A stretch of DNA of 64,000 nucleotides from Leucosporidium creatinivorum (taxonomy: Eukaryota > Basidiomycota > Microbotryomycetes > Leucosporidiales > Leucosporidiaceae): NCBI GenBank assembly GCA_001600635.1, contig BCKL01000034.1, positions 62,001 through 126,000 on the forward strand, given 5' to 3'. Every line of letters begins with the position of its first letter. Within the stretch, counting starts at the first letter, position 1. The notes beneath the pieces are model-generated. The model was not told the origin of the DNA and searched no databases. It saw only the letters and a list, made by a program, of their open reading frames with translations. Both the position numbers and the translations under genes were made by a program. Below are positions 1 through 64,000 of the stretch, piece by piece.

Positions 1-2655
1 GTGGGAATAACGTGAGTCTTTCCCTTTCCCTTTCTCTTCCTCCGACACTTAGGCCCGATGCTGACCCGCCACGATGCGCCGAGTAGAACGACGACCTCCT
101 CGAACGCGAGCGGGAGAAGTTGAGGTCCGAGTACGAGTACAAGTTGACGATGCTGCAGAAGAGGGTGCAGGAGTTGGAGAGGGAGAATGAGGATGCGAGG
201 GTGGGATTGCAGGTGAGTTGAGCTTTCTTGTGGCGAGGGAGCAAAGAGGGATAGGGAAGGCAGCTGACGATTGATGACGGGACCAGAGCCGAACCTCGGA
301 ACAGGCGAGGATGAGGGAGTTGGAGCAGCAGGTTCGGACACATCGCGAGGTGAGCCATCTCCCACCTCTGCCTTCTTCTCGCCTCTTCCTCATCGCTCGG
401 CTCGGTCGCTGACTCTCCCCTCCTCCACTCACCGCCCACAGCGCTACGACGCCCAACAATCCTCCTTCCACCAACTCCGCACCGACTACGACGCGCTCCA
501 AACCACCCGCTCCGCCTCCATCTCCTCCTCCTCCGAAACCTCTCGCCTGCGGCTCGAAGTCGACCGCCTCACCCGAGAGCGGGTCGAGTCGGAGGAACTA
601 GCGAACGAGCTAAGAGGGGAAGTGGGCAGTCTGGTGGATGAGCTGAGGAGCGTTAATGAGAGGTATGAGGAGGTGCTGCAGGGTGAGGAGGAGAGCAGGA
701 GGGGGAGGGAGAAGGCCGAGGAGGAGGCAAAGGGGTGGAAGAAGAAGTGGGAGGGGGTCAAGGTCGAGTTGAGGAATCTGAAGGGTGAGTCGGTTGTGCT
801 CGCTTTGGTGGAGGACGAGAGGTAGAAGGAGCGGGAAGCTAACTTGCTCGCTTCGCACTCGCAACAGCCACCTCGATGATCTTCAGCTCGTCCATCAAGG
901 TCGAGGGAGACTTTATGCCTGCCTCAGCAGACGGACTCATTGCCGATGTCCATGTCGCCGCTTTCCAAACCTCCATCGACGACCTCCTCCAAGCTGCTCG
1001 GTGCGCTCTCCCCTCGCCACTTTCTCCTCCCATCTCGCTGACCTCGGTCCGTACGAACAGATCCAAAGAGCCCTCTTCCGTCCTTGGCGTCGCCCGGCAC
1101 GTCGTCACCTCGATCGAATCCCTCGACTCGGACGTCTCCTCCATCCCGGCCCATCGACTCGCCGACCTCTCCCCAGCAGACCAAGACCACCTCCATGAGC
1201 TCAAGAACCGCATCAACGCCACCCTCTCGAACCTCATGACCGCCTCGAAGAACCATGCCACCTCCTTCGGCGTCTCCCCCGTCTCGTTGCTCGACGCCGC
1301 TGCGTCCCACCTTTCGTCTACGGTCGTCGAACTCGTGCGGTTGCTCAAGATCCAGAAGACGACGGCAGGAGGTCGCCTCGGTCTCGAAGCGAGGAAAGAG
1401 CCAATGCCGGCCCTCCCGCCTTTGAGGGAGGATTTCGACTCGCCAGCTTCGCCACCTCCTCCTGCGCCGCCTTCCAAGCCGAATGGCTACCTCTCCGGTG
1501 GAGTGGGGAGCATCAAGAGTGCTTTGGGAGCTATTGGGCTCGGAGGACAGCCGAGGGATAGGGATTCGAGAGGGGATGTTCAGCAGGGATCACCGGCGCC
1601 GAGCTGGCAGCAGCAAGGGGGACGGCAGGAGAGCGCGGCGCAGAGTGTGAGGAGCCCGGCGCAGCAGAGTGAGTACTCGGTGCATTCGCAGTCGCACGGG
1701 ACGAGGGGGTACGAGGGAGGGAACTCGTGGGAGAGGGAGAGGGACGATGGGAGGAGCGGCTATGGAGGAGCGCCGACGGGCAACGGCAACGGCATGCACT
1801 CGAGTCATGGATCGAGGGAGGAGGACAACTATCGACGAGCGCCTTCGCCTCAGCAACAGCGCGGCGGCTACGGAGGTAACGACTCTTCCTCCATCTCCTC
1901 GTTCGGTCGGCAAGCCCCCTCCCAGCAACAGCGGAACGGTCACGGCCCATCTTCCTCCGACCTCGACCGCGACCAACGGGATAGGGACGACCGACGCTAC
2001 GATTCGTCGCCTCAGCAGCCGACCTCGGCGCTGGGCAACTACTCGTCGTCGGATGGAGGAGGAGGAGGAGGAGGGTCGTTCGGGTATGCGCAGGACGGAG
2101 GATACCAGGGACAGTATGGCGCTAATGGAGGGTATGCGAGTCCGGATCAGGGAGCGGGTGTGTATGGTCAGCCGAGGAGGGAGGAGGAGCAGGAGGAGGT
2201 CAGAGGGGGCGAGGGGGAGAAGGATAAGGAGGAGCTGAAGGTGAGTCTGCTTCCTCTCTCGGTACTGCTAAGCGGGCGCATGCTAACCCGTCTCGTCCAA
2301 CAAACAGGCCTACATCGAAACTCAAACCGAAGCCATCGTCCACTCGATCCAATCCCTCCTCTCGGCCATTCGCTCGGGCGCCCAAGGCGAGCAGCTCAAC
2401 GAGAACCTCACCCAAATCATCACCATCGTCTCCTCCATCGTCGCCATCTCTCGGGACGCCCTCCCGACCCAATCTCGAGAGGAAGGGGACGAGATCCTGA
2501 GGGACTTGACGGAGAACTGCGACAAGTTGAGCGAGATGCAGAGTCAGAGTGGTGGGGGCGCTACCGTTTTCACGAAGCAGACGAAGCAGGCGATGGCGGG
2601 GGCGAGCTTTGGATTGGCGAAGGGGTTGAGGGAGTTGAACAGGTTGCTCGAGTGA
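1..2655 (+). CDS. SPA2: SPA2-like polarisome scaffold (5' end cut by window)
   Basis: Polarity scaffold of the Spa2/GIT family, known to organise actin and MAP-kinase components at growing tips; the N-terminal Spa2-homology repeats must lie left of the window. Visible exons are 1-11, 87-212 and onward, first coding a long coiled coil (many E/R/L heptads, about 90-780), then the conserved Spa2 block containing ADGLIADVHVAAFQTSIDDL (from about 918). A low-complexity Q/S/G/R-rich linker follows (about 1440-2230), and after an intron at about 2240-2308 a helical tail beginning AYIETQTEAIVHSIQ runs to TGA at 2653-2655. Introns also interrupt at 213-287, about 352-440, 787-868 and 1003-1063. The family call rests on the middle block and the C-terminal helix; the total length is unknown because the start is missing. 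Confidence 0.85.
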
Positions 2656-2991
2656 CGGCAAGTAGATGTTGAGGGAGGTGTAGAGCGACGACGTATGTTC
2701 TTCTCGTATGTTTAGGTAGCTGTGTAATTCTCGCTGTAGGTCGTCCATCATGAAGAGCGAGAGAAGGAGAAGTAAAGCGAGCGCCGAGAATGTTGAAGAG
2801 TATCACTGGGCTTGGTCAAAGATAGCTCGTTCATATTCTGTATCCCATGGAATCGTTTCTGCACCAACAGATAGCGAAGCCCCTCTCTTCGGCTAGGCTC
2901 CACTCGAGCCGGCGCCCCACGTCTCTTGGCTTCCTGCCGCTCGCTGCTTGCTCCTCGTCGCCTGCTACACCTCAGCACCACTCTAACCAAC

Positions 2992-4192
2992 ATGGCACCT
3001 ACTCCGAAGCACCCTCAAGTCGGCGAGCACCTCGTCGTCACCTACCCTGCTCCCAAAGTGCTTCAGATTCGCCTCAACCGGCCCAAGGCGCTGAACGCTA
3101 TGACCGATGATGTGAGTTCGGGGCGGGGTCCTGAAACTAGGAAACAAGCTGATTGAACTTGTTGCAGCTTGAGGCAGACATCTGTAAGGTGATGGACTGG
3201 TTCGAGCAGGAGCCTTCGCTCTGGGTCGTCGTAGTGACCGGGACCGGTCGAGCTTTCTGTGCTGGACAAGGTGAGTGTAGCTACAGAGTGTCTCGCCTTC
3301 CTAGCGAGCGTCGGATGTAGCTCCCCGACCCCCAAGAGCCCGAGCTGGCCTTCGCCGAGCATTCCAGCTAATCTCTCCTGCCCGGTCTCAAACACTAGAC
3401 CTCAAAGCATGGAACAAGACCGCCGGCTCGGACAACTCGCCCACCTCCAAGATCGCTACCAACCCGCACGGCTTCGGCTCGTTCGCTCGCAGGAGGAGCA
3501 AGAAGACCCTGATCGCCGCCATCAATGGCATGTCGTTCGGCGGAGGGACGGAGCTTCTCTTGAACTGCGACATTGTCATCGGATGTGAGGGCGCCCCCGT
3601 CGGCCTCCCAGAGGTCAAGAGGTGAGCTGTGCAGCCTTTCGCTCGGTCGACCCTTCGCTGATGTTTCGTCTCGCAGGGGAGTCGTCGCTTCCGTTGGTGG
3701 CATTCCCAACCTCCTCTTCCGCTCCCCTCTCATGGCGCCCTACGTCCTCACCGGCGAGCCCATCCCACCCCACCTCCTCGCTCAGCACGTCTTCACCGCC
3801 GTCGTCCCGGCCGCTCAAGTCGTCTCCACCGCCGTCGACTGGGCTTCGCGCATCGTTAGCTGCTCGCCCGACGCCGTTTGGGTCACAAAGGATCAGATTA
3901 ATTTGTGGAAGGATGGGAAGGGGATCCAGGAGATCGTGCAAGAGAGTGCGAAGGCGGAGCAGGCATTGGCGCTGTACAGTGGAGAGAACTTGAAGGAAGG
4001 TTTGAGGGCTTTCGTTGAGGTGAGTCAGAGCGGTCTAGCTGTCGTAGCCTTCGCAGATCGCGAGGAGCTGCCTCCACTCGTCGAGTGAGGCGCGATCGAA
4101 CGAACTCGGCGCTGACTTCTGCTCTCGAACTCGAACAGAAACGCGCCCCAGAGTGGAGAGACCCCCCAGCGTTGACGAAGTCGAAGTTGTGA
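2992..4192 (+). CDS. Peroxisomal enoyl-CoA hydratase/isomerase
   Basis: Crotonase-fold enzyme of 280 residues, expected to hydrate or isomerise enoyl-CoA during fatty-acid beta-oxidation. Exons read as 2992-3111, 3168-3270, 3399-3621, 3677-4019 and 4139-4192, and all phases join. Oxyanion-hole segments are visible (FCAGQDLK, NGMSFGGGTELLL), and the two acidic residues used by hydratases are present (E of GGTELL, E of GLPEVKRG). The short last exon ends in S-K-L, a classical type-1 peroxisomal targeting signal, so the enzyme probably works in the peroxisome. The start is the ATG giving MAPTPKHPQVGEHL, directly upstream of the first beta strand of the fold. Hydratase versus isomerase cannot be settled from the sequence. 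Confidence 0.9.
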
Positions 4193-4227
4193 ATGCTATC
4201 CAATCTAGTCGGTATTCAATGGGGGTT

Positions 4228-4523
4228 AATGAAGCTGCGTGGGCAAAAAGTCAATTTCAAGCTCGGCGCAGGCTGCTTCCTTCGAGCACGCTCAATCTGC
4301 TGCTCGCCATCGAGCATTCGCCTCAGGGGGGCTCGGCTACAACGTCAAGCATCCTCCTCTACGACGTAGACCATCCTACTCGAAAAGCACGAGCATGCTG
4401 GAAGCTCCGACTCACCCTTGACTGACTCGACCAGTGATCATAGCGAGGACAAAGAACCAAAACGCGCCGACGCCCACGCCGAGCACACCATACAGTCCAT
4501 TATCGAAACAAGCACCGACTGAT
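4228..4523 (-). pseudogene. Relic copy of exon 3 end, intron 3 and exon 4 start of the FUSC transporter
   Basis: This stretch closely resembles 8745-9043 inside the adjacent transporter gene, on the same strand. The exon part still reads GLYGVLGVGVGAFWFF against GLYGMLGVGVGAFWFF in the full gene. The gtgagtcgg donor, intron landmarks (an agcatgct-type stretch; the block with tgcgccgag) and the acceptor ending cgcag|CTTC are also recognisable. Nothing else of the gene is present on either side: the similarity stops near 4523 and near 4228. It is therefore a partial duplicated block and not a second gene. It sits between the enoyl-CoA hydratase stop and the 3' end of the transporter. Confidence 0.8.
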
Positions 4524-4665
4524 ATTCGTAGTCTAGCCGCCTAAAAGTCTCTGCGAGGAGAGATTGGCTATCTGAGCTCTCTCCATTTACTCTCCTCTGC
4601 GACACGAAGCCCGGTAAAACACTTTGCGATACACGTATCAAAACAATGCTGGTGAATCCATGTCC

Positions 4666-7600
4666 CTATGCCGCCGAGTCTCGCTCCTGAGTGACGAAGG
4701 GGCTCTCCTCGACCTCGCCGAGCAGCAGGCGGAGGTCGGTTTCCATCGCTTCGACTGTTGTGAGGAAGAGAAGGTCAGCAAGCGGAAGACTGAGAACGTT
4801 GCTTATGTCGCTCACGGTTGTACGAGACTCCCGAGTAGCTGCAGAGAGAGAGGGAAGAGAGTCAGCGAAGCTCTGCGCAGGCTCGACAGCCAGCGAGGAA
4901 CGGAGCGAAGAGACGCACGCGGTGAGGTAGAACCAGTATCGGACTGTACAGTTGTACAGAGGTAGTTGGTTAGCCCGATAGCTCGACGAGTCTCGACATA
5001 TAAGGGCGAGCAGCGACTCACCAAAGCCTTGAGAGCGCAGGACCTCGCGACCCTCCTCCGTAGTCGAAAGTCGACTCGAAAGAACAAGAGCGTCGTGCTG
5101 GATGTTGCGGGCGGCAGTGATCATCGTAGGCAGCTCGTGAGGTAGTGGCTCCTTGGTCGCGAGCGAGGTCGAGATGAGGTAGAAGAGGGCGCGAGTGAAA
5201 CGCTTATTCTGGCGGCGGTAGGGGGCGAGATGGTTGGTGAAGTTCTTGCGGATGTCGACCGAGAAGCCGTCGACTCCAATGGCGGTACGAGCTTCGCGCA
5301 AACGGTCTGCGGAGGGAGGGGAGAGAGGGTCAGCTCGGTCGTCGCTACGCTGCTCGCCGAGTCTGGCCGCCGCAAGCTACTACACGAATCCACGCCGATC
5401 ATGTGAGCGCTAAAGAGGCAACGTACCGAGGATGAGCTGGTGCGAGCGAATGATGCGAGCCATCACAGCTCCCTGGAACGGCTGGCCGAATGCTGGTTCG
5501 GCGGCCGAGAATCTGCGGTTGAACAGGTGAGCAGTCTGCGGAGAGGCAAGAGAGGGAACACAGAGCGGCTCACTTCATCAAAGGCATCAGACCGAGTAGC
5601 TCTCCCTGGATCTGTCCCTCGCGCCGAACGAGCTCATCACGCACGGCGGCTATGGCCTCGGGGTCTGGTAGAGGTCGGTTGGGGTCGCAGGTCGTCTCGA
5701 TGGGCGCTTGGGCTTCGATCATGAGCCCGAGAAGGATGGAGTAGGATCCTGTAGGCGCAGTGAGTTAGCCGGCAGCGAACGAAGAGCGAGGTCTCGCCAG
5801 CTCTCGACGCACCGAGAGAAAACGTGATTTGCGACAGCTTGAGCCTGAGCGTCTGGCGAGCTGGATTGCGGAGGATGAAGATCTGGAAGATGGCGGCGAT
5901 GGCCAGAGCGATAGCGAGGGCGACGAAGGCTTTGCCGGCGCGAAGTGCGGGCGAGTCGAAACCGGGGCGGATCTGCCCAGGGACCGAGGTGTAGATCCAT
6001 TCGGTGATGACGAGTACTCCTGTTCCGTTCATCGCAAGGAGAGCGCCTATATGAAGAGGTGGCGTCAGCAGGGTGAAGCCGAACATTGAGAGCGAGCGAT
6101 CCTACCGGCGAAGAACATGGGTCGAAGGTAGATGATCCACACCAACGGTACGGCGTCTGTAGTACAGTAAGATCAGCGACTGTACAGGTGCTGATACTGA
6201 GCGCGCTGATAAAATGTGAAGCCTCGAGCATGAGGGCCGTACAGCGACGCTCGGCGATGGCGCTCGGCGACGGCACTTACACAGGGCAATCAAGCAGACG
6301 AGTCCGTAAGGGTTGAAGCGATAGCCGCCGACATCGAGGAAGATGCGGAGGATGAGAAGGCCGTAGAGAGTACCGAAGCCGGTTCCGAGTAGTTGCTAAG
6401 GCCGAGAAGGTCAGCGAGCCCGAAAACATGCGCTATGGAGCTCGGAGGGAGCTCGGGGGACCTACCAGTACAAAGGTCAAAAAAGTCTGCCCCAGTGTAG
6501 GTGCCATAGCCACCACGATAGTGATCAATCCGCCGGTTAATCCCATCCTTGTGAAGAAGTCGCTACAGTTCGAGCGGTGTCAGCGCCGCCCTCCGTCCTA
6601 GCACGAACCTGCATCTCAGCAACTCACGTCAACGACGGCGCGAGGAGGAAAACGGCGTAGACGGTCACGGCGCAGGCGGTCTTGAAGGCGTAGATCGACG
6701 TCGGAGTGCGTGCCATCCTCTCCAGCCTAGCGATACGAACCCACCATGACATCTTCTTGTCGACAAACTCGCGACCCGAGAGGATGGCGAGAGCTCGGCG
6801 AAGGGGAATGCCCGACGCCTTGGCCGCCTTGGGGATCGTCTCGAAGAGGTGGAAGTGAAGCCGTTTGGGACGACGATGAGCTTCGTCTCGGGGAACGACG
6901 TGGTCGTGGAGCGAAGCGAGGTTTTCGACGACGCCTCCCATTCCCTGCGAAGCCCGAGGCGTCAGCAAGCCCGTCTCGCGGCGAGGTCATGCTTAGAACC
7001 TACGAAGATGAAAGAGAAGACACGCAAGACACTGGTACCGCAGATGATCTCGGTGCTAGACTGGAACTTGGAGATCTCCGACGACTGCGATCCGTCTCGA
7101 GCTGCCGATCTCTCGGCTTCGTCGACAGGCTGTTCAACCGTCTCCTTCTCCGTCTCGGCATTCTTCTTGCCATTCCTCCTCTGGGTAGGTTGAGTTTCGG
7201 CAGGACGAACGGCGGTGGCGGCATGAGTGCGAACCGTCTCCCGCGGCGGGGCGACAAATTGCTCGTAGAGGGAAGGCGAGGGTTTGTGGAGGCGAAGGTC
7301 GTCGTCGTCCACGATTCCGGCGGCAAGTAGACGAGTGATGGCTTCGTTCTGCTCCTCCTTGAAGTGTTGCCAGCAGCCGCGTAGGAAGGCGACGCGGTCG
7401 AGCGACTTGAGGTCCTTGGCACGCTTCGGCGAGTGGTCGGGCGCCAGCGAAGGGACTGCCGTAGTGCCCTCCTCGGAAGGCTGCTTCTCGCCCGAGAACG
7501 ATCCTCGACGACTAGCCATGGGAGAGTTGTCGGCGCCTTGGACCTCGGTGCGAAGGCGAGCCGTGACGAGAGCGAGTTGATCCCGAAGCTGAGGTGAAGC

Positions 7601-9516
7601 GGGGGAGACGGAGGGTGCGCGAGGACGGGTGCGTCCAGTTTCGAGGTCCTCTTCGTCATCGAGGTCCTGTTGGAGAGCGTGTCAGCTCAGATAGAGCTCC
7701 TGGAGGTAGTCCGACTCACGAGGAAGTCGTCCCAGGAGGCGCCAGGCGCAGGCGAGTGGTACTCTTGCTTCCCGACAGCGAGTTCTTTGACAATGTCGCT
7801 AATAGCGAGGTCGAAGCCTGCAGGTGAAGACGTCAGTTTCCGCTCCTTCTCCCGAGATGAAGCGCTCAGACCACTCACCGAGGCGAAGCTTCTTGAACGC
7901 CTTGCCAGTAGCCGTCTCCTCCAATCCACGCTTGATGATCTCGAGGGCGGCCGGCTCAAACTTCTCCATGACGACGAGCGACGAGTAGCTCGTGATGAGA
8001 CCCTGGGCGATTGGTAGGTCAGCTCTAAGGCTTCGGCTGGGCGGAGGCGAGGAGGCTCGCCTGTTGCATCTGCTTAATCTTGGCCACCATGCCCGAGTAG
8101 TCGGCCATGCTCCATCTCGTCCAATTCACTTCGAGGCCCGCGTGAGCCGTCTTGACTTGGAGAAGACCGAAATCGGCGCGGATGGATTGATTGAGCTGGT
8201 CGCGGAGGACGCGCTCTTCGTCGGTGATCTCCATCGAGTAGGTCTTGGCGATGAGGTGGCTGAAGGTGGAGAGGTGCTGTTGGGGCGAGCAAGTCAGGGA
8301 GCATTCGGTGGAGCGAGTTGCTCGACCTTGGAACTCACCTCGAGAGAGAGCACGAGCAGCTCTCGAAGCTCACGCTCCGACGAGACGGGCAGGATGAGGA
8401 TGTTGATGCCGAGTACCAGCGCAAAGCCCCAGCAGTCTGCGATCCAGCTCGGTCAGTCACGCTCGCCGGAAGCTGCCTCGGCGACTCACAGGACTGCAGG
8501 TAGGCTTCGAGGTACGGCGCCGAGAAAGTCCCGGGTCCTCCCAGTAAGATCGAGGTATAGATGCCGCTGAAGGCGACCAGCACGGCCAACAAGCTGAACG
8601 CGAAGTAGCGGAGCGACTGAGCCTTGATGAGGGCGAGGACGTCTGTATGATACTCAAGGTCAGCCGCTGTCGCTTGAAGCATATCTGAGGTCCTCGCTAT
8701 AGCTTGTAGTATATCTGAGGTCACTCACAGACGACGAAGAAGAAGACGAAGCTGCACGGGGAACGACAGTTAGCCAAGTCCGGGCTCGGCGCAGGCCGCC
8801 CCATTCGAGCACGCTCAGTCTGCTGCTCGAGTTCGCGCAGACTGCTACGAAATGTCCAGCATGCTCTGTTGAGGATCGAGCACAACTTCGGGGACGCTGT
8901 ACTAAGCACCGAAGGATGCTGGAAGCGCCGACTCACCCTTGACCGACTCGGCTGGTGATCTTGGCGAGGACGAAGAACCAAAACGCGCCGACGCCCACGC
9001 CGAGCATTCCGTACAGCCCATTGTCGAGGCAAGCTCCGACTGAAAGTCCGGGTTGCCCTGCAATGGAAACGATTACCATCGAAGTGAGGGTGATTGGGAA
9101 CCGAATAAGGGAGTTGAATCCTCGCAAAAAGACGAGGACGAAGACCTGTGGAGCAGTGTTAGCTTATTATGCTGTAGGGGAGTAGGGAGGGGCAGGGAGG
9201 TGGATCCGAAGGAGGAGCAGAGCTGCGAAGGGCGGCTGAACAGCGCGAGCAGCTGGAGCCGCGACGAGCTTACGAGGGTGTAGCAGAGCACGCCTTTGTA
9301 GGGTGGGAGATTGAAAGGTCAGTTTATTCCTCGTATGGCTGCTAGCTCTCGTCTTGGGTGCTGCCCTGCAGCGAAAGCCGATTGGGGGCCCGCCGCGCTC
9401 CCCACGTCCCTTCTTCCCTATGCTACAGCTCATCAAGCATGCAAGGACTAACCTTTGGCGATGCTGATGTACTGACGCCTCGTCAACTGAGGCGTCAGCT
9501 TCTCCTTGAGCGCCAT
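4666..9516 (-). CDS. FUSC/DUF2421-type multi-pass membrane transporter
   Basis: Fungal aromatic-acid-exporter-like protein of the family with an ER-transporter 6TM N-terminal region, a central FUSC-type second 6TM bundle and a C-terminal DUF2421 tail; the substrate is unknown. The start is the ATG at 9516 (MALKEKLTPQLTRRQYISIA). Early exons are 9453-9516, a 20-nt microexon at 9274-9293, then 8937-9145. Membrane segments include VLCYTLVFVLVFL, YGMLGVGVGAFWFFVLA, YFAFSLLAVLVAFSGI and, in the second half, YAFKTACAVTVYAVFLLAP, GGLITIVVAMAPTLGQTF and KAFVALAIALAIAAIFQIFI. A long hydrophilic S/E/R-rich loop (about 7000-7660) separates the two bundles. The tail ends ...TQERDSAA with TAG at 4666-4668. 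The intron at 8003-8060 uses a GC donor. The frame upstream of 9516 is open for a short distance, so a slightly longer N-terminus from an earlier exon cannot be excluded. Confidence 0.85.
8003..8060 (-). other. GC-AG intron in the FUSC transporter
   Basis: Reading the minus strand, the coding text KQMQQ ends in CAG and continues at GLITSYSSLVV. The only donor that keeps both frames is CAG|gcgagc, with branch-like gagctgac and acceptor cccag. Reading through would meet a TAG. The intron is 58 nt, typical of this gene. Confidence 0.75.
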
Positions 9517-10147
9517 CCTGGCGCCGGCGACGAAAGATCCTGCTGTTCGAAGAAGCGGCTGGTTCAGAGAAGAGGGAGGTCCTGCTCAGATGGACGGTGG
9601 CGGTACGAGCGTTGTCCAAAGATGGCGACGAGACGAGTGTCGGTGCTGTGAACGAAGTGAAGGCAGGAGACGACGCGTGAGTTGGGTTCGACTTGAAGCT
9701 CGACTTGGATCTTAGCGCATGCCAGACGATCTGTCTGCTCCGCTAAGGTATTGGTAGGAAGGCTCGAGATAAACTGACTAGCATATATTTCGCAGTATTG
9801 TCGAGGGCTCCGAATACAGGGAAGGCTCGTCGGCGCCGACTCCTTTCCATCGCCGAAGTCGCTCTCGCTAGCTTGAGGAAGTTACAGCAGGGCACTCATC
9901 ATCGCTGCCTAGACAGTAAGCGAGCTAAAAGTGTGTCTACCACTATTCGCCGTCGCTCACAGCTCGATCCGCCGCTTGCAGCCTGAGCTTCAGACTTCGC
10001 CGCTCGGCAGCGCTCGTTTCGTGCCCTCGCCTATGAAGACGACGAGCACTATGAACGATGTGATGTACTTGCAACGATGTACTGACTGCTCCTGACTAAG
10101 ACCCTTCCCAAGCAAGATGCGACTGACCCCAAGCTCCGAATCCCCTC
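9517..10147. other. Intergenic: upstream of the FUSC gene, downstream of the hypothetical gene
   Basis: 631 bp between the FUSC start and the stop of the next minus-strand gene. No convincing coding region, RNA gene or repeat was found. It should hold the transporter's promoter and the 3' UTR of the gene at 10148. A small imperfect repetition around gatgtact occurs near 10060-10085. Confidence 0.5.
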
Positions 10148-12550
10148 TCAAACCGCTTCACCCTCCGTAACCTGCACATGCACCTCTGCAACAGTTTCCT
10201 CGGACCCAGTCGTAGCGGGAGCAGGCGCCGCTCCCCCCGCAGCCTGGCTCGCCCGCTCCCTCGCCTTCCTTCGAACCTTGAGCACGTCCTTACGCTTCTT
10301 GATGGCCTTCTTCGGATCGGGCCCGAAGAAGAGGTCGTAATCGCAAAAGGCGCAGAGCCACTCGTCTTGCCCAGCGAAGTAGGAGGTGTTGGGCCTCGAG
10401 CCTCCTGCAGCGGCGATGGCCTCCTCCGAAGCAGGCCAGCTCGTCAACGGCGGGGTCGTCGAGCCATCGTGATGCGAGCTGTTGTGATGAGATGAGGTAG
10501 GAATGCGGGAGGGGACGTAGTTGTCGCGGTGATGGACGTTGAGGGCGTTGGCGTGCGCCGAGCGTTTCTTCTTGCCCTTCTTGGGCTTGCGAGGAGGAGC
10601 GGGAGGGACAGGCGGCTCGTTGGTGTATGTAGTGGGGCTGACGATGGGGACGTTGGGAGAGCGGTCGGCGAGGGCGTTCGGGGGGGTGGGGTTGACGGGA
10701 GGGCGGATGGCGGCCGACGAGTTGCGCTTGCCCGGAGGAGGAGGGGGAGGAGCTTTGACGGCGCTGGCTTGCGAGGCGTCGTCCGCTTGCGCCTGTGCTG
10801 CTGCTTCCTGCTCCTTCTCCTTGCGCCGCTCCCTCTCCTCCTCGCGAGCCTTGGCTGCCCGCTCCTTGGCGAGTCGAAAGCGCTCGATCTGGTCGTTGAG
10901 GGCCGTCCAGCGAGCGCCGACCATGGGCGGAGGAGGCTCGATAAAGCCGAACGAATCGAGCGTGAGAGGGATGGAATGTCGATCGCCGTCTGTTGAGCTT
11001 GGAGGAGTCGGATACGTCGATTTGGCGTCGGCAGCGGCGAGACGGCGACGACGATTGGCGCGCTCGATGGCAGCGATGGACTCCTCCTTGCCCTCCGGGT
11101 CCCATAGGTCGATGAGACGAAGGTTACCTCCTCCTAGCAGCTCCTTGATCCTCGCCTTCTCCCGCTCCCGATCCTTCTCGGCCTTCATCGCCGCCTTCAG
11201 CGCTCGGCTTCCCTTGAGGCCGCTCCCTGGAGGTAGAGGTGGAGGACCATCTCGATAGATCGCTGGTGCAGAGTAGAAGGCCGGCGGAGGGAGTTTGAGC
11301 GGCTTCTGTTTGGCGACAAAGGATCGGTGATGGCGGTTCGAGTGTCGCCGATAGGAGAGGGAGAGGCGAGCGAGGGAGACGTGGAGGGGAGGGCGTCGTA
11401 GCTTGGCGAGAGCGGCTTTGGCGGTAGTTGGAGGATTGACGGGGGCTATCGAAGCTCGACAATGTCAGTCAGGTCGTTCTCCTTCGTGAGCGCCGAGGCG
11501 TCAACGAGAACGTGAATCACCTTTGGAGGTCGGAGGGTCACTCCCAAAGTCGCTCCTGATCCCTGGTGCTCGACCGTTGTAGTCGGGACCGATCACGGTG
11601 GTAGGTTCCGGTCCATCTTCGGCGTCGAACGTCCTGTCGTCGTCGTCGCCGCCCGTCCCGACGCTCACTCCGGGAATCTTGCGCTTCTTTTTGTTGTTGC
11701 CGCCTCCACGAGCGATGGGGACGAGCCGACCACCATGTTCGGAGGTGTAGGCCCTCTCCACGAGCGCGTAGCCATCCTCGTCGACCTCATCATCCCCCGC
11801 TGCTCCTCCTGGCCCTGCCGAACTGGACGCCCTCCCTGCTCCGCGCTCGGCTGGCGGGACCAGGGAAGGGTGCAGGCCGGCTAATCCTAATCCTCCGCAT
11901 AGCCCTGCCGCCGAGAACGTCGAAGCGTGCCGTAGCGAGCGACGAATCTCCTGCCCTTCGCTCCCGAACAACGCAAAGTAGTCGGGGCCTCGCTCCAGCT
12001 CCTCCTCGGCGTCATCGTCCTCTTTGCAGCTCCTGCCAGCTCTGGAAGTAGCAGGCGAGGTCGGCGGCGAGTCGTCCAAATGTCGACAGCGATCGTCGTC
12101 GTCAAAGTCCTCTGGTCGAGAAGAGTCGAGGGAGGTCTTGGTCGCCGTTTCGTCCTCATCGCGAGCCTTGGAAGGGTGATTGGATGCTGTACCACCTCTT
12201 TGATCGTGGTAGTCGTCGTCTGCTGCTGTCCTGTACTCGAGCGCGGGTTCTCGCGAGGCGGCCGAAGCGCTCGCCGGCACGACTGGGCCTCCCTCCTCCT
12301 GCTCCTCGTTCGGTGGTCGCTGCCTCTTGTCGACGCCGCCTCCGTTGCCCTGCTCCTGATGGATCGTATCGCCGAGCTCCTGCTCCGACAGTCGCTGCCG
12401 CTTCGGAAGCGGTCGAATCGCTCGCTCCCTCAGAACGAGGTCTGGCGGCTGCTGGCCACTGATCCCAGGCGAACGAACCTGGGCAGCGCCGAGGTGGTTT
12501 CGTTCGACCTCTTCGTCCCATTCTAGATCGGGGCGTTCCTCGTCGTACAT
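10148..12550 (-). CDS. Conserved hypothetical protein with C-terminal DEWLCAFC motif
   Basis: Protein of 775 residues in two exons (12550-11521 and 11445-10148). The join supplies GCC from G|CC, and the intron contains ctgactgac. The N-terminal half is acidic and disordered (DDDDR, KEDDDAEEELERGPDYFALFG). The middle is basic and helical, with a charged coiled coil after the DLWDPEGKEESIAAIERANRR segment and a proline-rich stretch (APPPPPPGKR). The conserved-looking C-terminus reads GQDEWLCAFCDYDLFFG followed by a run of K/R (KKAIKKRKDVLKVRRKARERA). The CxxC next to D/Y/F residues resembles a motif I recall from uncharacterised basidiomycete proteins; no function is known to me. A nuclear role is plausible from the basic tail but is inference only. 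Confidence 0.75.
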
Positions 12551-12876
12551 GCTGGGGCAGCCCGGTGGCGAATTGCTGGCCGGGCGAGCCTTGGAGGTGG
12601 ACGTGGAGAGGGTGCGTGCGAGAGCTTTGAAGGGGAGAAGAGAGGGTGGGCAGTAGTCTGATAGAGCTGTAGTCGATTGCTGGTGTTCGGCCGAGTCCTA
12701 TCGAGGCGAGACGAGGAAGACGAGGTAATGTGCGGAGTCTGAAAGGGAGCGGGACGGAACTCGCTGACCTTCGGAGTCTCGGGCTTCGCATGCAATTGCT
12801 CTGAAGTGACAAACAAGCTGCGAGTAGAGTACAGAAGCGAAGAAACACAGAAACGCTACAGCATGCATGAACAGCC
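12551..12876. other. Intergenic: promoter of hypothetical gene and 3' flank of XPB
   Basis: 326 bp between the start of the minus-strand hypothetical gene (12550) and the stop of the XPB gene (12877), both on the minus strand. A gctgtag motif occurs at about 12665. No coding sequence was recognised. Confidence 0.5.
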
Positions 12877-15800
12877 TCAATCCCTCTTCTTCGCCCCCTT
12901 CGCCTTCTGCGAGCGCTGATCGAACAGCTTATGCCTCTTCTTCTGCTGATCCTTGGCCAGCTGCTTGTTCATCGAGGTGTTGCGCTCCGTGTAGGCCATG
13001 CTTTGACCTCTGCAGAATGGTGAAAGAGAGAAGTCGAGTCAGCGGCTGCTCTTCGAACGATCGCCGAACTCTCGCCGGAGAGCGAAAACGTACCCTGCCA
13101 GCGCCTGCATGCTACCGACCACCCTTGTCGCCTTCCCTGCACCATCCCTACGACCACTCTGCGGCGCAGGCGTACCTCCTTGGCTGAAGTCCGGCGCGAG
13201 ATCGCTGCCGCGCATGTCGGAGCCGATGTCGGCCTCGGACTCGTTGGCGAGGAGGACGGTTTGGAGGAGCTCGATCTGCTCCGACTTGGTCTTGTAGACG
13301 AGATCCTCCGTATCCTCGAGTCCTTCGAGTGCAGTGATGACCTTGAAAGCGTAGCCTTGGCTGTGGGGGCGAGGGGAAGGGTCAGCTCGAGCTCGGGGGA
13401 GCAGTACGAACGGTGCCAGAGAGGACGTCCGAGTCTCGAAACTCACTCGACGAGGAAGCCTTGTCGCTTGGACGAGTAGTAGATCTCTTGAGTGCTGCAG
13501 GGGAGAAACGAGGGGGGTCAGCACCGCGCCGTTCACGACCTCAGCGCTCTCGTCAGACTCACTCCTTCGAAACGAGCGAGTAGAAGAAGGCATTAAAGCC
13601 CTCATCGTTCCTCCTCTTAGCCCTCAGGATCCTTCCCAACCTCTGCGCCTCCTGCCTACGCGATCCGAAGTGACTCGAGATCTGGATTAAGCAAGTCGCT
13701 TCGGGGAGGTCGATGGACGTGTCGCCGACCTTGGAAAGGAAGATGGTGTTGACGATGGGGTTGTGTTGGAAGTTCTGGAGGATGCGCATGCGCTCGACTT
13801 GGGCCGTGCCGCCGTGGATGTAGAGCTTGCCGAGCTTCTTGGCGTAGGCCTTCGGTAGAGAGAGAGGGAGGGAAAGAGTGTTATCAGCATGATTCGGCGG
13901 ACGATCGGCAAAGTACAACTCACCTCGAGAGCAAAGACGTTGTCGGAGAAGACGATGATCTTGTCCCCTCGCTGCTCATGATACTTGATCAAGAACTGGC
14001 AAGCCTGGAACTTCTTGGGGTTCATTGAGTAGAGGAGCATCCTCTTGCGTGACTTCTCCCTCAAGTACTCGCGGTAGAATTCGGGTGTCATGTCGCACCA
14101 CACCTCGGCGCACTGCACTCGGGCGATGTGGCCGTTTTGCGCGAGGTCCATCCAGTTGGCTTCGTAGAGCTTGGGGCCGATGAGGAAGTTGAGGTCGTCG
14201 ATCTTGTCGTCTTCACGTACGAGAGTGGCTGTTGGAGATGCGATAAGAGTCAAGAAGGTCAGCTCAAAGGTCCTCTGAACCTCGGCGCTCGACCGTCGAC
14301 CTCGGCGACCTCTCAGTCTGCTAAACAAGCCACTCACCGGTCAATCCGAGCTTCGTGTGCGCTTTGATGGTGGTAACGACTCGACGGAACATGGCGGCGG
14401 GAACGACGTGGACCTCGTCGAGCAGGATGAAACCCCACTCGCGCGAGGTCAGGAAGTCCATCATCTTCTGCGACTCGTGCGAGCGCTTTTGACGATTGGC
14501 GACCATCGAATAGGTCGACACGACGATTCCGGCGTCTCCGATGAACTGTAAAGCGAGCGGACGAGGAGGTCAGTGCTGGTCGGCAAGGTCAGGGAAAGAA
14601 GCGCTTGAACCCACCTTCTCCTTCTGCTCGGCGGTGAAGACGGAAATGGCCGAGTCCTTGATCGTGCACCACTGCAGGAACTGCTGCTTCCACTGCATGA
14701 CGGACACTCCCGAGGTGCAGAGGACGATGCAGGACTTGCGAATGGTCGTAGCGGCGGTGATGCCGACGAGGGTCTTTCCGGCTCCGCAGGGAAGGACAAT
14801 GATACCAGAGCGAGCGCGACTACCGAGCAGAAGGGTCAGCGAGCTCACCCAGAGCATCCGAAGCAAGCTAAGCTCACCCATTACCGAACATCTTGCCGAG
14901 ACTCTTCTCCTGATACGACCGAATCGTCGTGGTCGGCTTGAGGTCGATCTCGAGGGTAGGGTTGATCTCGTCGTGTCGGAAGTCGTACTCCTCCATCATG
15001 GGGTAGTCGATCTCGACGCAGCGACGCTTGACCGTCTCAATCTCGGACTCGCGGATCTCGAAGGCGTGCACTTGGTCGTCGTCGTCCAGGTCGTCCTCTA
15101 CAGATGAGTGAGTAGCAAATCAGCTCGACTTCCTACAGCTCGCGAGAGGGGACCACTCACCCTTCTCCAGTCCGATAACGGCGGTGAAGAGGTCCACCTC
15201 CTTCTGCTTGCCCTTGTCGGCCGCACCATCCTTGCCCTCCTCGCCCTCTACTACAGGCGCTCCCGCCTCCTTCGTACCAGGGATGACCAATCCCGCCCTC
15301 TTCGGCGCCTTGTCCGTCTCGATCCCCTCTCCCTGCTCCTCAATCGGCACCCTCGCCTTGGCGATAATCTCGTCCTTGAGGAGCGTGCGCAGCGTCTCAG
15401 GATGACCCGACTCGATGTAGTACTTGTTGTGCTTGAGGACGAGTTTGACCTTGCCGTAGGATCGAGTGCACTCGCGGATGAAGTTCTGGATCCGGTCGGG
15501 GACGGGTACCTTGCTCATGCGGTTGAGCACCTCGATGATGTTCTCCGTCTCGAGTCCGACGGAGACGGCGGCGTAGAGCGAATGGGTCGTGAGCTTGTAC
15601 TCGTGGATAAATTTGGGGCGGGAGACGGGTTCGGCGATGGCGATGAGGAAGTCGGTGGCTTGTGGTGCGAGGACGTGGAAGGCTTCGAGGATGATGTTGC
15701 CGGTGGCGGGAGAGATGTAGAAGGGTCGAGCGGCGTGATCGGGTTTGAGAGGAAGGGAAGTGAAGTCGCGCTCCTCGTCGAAGATGGCCGAAGCGAGGTC

Positions 15801-16418
15801 GCCGGGCTTGGTGATCCTCCCTGAGCCGCCAGAGACGGGAGCCTCCAGCGAGGTCAGCTTGGAGGACGGTCCTGCGATCTTGAGCTTGCTCTTGGGTGGC
15901 TTCCGCCCTCCTGCTGCCTTCTTAGCCGGCGCCTTCTTCGGTCGAGCTGCCGCCGGGGCAAACTCCTCGTCCGAGTTGGCTACCCCAGCTTCCTGGTCAT
16001 CTTCAGACTGGTCGGAGAGCTGGTATCCACCGTCGAGCACCAACGAATCGTCCGAGTCCGAGTCTGCTAGGGTCATCGGCCGTCGACGCTTGGCTGGAGG
16101 GCCGCTGGCGTCGGAGTCATCTATAGTGTAGCAACAGAGAGGTCAACAGTCGTTCGAAATGGCTGGAGATGCTCTGTAGAGGGTTGCGTGCTGTCCCATG
16201 TCCGCTCAGAGCCGCTGACACCCCTACAGCGAGCATCTTGCCACTGCTGAGAGAGGGCTTCCTAGCTGCTCGCCGTCGTTCGAGCTACTGCAGCGCTCCT
16301 TGATACCCTACAGCCTCCCTGCCATATCTCCAACGCCCCGATGCTCTCCAATCGCTCGAAGAGACCGCTTACCAGTGTTGCGAGCCGACCTCGAAGCTCG
16401 AGACGCTCTTGACGACAT
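12877..16418 (-). CDS. SSL2: TFIIH DNA helicase/translocase XPB (Ssl2/ERCC3)
   Basis: 3'-5' helicase-family subunit of TFIIH that opens promoters for RNA polymerase II and DNA for nucleotide-excision repair. Exon 1 (16418-16373) codes [15 protein letters not shown], joining after a long 252-nt intron to exon 2 (from 16120). Domains in order: an acidic N-terminus; the XPB N-terminal damage-recognition region ([20 protein letters not shown]); Walker A in [12 protein letters not shown] (about 14.77 kb); DEVH box in [11 protein letters not shown] (about 14.41 kb); the RED motif in [12 protein letters not shown]; the second RecA domain with [14 protein letters not shown] and helicase motif VI in [12 protein letters not shown]; the C-terminus ends [10 protein letters not shown] with TGA at 12877-12879. 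It has about 10 exons and family-typical length. It is divergent from VPS52. Confidence 0.96.
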
Positions 16419-16729
16419 GACGGCTTGATCGCAGGCAGACGGGAGAGCGAGAGGTCAACGAGGAGCTGCCGAGACTGCCTGTTGGTGCTGTAGCTGAACC
16501 GAAGCGAAGTCGAAAGCGAAACGAGGTGATTTGGACAAGGGAGAGAGGCAGCGGCACGCCGGCTCTTTAGCCTCTTGCCAATTCGACTCAGGTTCTCTAC
16601 ACTCGACCATAACGACACAATAGGTCGCTAACTACCGACAGGACACGCCTAGAGGCCTACAGCACTTCGCCCCCCACTCGCTCAGCCTAAACACGACGCA
16701 ACTCGCCGTCTCTGGGCGCTTCTCGAGCC
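16419..16729. promoter_or_regulatory. Divergent promoter region XPB / VPS52
   Basis: 311 bp between two divergent ATGs, so it must serve both genes. It holds gctgtag at 16487-16493 and ctacagc at 16657-16663, two copies of a heptamer that recurs in other intergenic regions here. No TATA box is obvious. The role of the heptamer is inferred. Confidence 0.55.
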
Positions 16730-19533
16730 ATGGCTTCCGTTTCCCAGCTCATCGGGCTGTCACAAGGCGATACACATGCCTCTACTTCTAAGCTGCAAGG
16801 CGTAAGCTTCTCATCCAGCTCACAGGCTGCTCCACGACGCGCTCGCTCACCGACCTGGGCTCTCTCTCGCAGACTTCACTGGCATCAGACCCTACTGTGG
16901 ACCCAGATGGTGAGTCGTACACCTGATTCTCCTTGCTATGGCCTCCGCTAATCGCTGGACCGAACAGACTACCCTGCATTCGCCAGCGCTGCACGCGACT
17001 TGGGCACGGACATTCGGAGCGCGTACGCGGAAGCATTGGAGGCAAAAGAGAGGGAGGAGCGGGTACAGGATCGCTATTGTACGCTTCCGCTGCTCTGCCC
17101 CCTTTGAGAGGTAAGCTGACTCGTCCCTGCAGTCCTCGACCGCGCCAAGGAGTTCGTCGAGCTGAACGACCAAGTCGAGGTACGAAGCCCTCCTGTCAGC
17201 TCCTACATCCGTACACTGACGCACGGTATCTCACAGACCAGCGCCTCCCTTCTCACCGACCTCTCCTCCTTCCTTTCGACGTTTCAAAGCGACCTCTCCG
17301 CCGTTTCGGGCCACATCTCCGAGCTGCAAGGCCGAAGCAAGACGATTGAAGGACGGTTGGAAGCTCGCAAGGTGCGCATAGCCCCATGTTAATCTAATTG
17401 AGCACATCCTTACCCTTCGAATCTCCCCCAGGCCGTCGAACGCTCCCTCAACCCCTTCCTCGATTCCATCACCATTTCGCCCGAGCTCATTCGCATCATC
17501 TCAGAGACGGAGGTCGACGACTCGTGGATCCCAGCAGTAACAGAGCTCGATGCCAAGCTGGGTGCTATCCGAGGAGGAGCTCGTGTCGATGGTAGGCGGA
17601 CTCTCGACAATGTCGCCGAAGCGCTGCGATTGAAGGTGAGCGCTTCTGCTCTCGTCCGTCCCGCAAGCTGGCTGACGCTGTTCACCTCATCAGGCAACAC
17701 AGAAGATTCTTGCTCACCTCATCAACCTCCTACGACCGTTTACACTCAATATCACCGCATCCCTCCCCGCTCTCCAGAACGACGTTCTCCTCCCCCTCAA
17801 ACCGCTCTTCGACTTCCTGCGACGGCATGCAGCACGACAGGCGCACGACTTCCAGAAGGCCTATACTCAGACGACTCGGTGGTACTACGAGACGGGGTTC
17901 CGGCGGTATATTCGAGGGTTGGAGAAGATTAGGGTGAAGGGAGTGGAGAAGAGCGAGGTTATTGGAGTCGTCAGCCAGGGTGTTGATGGTCTGTGTGAGG
18001 AACCAGATCTGGTGCAGACCTGCTTACTCTCCCACTGACCGACTTCGCATCTCTCAGCGCTACTCAAGAAGAACGGAGCTGCTGCAGTCGGTCCCAGCAC
18101 TTCGGCGTCGACGAGCGCCATCGACCATTCGCAAGTCGCTGGTCCCGGCGTCATCCTCGGCTACACCATCAATGATAAGAACTTCGTGCGTCAATTTCGG
18201 CCTTTCTGCACTTGCAAGCTAACCCTTTCCCCAACTCGCAGCACCCCTCCTCCGAAGCCCTCTTCCGCTCCGTCTCCCTCGTCCTCGCCGACAACGCGCA
18301 AACCGAGTACTCCTTCGTCTCCTCCTTCTTCGGCCAACATTCCTCTCTCGCCGTCCCCGAAGCACGGACACCCTCCCTCTTCTCCTCGACAACAGGATCT
18401 TGGACGAGCGAGAGCGGGCAAGGGACGACCGTCGGTGCTGGTGCAGCGGGGGAGGAGGGCAGCGTGAAGGGAGGCGCAGGGGTTGCGGAGAGTGAGAGCG
18501 GGAAGACGAGCGTTGCGGGAAGTGGGACGACGAGTCGCGAGGCTAGGGAGGAGAAGGAGGAGAGGATCAAGCGAGCGGTCGTGGACGGCGTGTGGAAGAG
18601 CATTATGGAGCCGGCGCAGGAGTACGCTTCGGTAGGTGTTCCGTTCGAATCAGCCTGCGCCTCTTGAAACTTCGCTGACGCCGACCCGCTCCCTCAGAAC
18701 TTCGCTGGCGCCCTCCTCGACCCACTCGCACCTCCCTCACCCATCTCCCTCCTCTCGATGATCCGCCTCAACGAATCCCTCCTCTCCACTCTTGTCACTC
18801 CTCCCGCATCCCTCACTCCCGCTCCCTCGTCTCAGAACGAGACCGACCCCTTTGCTCCTCCCCCACCTCCGCCCGCTACCTGCCCACCAATGGAGAACCA
18901 CCTCATCTCCCTCCGCATGCAGCTCTACCCATCGTTCGCCAAATCTATGAACGCCCAAGTCGACTCTCTGCGCAAGATCAATGGCACGTTGCCTGCGGCG
19001 GGAGTATTCGGCGGAGGCAAGTCAACGGGAGCGAACGTCAAGGATGCGGTGGTGCAGGTGATTGCGAGGCGATATGCCGAGTTGTTCAATACTGTCGTGG
19101 CGCTTACTGGGGAGGGAGACGATGAGGAGATGGTCTTCTCGAGGTGAGTTTTGAGGGTTCTCGGCGCCAAGCTCGGGAAGCTGACCCTTTCCGTTCGTTC
19201 CGACAGCCTTCTTCGTCTACGGCAAGAGCTCGATAAGCTCCTCGCTTACCAAGCAAGTAAGATTCCCGACGAGGGGAAGCAGCGAGCTTTCCTGCAAACT
19301 CACTACGAGGAGCTGCTCGCCGGTCTTAGCGTAAGTCGTCGATTCTTCGCCCTCTTCGCCCTCTTCCCCCATCATCCACTCCGGCCGTCTCTTCTCTCGG
19401 CGTTTTCATCGTTTGCGAGCCTACGCCTGACCTCCTTCGTCTCCCTTCGCAGGAGGGTCTCTCGAGCCATACGAGGAGTCAAGCCGAGGTTGCGCACTTT
19501 AGGGAGATGGGCCGTAAAGCAGGTAGAGAGTAA
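16730..19533 (+). CDS. VPS52: GARP/EARP tethering complex subunit Vps52
   Basis: Subunit of the Golgi-associated retrograde protein complex, which tethers endosome-derived vesicles at the trans-Golgi. Twelve exons can be followed, from MASVSQLIGLSQGD through the Vps52 coiled-coil core (FLDRAKEFVELNDQVE, SGHISELQGRSKTIEGRLEA, LNPFLDSITISPELIRIISE) to the helical body (LINLLRPFTLNITASLPAL, TTRWYYETGFRRYIRG). A low-complexity S/G/E insert lies at about 18360-18560. The last exon codes EGLSSHTRSQAEVAHFREMG and ends TAA at 19531-19533. Length and order fit the family. It converges on F-box copy A, with 221 bp between the stops. Confidence 0.92.
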
Positions 19534-19705
19534 CGGACCTTCGCTCCCCAGCTCAGGCTACCGAGACCGTAGCGAGTGAGATGGAGAGACCGGCGAGGGC
19601 TACGCCGAGATTGCTTCGCCGAGCGCGCTTCGCTCCTTCTCGCTTCAAAGTCACGGATGAATCGATATCATTCGACTCGTCAACGCAAGCATATCTCGTC
19701 ACAAG

Positions 19706-22700
19706 CAAGCTCAAGCACGTCTCCCTCTCCCTCGTCGCCTTAACTCGGCTCGGCTCACTCCGAATCGCTGTCCCAAGGGCGCCTCGTTCCTCCCTGCTTC
19801 TTCGCCTTCTTCTTTCCCTTGCCTCGGCTGCCCTTCCTCATCTCCTCCTTCAGCTTTTCCATCGCCTCCCTCCTATCGGCGGCGGGGTCGTAGAGCTCGA
19901 TGATGGGGACCTCGAGAATCCGCTTGGACTTGACGGCTCGCTCGGATTGCTTGATGGCTTCCTCGATCTGTTGAAGAGGGAGAGGTAGCACGATGCTTCG
20001 CTGGCGTTGAAGACTCGGAGCTCACCACCTCGTTCCAACCTCGGAACCAGCTCTTCTTGCCCGGAGGGTTCTCCCAGATCAAGTAGGTGGCGGAGCCCCC
20101 CGTGTTCTCGTTACCGGGGACAATAGTACGATTGGTGGAGACAAGATCGTCCATCGTGGCCTCCTCGTCCTCGACCCCCGCGAGCTCGAGAATCGAGGAG
20201 AGCGCCGAGACGACGAGAGGAGGAAGATGGAAGTGGCTGACGAGTCCGTCCTTCTCGCGCTTCTTGCGTTGCTTGGCGGTAAGAGTGACGTCCTCGTGGT
20301 GCTCGTGTTGATGAGCGAGGAGGTCGGGGAGCGAACCGAAGAAGGTGGGTCGAGACTCGGAGCCTGACCGCCAGCTTCTACGGCTGCGACACTTGGGGAG
20401 GTCGCAGACGAGGAAGGATATGGGACGAGCGAGCCAGTCGTCATCGTAGCTGTCGGGTCCGAAGGTGTCGGCATCGCCGTTGAGCTCCTCCTCGGTCATC
20501 TCGGTCGTCGCCTCGAGGATCGTCTTGACGGCTTGAAGGCGAACGTCCAGGCGGTACTCGTCGAGCTCCTCAATGATGGCGTCAAGGCGCTCTCCCCAAG
20601 CTTCATCGTCCTCGGGGTCGGCCTCGTTTGTCTCCCAGAGCTCCTTAACGCTGGCGAGGTGGAGGAAGTCGTTGAAGAGGGGAAGCGAGTGACGACTCTC
20701 GTCGCTGGGCTGGAAGTCGAGAAGCTTCTCGTAGCGGCGCCGGAGGACGTATTGACGAGCGTGCTGGTCGTTGACGGCCTCGAAATGCTCCTGTTGCGCC
20801 TTGAGACGAGGAAGCAGCTTGAGAACCTTGGGCTTAAGCTCCTCCCACTCTGCGAGAGAGTACGGATCAGCTAAGCCGGCAGATGAGAGCATCAACACGT
20901 ACCTTCATCATCGGGCTCTCCACCCTCATTGATCAGCTTGCTCGAGTGCCAGAGAGGAGCGTTGGTGAAGCTGTGGGTCGGGCGAAGTTAACTCGGCGTC
21001 AGCTTGACAGAGGCAAGCAGCTCACTCGTTCTCATCGTAGTCCTCGAACTCGTCAATGATCCTCTGTTGGATGCTGCAGTAAGGGTCAGTCGGGTGTAAG
21101 AGCATGGAAGAAGATGCAGCTCACGCGGCTCGGCGGAAGTGGCCCGCGACGCGCTTCTCTCGGTTCAGGCGGATGCTCTCCTGCCGCGCATTGTCTCTCA
21201 TCACCCTCACAGCGATGAGGACCTTCTTCCCATCCTGCACACTCGAGAGAAGGTCAGCGTAGCTAGCTGCGGCAGAGGCGAGGCAAAGCTCTCGAACAGA
21301 CGAGGACTCACCTCGACGGCCTTCTGCCTCAACTCCTCTCGCTCCTCGACAAACTGCACACGAAGCTTCTTGAGTATCTCCGCCTCGTCGAAAAGCTCTT
21401 CGTCCTCTTCGGCGTCCTCGTCCTCATCGTCGGTATCGTTTTCAGGTTCGGCTCGCCCACTGGGGGCAGTCGACGCCCCGGCGTTCGTCGAGTCCTGGTA
21501 GCCGTACATGGAGGGACGACGAGGCTGGCGGGTACGGGTCGCTCCTCGAGTAGAAGATTGATCCGCCTCACTGTCCTCGAGCAACTCGCGAAGGAGCGCT
21601 TCGTCTTCGCCGATCTCCGACTCCGGATTCTCGGCGACGTCGTTGGCGACCTGCTCAGGCTCGAGCTCGTACAGCTTCGCGCTGAGGATCTCGAGGTCGG
21701 GTAGGAAGCCGTAGGCTAGCCCGTCGATACCGAGTCAGTGGGCGAGCTTGCGACAGCAAGGAGCGACTCACTGGAGAGGAGGGGTAGCCACGTTCGGCGG
21801 GAGAGTCTGTAGAAGCGTCGAGACGAGCTCAACGGCAGAACGAAGAGAGGATTTGGAAGGCTTACGGCCAGTCGAAAGCGCCAGGGAGAAAGTGAGAGGA
21901 TGAAGCTCGGGGTGGTCGGACTTGAACCTCCATCCGAGCTTGACCCAGCTGTAGATCGTCGAGCGTCAGTGGTGAAACGCGCAGGCATCACGAGTTCTGA
22001 CTCACTGCTTCTGTCGGCAAGGGTTGCAGAGAGCTTTGCGGATGGAGAAGTCGGCGAGCTTGGTCTCCTTGCAGCCGCACAACTACGCCGAGTGGCGAGA
22101 TCAGCTCTGCTCGGGGAAACGCGAGGGGAGAAGGTACATACATCGCAGTGCTTGGCGAAGACGAGGTGCGCATACTGAGACTCGGTAAGATCTCCGGCGG
22201 TGAGGTCTGGGAGGCCGACCGAGCGACGCGAGGCCTTCCAAAGCGAAGCCGAACCGGGCGAGATGAGAAGCGAGCGGAAGGCTTTCGAGGTGAGCGAGAG
22301 GGCCAGGAGGTCTCCTGGACCGAGATGGGAGCAGACCTGTGCGGTGAGGGGTCAGTTGCAACTCCACCAATAGCAAGCTGCGAGATCCGCGAGCGCGAGC
22401 GAGAACTCACCTCGGCGAGCATCTCGACGGGCAAAGTCTTAATGAGCTCGAGCTTGCCCTTCTTCTGCTTGGCGTTGTTCTTGCGTGGCTGGCTCTTCTT
22501 CTTGCGCTTCTTGGTAGGCTGCTCGACCTCGCTGCTGCTGTCGAGCTCGTCCTCCACGTCCGACGCGATGGCCTGAGCTGCTCGCTTCTGCTTGCCTTTG
22601 CTCGTCTTGGCCTTGCCTGTAGTCGAGTAGACAGAGTCAGCTGCGACTCTTGATCCCACTGGAACAAGCTCACCCTTGGCCTTCCCTCCGCGCTTCGTCG

Positions 22701-23152
22701 TCACCTGCTCGTCTCCCTCACTCATCTCGACGTCCGACTCGGCGGGCGCTCCATCGTTGGCGTACAGTCGTTTCGTAGCTTTGCGCTGTGGTCTACTGCT
22801 CGTGATGCTCATCGTGAGAGCTGAGGAGCGAGGTGAGTTGGAGAAGCAAGTTGTGGCGGGAGAGGAGCGAGCCGTCTCTCGCGCTCCAGTGAGGGGGAGC
22901 GGACGTCGAGTTGATGCGCTACAAGACGCGTCTCTGCAGTCGTATCAAGTTCTAATCGTCTTTCTTTACCTTTCCGTACCCTGTAGCCTTCCTCTCCGCC
23001 ATTCCACCCCTCGCTGCGTCCACCCCTCGCTGCTCCTTCCCACTCGCGCTCTCGCTCGCGCCGAGCCAGAGTTGTATCGACACAGTGTCTGCTGATTGCT
23101 GGTGAAGGAGGATACAAGGGGAGTGGAATGCTATGCGATAAACGAAAGACTG
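19706..23152. repeat. Inverted segmental duplication, copy A (F-box gene plus flanks)
   Basis: On the minus strand this block matches 44406-47850 on the plus strand. Similarity begins at cagtctttcgtttatcgcat (23152 downward), which corresponds to 44406 upward. It runs through the 5' flank with shared landmarks (cagcagacactgt; gactgcagagacgcgtc; ccgccacaacttgctt) and the whole F-box gene, and ends about 50 bp past the stop at gagacgtgcttgagcttg. Outside these limits the two sites differ. The blocks therefore carry gene and promoter together. Confidence 0.85.
19755..22812 (-). CDS. F-box protein with post-F-box Cys cluster, copy A
   Basis: Likely substrate adaptor of an SCF ubiquitin ligase. 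It starts MSITSSRPQRKATKR with an acidic, lysine-rich nuclear-type N-terminus (KKRKKKSQPRKN). The F-box follows (KTLPVEMLAEVCSHLGPGDL, then LWKASRRSVGLPDL), and then a probable zinc cluster C-D-L-C-G-C...L-C-N-P-C. A glutamate-rich linker precedes a conserved C-terminal region of about 330 residues (LDEYRLDVRLQAVKTILEAT; CDLPKC...H-x-H, perhaps a second zinc site; HFHLPPLVVSALSSI) and a lysine-rich tail ending at 19755. The small exon around 21780-21815 can be read in more than one phase, so the junction before YGFLPDLEIL is unsure. Copy B lies at 44733-47787. Confidence 0.85.
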
Positions 23153-23228
23153 CAGAGTGGGAAGCTACGATCTATAGACACTTCGACGAAGGGAAGGGCG
23201 CTCGGCGCTGCCTTCTTCAACTCCGTTT
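22813..23228 (-). promoter_or_regulatory. Duplicated promoter of F-box copy A
   Basis: 416 bp between the F-box start and the stop of the aspartic protease, which lies upstream on the same strand. About 340 bp of it (22813-23152) is shared with the region upstream of copy B, including a gtagc-containing stretch and a pyrimidine-rich run before the ATG. Conservation well above that of the introns would suggest retained control elements; this has not been measured. Confidence 0.55.
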
Positions 23229-24948
23229 CTACCACAACAGCGTGCCGACAGCCGAAGCTAGCACAGCAGCTCCGACCGAGCTCTTGGCGAGCAGGTTGCT
23301 CAACCCCGAAGCAGGGGAGGTAGATCCGGTCGACTTGGAGGCCTCCGACGACGAGCCAGCGATTGCGGTTCCTCCACTTCCGAGCTTGGCGAACCCGACC
23401 GAGGGGGTGTTGTCGAAGCGAAAGGCCGAGTAGACTCCCGTGAGGAAGGCGTCGCCGAGGATGGCCTGGACGGTGCCGGACGTCTCGAGGGCGAAGATGG
23501 CGCCGAGGCAGGTGGATCCTGTAGTGTCTACGGCACCAGCGTTGAACGAGGATGAAGGGATCGGGTACGAAACGCCGCCGAAAGTCATCGTGACGTTGAT
23601 GTTGGTATCGCAGGGGAAGGAGTAGTAGCCGGATTGGCCATCGAGGGTGTAAGCCGAGGCGGCCGAGATTTGGGAGTAGATGGCGTCGACGTCGGCAGCG
23701 GGCATGCCGATGAGGGTCGTTCCAGTGTCGACGATGATGTCGGTGGTAGTGAGGGAGATGGGGGAGCCCGAGGCGGACATGCCGTCGATGGGGATGGTCC
23801 AGTAGCCCTCGGGCTGGGTGATGGGAATCCAGTTGATGTCGCCCGTGTAGGCCGAGGTATCGGTCGAGCCGATGGTGAGAGTTCCTCCCGCCATTGCTTC
23901 AGCGGTGACCTTGTCGTAGGCGTAGGATCTGCGACAAGCAGGAAGTCAGCTCGGCGCTCGGCTCGTCTCGGTCCAGACGAATTGTACTCACTTGAAGGCG
24001 AATCCGAACACCTGGGAGGGGAGAGTACCGTTCTGGGCGAGTGCCTCGACCTATTGCGAGAAGAGCGAATGTCAGTACTGATCGACTCCAGCGGAGCGCG
24101 GCAACTCACGAGGGGAACGGCCTGCGAAGAAGCGATGCTGCTCCAGCCCATCCCGAGGATCCCGCTGATGTCTCCGTCGACAATGTTATTCATGGTGTCA
24201 CAAGCAGCAAAGATCTGGTTTCTGCGGAGCGAGGTGAGGGACGCCAAGAGAGAGCATACGGTGTCAGTTCGGTTGCGACGGACTGCGCCGAAGGGGGAGC
24301 GACGTACGGCATGCTGTAGCCTGCGATGGCGACGGTGTCCTGCACCAGAGTTCCCGAGGCTGATCCAGAGCCGTAGGTGATGGAGAAGGCCTCGGACGAG
24401 GAGACTGAAGTGGACGAGGAGCTCGGCGAGTAACCCGGCGTCGATGAGGAGCAGCCGCTGCATCCGGTCGTCGCGAGGATCATGTCCGAAGACCCAGTAT
24501 CGAGTACCATCGAATATTCGCTTCCTCCGACTGAGATAGTGGCGTAGAATTCACTGCAGGGACCGCGAAAAGGGAGAAGGGACGCAATTGAGTTGCTGCG
24601 CTACGGGCTTGAACGACCTCCAGCTCGAGATGTAGCTCACCTATCCTGGTAGTTGGTCATGGCAAGTGTTCCTTGTGTCGCACGCTTCTCCCTGCGCTCG
24701 CTAGCACTCGATGGACCTCCGTACTTGGCTTTCATGTGCGCGACGGCCCTCATGAAGCTCTCCTTGTTCCTCTTCGCATGTCCTGCACGACGTTGTATGG
24801 GGAGGGTGATGGGAGCAGCTTGGGCGGGTACTGCCAGTGTTGAACGAGGGTCCACTGCTGCCGGGACTGCTTGTACGGGAGTTGCATCGTGCAGGCCGAT
24901 GGCGAAGAGCGCTGCGGCAGTGGCTGCGAGAGAGGCCGAAGAGCGCAT
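23229..24948 (-). CDS. Secreted pepsin-like aspartic protease, probably GPI-anchored
   Basis: A1-family endopeptidase. The ATG at 24948 gives a signal peptide (MRSSASLAATAAALFAIGL), then a propeptide with basic processing sites (ERREKRAT). The two catalytic motifs are intact: VLDTGSSDMI and IVDTGTTLIG; the flap tyrosine is in ITYGSGSASG. Short introns interrupt the first lobe, leaving exons that start NQIFAACDTMNN, VEALAQNGTL and SYAYDKVTAEAM. The C-terminus is Ser/Thr/Gly-rich and ends in a hydrophobic tail (SSVGAAVLASAVGTLLW), as in GPI-anchored yapsin-like proteases, so surface anchoring is inferred. An in-frame upstream codon at 25152 would hide the signal peptide behind about 68 residues and was not used. 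Confidence 0.92.
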
Positions 24949-25581
24949 TGGAAGGGTGTTTAATGAGGTGGTGAGAGGGTAGGCGAGGTATGCGATATGT
25001 ACTGATGCTGGACCGAGATTGACGAGGCGGAGATGAGGGAGGAGGAAGAGCTTGTTCCGGCGCGAACTCTTCAGGCGGGGGGGGGAATGACGGTGAATCG
25101 TTCGACCTTCAATTTTAGATCTTTGGCGGGCAACATTTGGCGCCTGCAGCAAGCTGCGAAGTCACTCGAAACAATCTGTAGCTGTTTCCGTAGGGCCTGC
25201 GCACTCAGCATCGTTCGACCGAGCTCGGCGAGAGAAACGAGCGAAAGGGAGGTCCTTCGCAAAGGGAGCTGCGCTGTACAAGAAGGTGCAGGTGGCGCCA
25301 GGCTCAGTTCTGTATCTCTTCACAAGTCGGGAATATCGACTTGGGAGATAGAGCCTCAGAGCACTTAACTCTGCGCCGATCCCACAGTGTGACTTCTCCT
25401 CCCGCCTTTCGCATCTCTCCAACTCGAATCCCGCGCTGTACCTCGTTATCCCGGCCGACAAGCACTACACCGGATCGCTCGCTTTCACGGCTCATCGGGA
25501 CCCGCGCGCCGCCCTTATCAAGCTACAACTCGAGCCCCAAAACACTCTCAACCCTTAGCGCCTTGGGAGCGCGCGCCAGAA
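24949..25581. promoter_or_regulatory. Divergent intergenic region, protease / unknown gene
   Basis: 633 bp between divergent ATGs. It includes a run of nine G at 25077-25085 and a ctgtagctg stretch near 25180. No coding region was found that has both a start and a plausible composition. It presumably holds both promoters. Confidence 0.5.
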
Positions 25582-27066
25582 ATGTCGTGGCTGTTGCCGA
25601 GCTGGATCGGAAGCAGTACAGCGCCATCAGCACCAACAACAGTACCTACAGCACCCTCCGACTCGCCTCGTCCTCGCCGCTTTCCGCCTCCCCCTTCGCT
25701 TCAGTCACCAGAGGACTCTCAGGACTCTCGAAAGCGAGAGCGTGGGTGGCTACCACGGTCGTCCAGCTTTGATGCAGGGAGCAGCGAGCCTACGATGAAC
25801 GCGACAAGGGCAGAGGGAGCGTTCGACACCCCAAGAAGCTACGAGAGCATGGCGCGAGCGGGAGTCAGTCCGTCGGCGACGGAGCGCGACGAACTGGCAG
25901 AGGAGGAGCCAGCACACAAGAAGCGCAAGGGTCTGGTCGGGACGACGTTGTCGCTGGCGCTGGAAGGAGCCATCTTTGGGTCGAGCGTGGCCTACAGCGC
26001 TTATCAGCTTTGGAAGAACCCGCCGTGAGTCGCCCTCTAAACGCCGAGCGAGCATTGCACTGACCTCTCGCACCCCTCACAGAACCGTCGGAGATGATAT
26101 CGACGCCCACCTTGCTCGCAACAGCACCAAGTCGAGCGCTCAGAACTCGCCCCTCGTCGATGCTCCTCCGCCGTACACCGAGGATGTAAGAGACTTGCTC
26201 TCGAATAGTATTGGCGCGAGCTCACGTCACTCCCCCTACAGCCACCAACGATTGGACCCTCCTCTAACAACTCCAACTCGGCCCACTCGTCCTCGCACCT
26301 CCCTCACCGAGTTCGGCACGCCCACATCCCTCGACCTCGCCCTTCGCATACCCGCCGCTCTTTCCCTCCTCCTCTCTCCGAGTCTTCCACATCCTCTTCC
26401 CGTGCTCCCACTCCTGCAACCTCGAATCTTCCCCGCTCTACATCGCCCAGCTACGACCCTTTCTCCTACCTCCGCTTCCCTCACGAGCTGCCTCAGTACC
26501 AGCCTATGGACGACGAGGAGACGTCCGAGAACGGCAAAGACGAGGAGGACGATGCGGAGATGCAGGCTGTTGCGGCGCGGCTCAAGGAGCTCATCGAGAC
26601 GGGCACCGAGGCGCTCGCCAGTCGGCCCAGCTGGGACTTCCCCGCCGAGGATCAAGAGGCTCTTGCACCCCTTCCCACCATCTCTGTACCTTCCACTGCT
26701 TCCTCACGACCTTTCACCAACCGTCCCTCCTCCTCCATCCCCGTTCCCTCCTCCTTCGCCTCCCCTCGGCGGTCGCTTCCCGGCCCTGCCGCACCCTCCT
26801 CCGCCAACCGCCACACTCGTCGACACTCGGACTTCGCCGGCGGTCCAAGTCCCAGCAAACTCCCCATACCTCGCTCAGCGAACCATACGCCTCGCAGCTC
26901 GAGGGGTGGGAGTTTGGCCGGCGTGCCCGGGGAGGGATTTGGACTGACGCCGCTGGGGAGGTTGAAGGCCGAGGAGGGGGTGCAGGCGCTGGAAGCTTCG
27001 GCGGAGAGACATGGGAGGAGGAACTCGGAGGGTGTACCGCAGAGCAAGGGGTGGTGGGAGCAGTGA
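25582..27066 (+). CDS. Unknown single-pass membrane protein, disordered
   Basis: 456 residues in three exons (25582-26024, 26083-26185, 26242-27066) with matching phases. The N-terminus is Ser/Pro-rich. One hydrophobic segment, TLSLALEGAIFGSSVAYSAY, lies at about residues 122-141 between a basic stretch (HKKRKG) and QLWKNPP, so the protein is probably anchored once. The rest is proline/serine-rich and disordered, with an acidic helix (ETSENGKDEEDDAEMQAVAA) and RRxS-like sites (PRRSLPG, TRRHSDF). It ends SKGWWEQ. I do not recognise a family. Codon use and intron style match the neighbours, so it looks like a real gene. Confidence 0.75.
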
Positions 27067-27327
27067 GAGCTTTCGGCTCGGTCAATTCTGGGGTTTACGA
27101 GGTCGCTATCAGTACAGCGCTGTCTTTTCTAGTACTCTGCATTCTCTAATAGGTCGGATTATATATTCACTCGTTTACAGTCGGGTCTTGAGAGGAGTAA
27201 CGCCCAGCGAGGCGTCTCGGCGATGAGTTTCCGGCGTGTTGGACTTGAGCCTGGCTTGACGGGAGTACCGGAAGCAGCTGACTATACTAACGAGTGCCTG
27301 AGACTTACTGCGCGAGTCGGCTACAGC

Positions 27328-27335
27328 ACTTGAGA
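27328..27335. repeat. Target-site duplication, left copy
   Basis: acttgaga, identical to 27906-27913, directly abutting the left terminal inverted repeat. Confidence 0.85.
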
Positions 27336-27905
27336 AGGACCCCTGAAAGCCCCCCTTGAACCGCGAAGCGGCCGCCGACAAAATTTTGGATTTTGGACGC
27401 CTGTACCGCGAGTTTCTCGCCGACAAAAGGCCTGGGGGCGACTGATCCGCGAAGCTTACCGCCGACAAACTAGCTGGCAGCCAGCGCCCGAGGCGAGCCA
27501 TAGGCGAGCCGAGCACGGCCTGGTCGGCTAAAGTTGGGTCCAAAGCCCAGCAAATCGGTTGTTCTGGGTTTCCACGTGATTAGGACGCCCTTTTGCAACG
27601 ATAGAAATCCCAGTAGAAGTTCAATTGAAGTTGCGCCGAGCTCGCCGAATCGCTCGAAGTCGACCGTGTACACTGTTACAAGCTGTCTAGGAGCGCCGCA
27701 CTATGGCTGTACTACTACATAGAGCCAGCGAGGCAAAATCAGCAATTTTGGAAGCCTACAGAGCCCAGAAACTGCCTATATGCACTTCGGAACCGCGAAG
27801 CTCCCCGCCGACAAACTGGGCTGCAGGAAGCATTTCTGGCCGACAAACGTCTCCAGAAATCTCAAAAATCCGCTTCGCGGTACAAGGGGGGCTTTCAGGG
27901 GTCCT
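27336..27905. mobile_element. Non-autonomous DNA transposon (MITE-like, hAT-type by target duplication)
   Basis: A 570-bp element with terminal inverted repeats of 36 bp differing at one position (27336-27371 and 27870-27905; both begin aggacccctgaaagcccc when read inward). It is flanked by a perfect 8-bp duplication, acttgaga, at 27328-27335 and 27906-27913. Inside are five copies of gccgacaaa, all in the same orientation, clustered near both ends (27374, 27419, 27461, 27807, 27839), several preceded by ccgcgaag. No transposase reading frame is present. The 8-bp duplication fits the hAT superfamily (P-type elements also make 8 bp). The intact ends and duplication suggest a fairly recent insertion into the spacer before REV3. 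Confidence 0.85.
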
Positions 27906-27913
27906 ACTTGAGA
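27906..27913. repeat. Target-site duplication, right copy
   Basis: acttgaga, identical to 27328-27335, directly abutting the right terminal inverted repeat. Confidence 0.85.
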
Positions 27914-28079
27914 CTGTCAGACTTGAACGCGAAGGAGCGCGACCGCTGTCGACCAAGGTTGACTTCCGCCAATCTTCTCGTTTTTATCGGCTCGACCCTC
28001 GGCGGAGACATCAACGAGGGCTGCACCTTCCTAGCAAAGCGTAGACTTTACTACCGCCCCATCCTCTCGTCGAACGAAG

Positions 28080-31000
28080 ATGGCGGCCCAGTCGAGCGGG
28101 CGCGACGGCGACTCCACGGCGCATCCCAAGCCGCTACAGACGCCCAAAGCTACAGCGCCTACGACCGACGACCGCGAGACCACCATCCGCTTCCGCCTCT
28201 CTGATCTAGACCACATCATGGAGCGCCAACGCTCGCCTTACGACCATCGCGTCTCGCCCTTCCTGCCCGAAGGAGAGCGCTTGGACGCTGTGCCAGTGCT
28301 TCGGATCTTTGGCGCGACGGATCAGGGACAGCGAGTTGTAGCCCATGTGCACGGAGCGTTCCCGTATGTCTACATCGAGTACAAGGGCAGCCTCAACCCG
28401 GAGATCTGTGAGTGTGGGCTGAGCAGCTGCTGCTGTAGCGCCCGGGGCTGTAGAGGACTGACAAGGTGCTCACATACCGCCCCGCAGTGAACGCGTACAT
28501 CCTCAAGCTCGGCTTCACGCTCAACCGCGCAATGGACCTCACCCAGAAGCAGCGCGACGAGAAGAAGAAGCGGCCACCTCAGTACATCGCCTTCATCCTC
28601 ATCTGCAAGGGCGTGCCCATCTACGGCTACCAAGTCGGTTACAAAGCCTACCTTAAGATCTACCTCGTCAACCCGCGCCTCAAGAGGGCCCTCGCCGAGG
28701 TGCTTCGCAGCGGAGCCATCATGAGCACCAGATTCGACCTCTACGAGGATCACATCCCCTTCCACCTCCAGTTCATGCTCGACGCCAACCTCTACGGCTC
28801 CGGATGGGTCGAGGTCTCGGCCGACTGTCGCTTTCGCAACCCTCTGCCCGGTTGGTTCTCGGTCGCGTGCTCTTGCGCCAGTCTTTCGCTGACGCTCCTC
28901 GCACCTTACAGACGAAGGACCCACCAGCTCCATCTACGACGGGCCGCCGACCTGCACAGGTCCTTTCGGCACTCGCACCTACACATCCTCGACCGTTCCT
29001 TCCCATCTCCTCCACTCGTCCAACGGCCCTCCCAAGGACACTTATTGCCCCATCGAGCTCGACTTCCCTCTTCACGCCATTCGCAACCGTCGCAAGCTCG
29101 TTCCTCGTGACATTCACCACGACTTTGTCGAGTACCTTCGCCCCGACGCCATCAAGGAGGGCAAGCTCGTCAAGAGTCTCGAGGAGCTGTGGAAGGACGA
29201 GGAGCGCAGGCGAGCTGCCCAGGGTTTGGATCCACCCGAGGAGATCAAGGATACGGCGCCGAGGAAGTGGGACGACCGCGACGAGAAAGATCCGCTGTGG
29301 GCCGTCGAGAAGGAGCTGAGGGCCAAGATCGAGGAGCGCGCCGCCCAGAGCTTGCAGGACTTCCGAGCCAAGTTCGGCGTGAAGAAGGATCCGATGTTCG
29401 GTACCTACATGGACGACCTCGCCAAGATGAACAAGATCGAACGAGGCTTCCTCGCGAGGGTTCGGACGGCGTTCGAGCAGGTCGAGGGACTCTTCGAAGA
29501 GCGCCTCAGATTGGACGAGCAGCATCACTACGAGTACGGCGCATGGGCGGTCAAGGGTCTCGGGATCAACGTCGCCAAGGAGGCGGAAGCGGGATGTGCG
29601 GCGAGGCAACAGTCGGCGGCGCCCTACGAGATCGACGAGATTCGTCTCAAGGCGACTCAGGCGGCCATCGACAAGCACAGGGGGGAGGAGATGAGCGACT
29701 TCTCGGGTGCAGAAGAGTCGGACGATGATGGAGAGTCGGTGAGGGCCATGAGCGAGGGCGTCGACCGCGACCAGGACTTCGACGACTTTGATTCGGACCT
29801 CGACCTTGACGATCATGAGGATAGGGCAGAGGGCAGCAAGTCGGGCTCCCCCGAACGCGCCAGGTCGACCACCCTCGAGGCTGACGGCGAGGAGGACTTC
29901 TACCAGCCTGCGCCGAAGCGACTGAGGCGTTCGCAATCGGCCGATGCCGTCTTGCGCAGTCCGAGTCCAACCTACAAAGACGACTTCACCGATGCCGTCG
30001 ACTTTGCGTGAGTGCTCTCATTCCCTTGATACGCCCGAGGACTCGGCTGACCTCCTCGCTCAGCGCCAGCTTCCACGCTCCTCCTCCTGCTCAGAAGGCT
30101 TCGCCGCGCAATCGCCCTCCTCCTCGCAACCCCTTCACCAGCCCTGATAAAGCCGTCCGCTCTCGCCGAGCTACCGCTTCCTCCCCTCCGCCTGCGCCCA
30201 TCGACTCGGACGACGAAGGCGCCGCCCTCCTCTCCCTCCGCGACGAACCCGACGAGCTCGAGGCCGGTCCCTCCGACTTCACGCCCGAGAGGGACATCGA
30301 GATGGCTCCTCCTCAAGCCCAGCAAGTCGAAATCGACCCGATGGAGCTCGAGGAGCTCGAACAGCTCAGTCCGAGCGCCTTCGACTACCTGCCCACGCCG
30401 ACTCAGGTCGACGATTCGGTGCCCGACGACCTACCTGCTCACCTTCGCTCGAGCACCAAGGCCACCTTCGATATCCCTGCCGCTTCCTTCGACTCGGAGT
30501 CGTCGGCAGACGGCGCGATGCCGCCCCCAATGTCCAGCAGCGAGCATCAGCCGTCCGCTCCGCAGGTCGAGCCGGCACCGACTAAGCGCCGAGTAACTTT
30601 CCAAGTCGCCGAGTCGGACAGCGACTCTGATCACTCGGAATGGTCGGAGGCATCTAACCCAGTCGAACGTCTGCCGGTCTACGAGTCGCAGTCGGTCGAT
30701 TCGACCTTCGCTTCTCAACCCTCGGCGAGCTGTGAGTTCGATGTGGGGGCTTCCTTCTCCAATCACTGACCTCGCGCACGTGCACAGCATCTACTTCTTC
30801 TGCACCTCCACCACAGCTTCGTCCAAGCCAATACCCCCGCGCCTCCAAGGCTTTCGTCTTCGCCGCCCCTCCCCCATCCATCGCCGAAGTCATCGCTTCG
30901 ATGGAGCCGCATGGACAGTCTGCTCGCATCTACAAGGATCCCTACTTTAGCGATTCCTCGGATGTTCCTTTCGGCAGGTCGGGCGAGAGGAAGGTGCTGA

Positions 31001-34000
31001 GATGGGAGCATGCGGGACGGAGGTTCGAGATCAAGGACGCTGCGATTCGCAACCTTGCGCCGTTCGAGCATGATGGATTCGGAGGCGAGGAGCGTCGCTT
31101 GGCGAGGACAGTGCGCTGGAAGAGCTGGGAGTACGCACCGCGTCCACCGACCGCCAGGGAGATGGAGGATTGGCTCGTTAAGGAGAGCAGCGGTGAGTGC
31201 TCTCGTCGGCTTGAAGCAGCTGGCTTCGCTGACGCTGTTGCTCCCACAGGTGATCTCGCCAGGGAGGAGGAACGTCGCCGCCGTCAATTCGATGGCCACA
31301 ACGTGCGTCGACCAGCCTTCCTCGGTGGTAGACCACCCTCGCTGACCCCGTCTTCGCAGATCGACGCCGCCACTCAGAAGGACGGAGGCTTCAAGTTTAC
31401 CGCCATCAGCGGCGCGCCGAGTCAGAAGGAGCCTCAGCACATGTCTCTGCTCGCGATGGAGGTCCACAGTGAGTCCAATCGTCTTGCTGTCTTCGAGCAC
31501 CGAGCCGATCCCCGCGCTCCTCCCCAGCCAACACCCGAGGCAAGCTCCTTCCCGACCCAAAATACGACGAGATTGTCGCTCTCTTCTACTGCCTCAAGAC
31601 CGAGAACGAGGACATCCACTTCAACGGCCGTTCGGAGGACACGCATGTCGGCGTCATCGCGGTCGGCGACGACAAGCTCGAGAATCTCCTCGGCCACACG
31701 GACTACGTTCTCAAGATCGTCGACTCGGAGAGTGAGCTCATCAACGAGTTCATCGACATGGTACGGTCGTGGGACCCCGAGTGCGTGGCCGGCTACGAGG
31801 TCCATCACGGCTCGTGGGGTTATCTCATCGAGCGCGCATTGTACGGTCATGGTGAGCTTCTCGAGCTTCTCCAACACCTTTTCGACGCTGACCTTCGCTC
31901 TCTTCCACGAAGAATGGGCCATCACTCCCGATCTCGGCAGGGTCAAGCGCCACGACCAAAGTCGACACGGCGATGCCAAGTCGGATCGTTGGGGCTTCAC
32001 TCAAAGCAGCACGCTCAACTTCACCGGTCGCCACGTCCTTCCGATATGGCGGATCCTCAAGGCGGACAACAAGATGCAGCACAATAGCTTCGAGCACGTC
32101 GCCTACCACGTCCTTCAGCAGCGGTGAGCTCCATCGCCGAGTTGTGTTCGCGGCGCTCCGCTCACCCGTATCGCTTTCCAGGACCCCTCACTTCTCCTTC
32201 GCGACGCTCACCAAGTGGCACACCGGAGGAGTGCCTCACCAAGTCGCCCGAGTCTTCGACTACTGGCGCAATCGGGTCGAGATGGGCGTGGAGATGCTCG
32301 ACGCCGCCGAGACCATCGAGCAGAACTGGTGAGCCCGAGCTCTCGCCTCACCTTGCGGAACACCTTCTGATCTCTTCACACGCTCGACAGCGAGACTGCA
32401 CGTGTCTTCGGCGTCGACTTCCGCTCGGTCCGCACCCGCGGTAGCCAGTTCAAGGTCGAGTCGGTCCTGTTCAAGCTTTCGAAGCCCGAAAGCTTCATGA
32501 TGCTGTCTCCAAGTCGCATCGATGTGAGCTGATCTTTCCTTCTTCTCCGACGGCTTGCTCGCTGACCCTCGTCGCCGACAGGTCGGACGTCAAAACGCCG
32601 CCGAGTGCCAGCCGCTCATCATGGAGCCACAGTCGGCGTTCTACAAGGGCCCACTCGTCGTCTTGGACTTCACCTCGCTCTACCCTTCCGTCGTCATCGC
32701 ACACAACTATTGCTGGTCGTGAGTGTTGCCTTCCTTCTAACGCCCACTCGGCGCCGACCCTTCTCCCTTCGCAGAACCTGCCTCGGACGCGTCAGCGACT
32801 TCAAGGGCAAGGCGAAACTCGGTACATCAGAGCTCGAGCATCCACCTGGTCTCCTCGAGCTGCTCAAGGATCACATCAACAGTACGCCGCTGGAGCATCT
32901 TGCCTCACTCATCGAGCTGATTCTCTCGCCGCCGCACAGTCTCCCCCAACGGTATCATCTTCGTCAAGGAGCACATTCGCAAGTCTCTCATGGCCAAGAT
33001 GGTCAGCGAGCTCCTCGACACTCGCGTGATGGTTAAAGCGAGCATGAAGAACGTCGCCGACGATCGAGTAAGCTGCGAGTCGCTGCTCTCGCTCGAGCCT
33101 GAAGCTAAGCTTGCACCTCTCAGGCGCTCACCAAACTTCTCAACGCTCGTCAACTCGCTCTCAAGTTCCTCGCCAACGTCACCTACGGGTACGGTCCAGC
33201 GTGCGCGGCGAAAGCTCGCGAGCTAATCATCTCCGAACTACTCAGCTACATCGGCGCGACTTTCAGTGGACGCATGCCTTGCGTCGAAGTCGCAGATGCC
33301 ATCGTGCAGACGGGTCGCGAGACGTTGGAGAAGGTGAGTCGGCGTCTTGACAGCGTGGGCGAGCGAAGCTGACTTCAATCCCCCTCGCTGCCAGGCCCTC
33401 GAGACGATTCACGCCAATAAGGAGTGGGGAGCCAAGGTCGTCTACGGCGATACCGACTCACTTTTCGTCTACCTTCCCGGCAAGACCAAGGAGGACGCCT
33501 TCCGCATCGGCTACGAGATGGCCGACACCGTCACCTCGATGAACCCTCGGCCCATGAAGCTCAAGTTCGAGAAGGTGGGTCCAAAGTGGACATCAGACCA
33601 AGAGCACTATTAACGCACTTCTTCTCACAGGTCTACCTCCCCTGCGTACTCGTCGCCAAGAAGCGTTACGTCGGCTACAAGTTCGAGAAGCTCTCGGATG
33701 CCGTGCCCGTGTTGGAAGTCAAGGGTCTCGAAGTCATTCGTCGCGACGGCACGCCCGCAACTCAGAAGATGCAGGAGACTACGCTGAGGCGAGTCGATAT
33801 CTCGAGAATGAGACTCGTTACTCTCACTCACACATCGCCCTGCACAGGATCCTCTTTGACTCGTCCAACCTTTCGGCTGTCAAGGAGTACTGCCAACGCC
33901 AGTGGAAGAAGATCCTCGCCGGCGACGCTTCTGCTCAAGACTTCATCATCGCCAAGAAGGTCAAGCTCGGCTCCTACTCGTAAGCCTCAAGTCTACTCGT

Positions 34001-34796
34001 CGACCGAGCGCCCAGCTGACTCGAAGTGCTCCCACAGGGAGACTCGCGACCCTCCTCCAGGCGCGGCAGTCGCTGCGCGAGCCATGGAGCTCGACCCTCG
34101 CGGAGAGCCCGAGCACGGCGAGCGCGTCCCTTATATCCTCATCTCAGCCGAGCCCGGAACCAAGCAAGTCAATCGAGCCCTCGACCCTCACGAGTACCTC
34201 GCAGACCGGTACGCTTCCTCGGGTCTGTCTGATCGAAGCTCAGTCAATTGACTCACTTTATACAGCAACCTCCAATACGACGCCGAGCACTACATCACCC
34301 GCGCCATCCTCAAGCCCCTCGCCCGCATCTTCAACCTCGCCGGCGTCGACATCGTACGTTGGTGGAAGGAGATGCCGAGAGTCAAGCGCATCAACAAGGT
34401 TGCGAAGGATCAAGCAGCCAAGACTCGTCTCGAGGGACACTTCAACAGCTCGCGCTGCGAGGTCTGTTTCGGCGATCACGCCGAAGGTACGTTTCGCTCG
34501 CTGTCCTTCGTGAGAGAGACGCCGCTGACTTTATACCGCATCTTTCTACTACAGGCGGTATCTGTGATGCCTGCAAGTCCAAGCCGGGCGAGGTCGCCTA
34601 CACCGTCATGAACCGTGTCCGTCAAGTCGAGATCAAGCAGCGCTCGCTGCACCAAATCTGCGCCAGCTGCTCTTCGACTCGGGACGAGGAAGGTATCGCA
34701 TGCGATTCCATCGACTGTCCTGTCATGTGGGAGCGTGCGGCGGTGAAGAAGGAGATGGGGCAGGTCGAGCAGTTGAAGGACTTGATCTCTTGGTAG
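28080..34796 (+). CDS. REV3: DNA polymerase zeta catalytic subunit Rev3
   Basis: B-family translesion polymerase that extends past DNA damage. It begins MAAQSSGRDGDST; about 22 exons code roughly 1,820 residues. The N-terminal domain is of Pol-delta/zeta type (HVHGAFPYVYIEYKG, ILICKGVPIYGYQVGYKAYLKIYL), followed by a long acidic, proline-rich insert (about 29.3-30.7 kb). The exonuclease-like region contains VAGYEVHHGSWGYLI. Polymerase motif A is VVLDFTSLYPSVVI (about 32.66 kb), motif B NVTYG|YIGATFSGRMPC (split by an intron) and motif C VVYGDTDSLFV (about 33.45 kb). C-terminal CysA (CEVC...CDAC) and CysB (CASC...CDSIDC), which bind zinc and an iron-sulfur cluster in this family, are complete. 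TAG ends at 34796. The gene converges on TRS85 with only 86 bp between the stops. Confidence 0.96.
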
Positions 34797-34882
34797 TTTT
34801 CTCAGCAGTCTTCTCGCAGTGAGCTTTCGGCTCTGTTGTTGCATACTTTACAGAAATAGGGAATTTCCTCTTCTTGCACAAA

Positions 34883-37800
34883 CTAAGCTCCTACATCGAT
34901 CAACGTCGCGCTCGGCCCACTGGAAGCGAGAGTTCGGCGATCGGTAATCCTGACCTCTCGCTTCCTGCCCGTCTCTGTCCAGCTTGCGCCCTCCCGAGAG
35001 ACGGCGAGCTTCCATCCACCGACGTCGTAGGCGCCTTGTCGAGTGACAAAGAGCTGGGATGAGATGGTGGTGAGGGAGAGGGGATGGGCAGTTCCTCGGT
35101 GGGTGAGGGAGCCGGCGTAGACGACGTCGGGGCTGTGGATAGTGAGAAGGCGTCAGCGATGCGAAAAGGAAGATCATGAAACAGCTATGAAGACGCACGA
35201 AGGCTTGGAAAGATCTTGCAGGGTGAGGTCGTAGTCGAAGGGCAAGGTCGGCGAGAGGTTGCGAATCGTGAAGGAGACGGGCAGGATGCAGGGGCTGCGC
35301 GATAGAGCATGAGCGCTAGAGCGGTAGGTTGGTCGGGTGTGTGCACTCACCCGCTGGTAAATTCATGCTCCCCGACCTCCTCCACCGTCAGAGTCAGCTT
35401 GGCCGGCATCTCGTCTACGCCCAACTCGCTTCTCCTCAGCCCCGCCAGCAGCGTACTCCTCTCCCTCTGACTCTCAGCATACAGTCCACCGGCCTTGAGC
35501 TCCGCCAGCTCCAGCACCTTCTTCAGTCGATCATGGCCTGCGCCGAGGGGAATGTCGGCGAGATGGTGATGACCTTGCTGACCGGTCGAGGGGATTCGCC
35601 AGAAGACGAGAAGGTCGAGAGAGGTCGGAGAGAAGAGTGGGAAGAGGGAGGAGTGAAGAGCGGAGGGAATGGTGGGAAGCTGGGTGGAGAGGGCGAGATG
35701 GCGCAGGGTCGTGTGAGTGCGGAGGAGTGAGTTGAAGAGACGGGGAGTGGAGGTCGAGGTGAGGTTCTGTTGATAAATAGGGCTCGAGTCAGTTACAGCT
35801 TGTCTTGTGCACGAGCAGAGGAGAGCTAACGCACCTCGCTGCCAATGGTCGACCTCTGGAGCCGAACTTCGCCTGGTCCAACTCCCTTCGCGCCCTTCAC
35901 GTCCTTGCCCTGCAGCAGCTCATCCAGCCTTCCCACGGCCCACTCGGCGCCCTTCTCCGCCAGAGCTGCTCCCTCTTCATCCTCCGTGGACTCGACTTGC
36001 AGGACCACGTTCAAGCTCTGCTGCCAGCCGAGCGGTTGGACGTCGTCGGCGAAGGAGAAGCCGGGAAGGAGGGAGCATTTCCAGCGAGGAGAGAGGGAAG
36101 TGATTTGAGTGATGACGACGTCGGTGGGGATGGAGGGGTTGTAGATCTGTAGTTGAGGAACGGATCAGCTTGAGAAGTTTCGGCTTAGATGGAGGGAAGC
36201 AGCGCACCTCGAGACTGAGGACATGAGGGGCCCTAATAGAGTTGCTGGGGCGCACAGATGGTCGAAGATCGAGCGAGGGGAGGACTTGCAGCTTGTGCGC
36301 CGCGCGGGAAGAGAGAAGCTCCGAGTCGTTCTGCTCGGCGGAGGGTGGGAGGTCAGCTCCGGCGACGAGGGAAGAGGGTGACAAGCGACGTACCACGCCA
36401 TGGAAGGCGAACAGCCACCTGAGCGAATGCGCTCCGACCGAGTCCCCACGAACGAGGATGGGAACCTGGATCGACTCGCCAGGCTGGAGAGCTCCGTCCT
36501 TCAGCTTAATGACCGTCGGCTCGTTCGGCAGTAGTCGGTTCTCAACCGTCTGTGCGCTCTCATGCTCCTCCTTCCCACTCTCATATACCGAGCCCTCGTC
36601 TTCCTCCACAAACAGCGCGACCGACGGTGAACCGCAAGCACCCCTCAACTCGCTCAAGGCGACTTGTCCCGTGTTGGTCAACTTGAGGTTCGACATCCTG
36701 CCTTCTCCGGCCCAGAGTGATGATTGTAGCTCGTCGAGGTCGATCGAGAGGATGGGGATCGGCGAGCGGACTTTGATCCGAAGCGAAGGGGAGGTCGGGA
36801 GAGGCTCGGTGCAGGGGAGGAGGTCGTTGAAGCGGAAGGAGAGGGAGGTGAACGAGAAAGAAAGGAGCTTGGTGGCGCGGACGGCGACGTAGATCTACGA
36901 GGCGAAGCGGAGGGTGAGCGAGGGAGCGAGCCACTAGAGCCGAAGTTCAGCGCACCTTCAACGACTCGCGAGGTGCAAGTTCAATCTCTTGTGGCGCATC
37001 AATCTCGACTGCTCCTGCGTCCTCTGCATCCGTCTGGATCTGCAGGCCTCCGATAGCGAGCGCAGCGTCGAGGGGATTGACGGCGACGAGTTCGAGGTAG
37101 AAAGTTTCTGCTCGGGTGTGCAAGGTCAGTCGCTACGCTCATGTCCTCGGGATCAAAAGCACCCACCTCCCACCACCGCCTCCTTTCCCTCCTGCACCAC
37201 CTCGGCCACGCCCCTCACACCCTTTCTCGCAGTGCCGCTCAACACCTCCTCCAAATCCCTCCATTCAACTCCCTCCGCCTCACCCTTCGTCACATTCCCA
37301 CTCTGCAACACCCGCACCGCCGTCTCCTTGGCGTTAAAGATGGTGATCGGCAAGGAGAGGTTCCGTTCGGCGAGAAGTTGGGGAGCGGAAGGGCCGAGGT
37401 GCTGATTCGTTCGGCTCTGGTCAGCACGCGCGCGCTCGGAAGAGACAGCAGAGGTAGAAAAGAGATGAAGCGCACCTCCCATGCTAACCCAAAATCATCC
37501 AACCAATCCTCCTCCCCTCCATCTCCCTCCGCTCCACCACCCTTCAGCAACTCCAAGAAATGCTGCACCGCATCCCCCGCCTTGCCTACATTGTACGCCT
37601 GCCTGCCGAGGCCGTGGTGCAGGTGTGAGCGGATTGCGGACCATGAGGCGATGGAGGAGGGGTAGCGTGGGTCGGACGTTGGGGGGAGGGAGGGGTTGGC
37701 GGAGGGGGTGGGAGAGGGGAGGATTGGGATGCGGTAGAGGGTCGAGGATTGGGAGAGGCAGCGACGGGAGAGGGATTTCTGTGGTATCGCGAGCGGGAGT

Positions 37801-40477
37801 TAGGTCTGCTCGGCGCAGCTCGACTTCATTCGACTCGGCTCGCTTGCCGAAGAAGAGCGAGGAGAAAGAGGGGCAAAAGTAAAGACTTACCAAGCCCGAC
37901 TTTTCGTACCTCGCTGCAGCCATGGCGAGATGGAAAGCGTACTTCCTCCTCGACGGTTTGGGAAGATGAAGGTCGGCGAGGGCAGCTTGCTCGAGCAGGA
38001 GGGCTGAAGAGATCTCGTCGATCTGTAGTCATCGTTGAGCGAACGAGGAAGAAGGACAGTAGGAAAGGTGGAGAAAGGCGGTGGTCAGCGAGCCGAGCGA
38101 CCGAAACCTCGCTCCTCCCTTGCCGCGACTAAGGTATCGACTCACCTCCCCTGCCCCCCTCACCAGCCCCTCGGGCGCAGCCCTCCAATCCCCGACAACC
38201 CTATAAGCCTCATAATACATCATCGTCGCCTTCAAGCCATCCAAATCGACGACGCCGGCTTGAGCTCCAGAGATGTGCCAGGGGGTTTGGGTGGCGGATT
38301 GGAGGTAGAGGTCGGGGTTGAAGGCGAGAGGTTGGGAGGCGGGAGAGAGGAGGAGGTGCGAGAGACCGGCCATGCGCTGTTGTTGAGGGTCGAGGGGGTC
38401 AGCTCGGCGTTCTCCTTTCCCCCCCACCCTCCTCCAGCGACTGAGGAGAAAGCAAAGAGCGAACAAAGGCTCACAGTAGCGCCAGCGAAGTATTTCCAAG
38501 CCCTATCGCCCCGGAAGTCCTTGGCTACGCTCTCGTAGATCTGAGAGCTGAGCTTGTAGTCGCCGAGGGTGAAGGCTAGGTCGGCGACACGGCGGGTCTG
38601 GGATTCGAGGGAGGAGGGAGGGTAGCTGATTTGCGAGATCGGTTGGAGGGCGAGGAGTGAAGGAGGGGAGATGCGAAGAGGAAAGGCGAGGGTGATAACG
38701 AGTAGCGAGGTCAGCGCGAGCTCGGCGGCGACGACGAGATATCGCGAGTAGGGGACAGTGCGAAGGGACGAAACGAGGAAACTCACTATCCCTTCAAAGC
38801 ATTCCATCCATTCACGCCCACAGGACTTCCGCTCCTCGAAGCTCCCGCCGAGCCGCTGCCTCCTTGCGCACCCGAGCTGCCTCCGCCAAAGTACTTGCGA
38901 CCGGCGCTAAAGAGTCGGCCGCCGATGGAACGCTTGGACGCGGTGTACTGTGGAGAAATCGTCGAGTGAGCGGGGGTCGGCTCGTGCGTGAGGGAGAGGG
39001 AAGACCGGGGAGGGGAGGGGAGCCAGAGAAGGCGAAGAGAGTAAAGACGAACCTGCTCGTTCCCCACGACCACCTGCCTCTCAATCCACGGCACCACACT
39101 CTGCACCACCAACTCCCTCATAAACACCCGCAAACTCTTGAGGTCCTCGTCCGAGAGCTCGTGGCCCGTTTCGATCGGCTCGGCGGTGGAGGAAGGTCCT
39201 GCTGCCGCCGCCGAGGGAGGGAGCCCAACCTCCCCCGAGAAAGGGTCCTCATCATTCGTCACGCCGAGGCCCATCACCTCGAACTTCTGCTCTGTCTCTC
39301 TCGCTGCTCCAGCTAACCCCTCCCTACCAGCCCACAACGCACTCACCCCCCTCGCCCTGGGCTGGGGCTGCAAAGCTCCCTCCCCCGCCTTGAACAAAGG
39401 GACCAGCGCCGTATGAATCCCATACGTCTTCCTCACCGTCTCCGCCAACTCTTGGGCGTCCTCCCACCCCTCACGGGAGGAGCCGCCGCCGAAATCGTGG
39501 ATCAGGAGGATGTAGCGGAGGGGAGAGGGGTCGGCGTAGTCTGTTGGGTGGGCGTGGGAAGAGGGGAGCGTGGAGTGGGGGGAAGAAGGAGGGAAGGAGC
39601 TGGGAGAGTAGAGGGTGGGTGGGGAGGTTAGGTCCCAGAGGGACGAGAGGGCGTTCAGGGGGGAGGGGTGTGAGGTGGACAGGGCGAGGACACCTGTGAT
39701 GTAGAGGGGAGGGGGTTAGAGGTGGTGAGTGACGGGTGAGGGGGAGCTAGAGGCGCCGAGCCCTGCGCCGAGAAGGAGAAAGCTCGACAACTCACATCCT
39801 ACGGGCCAAGCAAACGTCTCCCATTCGACCATCTCCCTCCTCCTCAACACCTCATCCCTCATAGCCTTATACCACGGCGTCAAACTCTCGATACTCCTCC
39901 CCTTCCACCCCTCATCCTGCTCCTCCTCGACCGTTCCTGCACCCTCTCCTTCCTCTCTCTCAGCCGCTCGTCGCCTCGGCTGTACTCCTCGGACATCCAA
40001 CTCTTCCCTCCCAGTTTGTGCGAGCCAGGTGTCGGTTTGTTGGATGAGGAGGGAGGAGACCGAATCGAGAAAGAGCTCGTCCTGCTCTGCTGGTGTAGGT
40101 TGATGGGCGGGAGTCGTCGGCGTAGTAGGTAGAGCTGTAGCATCTAAACCTCCCGGTGTCCTCGGCGTAGCAGCAGAACTGCCACTTCTCCCCCTCAGAC
40201 CAGCTCCTCCCGCTCCCTCCGCTCCCCATCCTCTCGGCAATTCCCTCTCTACAAATCTGACTGGAAACCTCGGCAGTAATCTCGGTTCATAGTTGGTGGA
40301 TCGAACGGTGACCTTGTCCACGGAATCTTGGAACGCCGAAAGCAAGTGAGCCGTGTTTTGGAGGTTGGAGCGGGCGAGGATGGGGAGCAAGTCGGGGGTG
40401 GTGAAGGTGTGTAGGATGGGGCAGAGGTGAGGGGAGAGCAGTTGCGCTTGAGGTGTTGGTGGTGGTAGAGAGGCCAT
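34883..40477 (-). CDS. TRS85: TRAPPIII complex subunit Trs85/TRAPPC8
   Basis: Tethering/GEF-complex subunit acting in ER-Golgi traffic and autophagy. The start at 40477 gives MASLPPPTPQAQLLSPHLCP, then the Trs85 N-terminal region (NTAHLLSAFQDSVDKVTVRS). The characteristic segment VVPWIERQVVVGNEQ joins YTASKRSIGGRLFSAGRKYFG after an intron. Downstream are TPR-like helices (RRVADLAFTLGDYKLSSQIYE; KYAFHLAMAAARYEKSGL) and then beta-rich gryzun-like domains (NLKLTNTGQVALSELRG; SISSQLFVTRQGAYDVGGWK). TAG lies at 34883-34885, after ...ATLIDVGA. It has about 13 exons. Residues around 39.2-39.4 kb and 40.0-40.2 kb are low complexity. Length and order fit the family. Confidence 0.9.
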
Positions 40478-40835
40478 ACCGTCCTACAGCTTGGGCTTGA
40501 AGCGAGAGAGCGAGGAGAGAGGGGAGAGGGAGGGGCGCGTGTGGTGCTCGGGAGGGGATGGAGAGAGCGAGCTGTAGGGCGGTAGTAGGAGTAAGGCCGT
40601 CTCCTGTAGCCTTTTACGAGCGATTCGACTCCCTAATAGCGATTTCGAAAGTAACTAGCGATGTGAACGGGGCCAAGTTGCAAGAGAGGAAGCGACGCGA
40701 CTCTGAATCCCGAGAATCTCTCTCCCTCCAACGCTTACCTCGTCGCTTCTTCTGTACCTCGACAGGGCCCTCGTTCGCCTCTAGCCCTACAGCCTCGCCA
40801 GCTCTATACAAGGCTACAGCTTCCCACCCAACAAG
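40478..40835. promoter_or_regulatory. Divergent promoter TRS85 / SEC39 with repeated heptamer
   Basis: 358 bp between the two ATGs. The heptamer ctacagc or its complement gctgtag occurs at 40484-40490, 40571-40577, 40787-40793 and 40814-40820, with a one-base variant (cctgtag) near 40603. Both genes encode vesicle-tethering factors, so shared control is attractive, but the motif's function is inferred. Confidence 0.6.
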
Positions 40836-43800
40836 ATGGAACAACTGGACAGCTTGATTGCCACCTCATCCTGGTCGCAAGCGCTCCAACATGTACACCA
40901 ACACTCTTTGGACCCTTCCTACATCCCTTATCTCGCTCAACAGCAGCTCCTCTCTACTCCTGTACAAGATATCACCCTCCCTCTCTTTCACTCGCTGTTG
41001 AACCAAATCAACGACGCCGACTGGATCGCTTCCGCTTGCTACAAGGTGGCTCGGACGTCCGATTCCCTCGCACTGGTCAAAGCGGCTATCAAGGAAGGTC
41101 GACAAGCTACCGAGAAGGTCGTAGCGGGGTATGAGGAGCTGCAGACGGCGGTGGAGGAGAGGGACGTGGAGGGCGTGAGGGAGTTATGTAGTCTGGATGA
41201 GGGGGTGAGGAAGGTATGCTTGATCGAGAAGGGGTTGATTGAGCTGGGGGATAGGGCGAGGACGTGGGAGGAGATTTGGGGTGCAGAGGAGGAGGAGAAG
41301 GAAATCGCCGAGAAGCAGGGCGCCGAGAAGGAGAAGGCCACAGAGGACAGCAAGACGGCCGTAGACGACGACGAAGCCGGCGCATGGGGATCCCTCGACC
41401 TCCCTCCATCAACGCCTCCACCCCGCCCTTCGACACCGCCAGCCTCCGCCGCGCCTCCCTGCTCCCTCTCCACCTTCCTCACCGAACCCCTCGACGACCC
41501 CGCCCTCGAACTCGCCGCGACTTCCTCCCTCCCCGCTCTCCTCACTCTCATCACCCGCCACTCGACCCTCCTCTGGCCACGGCGGACCGAGCTCCTCCTC
41601 GCCATCCCCGAATGGGAGGAGCCCTCTTCCTACCTCCCTCTCCTCACCGGCGTCTCTCCTACCGATGGGAGGGAGCAGAAATGGGTCGGCCAGCCCTGGA
41701 GAGCTGAGCCCGAGTTCTTGGAGAAGGTCTTCGAGGCGCCGAGTCCGAGTGAGGAGGACTTCGAGGATCGCAGGACGAAGGAGGAGCTGACGAGGGTGTA
41801 TAAGGCGAGGATCGAAAGTGTGGCCGAGTTGGGGCTTGTCTCTGTGGCGCTGAGTCTGGTGCAGCATTGCGCTAGTGTTGAGGTGCCCGGCCTCGAAGAG
41901 CTTGGGGAGGAGCTCTCCCTCCTCTCTCGGCTGGTCTACGACCGCCCTCCACCGGCGCGCGAACAGGAGGAGGACGATACATCCTATACCCTCACCCACT
42001 GGCGCTCCCTCCCTCCTTCCCAGATCCTCTCCCTCTACCTCGCCACCTCCACCCCCGAGACCATCGCGCCAACAATCCAACGCCTCGTCCTCCCCTACCT
42101 CTCGGTCCTCGAATCCCGTCTCGAGCGGTCAGGCTCGCCGGACCCAACGCTCCCCGCTCGACTGCTCAACGAATGGATCCTCGACCTCGTCTCCCCCTCC
42201 CCTTCGAGCCCGGCAGGCAAATCGATCGACCGCCTCAAGCTCATCGAATCCATCTTCCAGCACTCGAAACCCACCCTCCCTCTCCCACAGCGACTAGTCC
42301 GCAACGATGAAGACCTCGCCCGTCTCGCCCTCGCCATCCTCTACGGCTCAACTGAATCCAGCGCCGAGGCCCTCGTCCTCATGGGCGCCATCTTCGAATG
42401 CCTTCCCGCTTTCCCCGAGTCCACCACCACCACCCCCTCGGACTTACCACCATTCGACATCTTCTCCCTCTACTCTCCTCCTCACCTCCCACCCCCTCCC
42501 ACCACTCTCTTCGGACACCTCGCCCCTCTCCCTCCCTCCGCACTCTCCACCCTCCTCGATACGCTCGACCTGCACCTGACAACCTCCGAATCCTTCTCCC
42601 GCTACTCGTGCCCCGTCCCCCCTCACTGGTTCCTCATCACCCATTTCGACGCCAATCGCCAGCGAGCTTGGGCGACGAGGTTGGCGAGGACTGCGGCAAA
42701 GGGAGGGGGGGATGGGGGAGAGTTTGAGGGGGAGGATGAGTGGGTTGGACTGATGGAAGAGATGGTGGGACTTACGGAGGGGGGGAAGGAGGTCGCTGGA
42801 GGAGAGAGGGTGGAGGAGGAGACGAGGGGAATGGGCAAGGCGTTCTGGTTGCTCAAGAGGGAGGAGGTGTTGAGCATCTTCTTTGGGGGCTTGTTGGGCG
42901 CGGGACGTGAGTCGGCTTGTCTCTTCTTCCCTTCCTCTTGTTTATCGACGCCGAGCCTTCGCTAACTCCCCTTTCTCTCTCCGAAACGGCACGCAGGCAT
43001 CTCCCTCGCTCGATCCCTCTTCTCCGGCTCTTCCTCCTTCTCCGCCGACCCGAATGTACCGCCTCTCGAACCCAAGATGGTCGAGGAGTTGGTCGTCGCT
43101 GCTAGTCGAGAGTTCTACGACAACGCCGAGGAGGGCAACGTCAATGGAGGGGAGATGAAGCTGGCGCTGGAGTGGTGAGTACTTTCGCTCCTCTCACGTC
43201 GGTCCGCCGAGGGAAAGACGCGTTCAAAGCTCACCGAGCTGACCCTTTACCGAAACAGCCTCTCCGCCGCTCCTCAAACCCCCCTCATCCGCCAAGAACG
43301 CGACTTCATTCTCGCGACTTCCCAACTCTGCTCCTACAACCTCACCTCCTCCTCCACCCTCCCCCTCACGCCCATCGAGATTCGTCTCTCCAAAGACCGC
43401 CTCTCCTTCGTGGCGCGCCTACTCTCTTCCAACGAGGACGCTTTCCGCCACCCCGAGGTTCTTCTCGAGTTGGTCGAGAAGCTGGGATATCGGGGAGATA
43501 AGCTGGCGAGGGTTAGGACGCTGGGGATGGTCGCGGAGGCGGCGTTGGCGGCCGGCGAGTGGGAGAGGACCAAGGGGGTTTGCGACCGGATGTGCGAGGA
43601 GGTCGAAGGGCTTCGGAAGGCCAGCGAGGCCGACATTACTACCACCTCATCACCCGACCCCTCGACCTCGCGCGACGACCCCTCCCCATCGACGACGCTC
43701 TACCACTCCTCAGCCGACTACGCCTGGCGCGCATGCTTCCAACTCGGCAAGCATGAGGAATGGGACGAGGTGGAGAAGAGGTTGAGGGCTATGGGACAGG

Positions 43801-44273
43801 CGTTGATCCTTTGTCCTGGGGAGAGAATTGGAGCGCTGCTGAGCGTGTGGGAGGGGTTGGAGGAGAAGGTCGTTGGAGAGAGGGAGAGGGCGTCGAGGTC
43901 GAAGGCGCCGAAGAGGGAGAGGGGGGAGGAGGAGCAGGCGCCGACGAGCTACCAACAGCAGCAACAGGGAGGACAGCATCACGACCCCGCTGCCGCAGCG
44001 GCGAGGACTTTCTCCCGAGCGGCCGCTTTCTTCCCCTTCTCCACCTCTTCCTCCTCCTCCGCCGACCGTACCTCTTCGCCTCAACGGCCGTCTTCTGCCA
44101 GCGCTCAAACCGAGCAACCGGCATCCCCTGTCCGCGCTGGACGAGGTAGTTCTGAGCAGGAGAGGGAGGGAGGGTTGAGGGCGGGGTTGAGCTCAAGGTT
44201 GACGAAGGGCGTGGGGTGGCTGATTGGCGCTGACGAGAGGGAGCTGGAGAGGGAGGGCAGTGGATGGGAGTAG
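40836..44273 (+). CDS. SEC39: Dsl1/NRZ tethering complex subunit Sec39
   Basis: Helical-rod tether for Golgi-to-ER retrograde vesicles, Sec39/NBAS family. Exons are 40836-42906, 42997-43174 and 43259-44273, coding about 1,087 residues. The protein is almost all helical repeats, for example DSLIATSSWSQALQHVHQHS at the start. The Sec39 block reads PTLPLPQRLVRNDEDLARLA and MGAIFECLPAF, and the later repeat PEVLLELVEKLGYRGDKLAR. An E/K-rich insert (about 41270-41370) and a disordered, Q/S/P-rich C-terminus (from about 43870) interrupt it. The phases C|GC and TG|C join cleanly. The family call rests on the central block; the C-terminus is not conserved in any way I recognise. Confidence 0.87.
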
Positions 44274-44732
44274 AGTAGGTTGTCGAGATGCACGAGCATT
44301 ACAAGTATCTTAAGACGGCTGGACGAGGCGCAGCAGGCTTAAGAGAGCGAACGCCGAGGTTAGAGACGATGCGCGAGACGATGAGTGGTTGTAGCTCTGC
44401 TCATCCAGTCTTTCGTTTATCGCATAGCATTTCACTCCTCTTGTAGCCCCATCCCCAGCAACCAGCAGACACTGTTTCGCATCAACTTGGGCTCGGAGCG
44501 AGCGAAGGAGAGACCGCGAAGCACTAGGGCGGGCTGGAGAGCTAAGGGAAGGGCGCAGGGTACGAGAAGGTAGAGAGCGAGGAGAAGAAGCTGTTGCGAC
44601 TGCAGAGACGCGTCTTGTAGCTCATCACCTCCACGTCCGCTCCTCGCACTTGAGCGCGCGAGAGACGGGCTCGCTCCTCTCCTTCCCGCCACAACTTGCT
44701 TTTCAGACTCACCTCGCTTCTCAGCTCTAACG
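44274..44732 (+). promoter_or_regulatory. Upstream region of F-box copy B, partly duplicated
   Basis: 459 bp between SEC39 and F-box copy B. From 44406 onward it matches the 5' flank of copy A. Left of that, toward SEC39, no similarity to the copy A locus was seen. Two ttgtagc motifs (about 44441 and 44616) lie within it. Confidence 0.6.
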
Positions 44733-47700
44733 ATGAGCAGCACGAGCATTAGACCACAGCGCAAGGCTACGAAACGACAGTACGCCAACGATGGAGCGCC
44801 CGTCGAGTCGGACGTCGAGATGAGTGAGGGAGACGAGCAGGCGACGACGAGGCGAGTAGGGAAGGGCAAGGGTGAACATGCTCCAGCGGGTGGTAGAGCT
44901 CCAACTGATACTAGCTCTATTCGACTACAGGCAAGGGTAAGACGAGCAAGAGCAAGAGCAAGCGAGCAGCTCAGCCCGTCGCGTCAGACGAGGAGGATGA
45001 GCTCGACAGCAGTTCTGAGGTGGAGCAGCCTACCAAGAAGCGCAAGAAGGCGACCAAGATGACACAACGCAAGAAGAACAACAAGCAGAAGAAGGGAAAG
45101 CTCGAGCTCATCAACACGCTGCCTGTCGAGCTCTTCGCCGAGGTGAGCTCTTCGCATCTCGTCTCGCCTGCTCGCGAGGGGGCTGCAGCTGACTTGTCGC
45201 TCGCTTGGTCGCACACAGATCTGCACCTACCTCATGCCGGGAGACCTACTCGCCCTTTCGCGCACCAACAAGGCCTTCCGCTCGTCGCTCACCTCGCCCG
45301 GCTCGCTCTCGCTCTGGAAAGCTTCGCGTCGCTCGGTCGGTCTCCCCGATCTCACTGCAGATGGCATGAGCGAGTACCAGTATGCGCATCTCGTGTTCGG
45401 TACCCGTTGCGATGTAAGGAGACGCTCAAGAATCTCGAGAGCCAAGAAAACTGACCTCCCTCCTCTCGGCGCAGGGCTGTGGCTGCATCGACAGGAAGCT
45501 GGCCGACTTCTCCGTTCGCAAGCGCCTCTGCAACCCCTGTCGTAAGCAGCAGTACGGCTCTTGATTCGCTGTGATCCCTTCCGTCAAGGAGAGCTGACGT
45601 TCTGTGCAGCTGGGTCCTGCTCAGCTCCCAGCTCGAGGACAAAAGCCCCGGCCTTCATCCGTTGGCATCCTCGCTAGCTCTCTACACCGTCTGTGAGTCG
45701 TAGCTTGCTCCGCTTAGCTGCAGTAACTTATTTCCGTCCTGCAGGCACTTACGCATATCGTCACCCTTGGCATTGGGACAGCACTCGCAGTAGCTTCTGC
45801 ATCGCTAATGCATTCTCGACCCCTTCGCTGACCCCCTCTCGTATCTACAACAGAGTACGGCTTTCTCCGACCTCGAGGCGGTGAGCGACAAACTCTGGGA
45901 GCTCGATCCGAACGGCGGCGAGGACGGGCTGTCGGAGGATGAGGCGCTGCTTCGTGAGCTCCTAGACGAGGACGAGATGAGCACCTCCGTCACCACTCGC
46001 ACTCGACAGTCTCGTCGCCCCTCTGTCTATGGACACGATGTCTCAAGCGCCGGCAAGAGTCGACACTCTTCCCAGCTCGGCGAGGAGGATGAGGGAACGG
46101 AGGCCGAGGGTGAGGGTGAGGAAGTCGAGGAGGATCAGGAGTGCGCGAGGAAGAGCGCTTCGTTGAAGGAGTTTATCGAGAAGAGAGAGGCGCTGAGGAA
46201 GGCGTCGGCGCAGGTAAGCTCTCGCCGATTCGGCCGTCACCTCGTCGCCAAGCTCACGCCTTCACGATTTGCAAAAGACGGCAAGTCGGTGTACGACGCG
46301 GTGATCGAGCTGAAGAAGAGGTTGAAAGAAGTGGCGCTCGACACCGCTATTGTGAAGGAGACGGCCGGCGACGAACGCCGAGAGGCGTGAGTTCTCCGTT
46401 CTCCCTCCCGCTTGACGACGCATGCTGACCGCTTCCCACAGCATCCAGAAGAAGATTCTCGAGGAGCTCAAGGACTATGCCGAAGACGAGTGAGTAATCG
46501 CTGCCATGCAGGGCACCCTGCTCACGCTGACGCGACCCCGGCTTAGCTTCGTCCACGCTCGGTTGTGGAGGACCAGCAAGCTCGTCAACGAAGGCGGTTC
46601 TCTCACCGATGAGGGTGAGCATTGGTCACAAATTTCAAACATCGTACTGCATACTGACCCGCTCATCTTTTCGCAGGCTGGGAGGAGATCAAGCCCAAGG
46701 TCGTCAAGCTGCTCGCTCGGATCAAGGCGCAACAGGAACAAGCCGAGCTCGCCAATGACCAGCAGTCGCGTCAAATAACTCTTCGTCCTCGCTACGAGCA
46801 GCTGCTCGACATTCAGCCCACCGACCAGGCCCGTCACTCGCTTCCCCTCTTCGCCGACTTTCTCCACCTCGCCAGCGTCAAGGAGCTGTGGGAGCCGGAT
46901 GAGGCCGACGCCGAGGACGACGAGGTGTGGGAGGAGCATCTTGACTTCATCAACGAGGAGCTCGACGAATACCGCCTCGACGTTCGCCTTCAAGCCGTCA
47001 AGACGATTCTCGAAGCGACGACCGAGATGAGCGAGGAGGACCTCGACGGCGACGTCGACACCCTTGGACCCGACAGCTATAGCCACAAATGGCTCGCTCG
47101 ACCCGTCTCCTACCTCGCCTGCAACCTACCCAGGTGTCGAAGGACTCGTCGCTGGCGCTACACCAACGGGGGTTTGCACCGCGAGCAAGCTCGCCCTGCC
47201 TTCTTCGGCTCCCTCCCGGACCTTCTTGCCCATCAACACAAGGTGCACGCCGAAGTCACCTTCTCTGATACGCAACGCAAGCGGCGCGAGGAAGAAGGCC
47301 TCGTCGGCCACTTCCATCTTCCTCCTCTCGTCGTCTCGGCGCTCTCCTCGGTGATCGAGCTCGCTGGAGACGAAGACGAGGACGCGACGGTAGACGACCT
47401 CGCTGGCGTCACTCACCACAGTGGGGAGACTCGTAGCTGGCGCGTCAAGCAGCAAACGGCGCACCTCGTTTGGGAGAACGCGACGAGCCACAAGCGCAAC
47501 TTTGGTCGCTGGAGCGATTTGGTGAGCTCTTCTCTCTTCTCTCTCTTCGCTGCTCATCGGAGCGAAAAGCTTTCCTGACATTGTCCCCCGACCGCACAAA
47601 ACAGATCGACGAAACCATCAAGCAAGCCGAGAAGGCGGCTAAGAGCAAGCGGATCCTCGAAGTCCCGACCATCGTCCTGCACGACAAGATGCCGCAGATC

Positions 47701-47850
47701 GAGGCGAGGGAGAAGAAAAAGAAGAGAAGGGAGGCCAAGATGAAGAAGCAGAACGCTCGGCGCACTCGGGACGACTATTCGGATTGAGGCCTAGGGGCGC
47801 CGTCGCCGAGCCGAGAGGGTAGGGTCGAAGGAGACGTGCTTGAGCTTGTG
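44406..47850. repeat. Inverted segmental duplication, copy B
   Basis: Plus-strand partner of 19706-23152. It contains about 330 bp of 5' flank, the complete F-box gene and about 60 bp of 3' flank, ending near gagacgtgcttgagcttg (47831-47848). Coding exons are more alike than introns, consistent with two functioning copies separated by about 21 kb. Confidence 0.85.
44733..47787 (+). CDS. F-box protein with post-F-box Cys cluster, copy B
   Basis: Paralogue of the gene at 19755-22812, in opposite orientation. It starts MSSTSIRPQRKATKRQ; the F-box reads NTLPVELFAEICTYLMPGDL and the Cys cluster C-D-G-C-G-C...L-C-N-P-C. The glutamate-rich region precedes SDLEAVSDKLWELDPNGGED and the conserved C-terminal region (LDEYRLDVRLQAVKTILEAT; CNLPRC; FFGSLPDLLAHQHKVHAEVT; HFHLPPLVVSALSSVIELA), ending in a lysine-rich tail and TGA at 47785-47787. 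About 12 exons; the ones near 45740-45880 are the least similar to copy A and their phases are uncertain. It has no clear internal stop, so it is probably a working adaptor with diverged specificity. Confidence 0.82.
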
Positions 47851-48383
47851 CAGAGGGCTGCAGATACTTTTGGTGCTGTGAACGATACCGCTTGATGCGA
47901 CATCTTGCTTGCTAGAGAGGCGGGAGCGAACCCGAGAGGCTCTTGATCGTCTCGGCGAAGGCGCTTGACTCTGGCTTCAGGCCTAGCGTGGCTTGAGGCT
48001 TCAGGCCTAGCGTGGCTTGAGCACACTCGAACTCTAGCCTGAACTGCGCTTCTGACTGCCCAAGAGACCTTCCGAGGAAGGAGGCGAGGCCAGATGAGCA
48101 TGGAAACCTCAGCGCCGAGCGCCGAGCTTCGCCCTTTCGGAGTCGGACCATGCGAGGCGTTCGTTGTTTGTTAGGATTTGGGACACCTCCTGAGAAGAGA
48201 TGTCAACGCTCAAGTACTGCAGCGATGCAGTTTGATCTTCACCCCCCTCAATCCCTTGTTCGCGGCGAACTTTCGCTCGCTTCAAGCTTTCCCTCCCACT
48301 TCATTCCTCGACTTCTCACTGACAGCGCCGGAGCAACCCTAGACGATAGTAGGGAAGCGGCTGCATCGCGTTAAGCAGCCCCA
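47788..48383. other. Intergenic between F-box copy B and the PIN-domain gene
   Basis: 596 bp. The first 60 bp belong to the duplicated block. A 24-bp tandem repeat lies at 47973-48020. The remainder should contain the promoter of the PIN-domain gene; no other coding sequence was seen. Confidence 0.5.
47973..48020. repeat. 24-bp tandem repeat, two perfect copies
   Basis: Units 47973-47996 and 47997-48020 are identical; each begins ggcttcaggcctagc. It is a local duplication and has no counterpart downstream of F-box copy A. Confidence 0.85.
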
Positions 48384-50197
48384 ATGCCCGCCTATGCCGA
48401 CCTCATCCCTCAGCCCGCTCGCTCCTCCAGCTCGAACGAGCCGATTCTCGTGACGCTCACGCTGGGCCCACACGACATCGAGGAGGTCCTCATGGAAGTG
48501 GAGGAGATTCCGCCACCTGCCGAGGAGGTGCTGGATGCGGTACAGAGCTTGAGGAGCAGGGAAGAGCTGGTCGAGGTCGAGATGGAGGCGTGGTGGGAGA
48601 GTGAGAGCTCGGTGGGACAAGGCAGCTCGATGCAAGGGACAGTAGTAGTGCTTGGTGAGTGTTACTGCTCTATGAGCCGCTACGGAGTACAGAGCTGACC
48701 TCCAGAGCGAGAGCAGACACCAACATCCTCTTGCGGCACCTCCCTCTCCTACAAGCCTTCGTTAATCTCGTTCATCAGCATCACCGAGCTACGGGAATAC
48801 CTCCGCCCGTCCTCGTCATCCCTCACATCGTCATCAGCGAGCTGGACGGGCTCAAGAACTCGACCCGGCTCGCCGACGCGCACGACTCGCGCACCCAAGC
48901 GTCCATCTCGACCCTCGCTCGCCGCGCTACCTCTTGGACCCTCTCCGTCATCAGTAACACCACCCCCTCACTCGTTCGCGGGCAGCGGAAAGACGAAACG
49001 CTCCTGCCTCGGGACGCAAGGGGGAGGCAGGTCGGCGCCGAGAACAACGATGCGCTGGTGCTGGACGCGGCGCTGTGGCATCTCAAGCATGGAGGGAAGG
49101 TGGCGTTGCTGACGGAGGATAAGAACTTGTGCTTGAAAGCACGGATCGAGGGCGTGACAGAGGCCTTCGGCGTGCAGGACCGCGAGGACGAGGGGAGGTT
49201 GCTCGAGCGGTTGGATGCTGAGTTTGCTAGGACGACGAAGGAGGAGGGGACAAGGCAGACGAGCCATGCGAGGGAGCCGCCTAATTCTCCCACGCGACGA
49301 AGGCGAGGATCCACCGCCGCTTCCACTCCTCGGCGCCCTCCAATTGATCGCTCAACCTCCGTCCATTCACCACCACCCTCACCAGCTGTCTCGCACCCAC
49401 GCTCCACCGCCACTCCCATCCCTCTGTCCTCCTCCAATAATCACCTCGACTCCATAGAGCTCGAACCTCCGTCCATCCGTCCTCCTCTCACCTCCCCTCC
49501 CCTCGAGCCGACTCTCAAACCCATCCGAGCTCCCTCGGACGTCTTCTTCAACCTTTCCGAGGTCTTGGTCTCATTCATCGCGGTGCGAGTCTATCGGCAG
49601 ATTTACGAGAAGCTGGAGAAGGATAGACCGAGGGAGCAGGCGCAGTGGATGGAGCAGCTGGGGGACTGGAGATGGTGGAGTGCTGGGGAGTGTGTTGGAG
49701 CGATGAGAGAGTGGTGGGTAGAAGGAGGGCTCGAGGAGGTTGGTCTGAGGGGACTGCAAAGGGAGCCAGCGCCAACACCCGAGCCGGCACCGAAGCCGCC
49801 CCCACCTCCGCCTTCGATACGAGGACCGCAGTCCTCTCGCTGGGCCTCCATTCCTCCACCATCTCACTCCCCTACACCTCGACCACCAGCACCACCACCG
49901 CCCTTAACCCGAACCTCCCACCGCACTCGCCTCGACCCCTCGAAACGTCTCCGAGCCCTTCACTCCTCCCTCCCCTCCCTACAATCCTCACTCCTCACCG
50001 CCGCCGCTCAAACGAACAGCTGGTCAGCGCCACGATGGGAGGTCCTGATCGAAGGGATCGGGGAGCTGTTGATTGCTTTCCTCGGCGGGTGGTTCGATGG
50101 GGAGGTAAAGGGGAGTGTGAGGGCTGTGGTGAGGCAGTGGGAGCAACAGCTGCAGGGTGTGGGAGTCAAGGTTGAGTTGGATGAGATAGGGCTGTAG
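48384..50197 (+). CDS. PIN-domain ribonuclease, Swt1-like
   Basis: Probable nuclear endoribonuclease of the Swt1 type, a family linked to mRNP quality control. Two exons (48384-48654 and 48717-50197) code 583 residues. The PIN domain begins across the splice with VVVLDTNILLRHL (first acidic residue formed as G|AC), then PHIVISELDGLKNS, NNDALVLDAALWHLK and VALLTEDKNLCLKA, which supply the expected acidic metal ligands. A proline/serine-rich linker (about 49250-49530) leads to a helical C-terminal domain (SDVFFNLSEVLVSFIAVRVY; WEVLIEGIGELLIAFLGGWF). The first 90 residues are acidic and unassigned. It converges with DPH1. Confidence 0.82.
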
Positions 50198-50335
50198 CTG
50201 GACATGTAACCGCTCCTTATTGGGGATCACGAGCACGAGCAGGGCGAGCGAGAGATGAGACAGCTCGCCGAGTCCTCTCCGGCACGCCGAGTCTGTCAAA
50301 GCGTTGCTTGCGCTGAGAAACTACTGCTGAGCTTC

Positions 50336-52230
50336 TCAGACTGCGACCGATACCACAGGCGCCGCCTCCGCCTTGGGAGCTCGCCTACTCCTCGGCACCG
50401 GCCGTCCCTTCTCTCCTCCCGCCTTCTTAACTCCCATCCCATGCCTCGGCGTCCACTCTCCCAAGCTCTTGTCCGCATAAAAGTCCATCGGGTAGTCCTC
50501 CTCGCTCTCCCCGATGAACGCTCCCTTGCCCTCCACTCCCTCCTTAATCGCCGGCACGCCCATCCCTCCCCATCCTCTCGCTCCCTGCACGCCAAGAGCG
50601 ACAGAGGCTTCGTAAGGCGAGAGGAGGGGTTTGGGGAAGGCGTAACCCCAATCGATGGAGAGGCGCGGGCAGGAGGTCTGTACGAAGGTCGAGATGTTGG
50701 TGAAGAGGGCGAGCTTGGCGGGGGAGAGCTCGGAGAGGAGCATCGGGATGAAGGGGGTTGGTTGGCGCGTGGTGGTGCGGGTGAGGGTGGTGGAGGTCGA
50801 AGGACTCGGTGAGAGGTGGCGCGTGACGGACTGAGGAAGGTAAAGTGGGAGGTCAGCGCCGAGCAACGAGAGAAGCGAAACTCGAAGTCGACTCACTCTC
50901 AGTACCCTCAGATTGCCCTGCCTTCCCAGCGTACCCAACACAACAGCCCAGTAGTCCTTCTCGCCTCCTGCAGCAGAAGTGACCCTCAAGCTATCCCTCG
51001 CCTGCTCGACCGCCTGACCTCGCATCTTGCGCATCTCCTCATGCTCGTACAGCTCCCGAGTAAAACGCTTGGTGTAGGGATCGTAGCGGAAAGCGGGGAT
51101 GAGAGGGTTGGCGATCATGACGGATTCGAGGTGAAAGCGACCATCGCCGACGTAGCTGTATATGCGAACGCCGAGATGAGGGCGAGAAGCGATCTGAGAT
51201 GAGGCGAAGACGTACATGAGAGCATCCGTATCGGGGTCCAGTCGAGGTGCGGTACATCCGAGGATCTCTCCTGGACTGAGCGGCTTGACCTGAGGAACGG
51301 CAACCTCAAACTTGGGTTGAGCCCTCCTCTCCACCGGCCTTGACGACTCTGAGCCGCCCTGCTCCCCGTCCTTGGCGGCCTCGATAGCCAGCCTCTCTGG
51401 TGGCAGATCCTCCTCCGGAACCTCGGCCTCCAAATCCGTGTTGAGGCCCTGAACGGCGGCAACGAATTGAATCGTTCCAACGACGGCGAGCTTGGTAGGC
51501 TTCTCGGGAGTGTTGGTGGGTGCTGAGGGTGCTGGGTTGGTAGAGTCCTCGATGGTGATCTCGAGTTCGGGTCCCTTGCCCTTGGAAGAGCCGCGAGTGC
51601 CGGTAGGAGAGGGGATGCAGTGAGGGAAGTTGAGCCGAACCGAGGCGGCGAGGTGAGCTCGGTCGACAGAGATCTCGACGAAGACGTAGAGGGTCTTGAT
51701 GGTGGTGGTGTCGACGGGGACTGTGCGAAGGAGGAGCGATGAGCTGGGCTCGATGGACGCCGAGAAAGGGGAGAAAGCTCACCGAGGCAGCTGTGGCCGT
51801 AATGCACCATCATATCGCACCCGAGCGCCCTTGCGGTGTAGTCATCGATGCAGCAAGCGCCGTAGGTGACATCTCCCATGATGACACACTCTGCTCCGCT
51901 GAACCGCTCGATAATATCGACGATGGAGCAGCCGTACATGAGCAGCCCCTCGGGCATCTGCAGGGCCACGCGAGTAGCGCCATTCTTCTTGATTTGGGCG
52001 ATCGTCTTGGGGATCTCAAAGTTGTAGTTGGCTGGCAGCAGGTGGCCGATGGCTGCTAGCAATAGAGGATCGGTTTGTGCCGTGGCGAGCTGAGAAGCGG
52101 CGACGAGGGGCGAGGAAGAGGTGGAAGCGCGAGAGCCGGAAGGTGCTGCACCTGATCGTCCTACAAATCGCTTGCGAGACGCTGGCTTGGCTGCTGCCGG
52201 TGCAGCTTCGGTCGAGGAGCAGCAAGACAT
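50336..52230 (-). CDS. DPH1: Diphthamide biosynthesis protein Dph1
   Basis: With Dph2, a radical-type iron-sulfur enzyme that starts diphthamide formation on elongation factor 2. Exons 52230-51783, 51720-50897 and 50830-50336 code 588 residues, longer than the common length of about 430. The extra length comes from an insert rich in P/E/K ([20 protein letters not shown] and following) and a disordered tail. The three cluster-binding cysteines are in place: [31 protein letters not shown] and [13 protein letters not shown]. The C-terminal signature reads [12 protein letters not shown] and [19 protein letters not shown]. The GYAF and YEA elements distinguish Dph1 from Dph2. It is divergent from the F-box/LRR gene with 220 bp between the starts. 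Confidence 0.93.
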
Positions 52231-52450
52231 GGTGGGCGAAGTCTAAAAGACGGATCGCCTTTTCGCTTCCTGTTTGTCACTGCTATCGCTCTCAACTCGG
52301 CTTCAACGCGTAGGAAGAGTCTGTACATTAGTCGTAGCCCCTCGCCCGAGTGCGCTGGTGCTTTCTATCGCCCTACAGGACCTCAGGTGAGCGTATAACA
52401 ACACGGGCCTCCGCCACTGCTTGAAGCTCACTGGTTGATTCTGCAGCACA

Positions 52451-53992
52451 ATGGCCAACCTCGGTAGCCTTCCGCCAGAGCTGCTGCACAATATTTTCGA
52501 CTTTCTGCCGATTCACACCACTTCCATCCGCCCTCGCTCGGCCTTACTCCCCCTCCTCAGCACCTCCCGCTACCACAACGCCGTCGCTGCACCTCTGCTC
52601 AGCTCGGAAATCAGCCTGGGATCATTGGAGCACGCCGAGGCTTTCCTACAAGCCAAGTCGGAGGACTTGAATCTCGCAGACAGCGTCACGGCGCTCGTCT
52701 TTCAAGCGCCGAGCAGCGCCGGGGGATCCAGCCTCCGGGCGAGCAGCAGATGGACTGCAGACGTAGCAAGACGGCTCGTCAAGGGGTTGCCGCATCTGAG
52801 CGAGCTTCGGCTCAGCGGGTTCGAGTCGGTGGAAGCGGTGAACGCTGTCCTGGCAGAGGCCACCGATTCCCCGCCGGTCGGATCAAGAGCTGACTCGAGC
52901 TCTTCGCTACAGGTCCCGCTCATCACAGACTTGCACCTCGATTTCGAGGGGACTAGCTGCTACTACGATGATGGACACGCGAGGAGGTTGAGCTCGCCGC
53001 TCGCTTCCCCCTTTGACGATCTTGACGACGACGACGAGGAGCTGAGCGATGAACAGGAGGGCTCGAAGCTTCGCTCGACGCTTTCTCTCTGCTGCTCGAT
53101 GCCTGCTCTAGAGCAGCTCTCTGTCTCGCATTTGCCACGGTCTACTCGGCCGCTGCTGCCCACCCTCGGCGCTGCCTCAAGCCTTCGCCGACTCGCCCTC
53201 GACCATAGCCACATCACCGGCGAGGAGCTGCTCGCCATCATCTCGCAACATCAAATTACCCTACTGCATATCTCTCTCGTCCAATGCACAGGATTCGGCC
53301 GTTCAGCACTCGTCGACGCCATCGCGGCCCTCGGACCAGGCCTCAGGTCCCTTCGCATCGAACAGGACGACTTTCCGGCGCCCTCTCCGCCCTCTCCGAT
53401 GTCCCCGCAACGCTCTCCGCTTTCCTCGCCTACTCCCTCGAGCCGTACCGCACCTTCCACTCCACTTCGGTCGCCTTCTCCTGCCCCCTCCGCCATCGCC
53501 GCTCCCAACCTCTTCAGGATCCTCGATTCGCTCCTCACATACACGCCCGCGCTACAGCATCTCGCCTTCTCGGGTCATCTGGCCTCACCGCATCTCATTC
53601 CCCTCCTCGCCTCTCAATCGCCCAACCTCCTCACCCTCACCATCGCCGAATCTCGGGCCCCGCCCTCTGCCCTTCTACCGCTCCTCAACAACCACAACAC
53701 TCGCTTTCCTCGTCTACGCCGGCTCGCCATCACCTTCGCTCGCCGAAACGCAGGACAGCAAGAATGCGAGGAGGAGGAGCAGCAAGCGGCCGAGCAGGAG
53801 GGCTTGGAGGACCTGTACGGCGCTGCTTTGGATCGGGAAGTCGAGTTGGTGGGGGAGGCGTTCGAGAGGATCAAGAGGAAGATCTCGTGGGCGCAGGAGA
53901 TGGCTGGGGCGTATGGACCGGGAGAGACGAAGGAGATGGTCCCTGCTCCGCCGAGGAGGTTGAAGCGAGCGGGAGTAGGAATGAGGAGGTGA
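52451..53992 (+). CDS. F-box protein with leucine-rich-repeat-like body, intronless
   Basis: Single-exon protein of 513 residues, unusual among the intron-rich neighbours. The N-terminal F-box reads ANLGSLPPELLHNIFDFLPI. Leucine-rich strands follow (LPHLSELRLSGFESVEAV; PALEQLSVSHLPRS; SSLRRLALDHSHITGEEL; ALGPGLRSLRIEQDDF; ALQHLAFSGHLASPHLIPLL; SPNLLTLTIAESRAPPSAL). Two low-complexity inserts are present: an acidic DDLDDDDEELSDEQEG and a Ser/Pro run at about 53380-53490. It is probably an SCF substrate adaptor; the substrate is unknown. It is unrelated to the duplicated F-box pair beyond the F-box and lacks their Cys cluster. Confidence 0.85.
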   Translation: MANLGSLPPELLHNIFDFLPIHTTSIRPRSALLPLLSTSRYHNAVAAPLLSSEISLGSLEHAEAFLQAKSEDLNLADSVTALVFQAPSSAGGSSLRASSRWTADVARRLVKGLPHLSELRLSGFESVEAVNAVLAEATDSPPVGSRADSSSSLQVPLITDLHLDFEGTSCYYDDGHARRLSSPLASPFDDLDDDDEELSDEQEGSKLRSTLSLCCSMPALEQLSVSHLPRSTRPLLPTLGAASSLRRLALDHSHITGEELLAIISQHQITLLHISLVQCTGFGRSALVDAIAALGPGLRSLRIEQDDFPAPSPPSPMSPQRSPLSSPTPSSRTAPSTPLRSPSPAPSAIAAPNLFRILDSLLTYTPALQHLAFSGHLASPHLIPLLASQSPNLLTLTIAESRAPPSALLPLLNNHNTRFPRLRRLAITFARRNAGQQECEEEEQQAAEQEGLEDLYGAALDREVELVGEAFERIKRKISWAQEMAGAYGPGETKEMVPAPPRRLKRAGVGMRR

Positions 53993-54188
53993 TTTGTTCA
54001 ATTGTCGTTAGTTCGCATGTAGTTAGGTAGTGAGGCTGTGCTTGCTTGTTATATTTGATTTTGCTACACCTCACTTCGAAGGTCAGCCTGCGAAGTGACG
54101 ACGGGTCCGTTGCGAACAGCTGCAACCTGCAACTCAGCTCTTCCGTCTACCGCACCTTGCTCGTCTCGCTCATCAACTACAGTACAAC

Positions 54189-56023
54189 ATGCAAGGACAT
54201 CAACTCATCTCGATCCACGACGTCGAGATCACCCACCTACTCGCAGGAGAGGCTACAGTCCTCGCTCGCGGAGAGCTCAGTCTCGCGCTCGTCAGCGTGC
54301 CCCTCGAGCGCTCGCGGCCCACGACGCCCGCACTCAAGCTGGGCGAGAAGTCGAGTGCAGCTCCTCCCATCCCTGCTCGCCCTGCTAGCCCGTCGACGGA
54401 CGAATGGCTGCTCCTCAGCCTCTCCGCACCAGGCGACTCTGAGCCACTGTTCGAGATGCCCGTTCCAGCTACTTCGAGGTGAGCTCGGGAAGAGTGTGCA
54501 TGACAGTAGAAGTGAGCTGACGCAGCTCTACAGGATCATCACCACCCCTCCTTCGAGCTACGTGATTCCCAATACCTCAGCCGGCCTCGACAACGATGAG
54601 GCGGGATTCATCAAGGTCACCCTACCCTCCACCCTCGATACCGAAACGCACGAGTCCTTCCAAGCGATCCTCTGGAACCTCACCTCCTTCTCGGCCGCTT
54701 CTCCCTCCTCGGCGCCCCCTCCTCCCGCCTACGCCGACAAAGACCTTCGCTCCAAGCTCGTCCTCGTGGACAACAACGGAGAGGTTCTCGGTTCCCTCTC
54801 CTCCGACCTCGCCGTCTCGGAGGATCCCTCTCTCTCCGCCGAGGGTCAAGGAGCGCACGAGAAGGAGCCCGTCGTCATCGAGGCTTCGACTGGGACTGGA
54901 AGCTTCGACTTCACCGCTCGCCCCATCTCGGCCTTCACCCCCACTCCCAACCCTACCAACTCGTCCATCATCCGCGCAGCGGACTACATCTCCCGCGGCG
55001 TGGTCGTCGGCGCCGAGGTGCTCGGTCGAGGAATGGAAGCTGGAGCAGACAAGTGGGTCAAGAGCCGACCTGCCACCGAGAATCCTATGGTCTTCTCCCC
55101 TACTACTTCCAAGCACGTCGCCACGGGCAACCACTACACCGGCAAGGCGGTCGTCGTTTCGGGCAAGGCGGCGGCGATGATTGGCAACTTGGCGCAGGTG
55201 GCGGGGGACAAGATTGGCAAGGGATTGGGCATCCAGTCGACGCCGAGTGGGAAACAGCCTACCGGTATCAAGGGCTTGGTCAATAAGAGCCTCGTAGCTG
55301 CCAACGTTGTGTTTGATTCGATCGAGACTGGGTCAGTAGCTCAGCTTTCTTGCTTCGACCGAGACGAGGCTGACCATTCTTTGCGCGCAACAGAGGGAAG
55401 CACCTTCTTGCTTCTGGCAGTCAGTCCGCTACTCAGGTCGTCGGTCACTCTTACGGACCCGAAGCGGCGGCTGTTTCCAGCAAGCTCGGCGGTAGCGTGC
55501 AGCGTACGTTGTGTTCTCGTCTCACCTCACTATAGGCGTTAGCTGACGTCTTTCCTACTCTAGACGTTGCCTTGGTCTACATCGAGTGAGTTTCGCTGGA
55601 ACGGCTCATGTGCTCGGCGCCGAGCTTTGTGATTCGCTCCCTCTGGCGCTGGCTGACCACTGCTCCTCCCACAGTGCCCGAGGAGTCGGCCGCAAAGCAC
55701 TCTTGAAGAGCATCGGCAAGTCCGCTTTCCGCGCCAAGATGGCCGACGGCCGCGAGGTTATCCTCTCGGACGAGGGAGAAGGTCAAGGCCTGCAGATGGC
55801 AGCGCCCGTCGCCGAGAAGCCTACCATCCCCTCGCGCCCTTCGCCACCCTCTGCACTAGCTCCTGCGCCAGCTCCCGCCGCTCCCCTTGCCACCGCCGCC
55901 GCTCCTCCTGCAGTCGCCTACGAGGTCAGGCAGCCCTCGGTCGCTAGGCCTACTGCCTCGCCGCCTTCTCAGTCGATGCCAGGCGGGTGGTCGACGTTCG
56001 GTGGGAAAGAGAAGACGGCCTGA
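54189..56023 (+). CDS. Senescence/spartin-domain protein
   Basis: Fungal protein with the senescence domain found in plant ERD7-type and animal spartin proteins, which bind lipid droplets or membranes in those systems. Exons are 54189-54478, 54534-55331, 55394-55503, a 22-nt microexon at 55564-55585, and 55675-56023, giving 522 residues in phase. The N-terminal beta-rich part (QLISIHDVEITHLLAGEATV; FIKVTLPSTLDTETHESFQA) leads to the glycine/alanine-rich helical senescence domain (AADYISRGVVVGAEVLGRGM; NHYTGKAVVVSGKAAAMIGN; KGLVNKSLVAANVVFDSIET; DARGVGRKALLKSIGKSAFR). The C-terminal tail is P/A-rich. The molecular role in fungi is not established. Confidence 0.82.
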
Positions 56024-56443
56024 GGCATACGCATGACCTTTCTGTACCACTATTGAGCATCTCTTAGTATATGAAAAGCAATACACGTGCACCGAGTCCT
56101 TCCGCGAGGTCGTCGCTCGGCGCTCGGCGAAGAGATGTCGGGAAGAGCTTGCTCGCGTCGTGACAAGACATGTAGCCGATCTATCGTTGCTCTTCGTCAT
56201 TCAATCCGGCGGTCTCCGAAATTTCGGAAGGGCGGCAGTTCATTTGGAGCCCCTCCCCGCTATTTCCTCGACCGTTCTCGGCGCTGGCTGATCCCTTCGT
56301 CGCTTTGCGTCCTTTGCTCGACTCGCACTTCTGCCGCGCTTCATCTCCTCGTCTTTCAGCTTGTCTGGGCACTGCCACAGCACCACAAGCTCCCACGCCC
56401 TCGACTGCAGCCCCTGCCGGTTATTTCTCGGCGTTCAAACGCG
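56024..56443. other. Intergenic between senescence-domain gene and DUF6534 gene
   Basis: 420 bp, both neighbours on the plus strand. No coding sequence or repeat was recognised; it presumably holds the 3' UTR and the promoter of the membrane-protein gene. Confidence 0.5.
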
Positions 56444-57964
56444 ATGAGCGGCGAGCCCGACTTTAATGGGTTGACTGGGATACCTACCGCGACGCAGAAG
56501 GACACTTCAGGTCTAATTCTCCCGCTCATGGCCGGGTACCAGGCAAGTAGAGTCATGTACAACAGCTGCAGAGCGAGAAACGAGGCGCCGAGCTCGGGGA
56601 AGGTGGGCATGATGAGGCTGGGGCGAGAAGTTGAGCTCGAGGCGGGCAGGCAAGAGCAAGGGAGAACGGAGGATGTACCGCACCATTGAACCAAGGCTGA
56701 CCTGGTCTCACTCACCCTACAGCTTCAGCTGCTCCTCTTCGGGTGAGATTCTTAACCTTTGTCCCCGCTCGGCGCACGAGTCCTGACCCGCTCGCAATTG
56801 ATCTTGACAGACTCTGCCTGTCCATGTTCTACGACTACCAACGATCGGACATCTACGTCCGCCACACGAAGAGGATGAAGGGCGCGCTCTGGGGCATTTT
56901 GACTCTCCTCTGCCTCACCTCGATCCTGACGGCTGAGGAGCTGTGCTACTATGGCGTATGGCAGAAGCGGACCTACTCGGATGTAGTGGCAGCGCATTGG
57001 CCATCAGGTGAGCGCTTGAAAGCTCTGCAAGCAAGAGCAGCGTTGCCAGCGCTGCCTCGCTCTTCGGCGCTCTTCGGCGTTGCTCTACGCCTCCGCCGGG
57101 GTCGTTGCTGTACCCGCGTGCAGGGCTGACTTGTGCCCTCAAACATCTACAGGCATCGAACCAATCCTCACTGCGCTCGTGGGAAGCTGGGTGCAAGTCC
57201 TCCTCAGCCTTCGAGCAGCGGCCTTCTTCCCGAGAGACTGGCGCCGAGCTGCCTTCCTCACCGCCAACTTCACCCTCATCACCTTCGCAACTCTCGGAGC
57301 TTCACTTGTCTCGGGGATCGGTTATCTCTGTATGCTCCACCACGACTGGCGGCTTCACGGCAGCTTTACAAGTCGACTGCGCTGACCAATTTGCTTTCCG
57401 CCTCCTGCGCCTCTCGCAGTCACTTACGGCAACCCTGACAGCGCTCTGCCCTTCACCTACTACAACAGCACACTTCTATGGCTCATCTCCACCGCGGCAG
57501 TAGATGTGGCCATCAGCGCAGGACTCGCAGTCCAAGTCCGAAAACGGCTCGCCGACGCCGGTGTAGCGGGTTTCGCCTTCAAGTCTCTCATCGCCACGGC
57601 GCTTCAAACTGCTGCATACACTGCGGTGTTTGCGATCGCCGGAGGTGGGTTCAAGATGACCTCTTCTGGCTGGGCGACAGCCCTTGCTCACATCGCCGAG
57701 CTGACTTTTCGTTCTCTGCAGCCATTGCGGTGATCGTGGCGATCCTGAACGACAACAGTGCAGCTACAGTGGATGTTTGCTGGGTATTTTGGGTAGGTTC
57801 AGCTCGATCTGGACGAACTTCAAGACTAACCCTGCGCCCGCCAACAGCTCCCCATGCCGAGCCTCTACGTCCTCTCGCTCTTCACCACACTAGGAGCCAA
57901 CGCCTCCATCAATCTCCGACTGGTGGAAAAAGGTAGAACGGCCCACTCAGGTGCAAGATTCTAA
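56444..57964 (+). CDS. DUF6534-type multi-pass membrane protein
   Basis: Seven exons (56444-56542, 56723-56742, 56811-57007, 57153-57329, 57420-57644, 57722-57792, 57848-57964) code 301 residues with consistent phases. Hydrophobic helices include LQLLLFGLCLSMFYDYQRSD, GALWGILTLLCLTSILTAEE, ILTALVGSWVQVLLSLRAAA, NFTLITFATLGASLVSGIGY, LWLISTAAVDVAISAGLAVQ and SLIATALQTAAYTAVFAIAG. The order of helices and the L-W-x-S-T-x-A-x-x-D-x-A-I-S motif fit the basidiomycete DUF6534 family, whose function is unknown. Exon 2 is only 20 nt, and intron 1 has a GC donor. A paralogue begins at 63013. Pheromone-receptor-like or sensor roles have no support here. Confidence 0.8.
56543..56722 (+). other. GC-AG intron in the DUF6534 gene
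   Basis: The reading frame MAGYQ ends TAC CAG|gcaagt and resumes at cctacag|CTTCAGCTG, giving MAGYQLQLLLFG. At 180 nt it is long for this window. CAG|gcaagt is the usual strong context for GC donors in fungi. Confidence 0.7.
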
Positions 57965-58418
57965 CCAGGTCGACTCGCGGCTGCCGACGCGATCCAGCCC
58001 GTCGAGGTCTGCGCACCGCTTTCGCCGAGTCACCTGAGCGTTGGTGTGGCGCCGCCGAGAGGTAGTACGGAGCACAAACCGGAGCTGTAACTCGGAGTGG
58101 GGCGTTTCCAAGAAAAATGGGAAGGAGGGTGGCAGTTGAGCAGTGAAAGGCAGGTGCGCCAAGGGGAAGGTTGATCACCGAGGGGCCGCTGGATGGTCTT
58201 GTAGGGATGTTGAAGCGCTGTCTGTACGACCTCGTCTGTTGTCATTCACTTTTCAGTACCACTGCGTACTCCGCAGAGCTTCAGGGATAAGCGAAGCTGT
58301 AATTATTTCGTTGAGGAAGCCGAGGGGTCGCGAGACCTCCAACGTCAGACGATTGAACGAGCATTGCGAGTTAGATGATAGCACAACAAGATCTCCATAC
58401 AAATACAGCTCAGACCCA
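57965..58418. other. Convergent intergenic region
   Basis: 454 bp between the 3' ends of the DUF6534 gene (+) and the prenyltransferase gene (-). No coding sequence, repeat or RNA gene was recognised. Confidence 0.5.
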
Positions 58419-59929
58419 TCACGCCTTCCCGCTCGCCCTCTTCTCCAACACCGGCTCCTCCCCATCCTTCACGACGAGCTTCTCCAGGATCGCTTCGACG
58501 CCCTTGTTACCTCCCAGCCGCTTCACCGCGTCCCTCGCTTGTTGCATGAGAGTTGCGAGAACCTTGCGCGTGTACTCGAATGTGTGGGTCTGCTGCTCCA
58601 TGTAGTCGACGGCGTAGGCTTTGATGTCGGCCGAGGAGGGACGCTCGCGGAGGATGTCTGTGCGCGTGAGGAGGGGGTGAAAAGAGTGAGAGGCACAGTG
58701 TGAGCATCACTCTCGACGACCTGTACGATTCTGAGGCAGAGAAGATACCAACGCACTCAAGATTTGCCGATTCGAGGTGTCGGCGCGGATGGAGTGGACG
58801 ATGGGGAAGGAGAACTTGCCCTCCGAGAGGTCTTCGCAGTACCCTTTGTTGTTGGCGTACTGTGGGTGCGCAAGCATCGGTCAGCGATGAGCCTCCAGGT
58901 GAAGGTCTGGTCATCGAATCGACCGCCGAACTCACCTCGACGCTCTGCAAGTTGACATAGTCGTCACGGATTTGGAAGATGATGCCGATGAGATTGGCGA
59001 GCGGTACGAAGTCTCTAAGGGCGAACGTGCTTCAGCGAGAGAAGGTGGAAGTAGACGAGTGCGGAGACGAACCTCGGCGGTTCTGGTGAAGCGGCCATCA
59101 TGAGCTTGATCGCGATCCGGAAGAGTCCACCCGTCTCTTTTGGGAGAGCAACAATCAGTGTTGATCTCAAGTAGACCGCTGAGCAGCGCCAACGCACTGT
59201 TGTTGACCATCTCGATGTACTCTGGCTCGGTCGGGCAGACGAGGTTCTCGCGCCAAAAGAGGTCCATACCTTGGCCTCGGTGCAGGTTGAGTAGCTCCTC
59301 TACAGTTTGAGAATCAAGTCAGTGAACGGTCCCGAGCGTAAGGACTGCAGCAAACAGCTCACCAGTGACCATCTCCTCCACTTTGATGCCAGCCCGAGGG
59401 GTGATGCGCTGGAGCTCTTGGTAGGCGAGGAAGTAGACGTAGTTGGCCGAGTTGATCGTCTGAGGGATGCCATAGATCTTGTGCGCGACTGAGTGAGTGA
59501 ACTGGGTCAGCTGCAGCTCACACGACTGCTCCCTCTAACGCACCGGGCAGCCCTCGACGAAGGTGGGAATCGTCCTCAACGTCATCCATCCTGAGCAGCA
59601 GGGAGACGTTAGCTCGAGTTATGCGATCCTGAGCTAGCACACCTACAGCAGACTAGCCGTATGCAGCATGCCGACGAGCTTCTTGACGACGTTGAGGTCG
59701 GCTTCGGGCACATTCAGCCAGAGATTGAAGGCGTCCACCAGAGCAGAGCGAACTTCTTTGCCCGGTACTGCAGCGAGGTAGGTGTACGGCTCGACGAGAA
59801 TCTGTGTGTGAAGCCCGGGAAAGTGAGCGGAGGTGGCGCGCGAGCTGAGCAGCCGAACGAACTCACCTGTTCTGATGCAGGAGACCATTGCGGAGTCTTG
59901 ATCTTGTCCAAAATGTTACTGTAGTCCAT
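58419..59929 (-). CDS. BTS1: Geranylgeranyl diphosphate synthase
   Basis: Trans-prenyltransferase making C20 diphosphate for protein geranylgeranylation and carotenoid or sterol-branch precursors. It starts [17 protein letters not shown] at 59929, with about nine short exons. Visible motifs: first aspartate-rich motif in [20 protein letters not shown], then [53 protein letters not shown], the second aspartate-rich motif in [13 protein letters not shown] and [18 protein letters not shown]. The C-terminal helix runs to [10 protein letters not shown] and TGA at 58419-58421. The sequence is of the fungal GGPPS type. The symbol follows the yeast orthologue. Its start lies head-to-head with the sulfhydryl oxidase gene. 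Confidence 0.94.
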
Positions 59930-60979
59930 CGTACAGCCCGATCTGAGAGCAAGCAGAAGGTTCGAAGGGACTCAGCGACACGAACGAAGGCAACGAGCGC
60001 CAAGCGAGCGGCACGTCTCTTCGTCTCCTACCAATCGCTCGTCTCTCGAACTCGTCTCAAAGCTGGCGCCGTTACTACCGCATCCTACGCCGTCCTCGCC
60101 GTCCAAGCAGGCCCGCTCCAGACTGGCCCTCACCTCCTTCCTTCGCCGCTTCTCGCCAACTCGCCTCCTCGTCGTCGCTCTTCTCGCCGCTGGCCTCATT
60201 CTAATACCGACGTGGCTTCTCATAAGGGGCTCGCTCGATACACCAGAAGCGCATAATGCTCTCTGGGCGGAAGGCGGAGTGGGACTCGCTAAAGCCACGC
60301 CGCCAGCCCAGTACAAGGTGCCATTAACGCCCGAGGAGCAAATCGCCGAGCTGGTGCTGCATGGGGGAGTCATCATGCCGAAGCTAGGGAACGAGACGGT
60401 GAAGGCCGAGCTGGGCCGAGCGAGCTGGAAGCTACTACGTAAGTCGCTTGCTCCCCCTTCGCACCCCTTCGCCGCTGACCTGCTTCTGCCCACAGACACG
60501 ATGGCCGCTCGCTTCCCAGAACACCCTACAGAGTCAGAGAGGGACGCCTTCAAGTCGTTTATCTACCTGTTCTCGCGCCTGTACCCATGCGGTGAGCTAT
60601 ACGAGCTCTCGCAGCTTCGCCGAGATCGCCTTACTCATGCCCAGCTCGCGCAGGTGAATGCGCCGCTCACTTCCAAGAACTTCTCCGGAAACATCCACCT
60701 CAAACTGCCACCCGAGGGGCCGCCTCACTGCACCTCTGCCACCTCCACAACCTCGTCAACGAGCGACTAGGGAAGGAGGAGTTCGACTGCTCTGCCAATC
60801 TCGAGGGCGTGTACGATTGCGGCTGCGCGGACGAGCCAGTGGGGGATACAGCGTCGGTGGGCACGCTTCCGAAGGGCAAATCGTTGCCCAAGGTGGGAGC
60901 CAGAGCGGTGGAGAGCGTGCTCGGTGAGGACGCTCGGCGGCGAGATCCAGTGACGGGTGCCGAGTTGGTAGGAGGCTAG
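59928..60979 (+). CDS. Erv2-like FAD-linked sulfhydryl oxidase (5' end unresolved)
   Basis: ALR/Erv-family oxidase that makes disulfides, probably in the ER lumen. The open frame runs to 60438, then exons 60496-60591 and 60654-60979. An N-terminal membrane segment is visible (RLLVVALLAAGLILIPTWLL), then the conserved VIMPKLGNETVKAELGRASW and HTMAARFPEHPTESE. The active-site pair YPCGEC is split by an intron (TGC G|GT GAA TGC). LHLCHLHNLVNERLG is the FAD-site helix, and EEFDC follows. No in-frame ATG precedes the membrane segment. The first in-frame ATG is at 60375 and would remove it, so an upstream exon or an unusual start is likely. The coordinate 59928 marks where the frame opens, not a proven start. 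Confidence 0.8.
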
Positions 60980-61434
60980 ACTGGTGGAATTGAGGACGCG
61001 CCGGCCATTGCAGTATATCTGGATGAGGCAGACCCGAGACCTTTCCTTGCTCGGCGCCGAGGAAGCTGTTCGAGCTCCGGTCTGCACAGGCGACGCTACT
61101 TCCACGGACTACCTCGTCAAGCCATCAACACTCCCGACTGCTCAACATCTGCTTTCGTATCTGTACTCGACCAGGTCAACGAAGATCAGCGGCGCCCCGA
61201 ACGGCCCTGAGTTCTCGACCCCGAAGATTGGCGGCGCCGACAGCCTCCTCCTCCCTTCACCTGACCTTCCCGTAGCTCTACGAGCCCGTCGAGCTACAGT
61301 CGGTGAGTCTTTTCCCGATCCATGATCGGACCAGCTGAATGACCTTCTATGCTCTCGCTTCTTTCGACATTCTTCGCTCTTTCTCTCCTTCCTCAACCTG
61401 CTCAGCTCTCCGACCGTCCCTCACACACTTCACA
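60980..61434. other. Intergenic between sulfhydryl oxidase and secreted-protein genes
   Basis: 455 bp. An open stretch at about 60984-61325 lacks a normal start and has no recognisable features, so it is not called. The promoter of the secreted-protein gene should lie here. Confidence 0.45.
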
Positions 61435-62124
61435 ATGCTCCTCAAGCTCCCCAGCTTTACCCTGATCTATCTCCTCTGCATCAGCTTCGTGCATGCCGCG
61501 ACCACTTCGAGCGGCACTGGCTACCAGCTAACTTGTAAGTGGATGGCTACTCATGTCGATTGCACAGCTGCACTCACGTGCCACCTTGCTCGCAGTGCGT
61601 AGCGGAGACGCTCCATTTACCAGCCCCAGCGGCGGAACGGTGAGCAGGGCTATCGTGGTGAGTTTCGCCTATCTCAGGAGTCAGCAGCAATCTCCGAGTC
61701 GTCGCCCGTGCTGACCTTCTTAGTGTTCTTCACACAGCTCTCCTCCTTCTCCTGGGCCGGTGTCGGACAAGGAACGCTTCGCACGCTCACGCTCACCCAC
61801 GCCCCCGACCTCAACTCACCCGGACTCGCCGCCGCCGCCGTCAATCGTCAAATCTACTCCTCGATGGACTTCACGGTTCTCAGCACGATCAACTTCAAGA
61901 CCCCCGTCACCGTCTTCACCATGCAGCAAGTCAAGGTTCAGTCGATCTCCTGGACCGGCGACACAGCTTCCAACCCTGTGGAGACGATTGTCCTCAGCTT
62001 CGACCGAGTGACCATCTCTCGCACCGAGAGTGGTGGCTCCAAATCCCAGACTCTTCAGGGTGCCTTTGATCCCACTACTACCTCCCCAAATGGTCCAATC
62101 ACGACCTCACCCGCTACAGCGTGA
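61435..62124 (+). CDS. Small secreted protein with Hcp-like (type VI effector-like) fold
   Basis: 182 residues in three exons (61435-61534, 61596-61657, 61738-62124). A clear signal peptide is visible (MLLKLPSFTLIYLLCISFVHAA). The mature part reads as a single beta-rich domain: IVLSSFSWAGVGQ, then TLTLTHAPDLNSPGLAAAAV, FKTPVTVFTMQQVKVQSISW and NPVETIVLSFDRVTISRTES. The order sfsW / long polar loop / v-q-s-i-s-w / p-v-E-t-i-x-L-x-f is what I know from Hcp-type (PF05638) proteins, including fungal ones. The resemblance is by eye and weaker than the other calls here. It ends in a T/S/P-rich tail. Alternative: an unrelated lineage-specific secreted protein. An in-frame upstream ATG at 61339 would bury the signal peptide. 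Confidence 0.65.
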
Positions 62125-63012
62125 GGATCACGGGTCGGCGACAAGGGGTAGAGGGCAACATGGGGTTCGGCGCTCAGAAGTCAGCTTATTTGGTGGGAGG
62201 AAGGGCAAGGGCTATTGTAGTGCAAACAAGCGCAAAACAATCAGAAGATAGCCGACTCGACCAAGGATGCTTTTCGCCGGTGGTAGAGGGCGAGGGCGAG
62301 CTGGAGAGCGAGAGGAAGTAGGGGCTCGGGAGGAAGTTCGGAGGAGGACCTCGAGATGGCACTGAGCTGAGCTATCCATGGTACATCGAGATGCGAGGCG
62401 GTGCATTGCATATGGGCTCTGACGTGCTGCAAATGTCGCAGAACGTCTCGCGAAGCGAAAGCGCTCGGTCGAAGCTCTCGGCGCTTGAGAGGATCAGGAG
62501 AGCAGACTGCTGCGAACGGCTCGCTCTTTGTAGTACGAGTGTCTGCCCTTCTCCAGCCTCTGCACTTCGCTCAGATGTAACCCTTCTGCTGACAGCGGAG
62601 GCGGAGATGTCGTCTTTCCTGCGTCGGGTTCGGCGCCGAGCTTACAAATGCCGACCGCGCTTTGCTTCTCGCCTCGGTCTCGCCTCGCCTACTTACTTAG
62701 CTACAGCTCCTTCTTCCTCGGTAGCCGCTCAGACAGCAAAAAAAGGTTCTGCATCAAAGATCGCCTTCCACCGAGCTCTATTCAGCTTCCGCCAGCTCCA
62801 GACTCGGGCGATGGATTCGGAGCCTGAGCCTCAAGGGGGAGCTCAATTAACGAGCGGGCACAAGGCGAAGACGCTCGACCTGCAGCCACTACTTTCTCCT
62901 TCTCGCCATTCCTGTAGTCCCCTACCCCACTGCACCTCTTATCCTCCCCGCCGCCCGCCACTCTTTCACCCCTCGGCGCTCCTCTGCTGAGCCTGGATCA
63001 ACCTCTCGCGCC
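62125..63012. other. Long intergenic region before the second DUF6534 gene
   Basis: 888 bp, the longest spacer besides the transposon-bearing one. A plus-strand open stretch (62391-62990) shows no start context, domain or intron pattern and is not called. A gctacagctcc motif occurs near 62699. Otherwise nothing was recognised. Confidence 0.45.
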
Positions 63013-64000
63013 ATGGCCGACGTCGTCGCAGGACCGTGGGCCTCCCAGGACTTCGCTACATCGATCTACGGACCAGTGCTTGTAGGACAAGCTCTGGTCA
63101 GCCCACTATACGGGCTGTTCATAGGGAGATTTTGGGGACACTTCACTGATGAGGAGCTCTGGCGAGAGCATTCAGCTCGCTATCGAGCTTTCCTGTACCT
63201 CGTCACGGCGATGATTACGGCGTACGCCCTTCTCATCATTGAAGAGGTCTGCTATTGGGGTAGTGAGTTTCATCGTTACCTCAGCAGCTGCCAATCGCCG
63301 GCGCCGAGCAGTCGCCCGCGCCGAGCGCATCTCTTACGTCGAACCCGTCGCTGACCGCCCGTCTTCACCTCCAGCTCTACAGCAACGTAGTGCAGAGGAC
63401 ATGCTCCGCGGTCATGCCGTCTCCGCAGTCATCCCAGCCCTCGGCGGGCTGATATCAGTGCTCGTTTCGGCGACCCTTGCCTATCGCGCTTCCCATCTCT
63501 TCACCTCTCGCCTACCAAGGTGTACCTTCCTCTGCGCGGTCGGAGCTCTTCTCTGCGCCTCTTATGCTGGGGCCCTGCTAGTGATGTACAATACGATACG
63601 GGTGAGTCTTCGAGCTCAAAGGCAAGCGCCGAGATTGACGCCGAACTTCGCTCAGTACCTTCGAAACGAGGAGACCGGTACATCATTCACCTTCAACAAT
63701 TCCATCAGCCTCTGGATGTCGACGGGAGCGGTAGCCGACATTGCCATTTCGGCGGCCCTTTGGGTGAAATTGAGAAGCCAAGTCGGCGAAGGCTTCGAGG
63801 TGACTGACTCGGTTCTTCGCACAGTGAGCTCCCTTCCTGCAACGTTGAGTAGCTCCAGCGGTAGGCTGACATATTTTACACCGCAGCTCTCGATAATTGG
63901 CCTTCGAACAGCCGGCTACACCTCAATCATCGCCGTCATCGCTGCTGGGCTCTCTGCCTTCCCCGAGGACGACTATCGCAAAACCTGCGCCGTCTACGCG
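63013..64000 (+). CDS. DUF6534-type multi-pass membrane protein (3' end cut by window)
   Basis: Paralogue of the gene at 56444. Exons are 63013-63262, 63375-63601, 63656-63823 and 63887 to the window end, with phases agreeing. It starts MADVVAGPWASQDFATSIYG; helices include YGPVLVGQALVSPLYGLFIG, AFLYLVTAMITAYALLIIEE, AVIPALGGLISVLVSATLAY, TFLCAVGALLCASYAGALLV, SISLWMSTGAVADIAISAAL and GLRTAGYTSIIAVIAAGLSA. The ISLWMSTGAVADIAIS segment aligns with LLWLISTAAVDVAIS in the first copy. The last helices and the stop lie beyond the window. Function is unknown for the family. Confidence 0.8.

Follow-up and report, generated by a model that had tools for sequence, protein, structure and literature searches.

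Copies of a multigene family can exchange sequence with one another and are then locally more alike than their age predicts, a process known as concerted evolution. In the F-box gene family of Leucosporidium creatinivorum described here, the close copies of which are named A–E, homogenisation differs from this general picture in being patchy, and the middle exons escape it. For the paralogues of other fungi the process has already been described: ectopic gene conversion among regional paralogues was found in a comparison of two species, Aspergillus flavus and A. oryzae (PMC12844118). Copies A–D resemble the Aspergillus genes in being regional fungal paralogues with stretches of up to 100% identity and with frame-breaking lesions, and A–E would be a further example of the same process. 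The two cases differ in the genes and the fungal group concerned, in the alternating orientation of A–D amid unrelated genes, and in the material compared, which was two species in Aspergillus and is a single genome here. A likeness also exists within the same genome, where an F-box cluster on contig C15 contains an inverted pair of about 85% identity with a 435-bp block at 97.5%; this cluster, however, is a more distant subfamily and is known by pairwise identity.

The window, i.e., the whole stretch of DNA that was analyzed, has a length of 64 kb (C34:62001-126000) and belongs to a genome of 27.7 Mb in 63 contigs. It contains copies B and C, which had been presented in the preliminary description as an inverted duplication. 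Three further close copies (A, D, and E) lie outside the window and bring the number in the genome to at least five, A–D on contig C34 and E on contig C11. All were located by genome search:

C34:54168-57414, plus strand: copy A
C34:81706-85152 (window 19706-23152), minus strand: block of copy B
C34:106406-109850 (window 44406-47850), plus strand: block of copy C
C34:147781-151094, minus strand: copy D
C11:95138-98146, plus strand: copy E

Along C34, A, B, C, and D thus alternate in orientation (+ - + -), and the four lie within about 97 kb. Beyond A–E, protein searches recovered at least 16 weaker places with exon 11 (at least 12 of them on C15) and at least 19 places with the F-box/Cys region (at least 11 on C15). 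On C15, related F-box genes form another inverted pair, at ~517-521 kb (minus strand) and ~555-557 kb (plus strand). No paper on the A–E family was noticed among the matches listed, which does not in itself prove that there is none. Very probably, B and C are members of an old dispersed F-box family that has been shaped by patchy ectopic gene conversion.

The blocks of B and C are homologous and colinear, lie inverted relative to each other, and agree in their 12 exons and in having kept the introns, as the proposed DNA-level, intron-bearing homology of the pair had implied. Inverted pieces of the two blocks (pieces 1 and 2 below) constitute the two strongest non-self matches when the window is compared with itself by blastn:

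22156-23152 (B) and 45399-44406 (C), inverted: piece 1, 79% identity
20147-20855 (B) and 47397-46671 (C), inverted: piece 2, 79% identity
19898-19972 (B): piece 3, 82% identity
22004-22095 (B): piece 4, 76% identity

The homology has sharp edges, with a 26-bp exact match on the 5' side and a 19-bp exact match at which it ends on the 3' side; neither terminal inverted repeats nor target-site duplications, which would mark the block as a transposable element, were seen by eye at the ends of the B and C blocks in the alignment. The inverted match of about 3.4 kb reported earlier is therefore confirmed as colinear, inverted, and sharply bounded, but the similarity within it is patchy. Nucleotide identity amounts to 73–93% in exons 1–4, 42–71% in exons 5–10, 74% in exon 11, and 57% in exon 12 (70% for all exons), and amino-acid identity in exons 5 and 7–10 to 42–48%. 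The pooled introns are at chance level, with 323 of 619 positions identical (52%) compared with 49±7% in 60 shuffled intron pairs, although intron 1 (72%) exceeds the shuffled level. The total dS is 0.79 and the dN 0.29. The near-identity of introns and silent sites that would be expected if B and C had arisen by a recent segmental duplication is accordingly absent from this pair.

Copy C is closest to A, with 87% identity across one 3.2-kb alignment (exons 88%, introns 82%) and a total dS of 0.34, as compared to 0.63–0.82 for the other five pairs. Quartet topology tests (AU) were applied to A–D in 11 segments, the boundaries of which had been set after the alignment was viewed, and the resulting trees are discordant. 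The tree AC|BD was best in seven of the segments, AB|CD in three (one in exon 3, two within exon 11), and AD|BC in one (intron 2), the last without decisive support. Eight of the 11 segments reject a grouping of B with C (AU p<0.05); the three that do not are the one comprising the proximal flank, exon 1, and intron 1 (0.08), intron 2, and the start of exon 11. In one exon 11 tract it was AC|BD, the tree prevailing elsewhere, that was rejected (AU 0.002), a conflict of the kind expected under ectopic gene conversion. The remaining candidates (E3, I2, E11d) do not reject AC|BD, nor do two of the three segments in which AB|CD was best. The recent birth of B and C as a pair, as had been postulated, does not fit the nearness of A to C, the silent divergence and chance-level introns of the pair, or the rejection of B+C in most segments.

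Perfectly identical tracts interrupt the divergence between particular copies:

20558..20694, minus strand: 137 bp in exon 11 of B, perfect match to A (alignment, permutation, trees, simulation)
20249..20325, minus strand: 77 bp in exon 11 of B, perfect match to A (alignment, permutation)
45630..45863, plus strand: 234 bp of C, perfect match to A, beginning in exon 5, spanning introns 5 and 6, and ending in exon 7 (alignment, permutation, simulation)
45300..45361, plus strand: 62 bp in exon 3 of C, perfect match to D (alignment, permutation, simulation)

The pooled introns of A and B share only 53% identity despite the perfect tracts in exon 11, and A and C are 95–100% identical in introns 3–6 as against 62–87% in introns 1, 2, and 7–11. 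In a permutation of the longest identical run (5000 shuffles, p floor 0.0002), A-B, A-C, and C-D reached the floor of 0.0002, followed by A-D (0.001), B-C (0.0036, as one of six pairs), and B-D (0.05). Because rates vary along the gene, evolution without exchange was simulated on the fitted tree with local rates (2000 replicates). Runs as long as those observed never arose for A-B, A-C, or C-D (0/2000 each), and arose in 3 of 2000 replicates for A-D and 25 of 2000 for B-C; for B-D, where they arose in 159 of 2000, there is no exchange signal to speak of. Exchange is thus well supported for A-B, A-C, and C-D and moderately so for A-D, and direct exchange between B and C is weakly indicated. Gene conversion should leave tracts in particular pairs with an identity far above that of the adjoining sequence; such tracts were found in A-B, A-C, and C-D, and are unconvincing in B-C and B-D. 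The identical tracts would most simply be products of gene conversion.

Old paralogues that never exchanged sequence but experienced stronger purifying selection on exons 1–3, exon 11, and the proximal flank could also yield conserved segments that coincide across pairs, which to a degree they do, and the small run excess of B-D and B-C as well as dN/dS values of 0.16–0.49 in exon 11 and exons 1–4 would suit such a history. It appears improbable, however, in view of pair-specific perfect tracts that extend over two introns in A-C and over third positions in A-B, and of runs in three pairs that were never matched in the local-rate simulations. Similarly, it is improbable that the identical tracts arose in the assembly, through chimeric joining of similar copies: their length of 60–234 bp is that of short reads, but exons mostly 69–88% alike among the copies are usually separated easily, and the assembly comprises 63 contigs for 27.7 Mb.

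The inclusion of 5' flanking sequence in the homology, which had been claimed for the pair, is upheld by the end-to-end alignment, in which the similarity is not confined to coding exons between unrelated flanks. The flank common to B and C has a length of 340 bp in B and 327 bp in C, and an identity of 71–83%:

22813..23152, minus strand: 5' flank of B, in three layers (alignment)
44406..44732, plus strand: 5' flank of C, matched by B along its full length
22926..22931, minus strand: ACGCGT of B, 119 bp upstream of the ATG
44608..44613, plus strand: ACGCGT of C, 125 bp upstream of the ATG

The proximal layer (22813-22934 in B, 120-odd bp) is common to A–D with 83–91% identity, the middle layer (22935-22975 in B, about 41 bp) is most similar between B and D (90%, as against 71% for B-C), and the distal layer (22976-23152 in B, about 175 bp) is present in B and C only, at 75%. 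Since A is nearest to C and yet is without the distal layer, this layer must have been either lost from A and D or transferred between B and C, and since it is more alike than the B-C introns, constraint or transfer is needed to explain it. For the same reason (71–83% in the flank versus 52% in the introns), the flank of B and C is not a neutral remnant by which a duplication could be dated. The motif ACGCGT, which forms the core of MCB, a cell-cycle element of yeast, and which would be a candidate for such a role here, also occurs in A at -124 and in D at -123 relative to the ATG; its positions in A–D represent four non-independent copies. It was found seven times in the 64-kb window, and in E not within 400 bp. 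The proximal flank is probably a promoter, kept alike through constraint, conversion, or both. That a single recent inverted duplication made B and C, promoter included, as the preliminary description held, is highly improbable, for the colinear sharp edges and a distal flank restricted to these two copies are outweighed by introns at chance level with a dS of 0.79, by a C that is nearer to A than to B, and by the rejection of B+C in 8 of 11 segments.

In an old family subject to ectopic conversion, the gene and a short 5' flank would have spread by DNA-level duplication into gaps between unrelated genes; as the introns are retained, retrocopies were not the vehicle. After dispersal, pieces would pass between the copies through ectopic gene conversion. 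The outcome would be a mosaic: the copies resemble one another at the 5' end, from the proximal flank to exon 3, have diverged strongly in the middle (exons 5–10), and are partly homogenised in exon 11.

The genomic setting bears out the suggestion that the breakpoints avoided coding sequence, for the block edges lie outside the neighboring genes, 76 bp (B) and 132 bp (C) from the stop of the upstream neighbor. According to predicted frames, all five copies apparently lie directly 3' of the stop of a co-oriented reading frame. Upstream of C this is SEC39 (PF08314, 3.7e-21), and downstream of C follow a PIN-domain gene and a diphthamide-synthesis gene. The gene upstream of B carries a DTGSSD motif, as in the active site of aspartic proteases. 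Pfam searches gave no match in 4 of 10 scanned stretches of flanking genes, including those upstream of A and B, the stretch scanned for B being in a frame other than the gene's own. Upstream of D lies a probable amino-acid transporter gene (PF01490, 21.2 bits, under the cut-off of 25.6). Copy D is also flanked by direct repeats of about 720 bp with 90% identity (C34:146711-147419 and C34:151250-151964), which correspond to the 3' end of this transporter gene; a genome search with the 3' stretch recovered those two places and a 75-bp match on C18 only. The repeats may be a footprint of the arrival or duplication of D. Further direct repeats were observed beyond D (C34:139360-139747 and C34:144045-144436, 392 bp, 94% identity) and in the window (4385-4522 and 8904-9043, 140 bp, 86% identity).

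Both window copies had been regarded as coding-competent, a view that the gene models render doubtful:

19755..22812, minus strand: coding span of B from the ATG to the stop codon, modelled with 12 exons (splice signals and alignment)
44733..47787, plus strand: coding span of C from the ATG to where the family model has its stop, 12 exons (gene model)
21772..21806, minus strand: exon 6 of B, 35 nt (45 in A, 45 in C, 36 in D; gene model)
45854..45870, plus strand: beginning of exon 7 in C, with 2 bp fewer than in A, a frameshift in the model (gene model)

The 12-exon model gives D an open frame of 803 residues, in which introns 5 and 6 have GC donors, and leaves A open up to a stop within exon 12. 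Exon 6 of B is not a multiple of three in length and breaks the frame unless it is skipped; among ten open splice solutions for exons 5–7, the single one with conventional donors leaves out exon 6 via a 150-nt intron. In C, stops are met downstream of the 2-bp shift. None of its 21 open splice solutions has conventional donors, but neither has any of the 13 of A, the model of which is open with an odd donor, so that the donor filter does not settle the state of C. As the 2-bp change is located inside the A-C identical run, it is probably younger than the A-C exchange. Copy E has two TGA codons inside its match to exon 11. From the DNA alone, the coding competence of B and C is thus neither upheld nor excluded. 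Positive selection in the middle exons was considered and rejected, dN/dS being below 1 in every computable group (highest value 0.67; several groups are saturated).

The F-box assignment holds for the sister copies A and D, the spliced proteins of which exceed the cut-off of PF12937 (F-box-like; 25.8 and 24.6 bits, respectively, cut-off 24.3). They fall just under that of PF00646 (20.0 and 19.2 versus 20.5) and match no other Pfam model at its cut-off. These two copies were the ones scanned, and B and C align to both through the F-box region. In the translations, the N-terminus is rich in lysine, the F-box is followed by two pairs of Cys, the middle is acidic, and exon 11 contains both Cys and His. 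The product could be a nuclear SCF substrate adaptor. No relatives of the F-box/Cys region of D were found in the PDB by sequence at E<=1, and the structure predicted for exon 11 from the two window copies has a mean pLDDT of 35.5. A genome scan of 150 out of 330 candidates placed at least 128 places above the PF12937 cut-off, a large F-box repertoire; A–E are absent from these places, probably because an intron splits their F-box.

A pair that resembles a datable birth event, promoter included, within the window invites misreading when the nearest relative of C, copy A, sits 4.6 kb past the window edge. Owing to the patchwork history, per-exon divergence is no clock here. Speculatively, and with a low chance of being correct, exchange might act as a selective editor, through which the scattered copies stay alike in the flank, at the F-box end, and in exon 11 and are free to diverge in the middle. 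The products would then be SCF adaptors that share a handle and differ in their targets, with a possible part in genetic conflict or self-recognition. With four copies within about 97 kb, A–D offer a compact case in which ectopic exchange can be measured in an F-box-rich genome.
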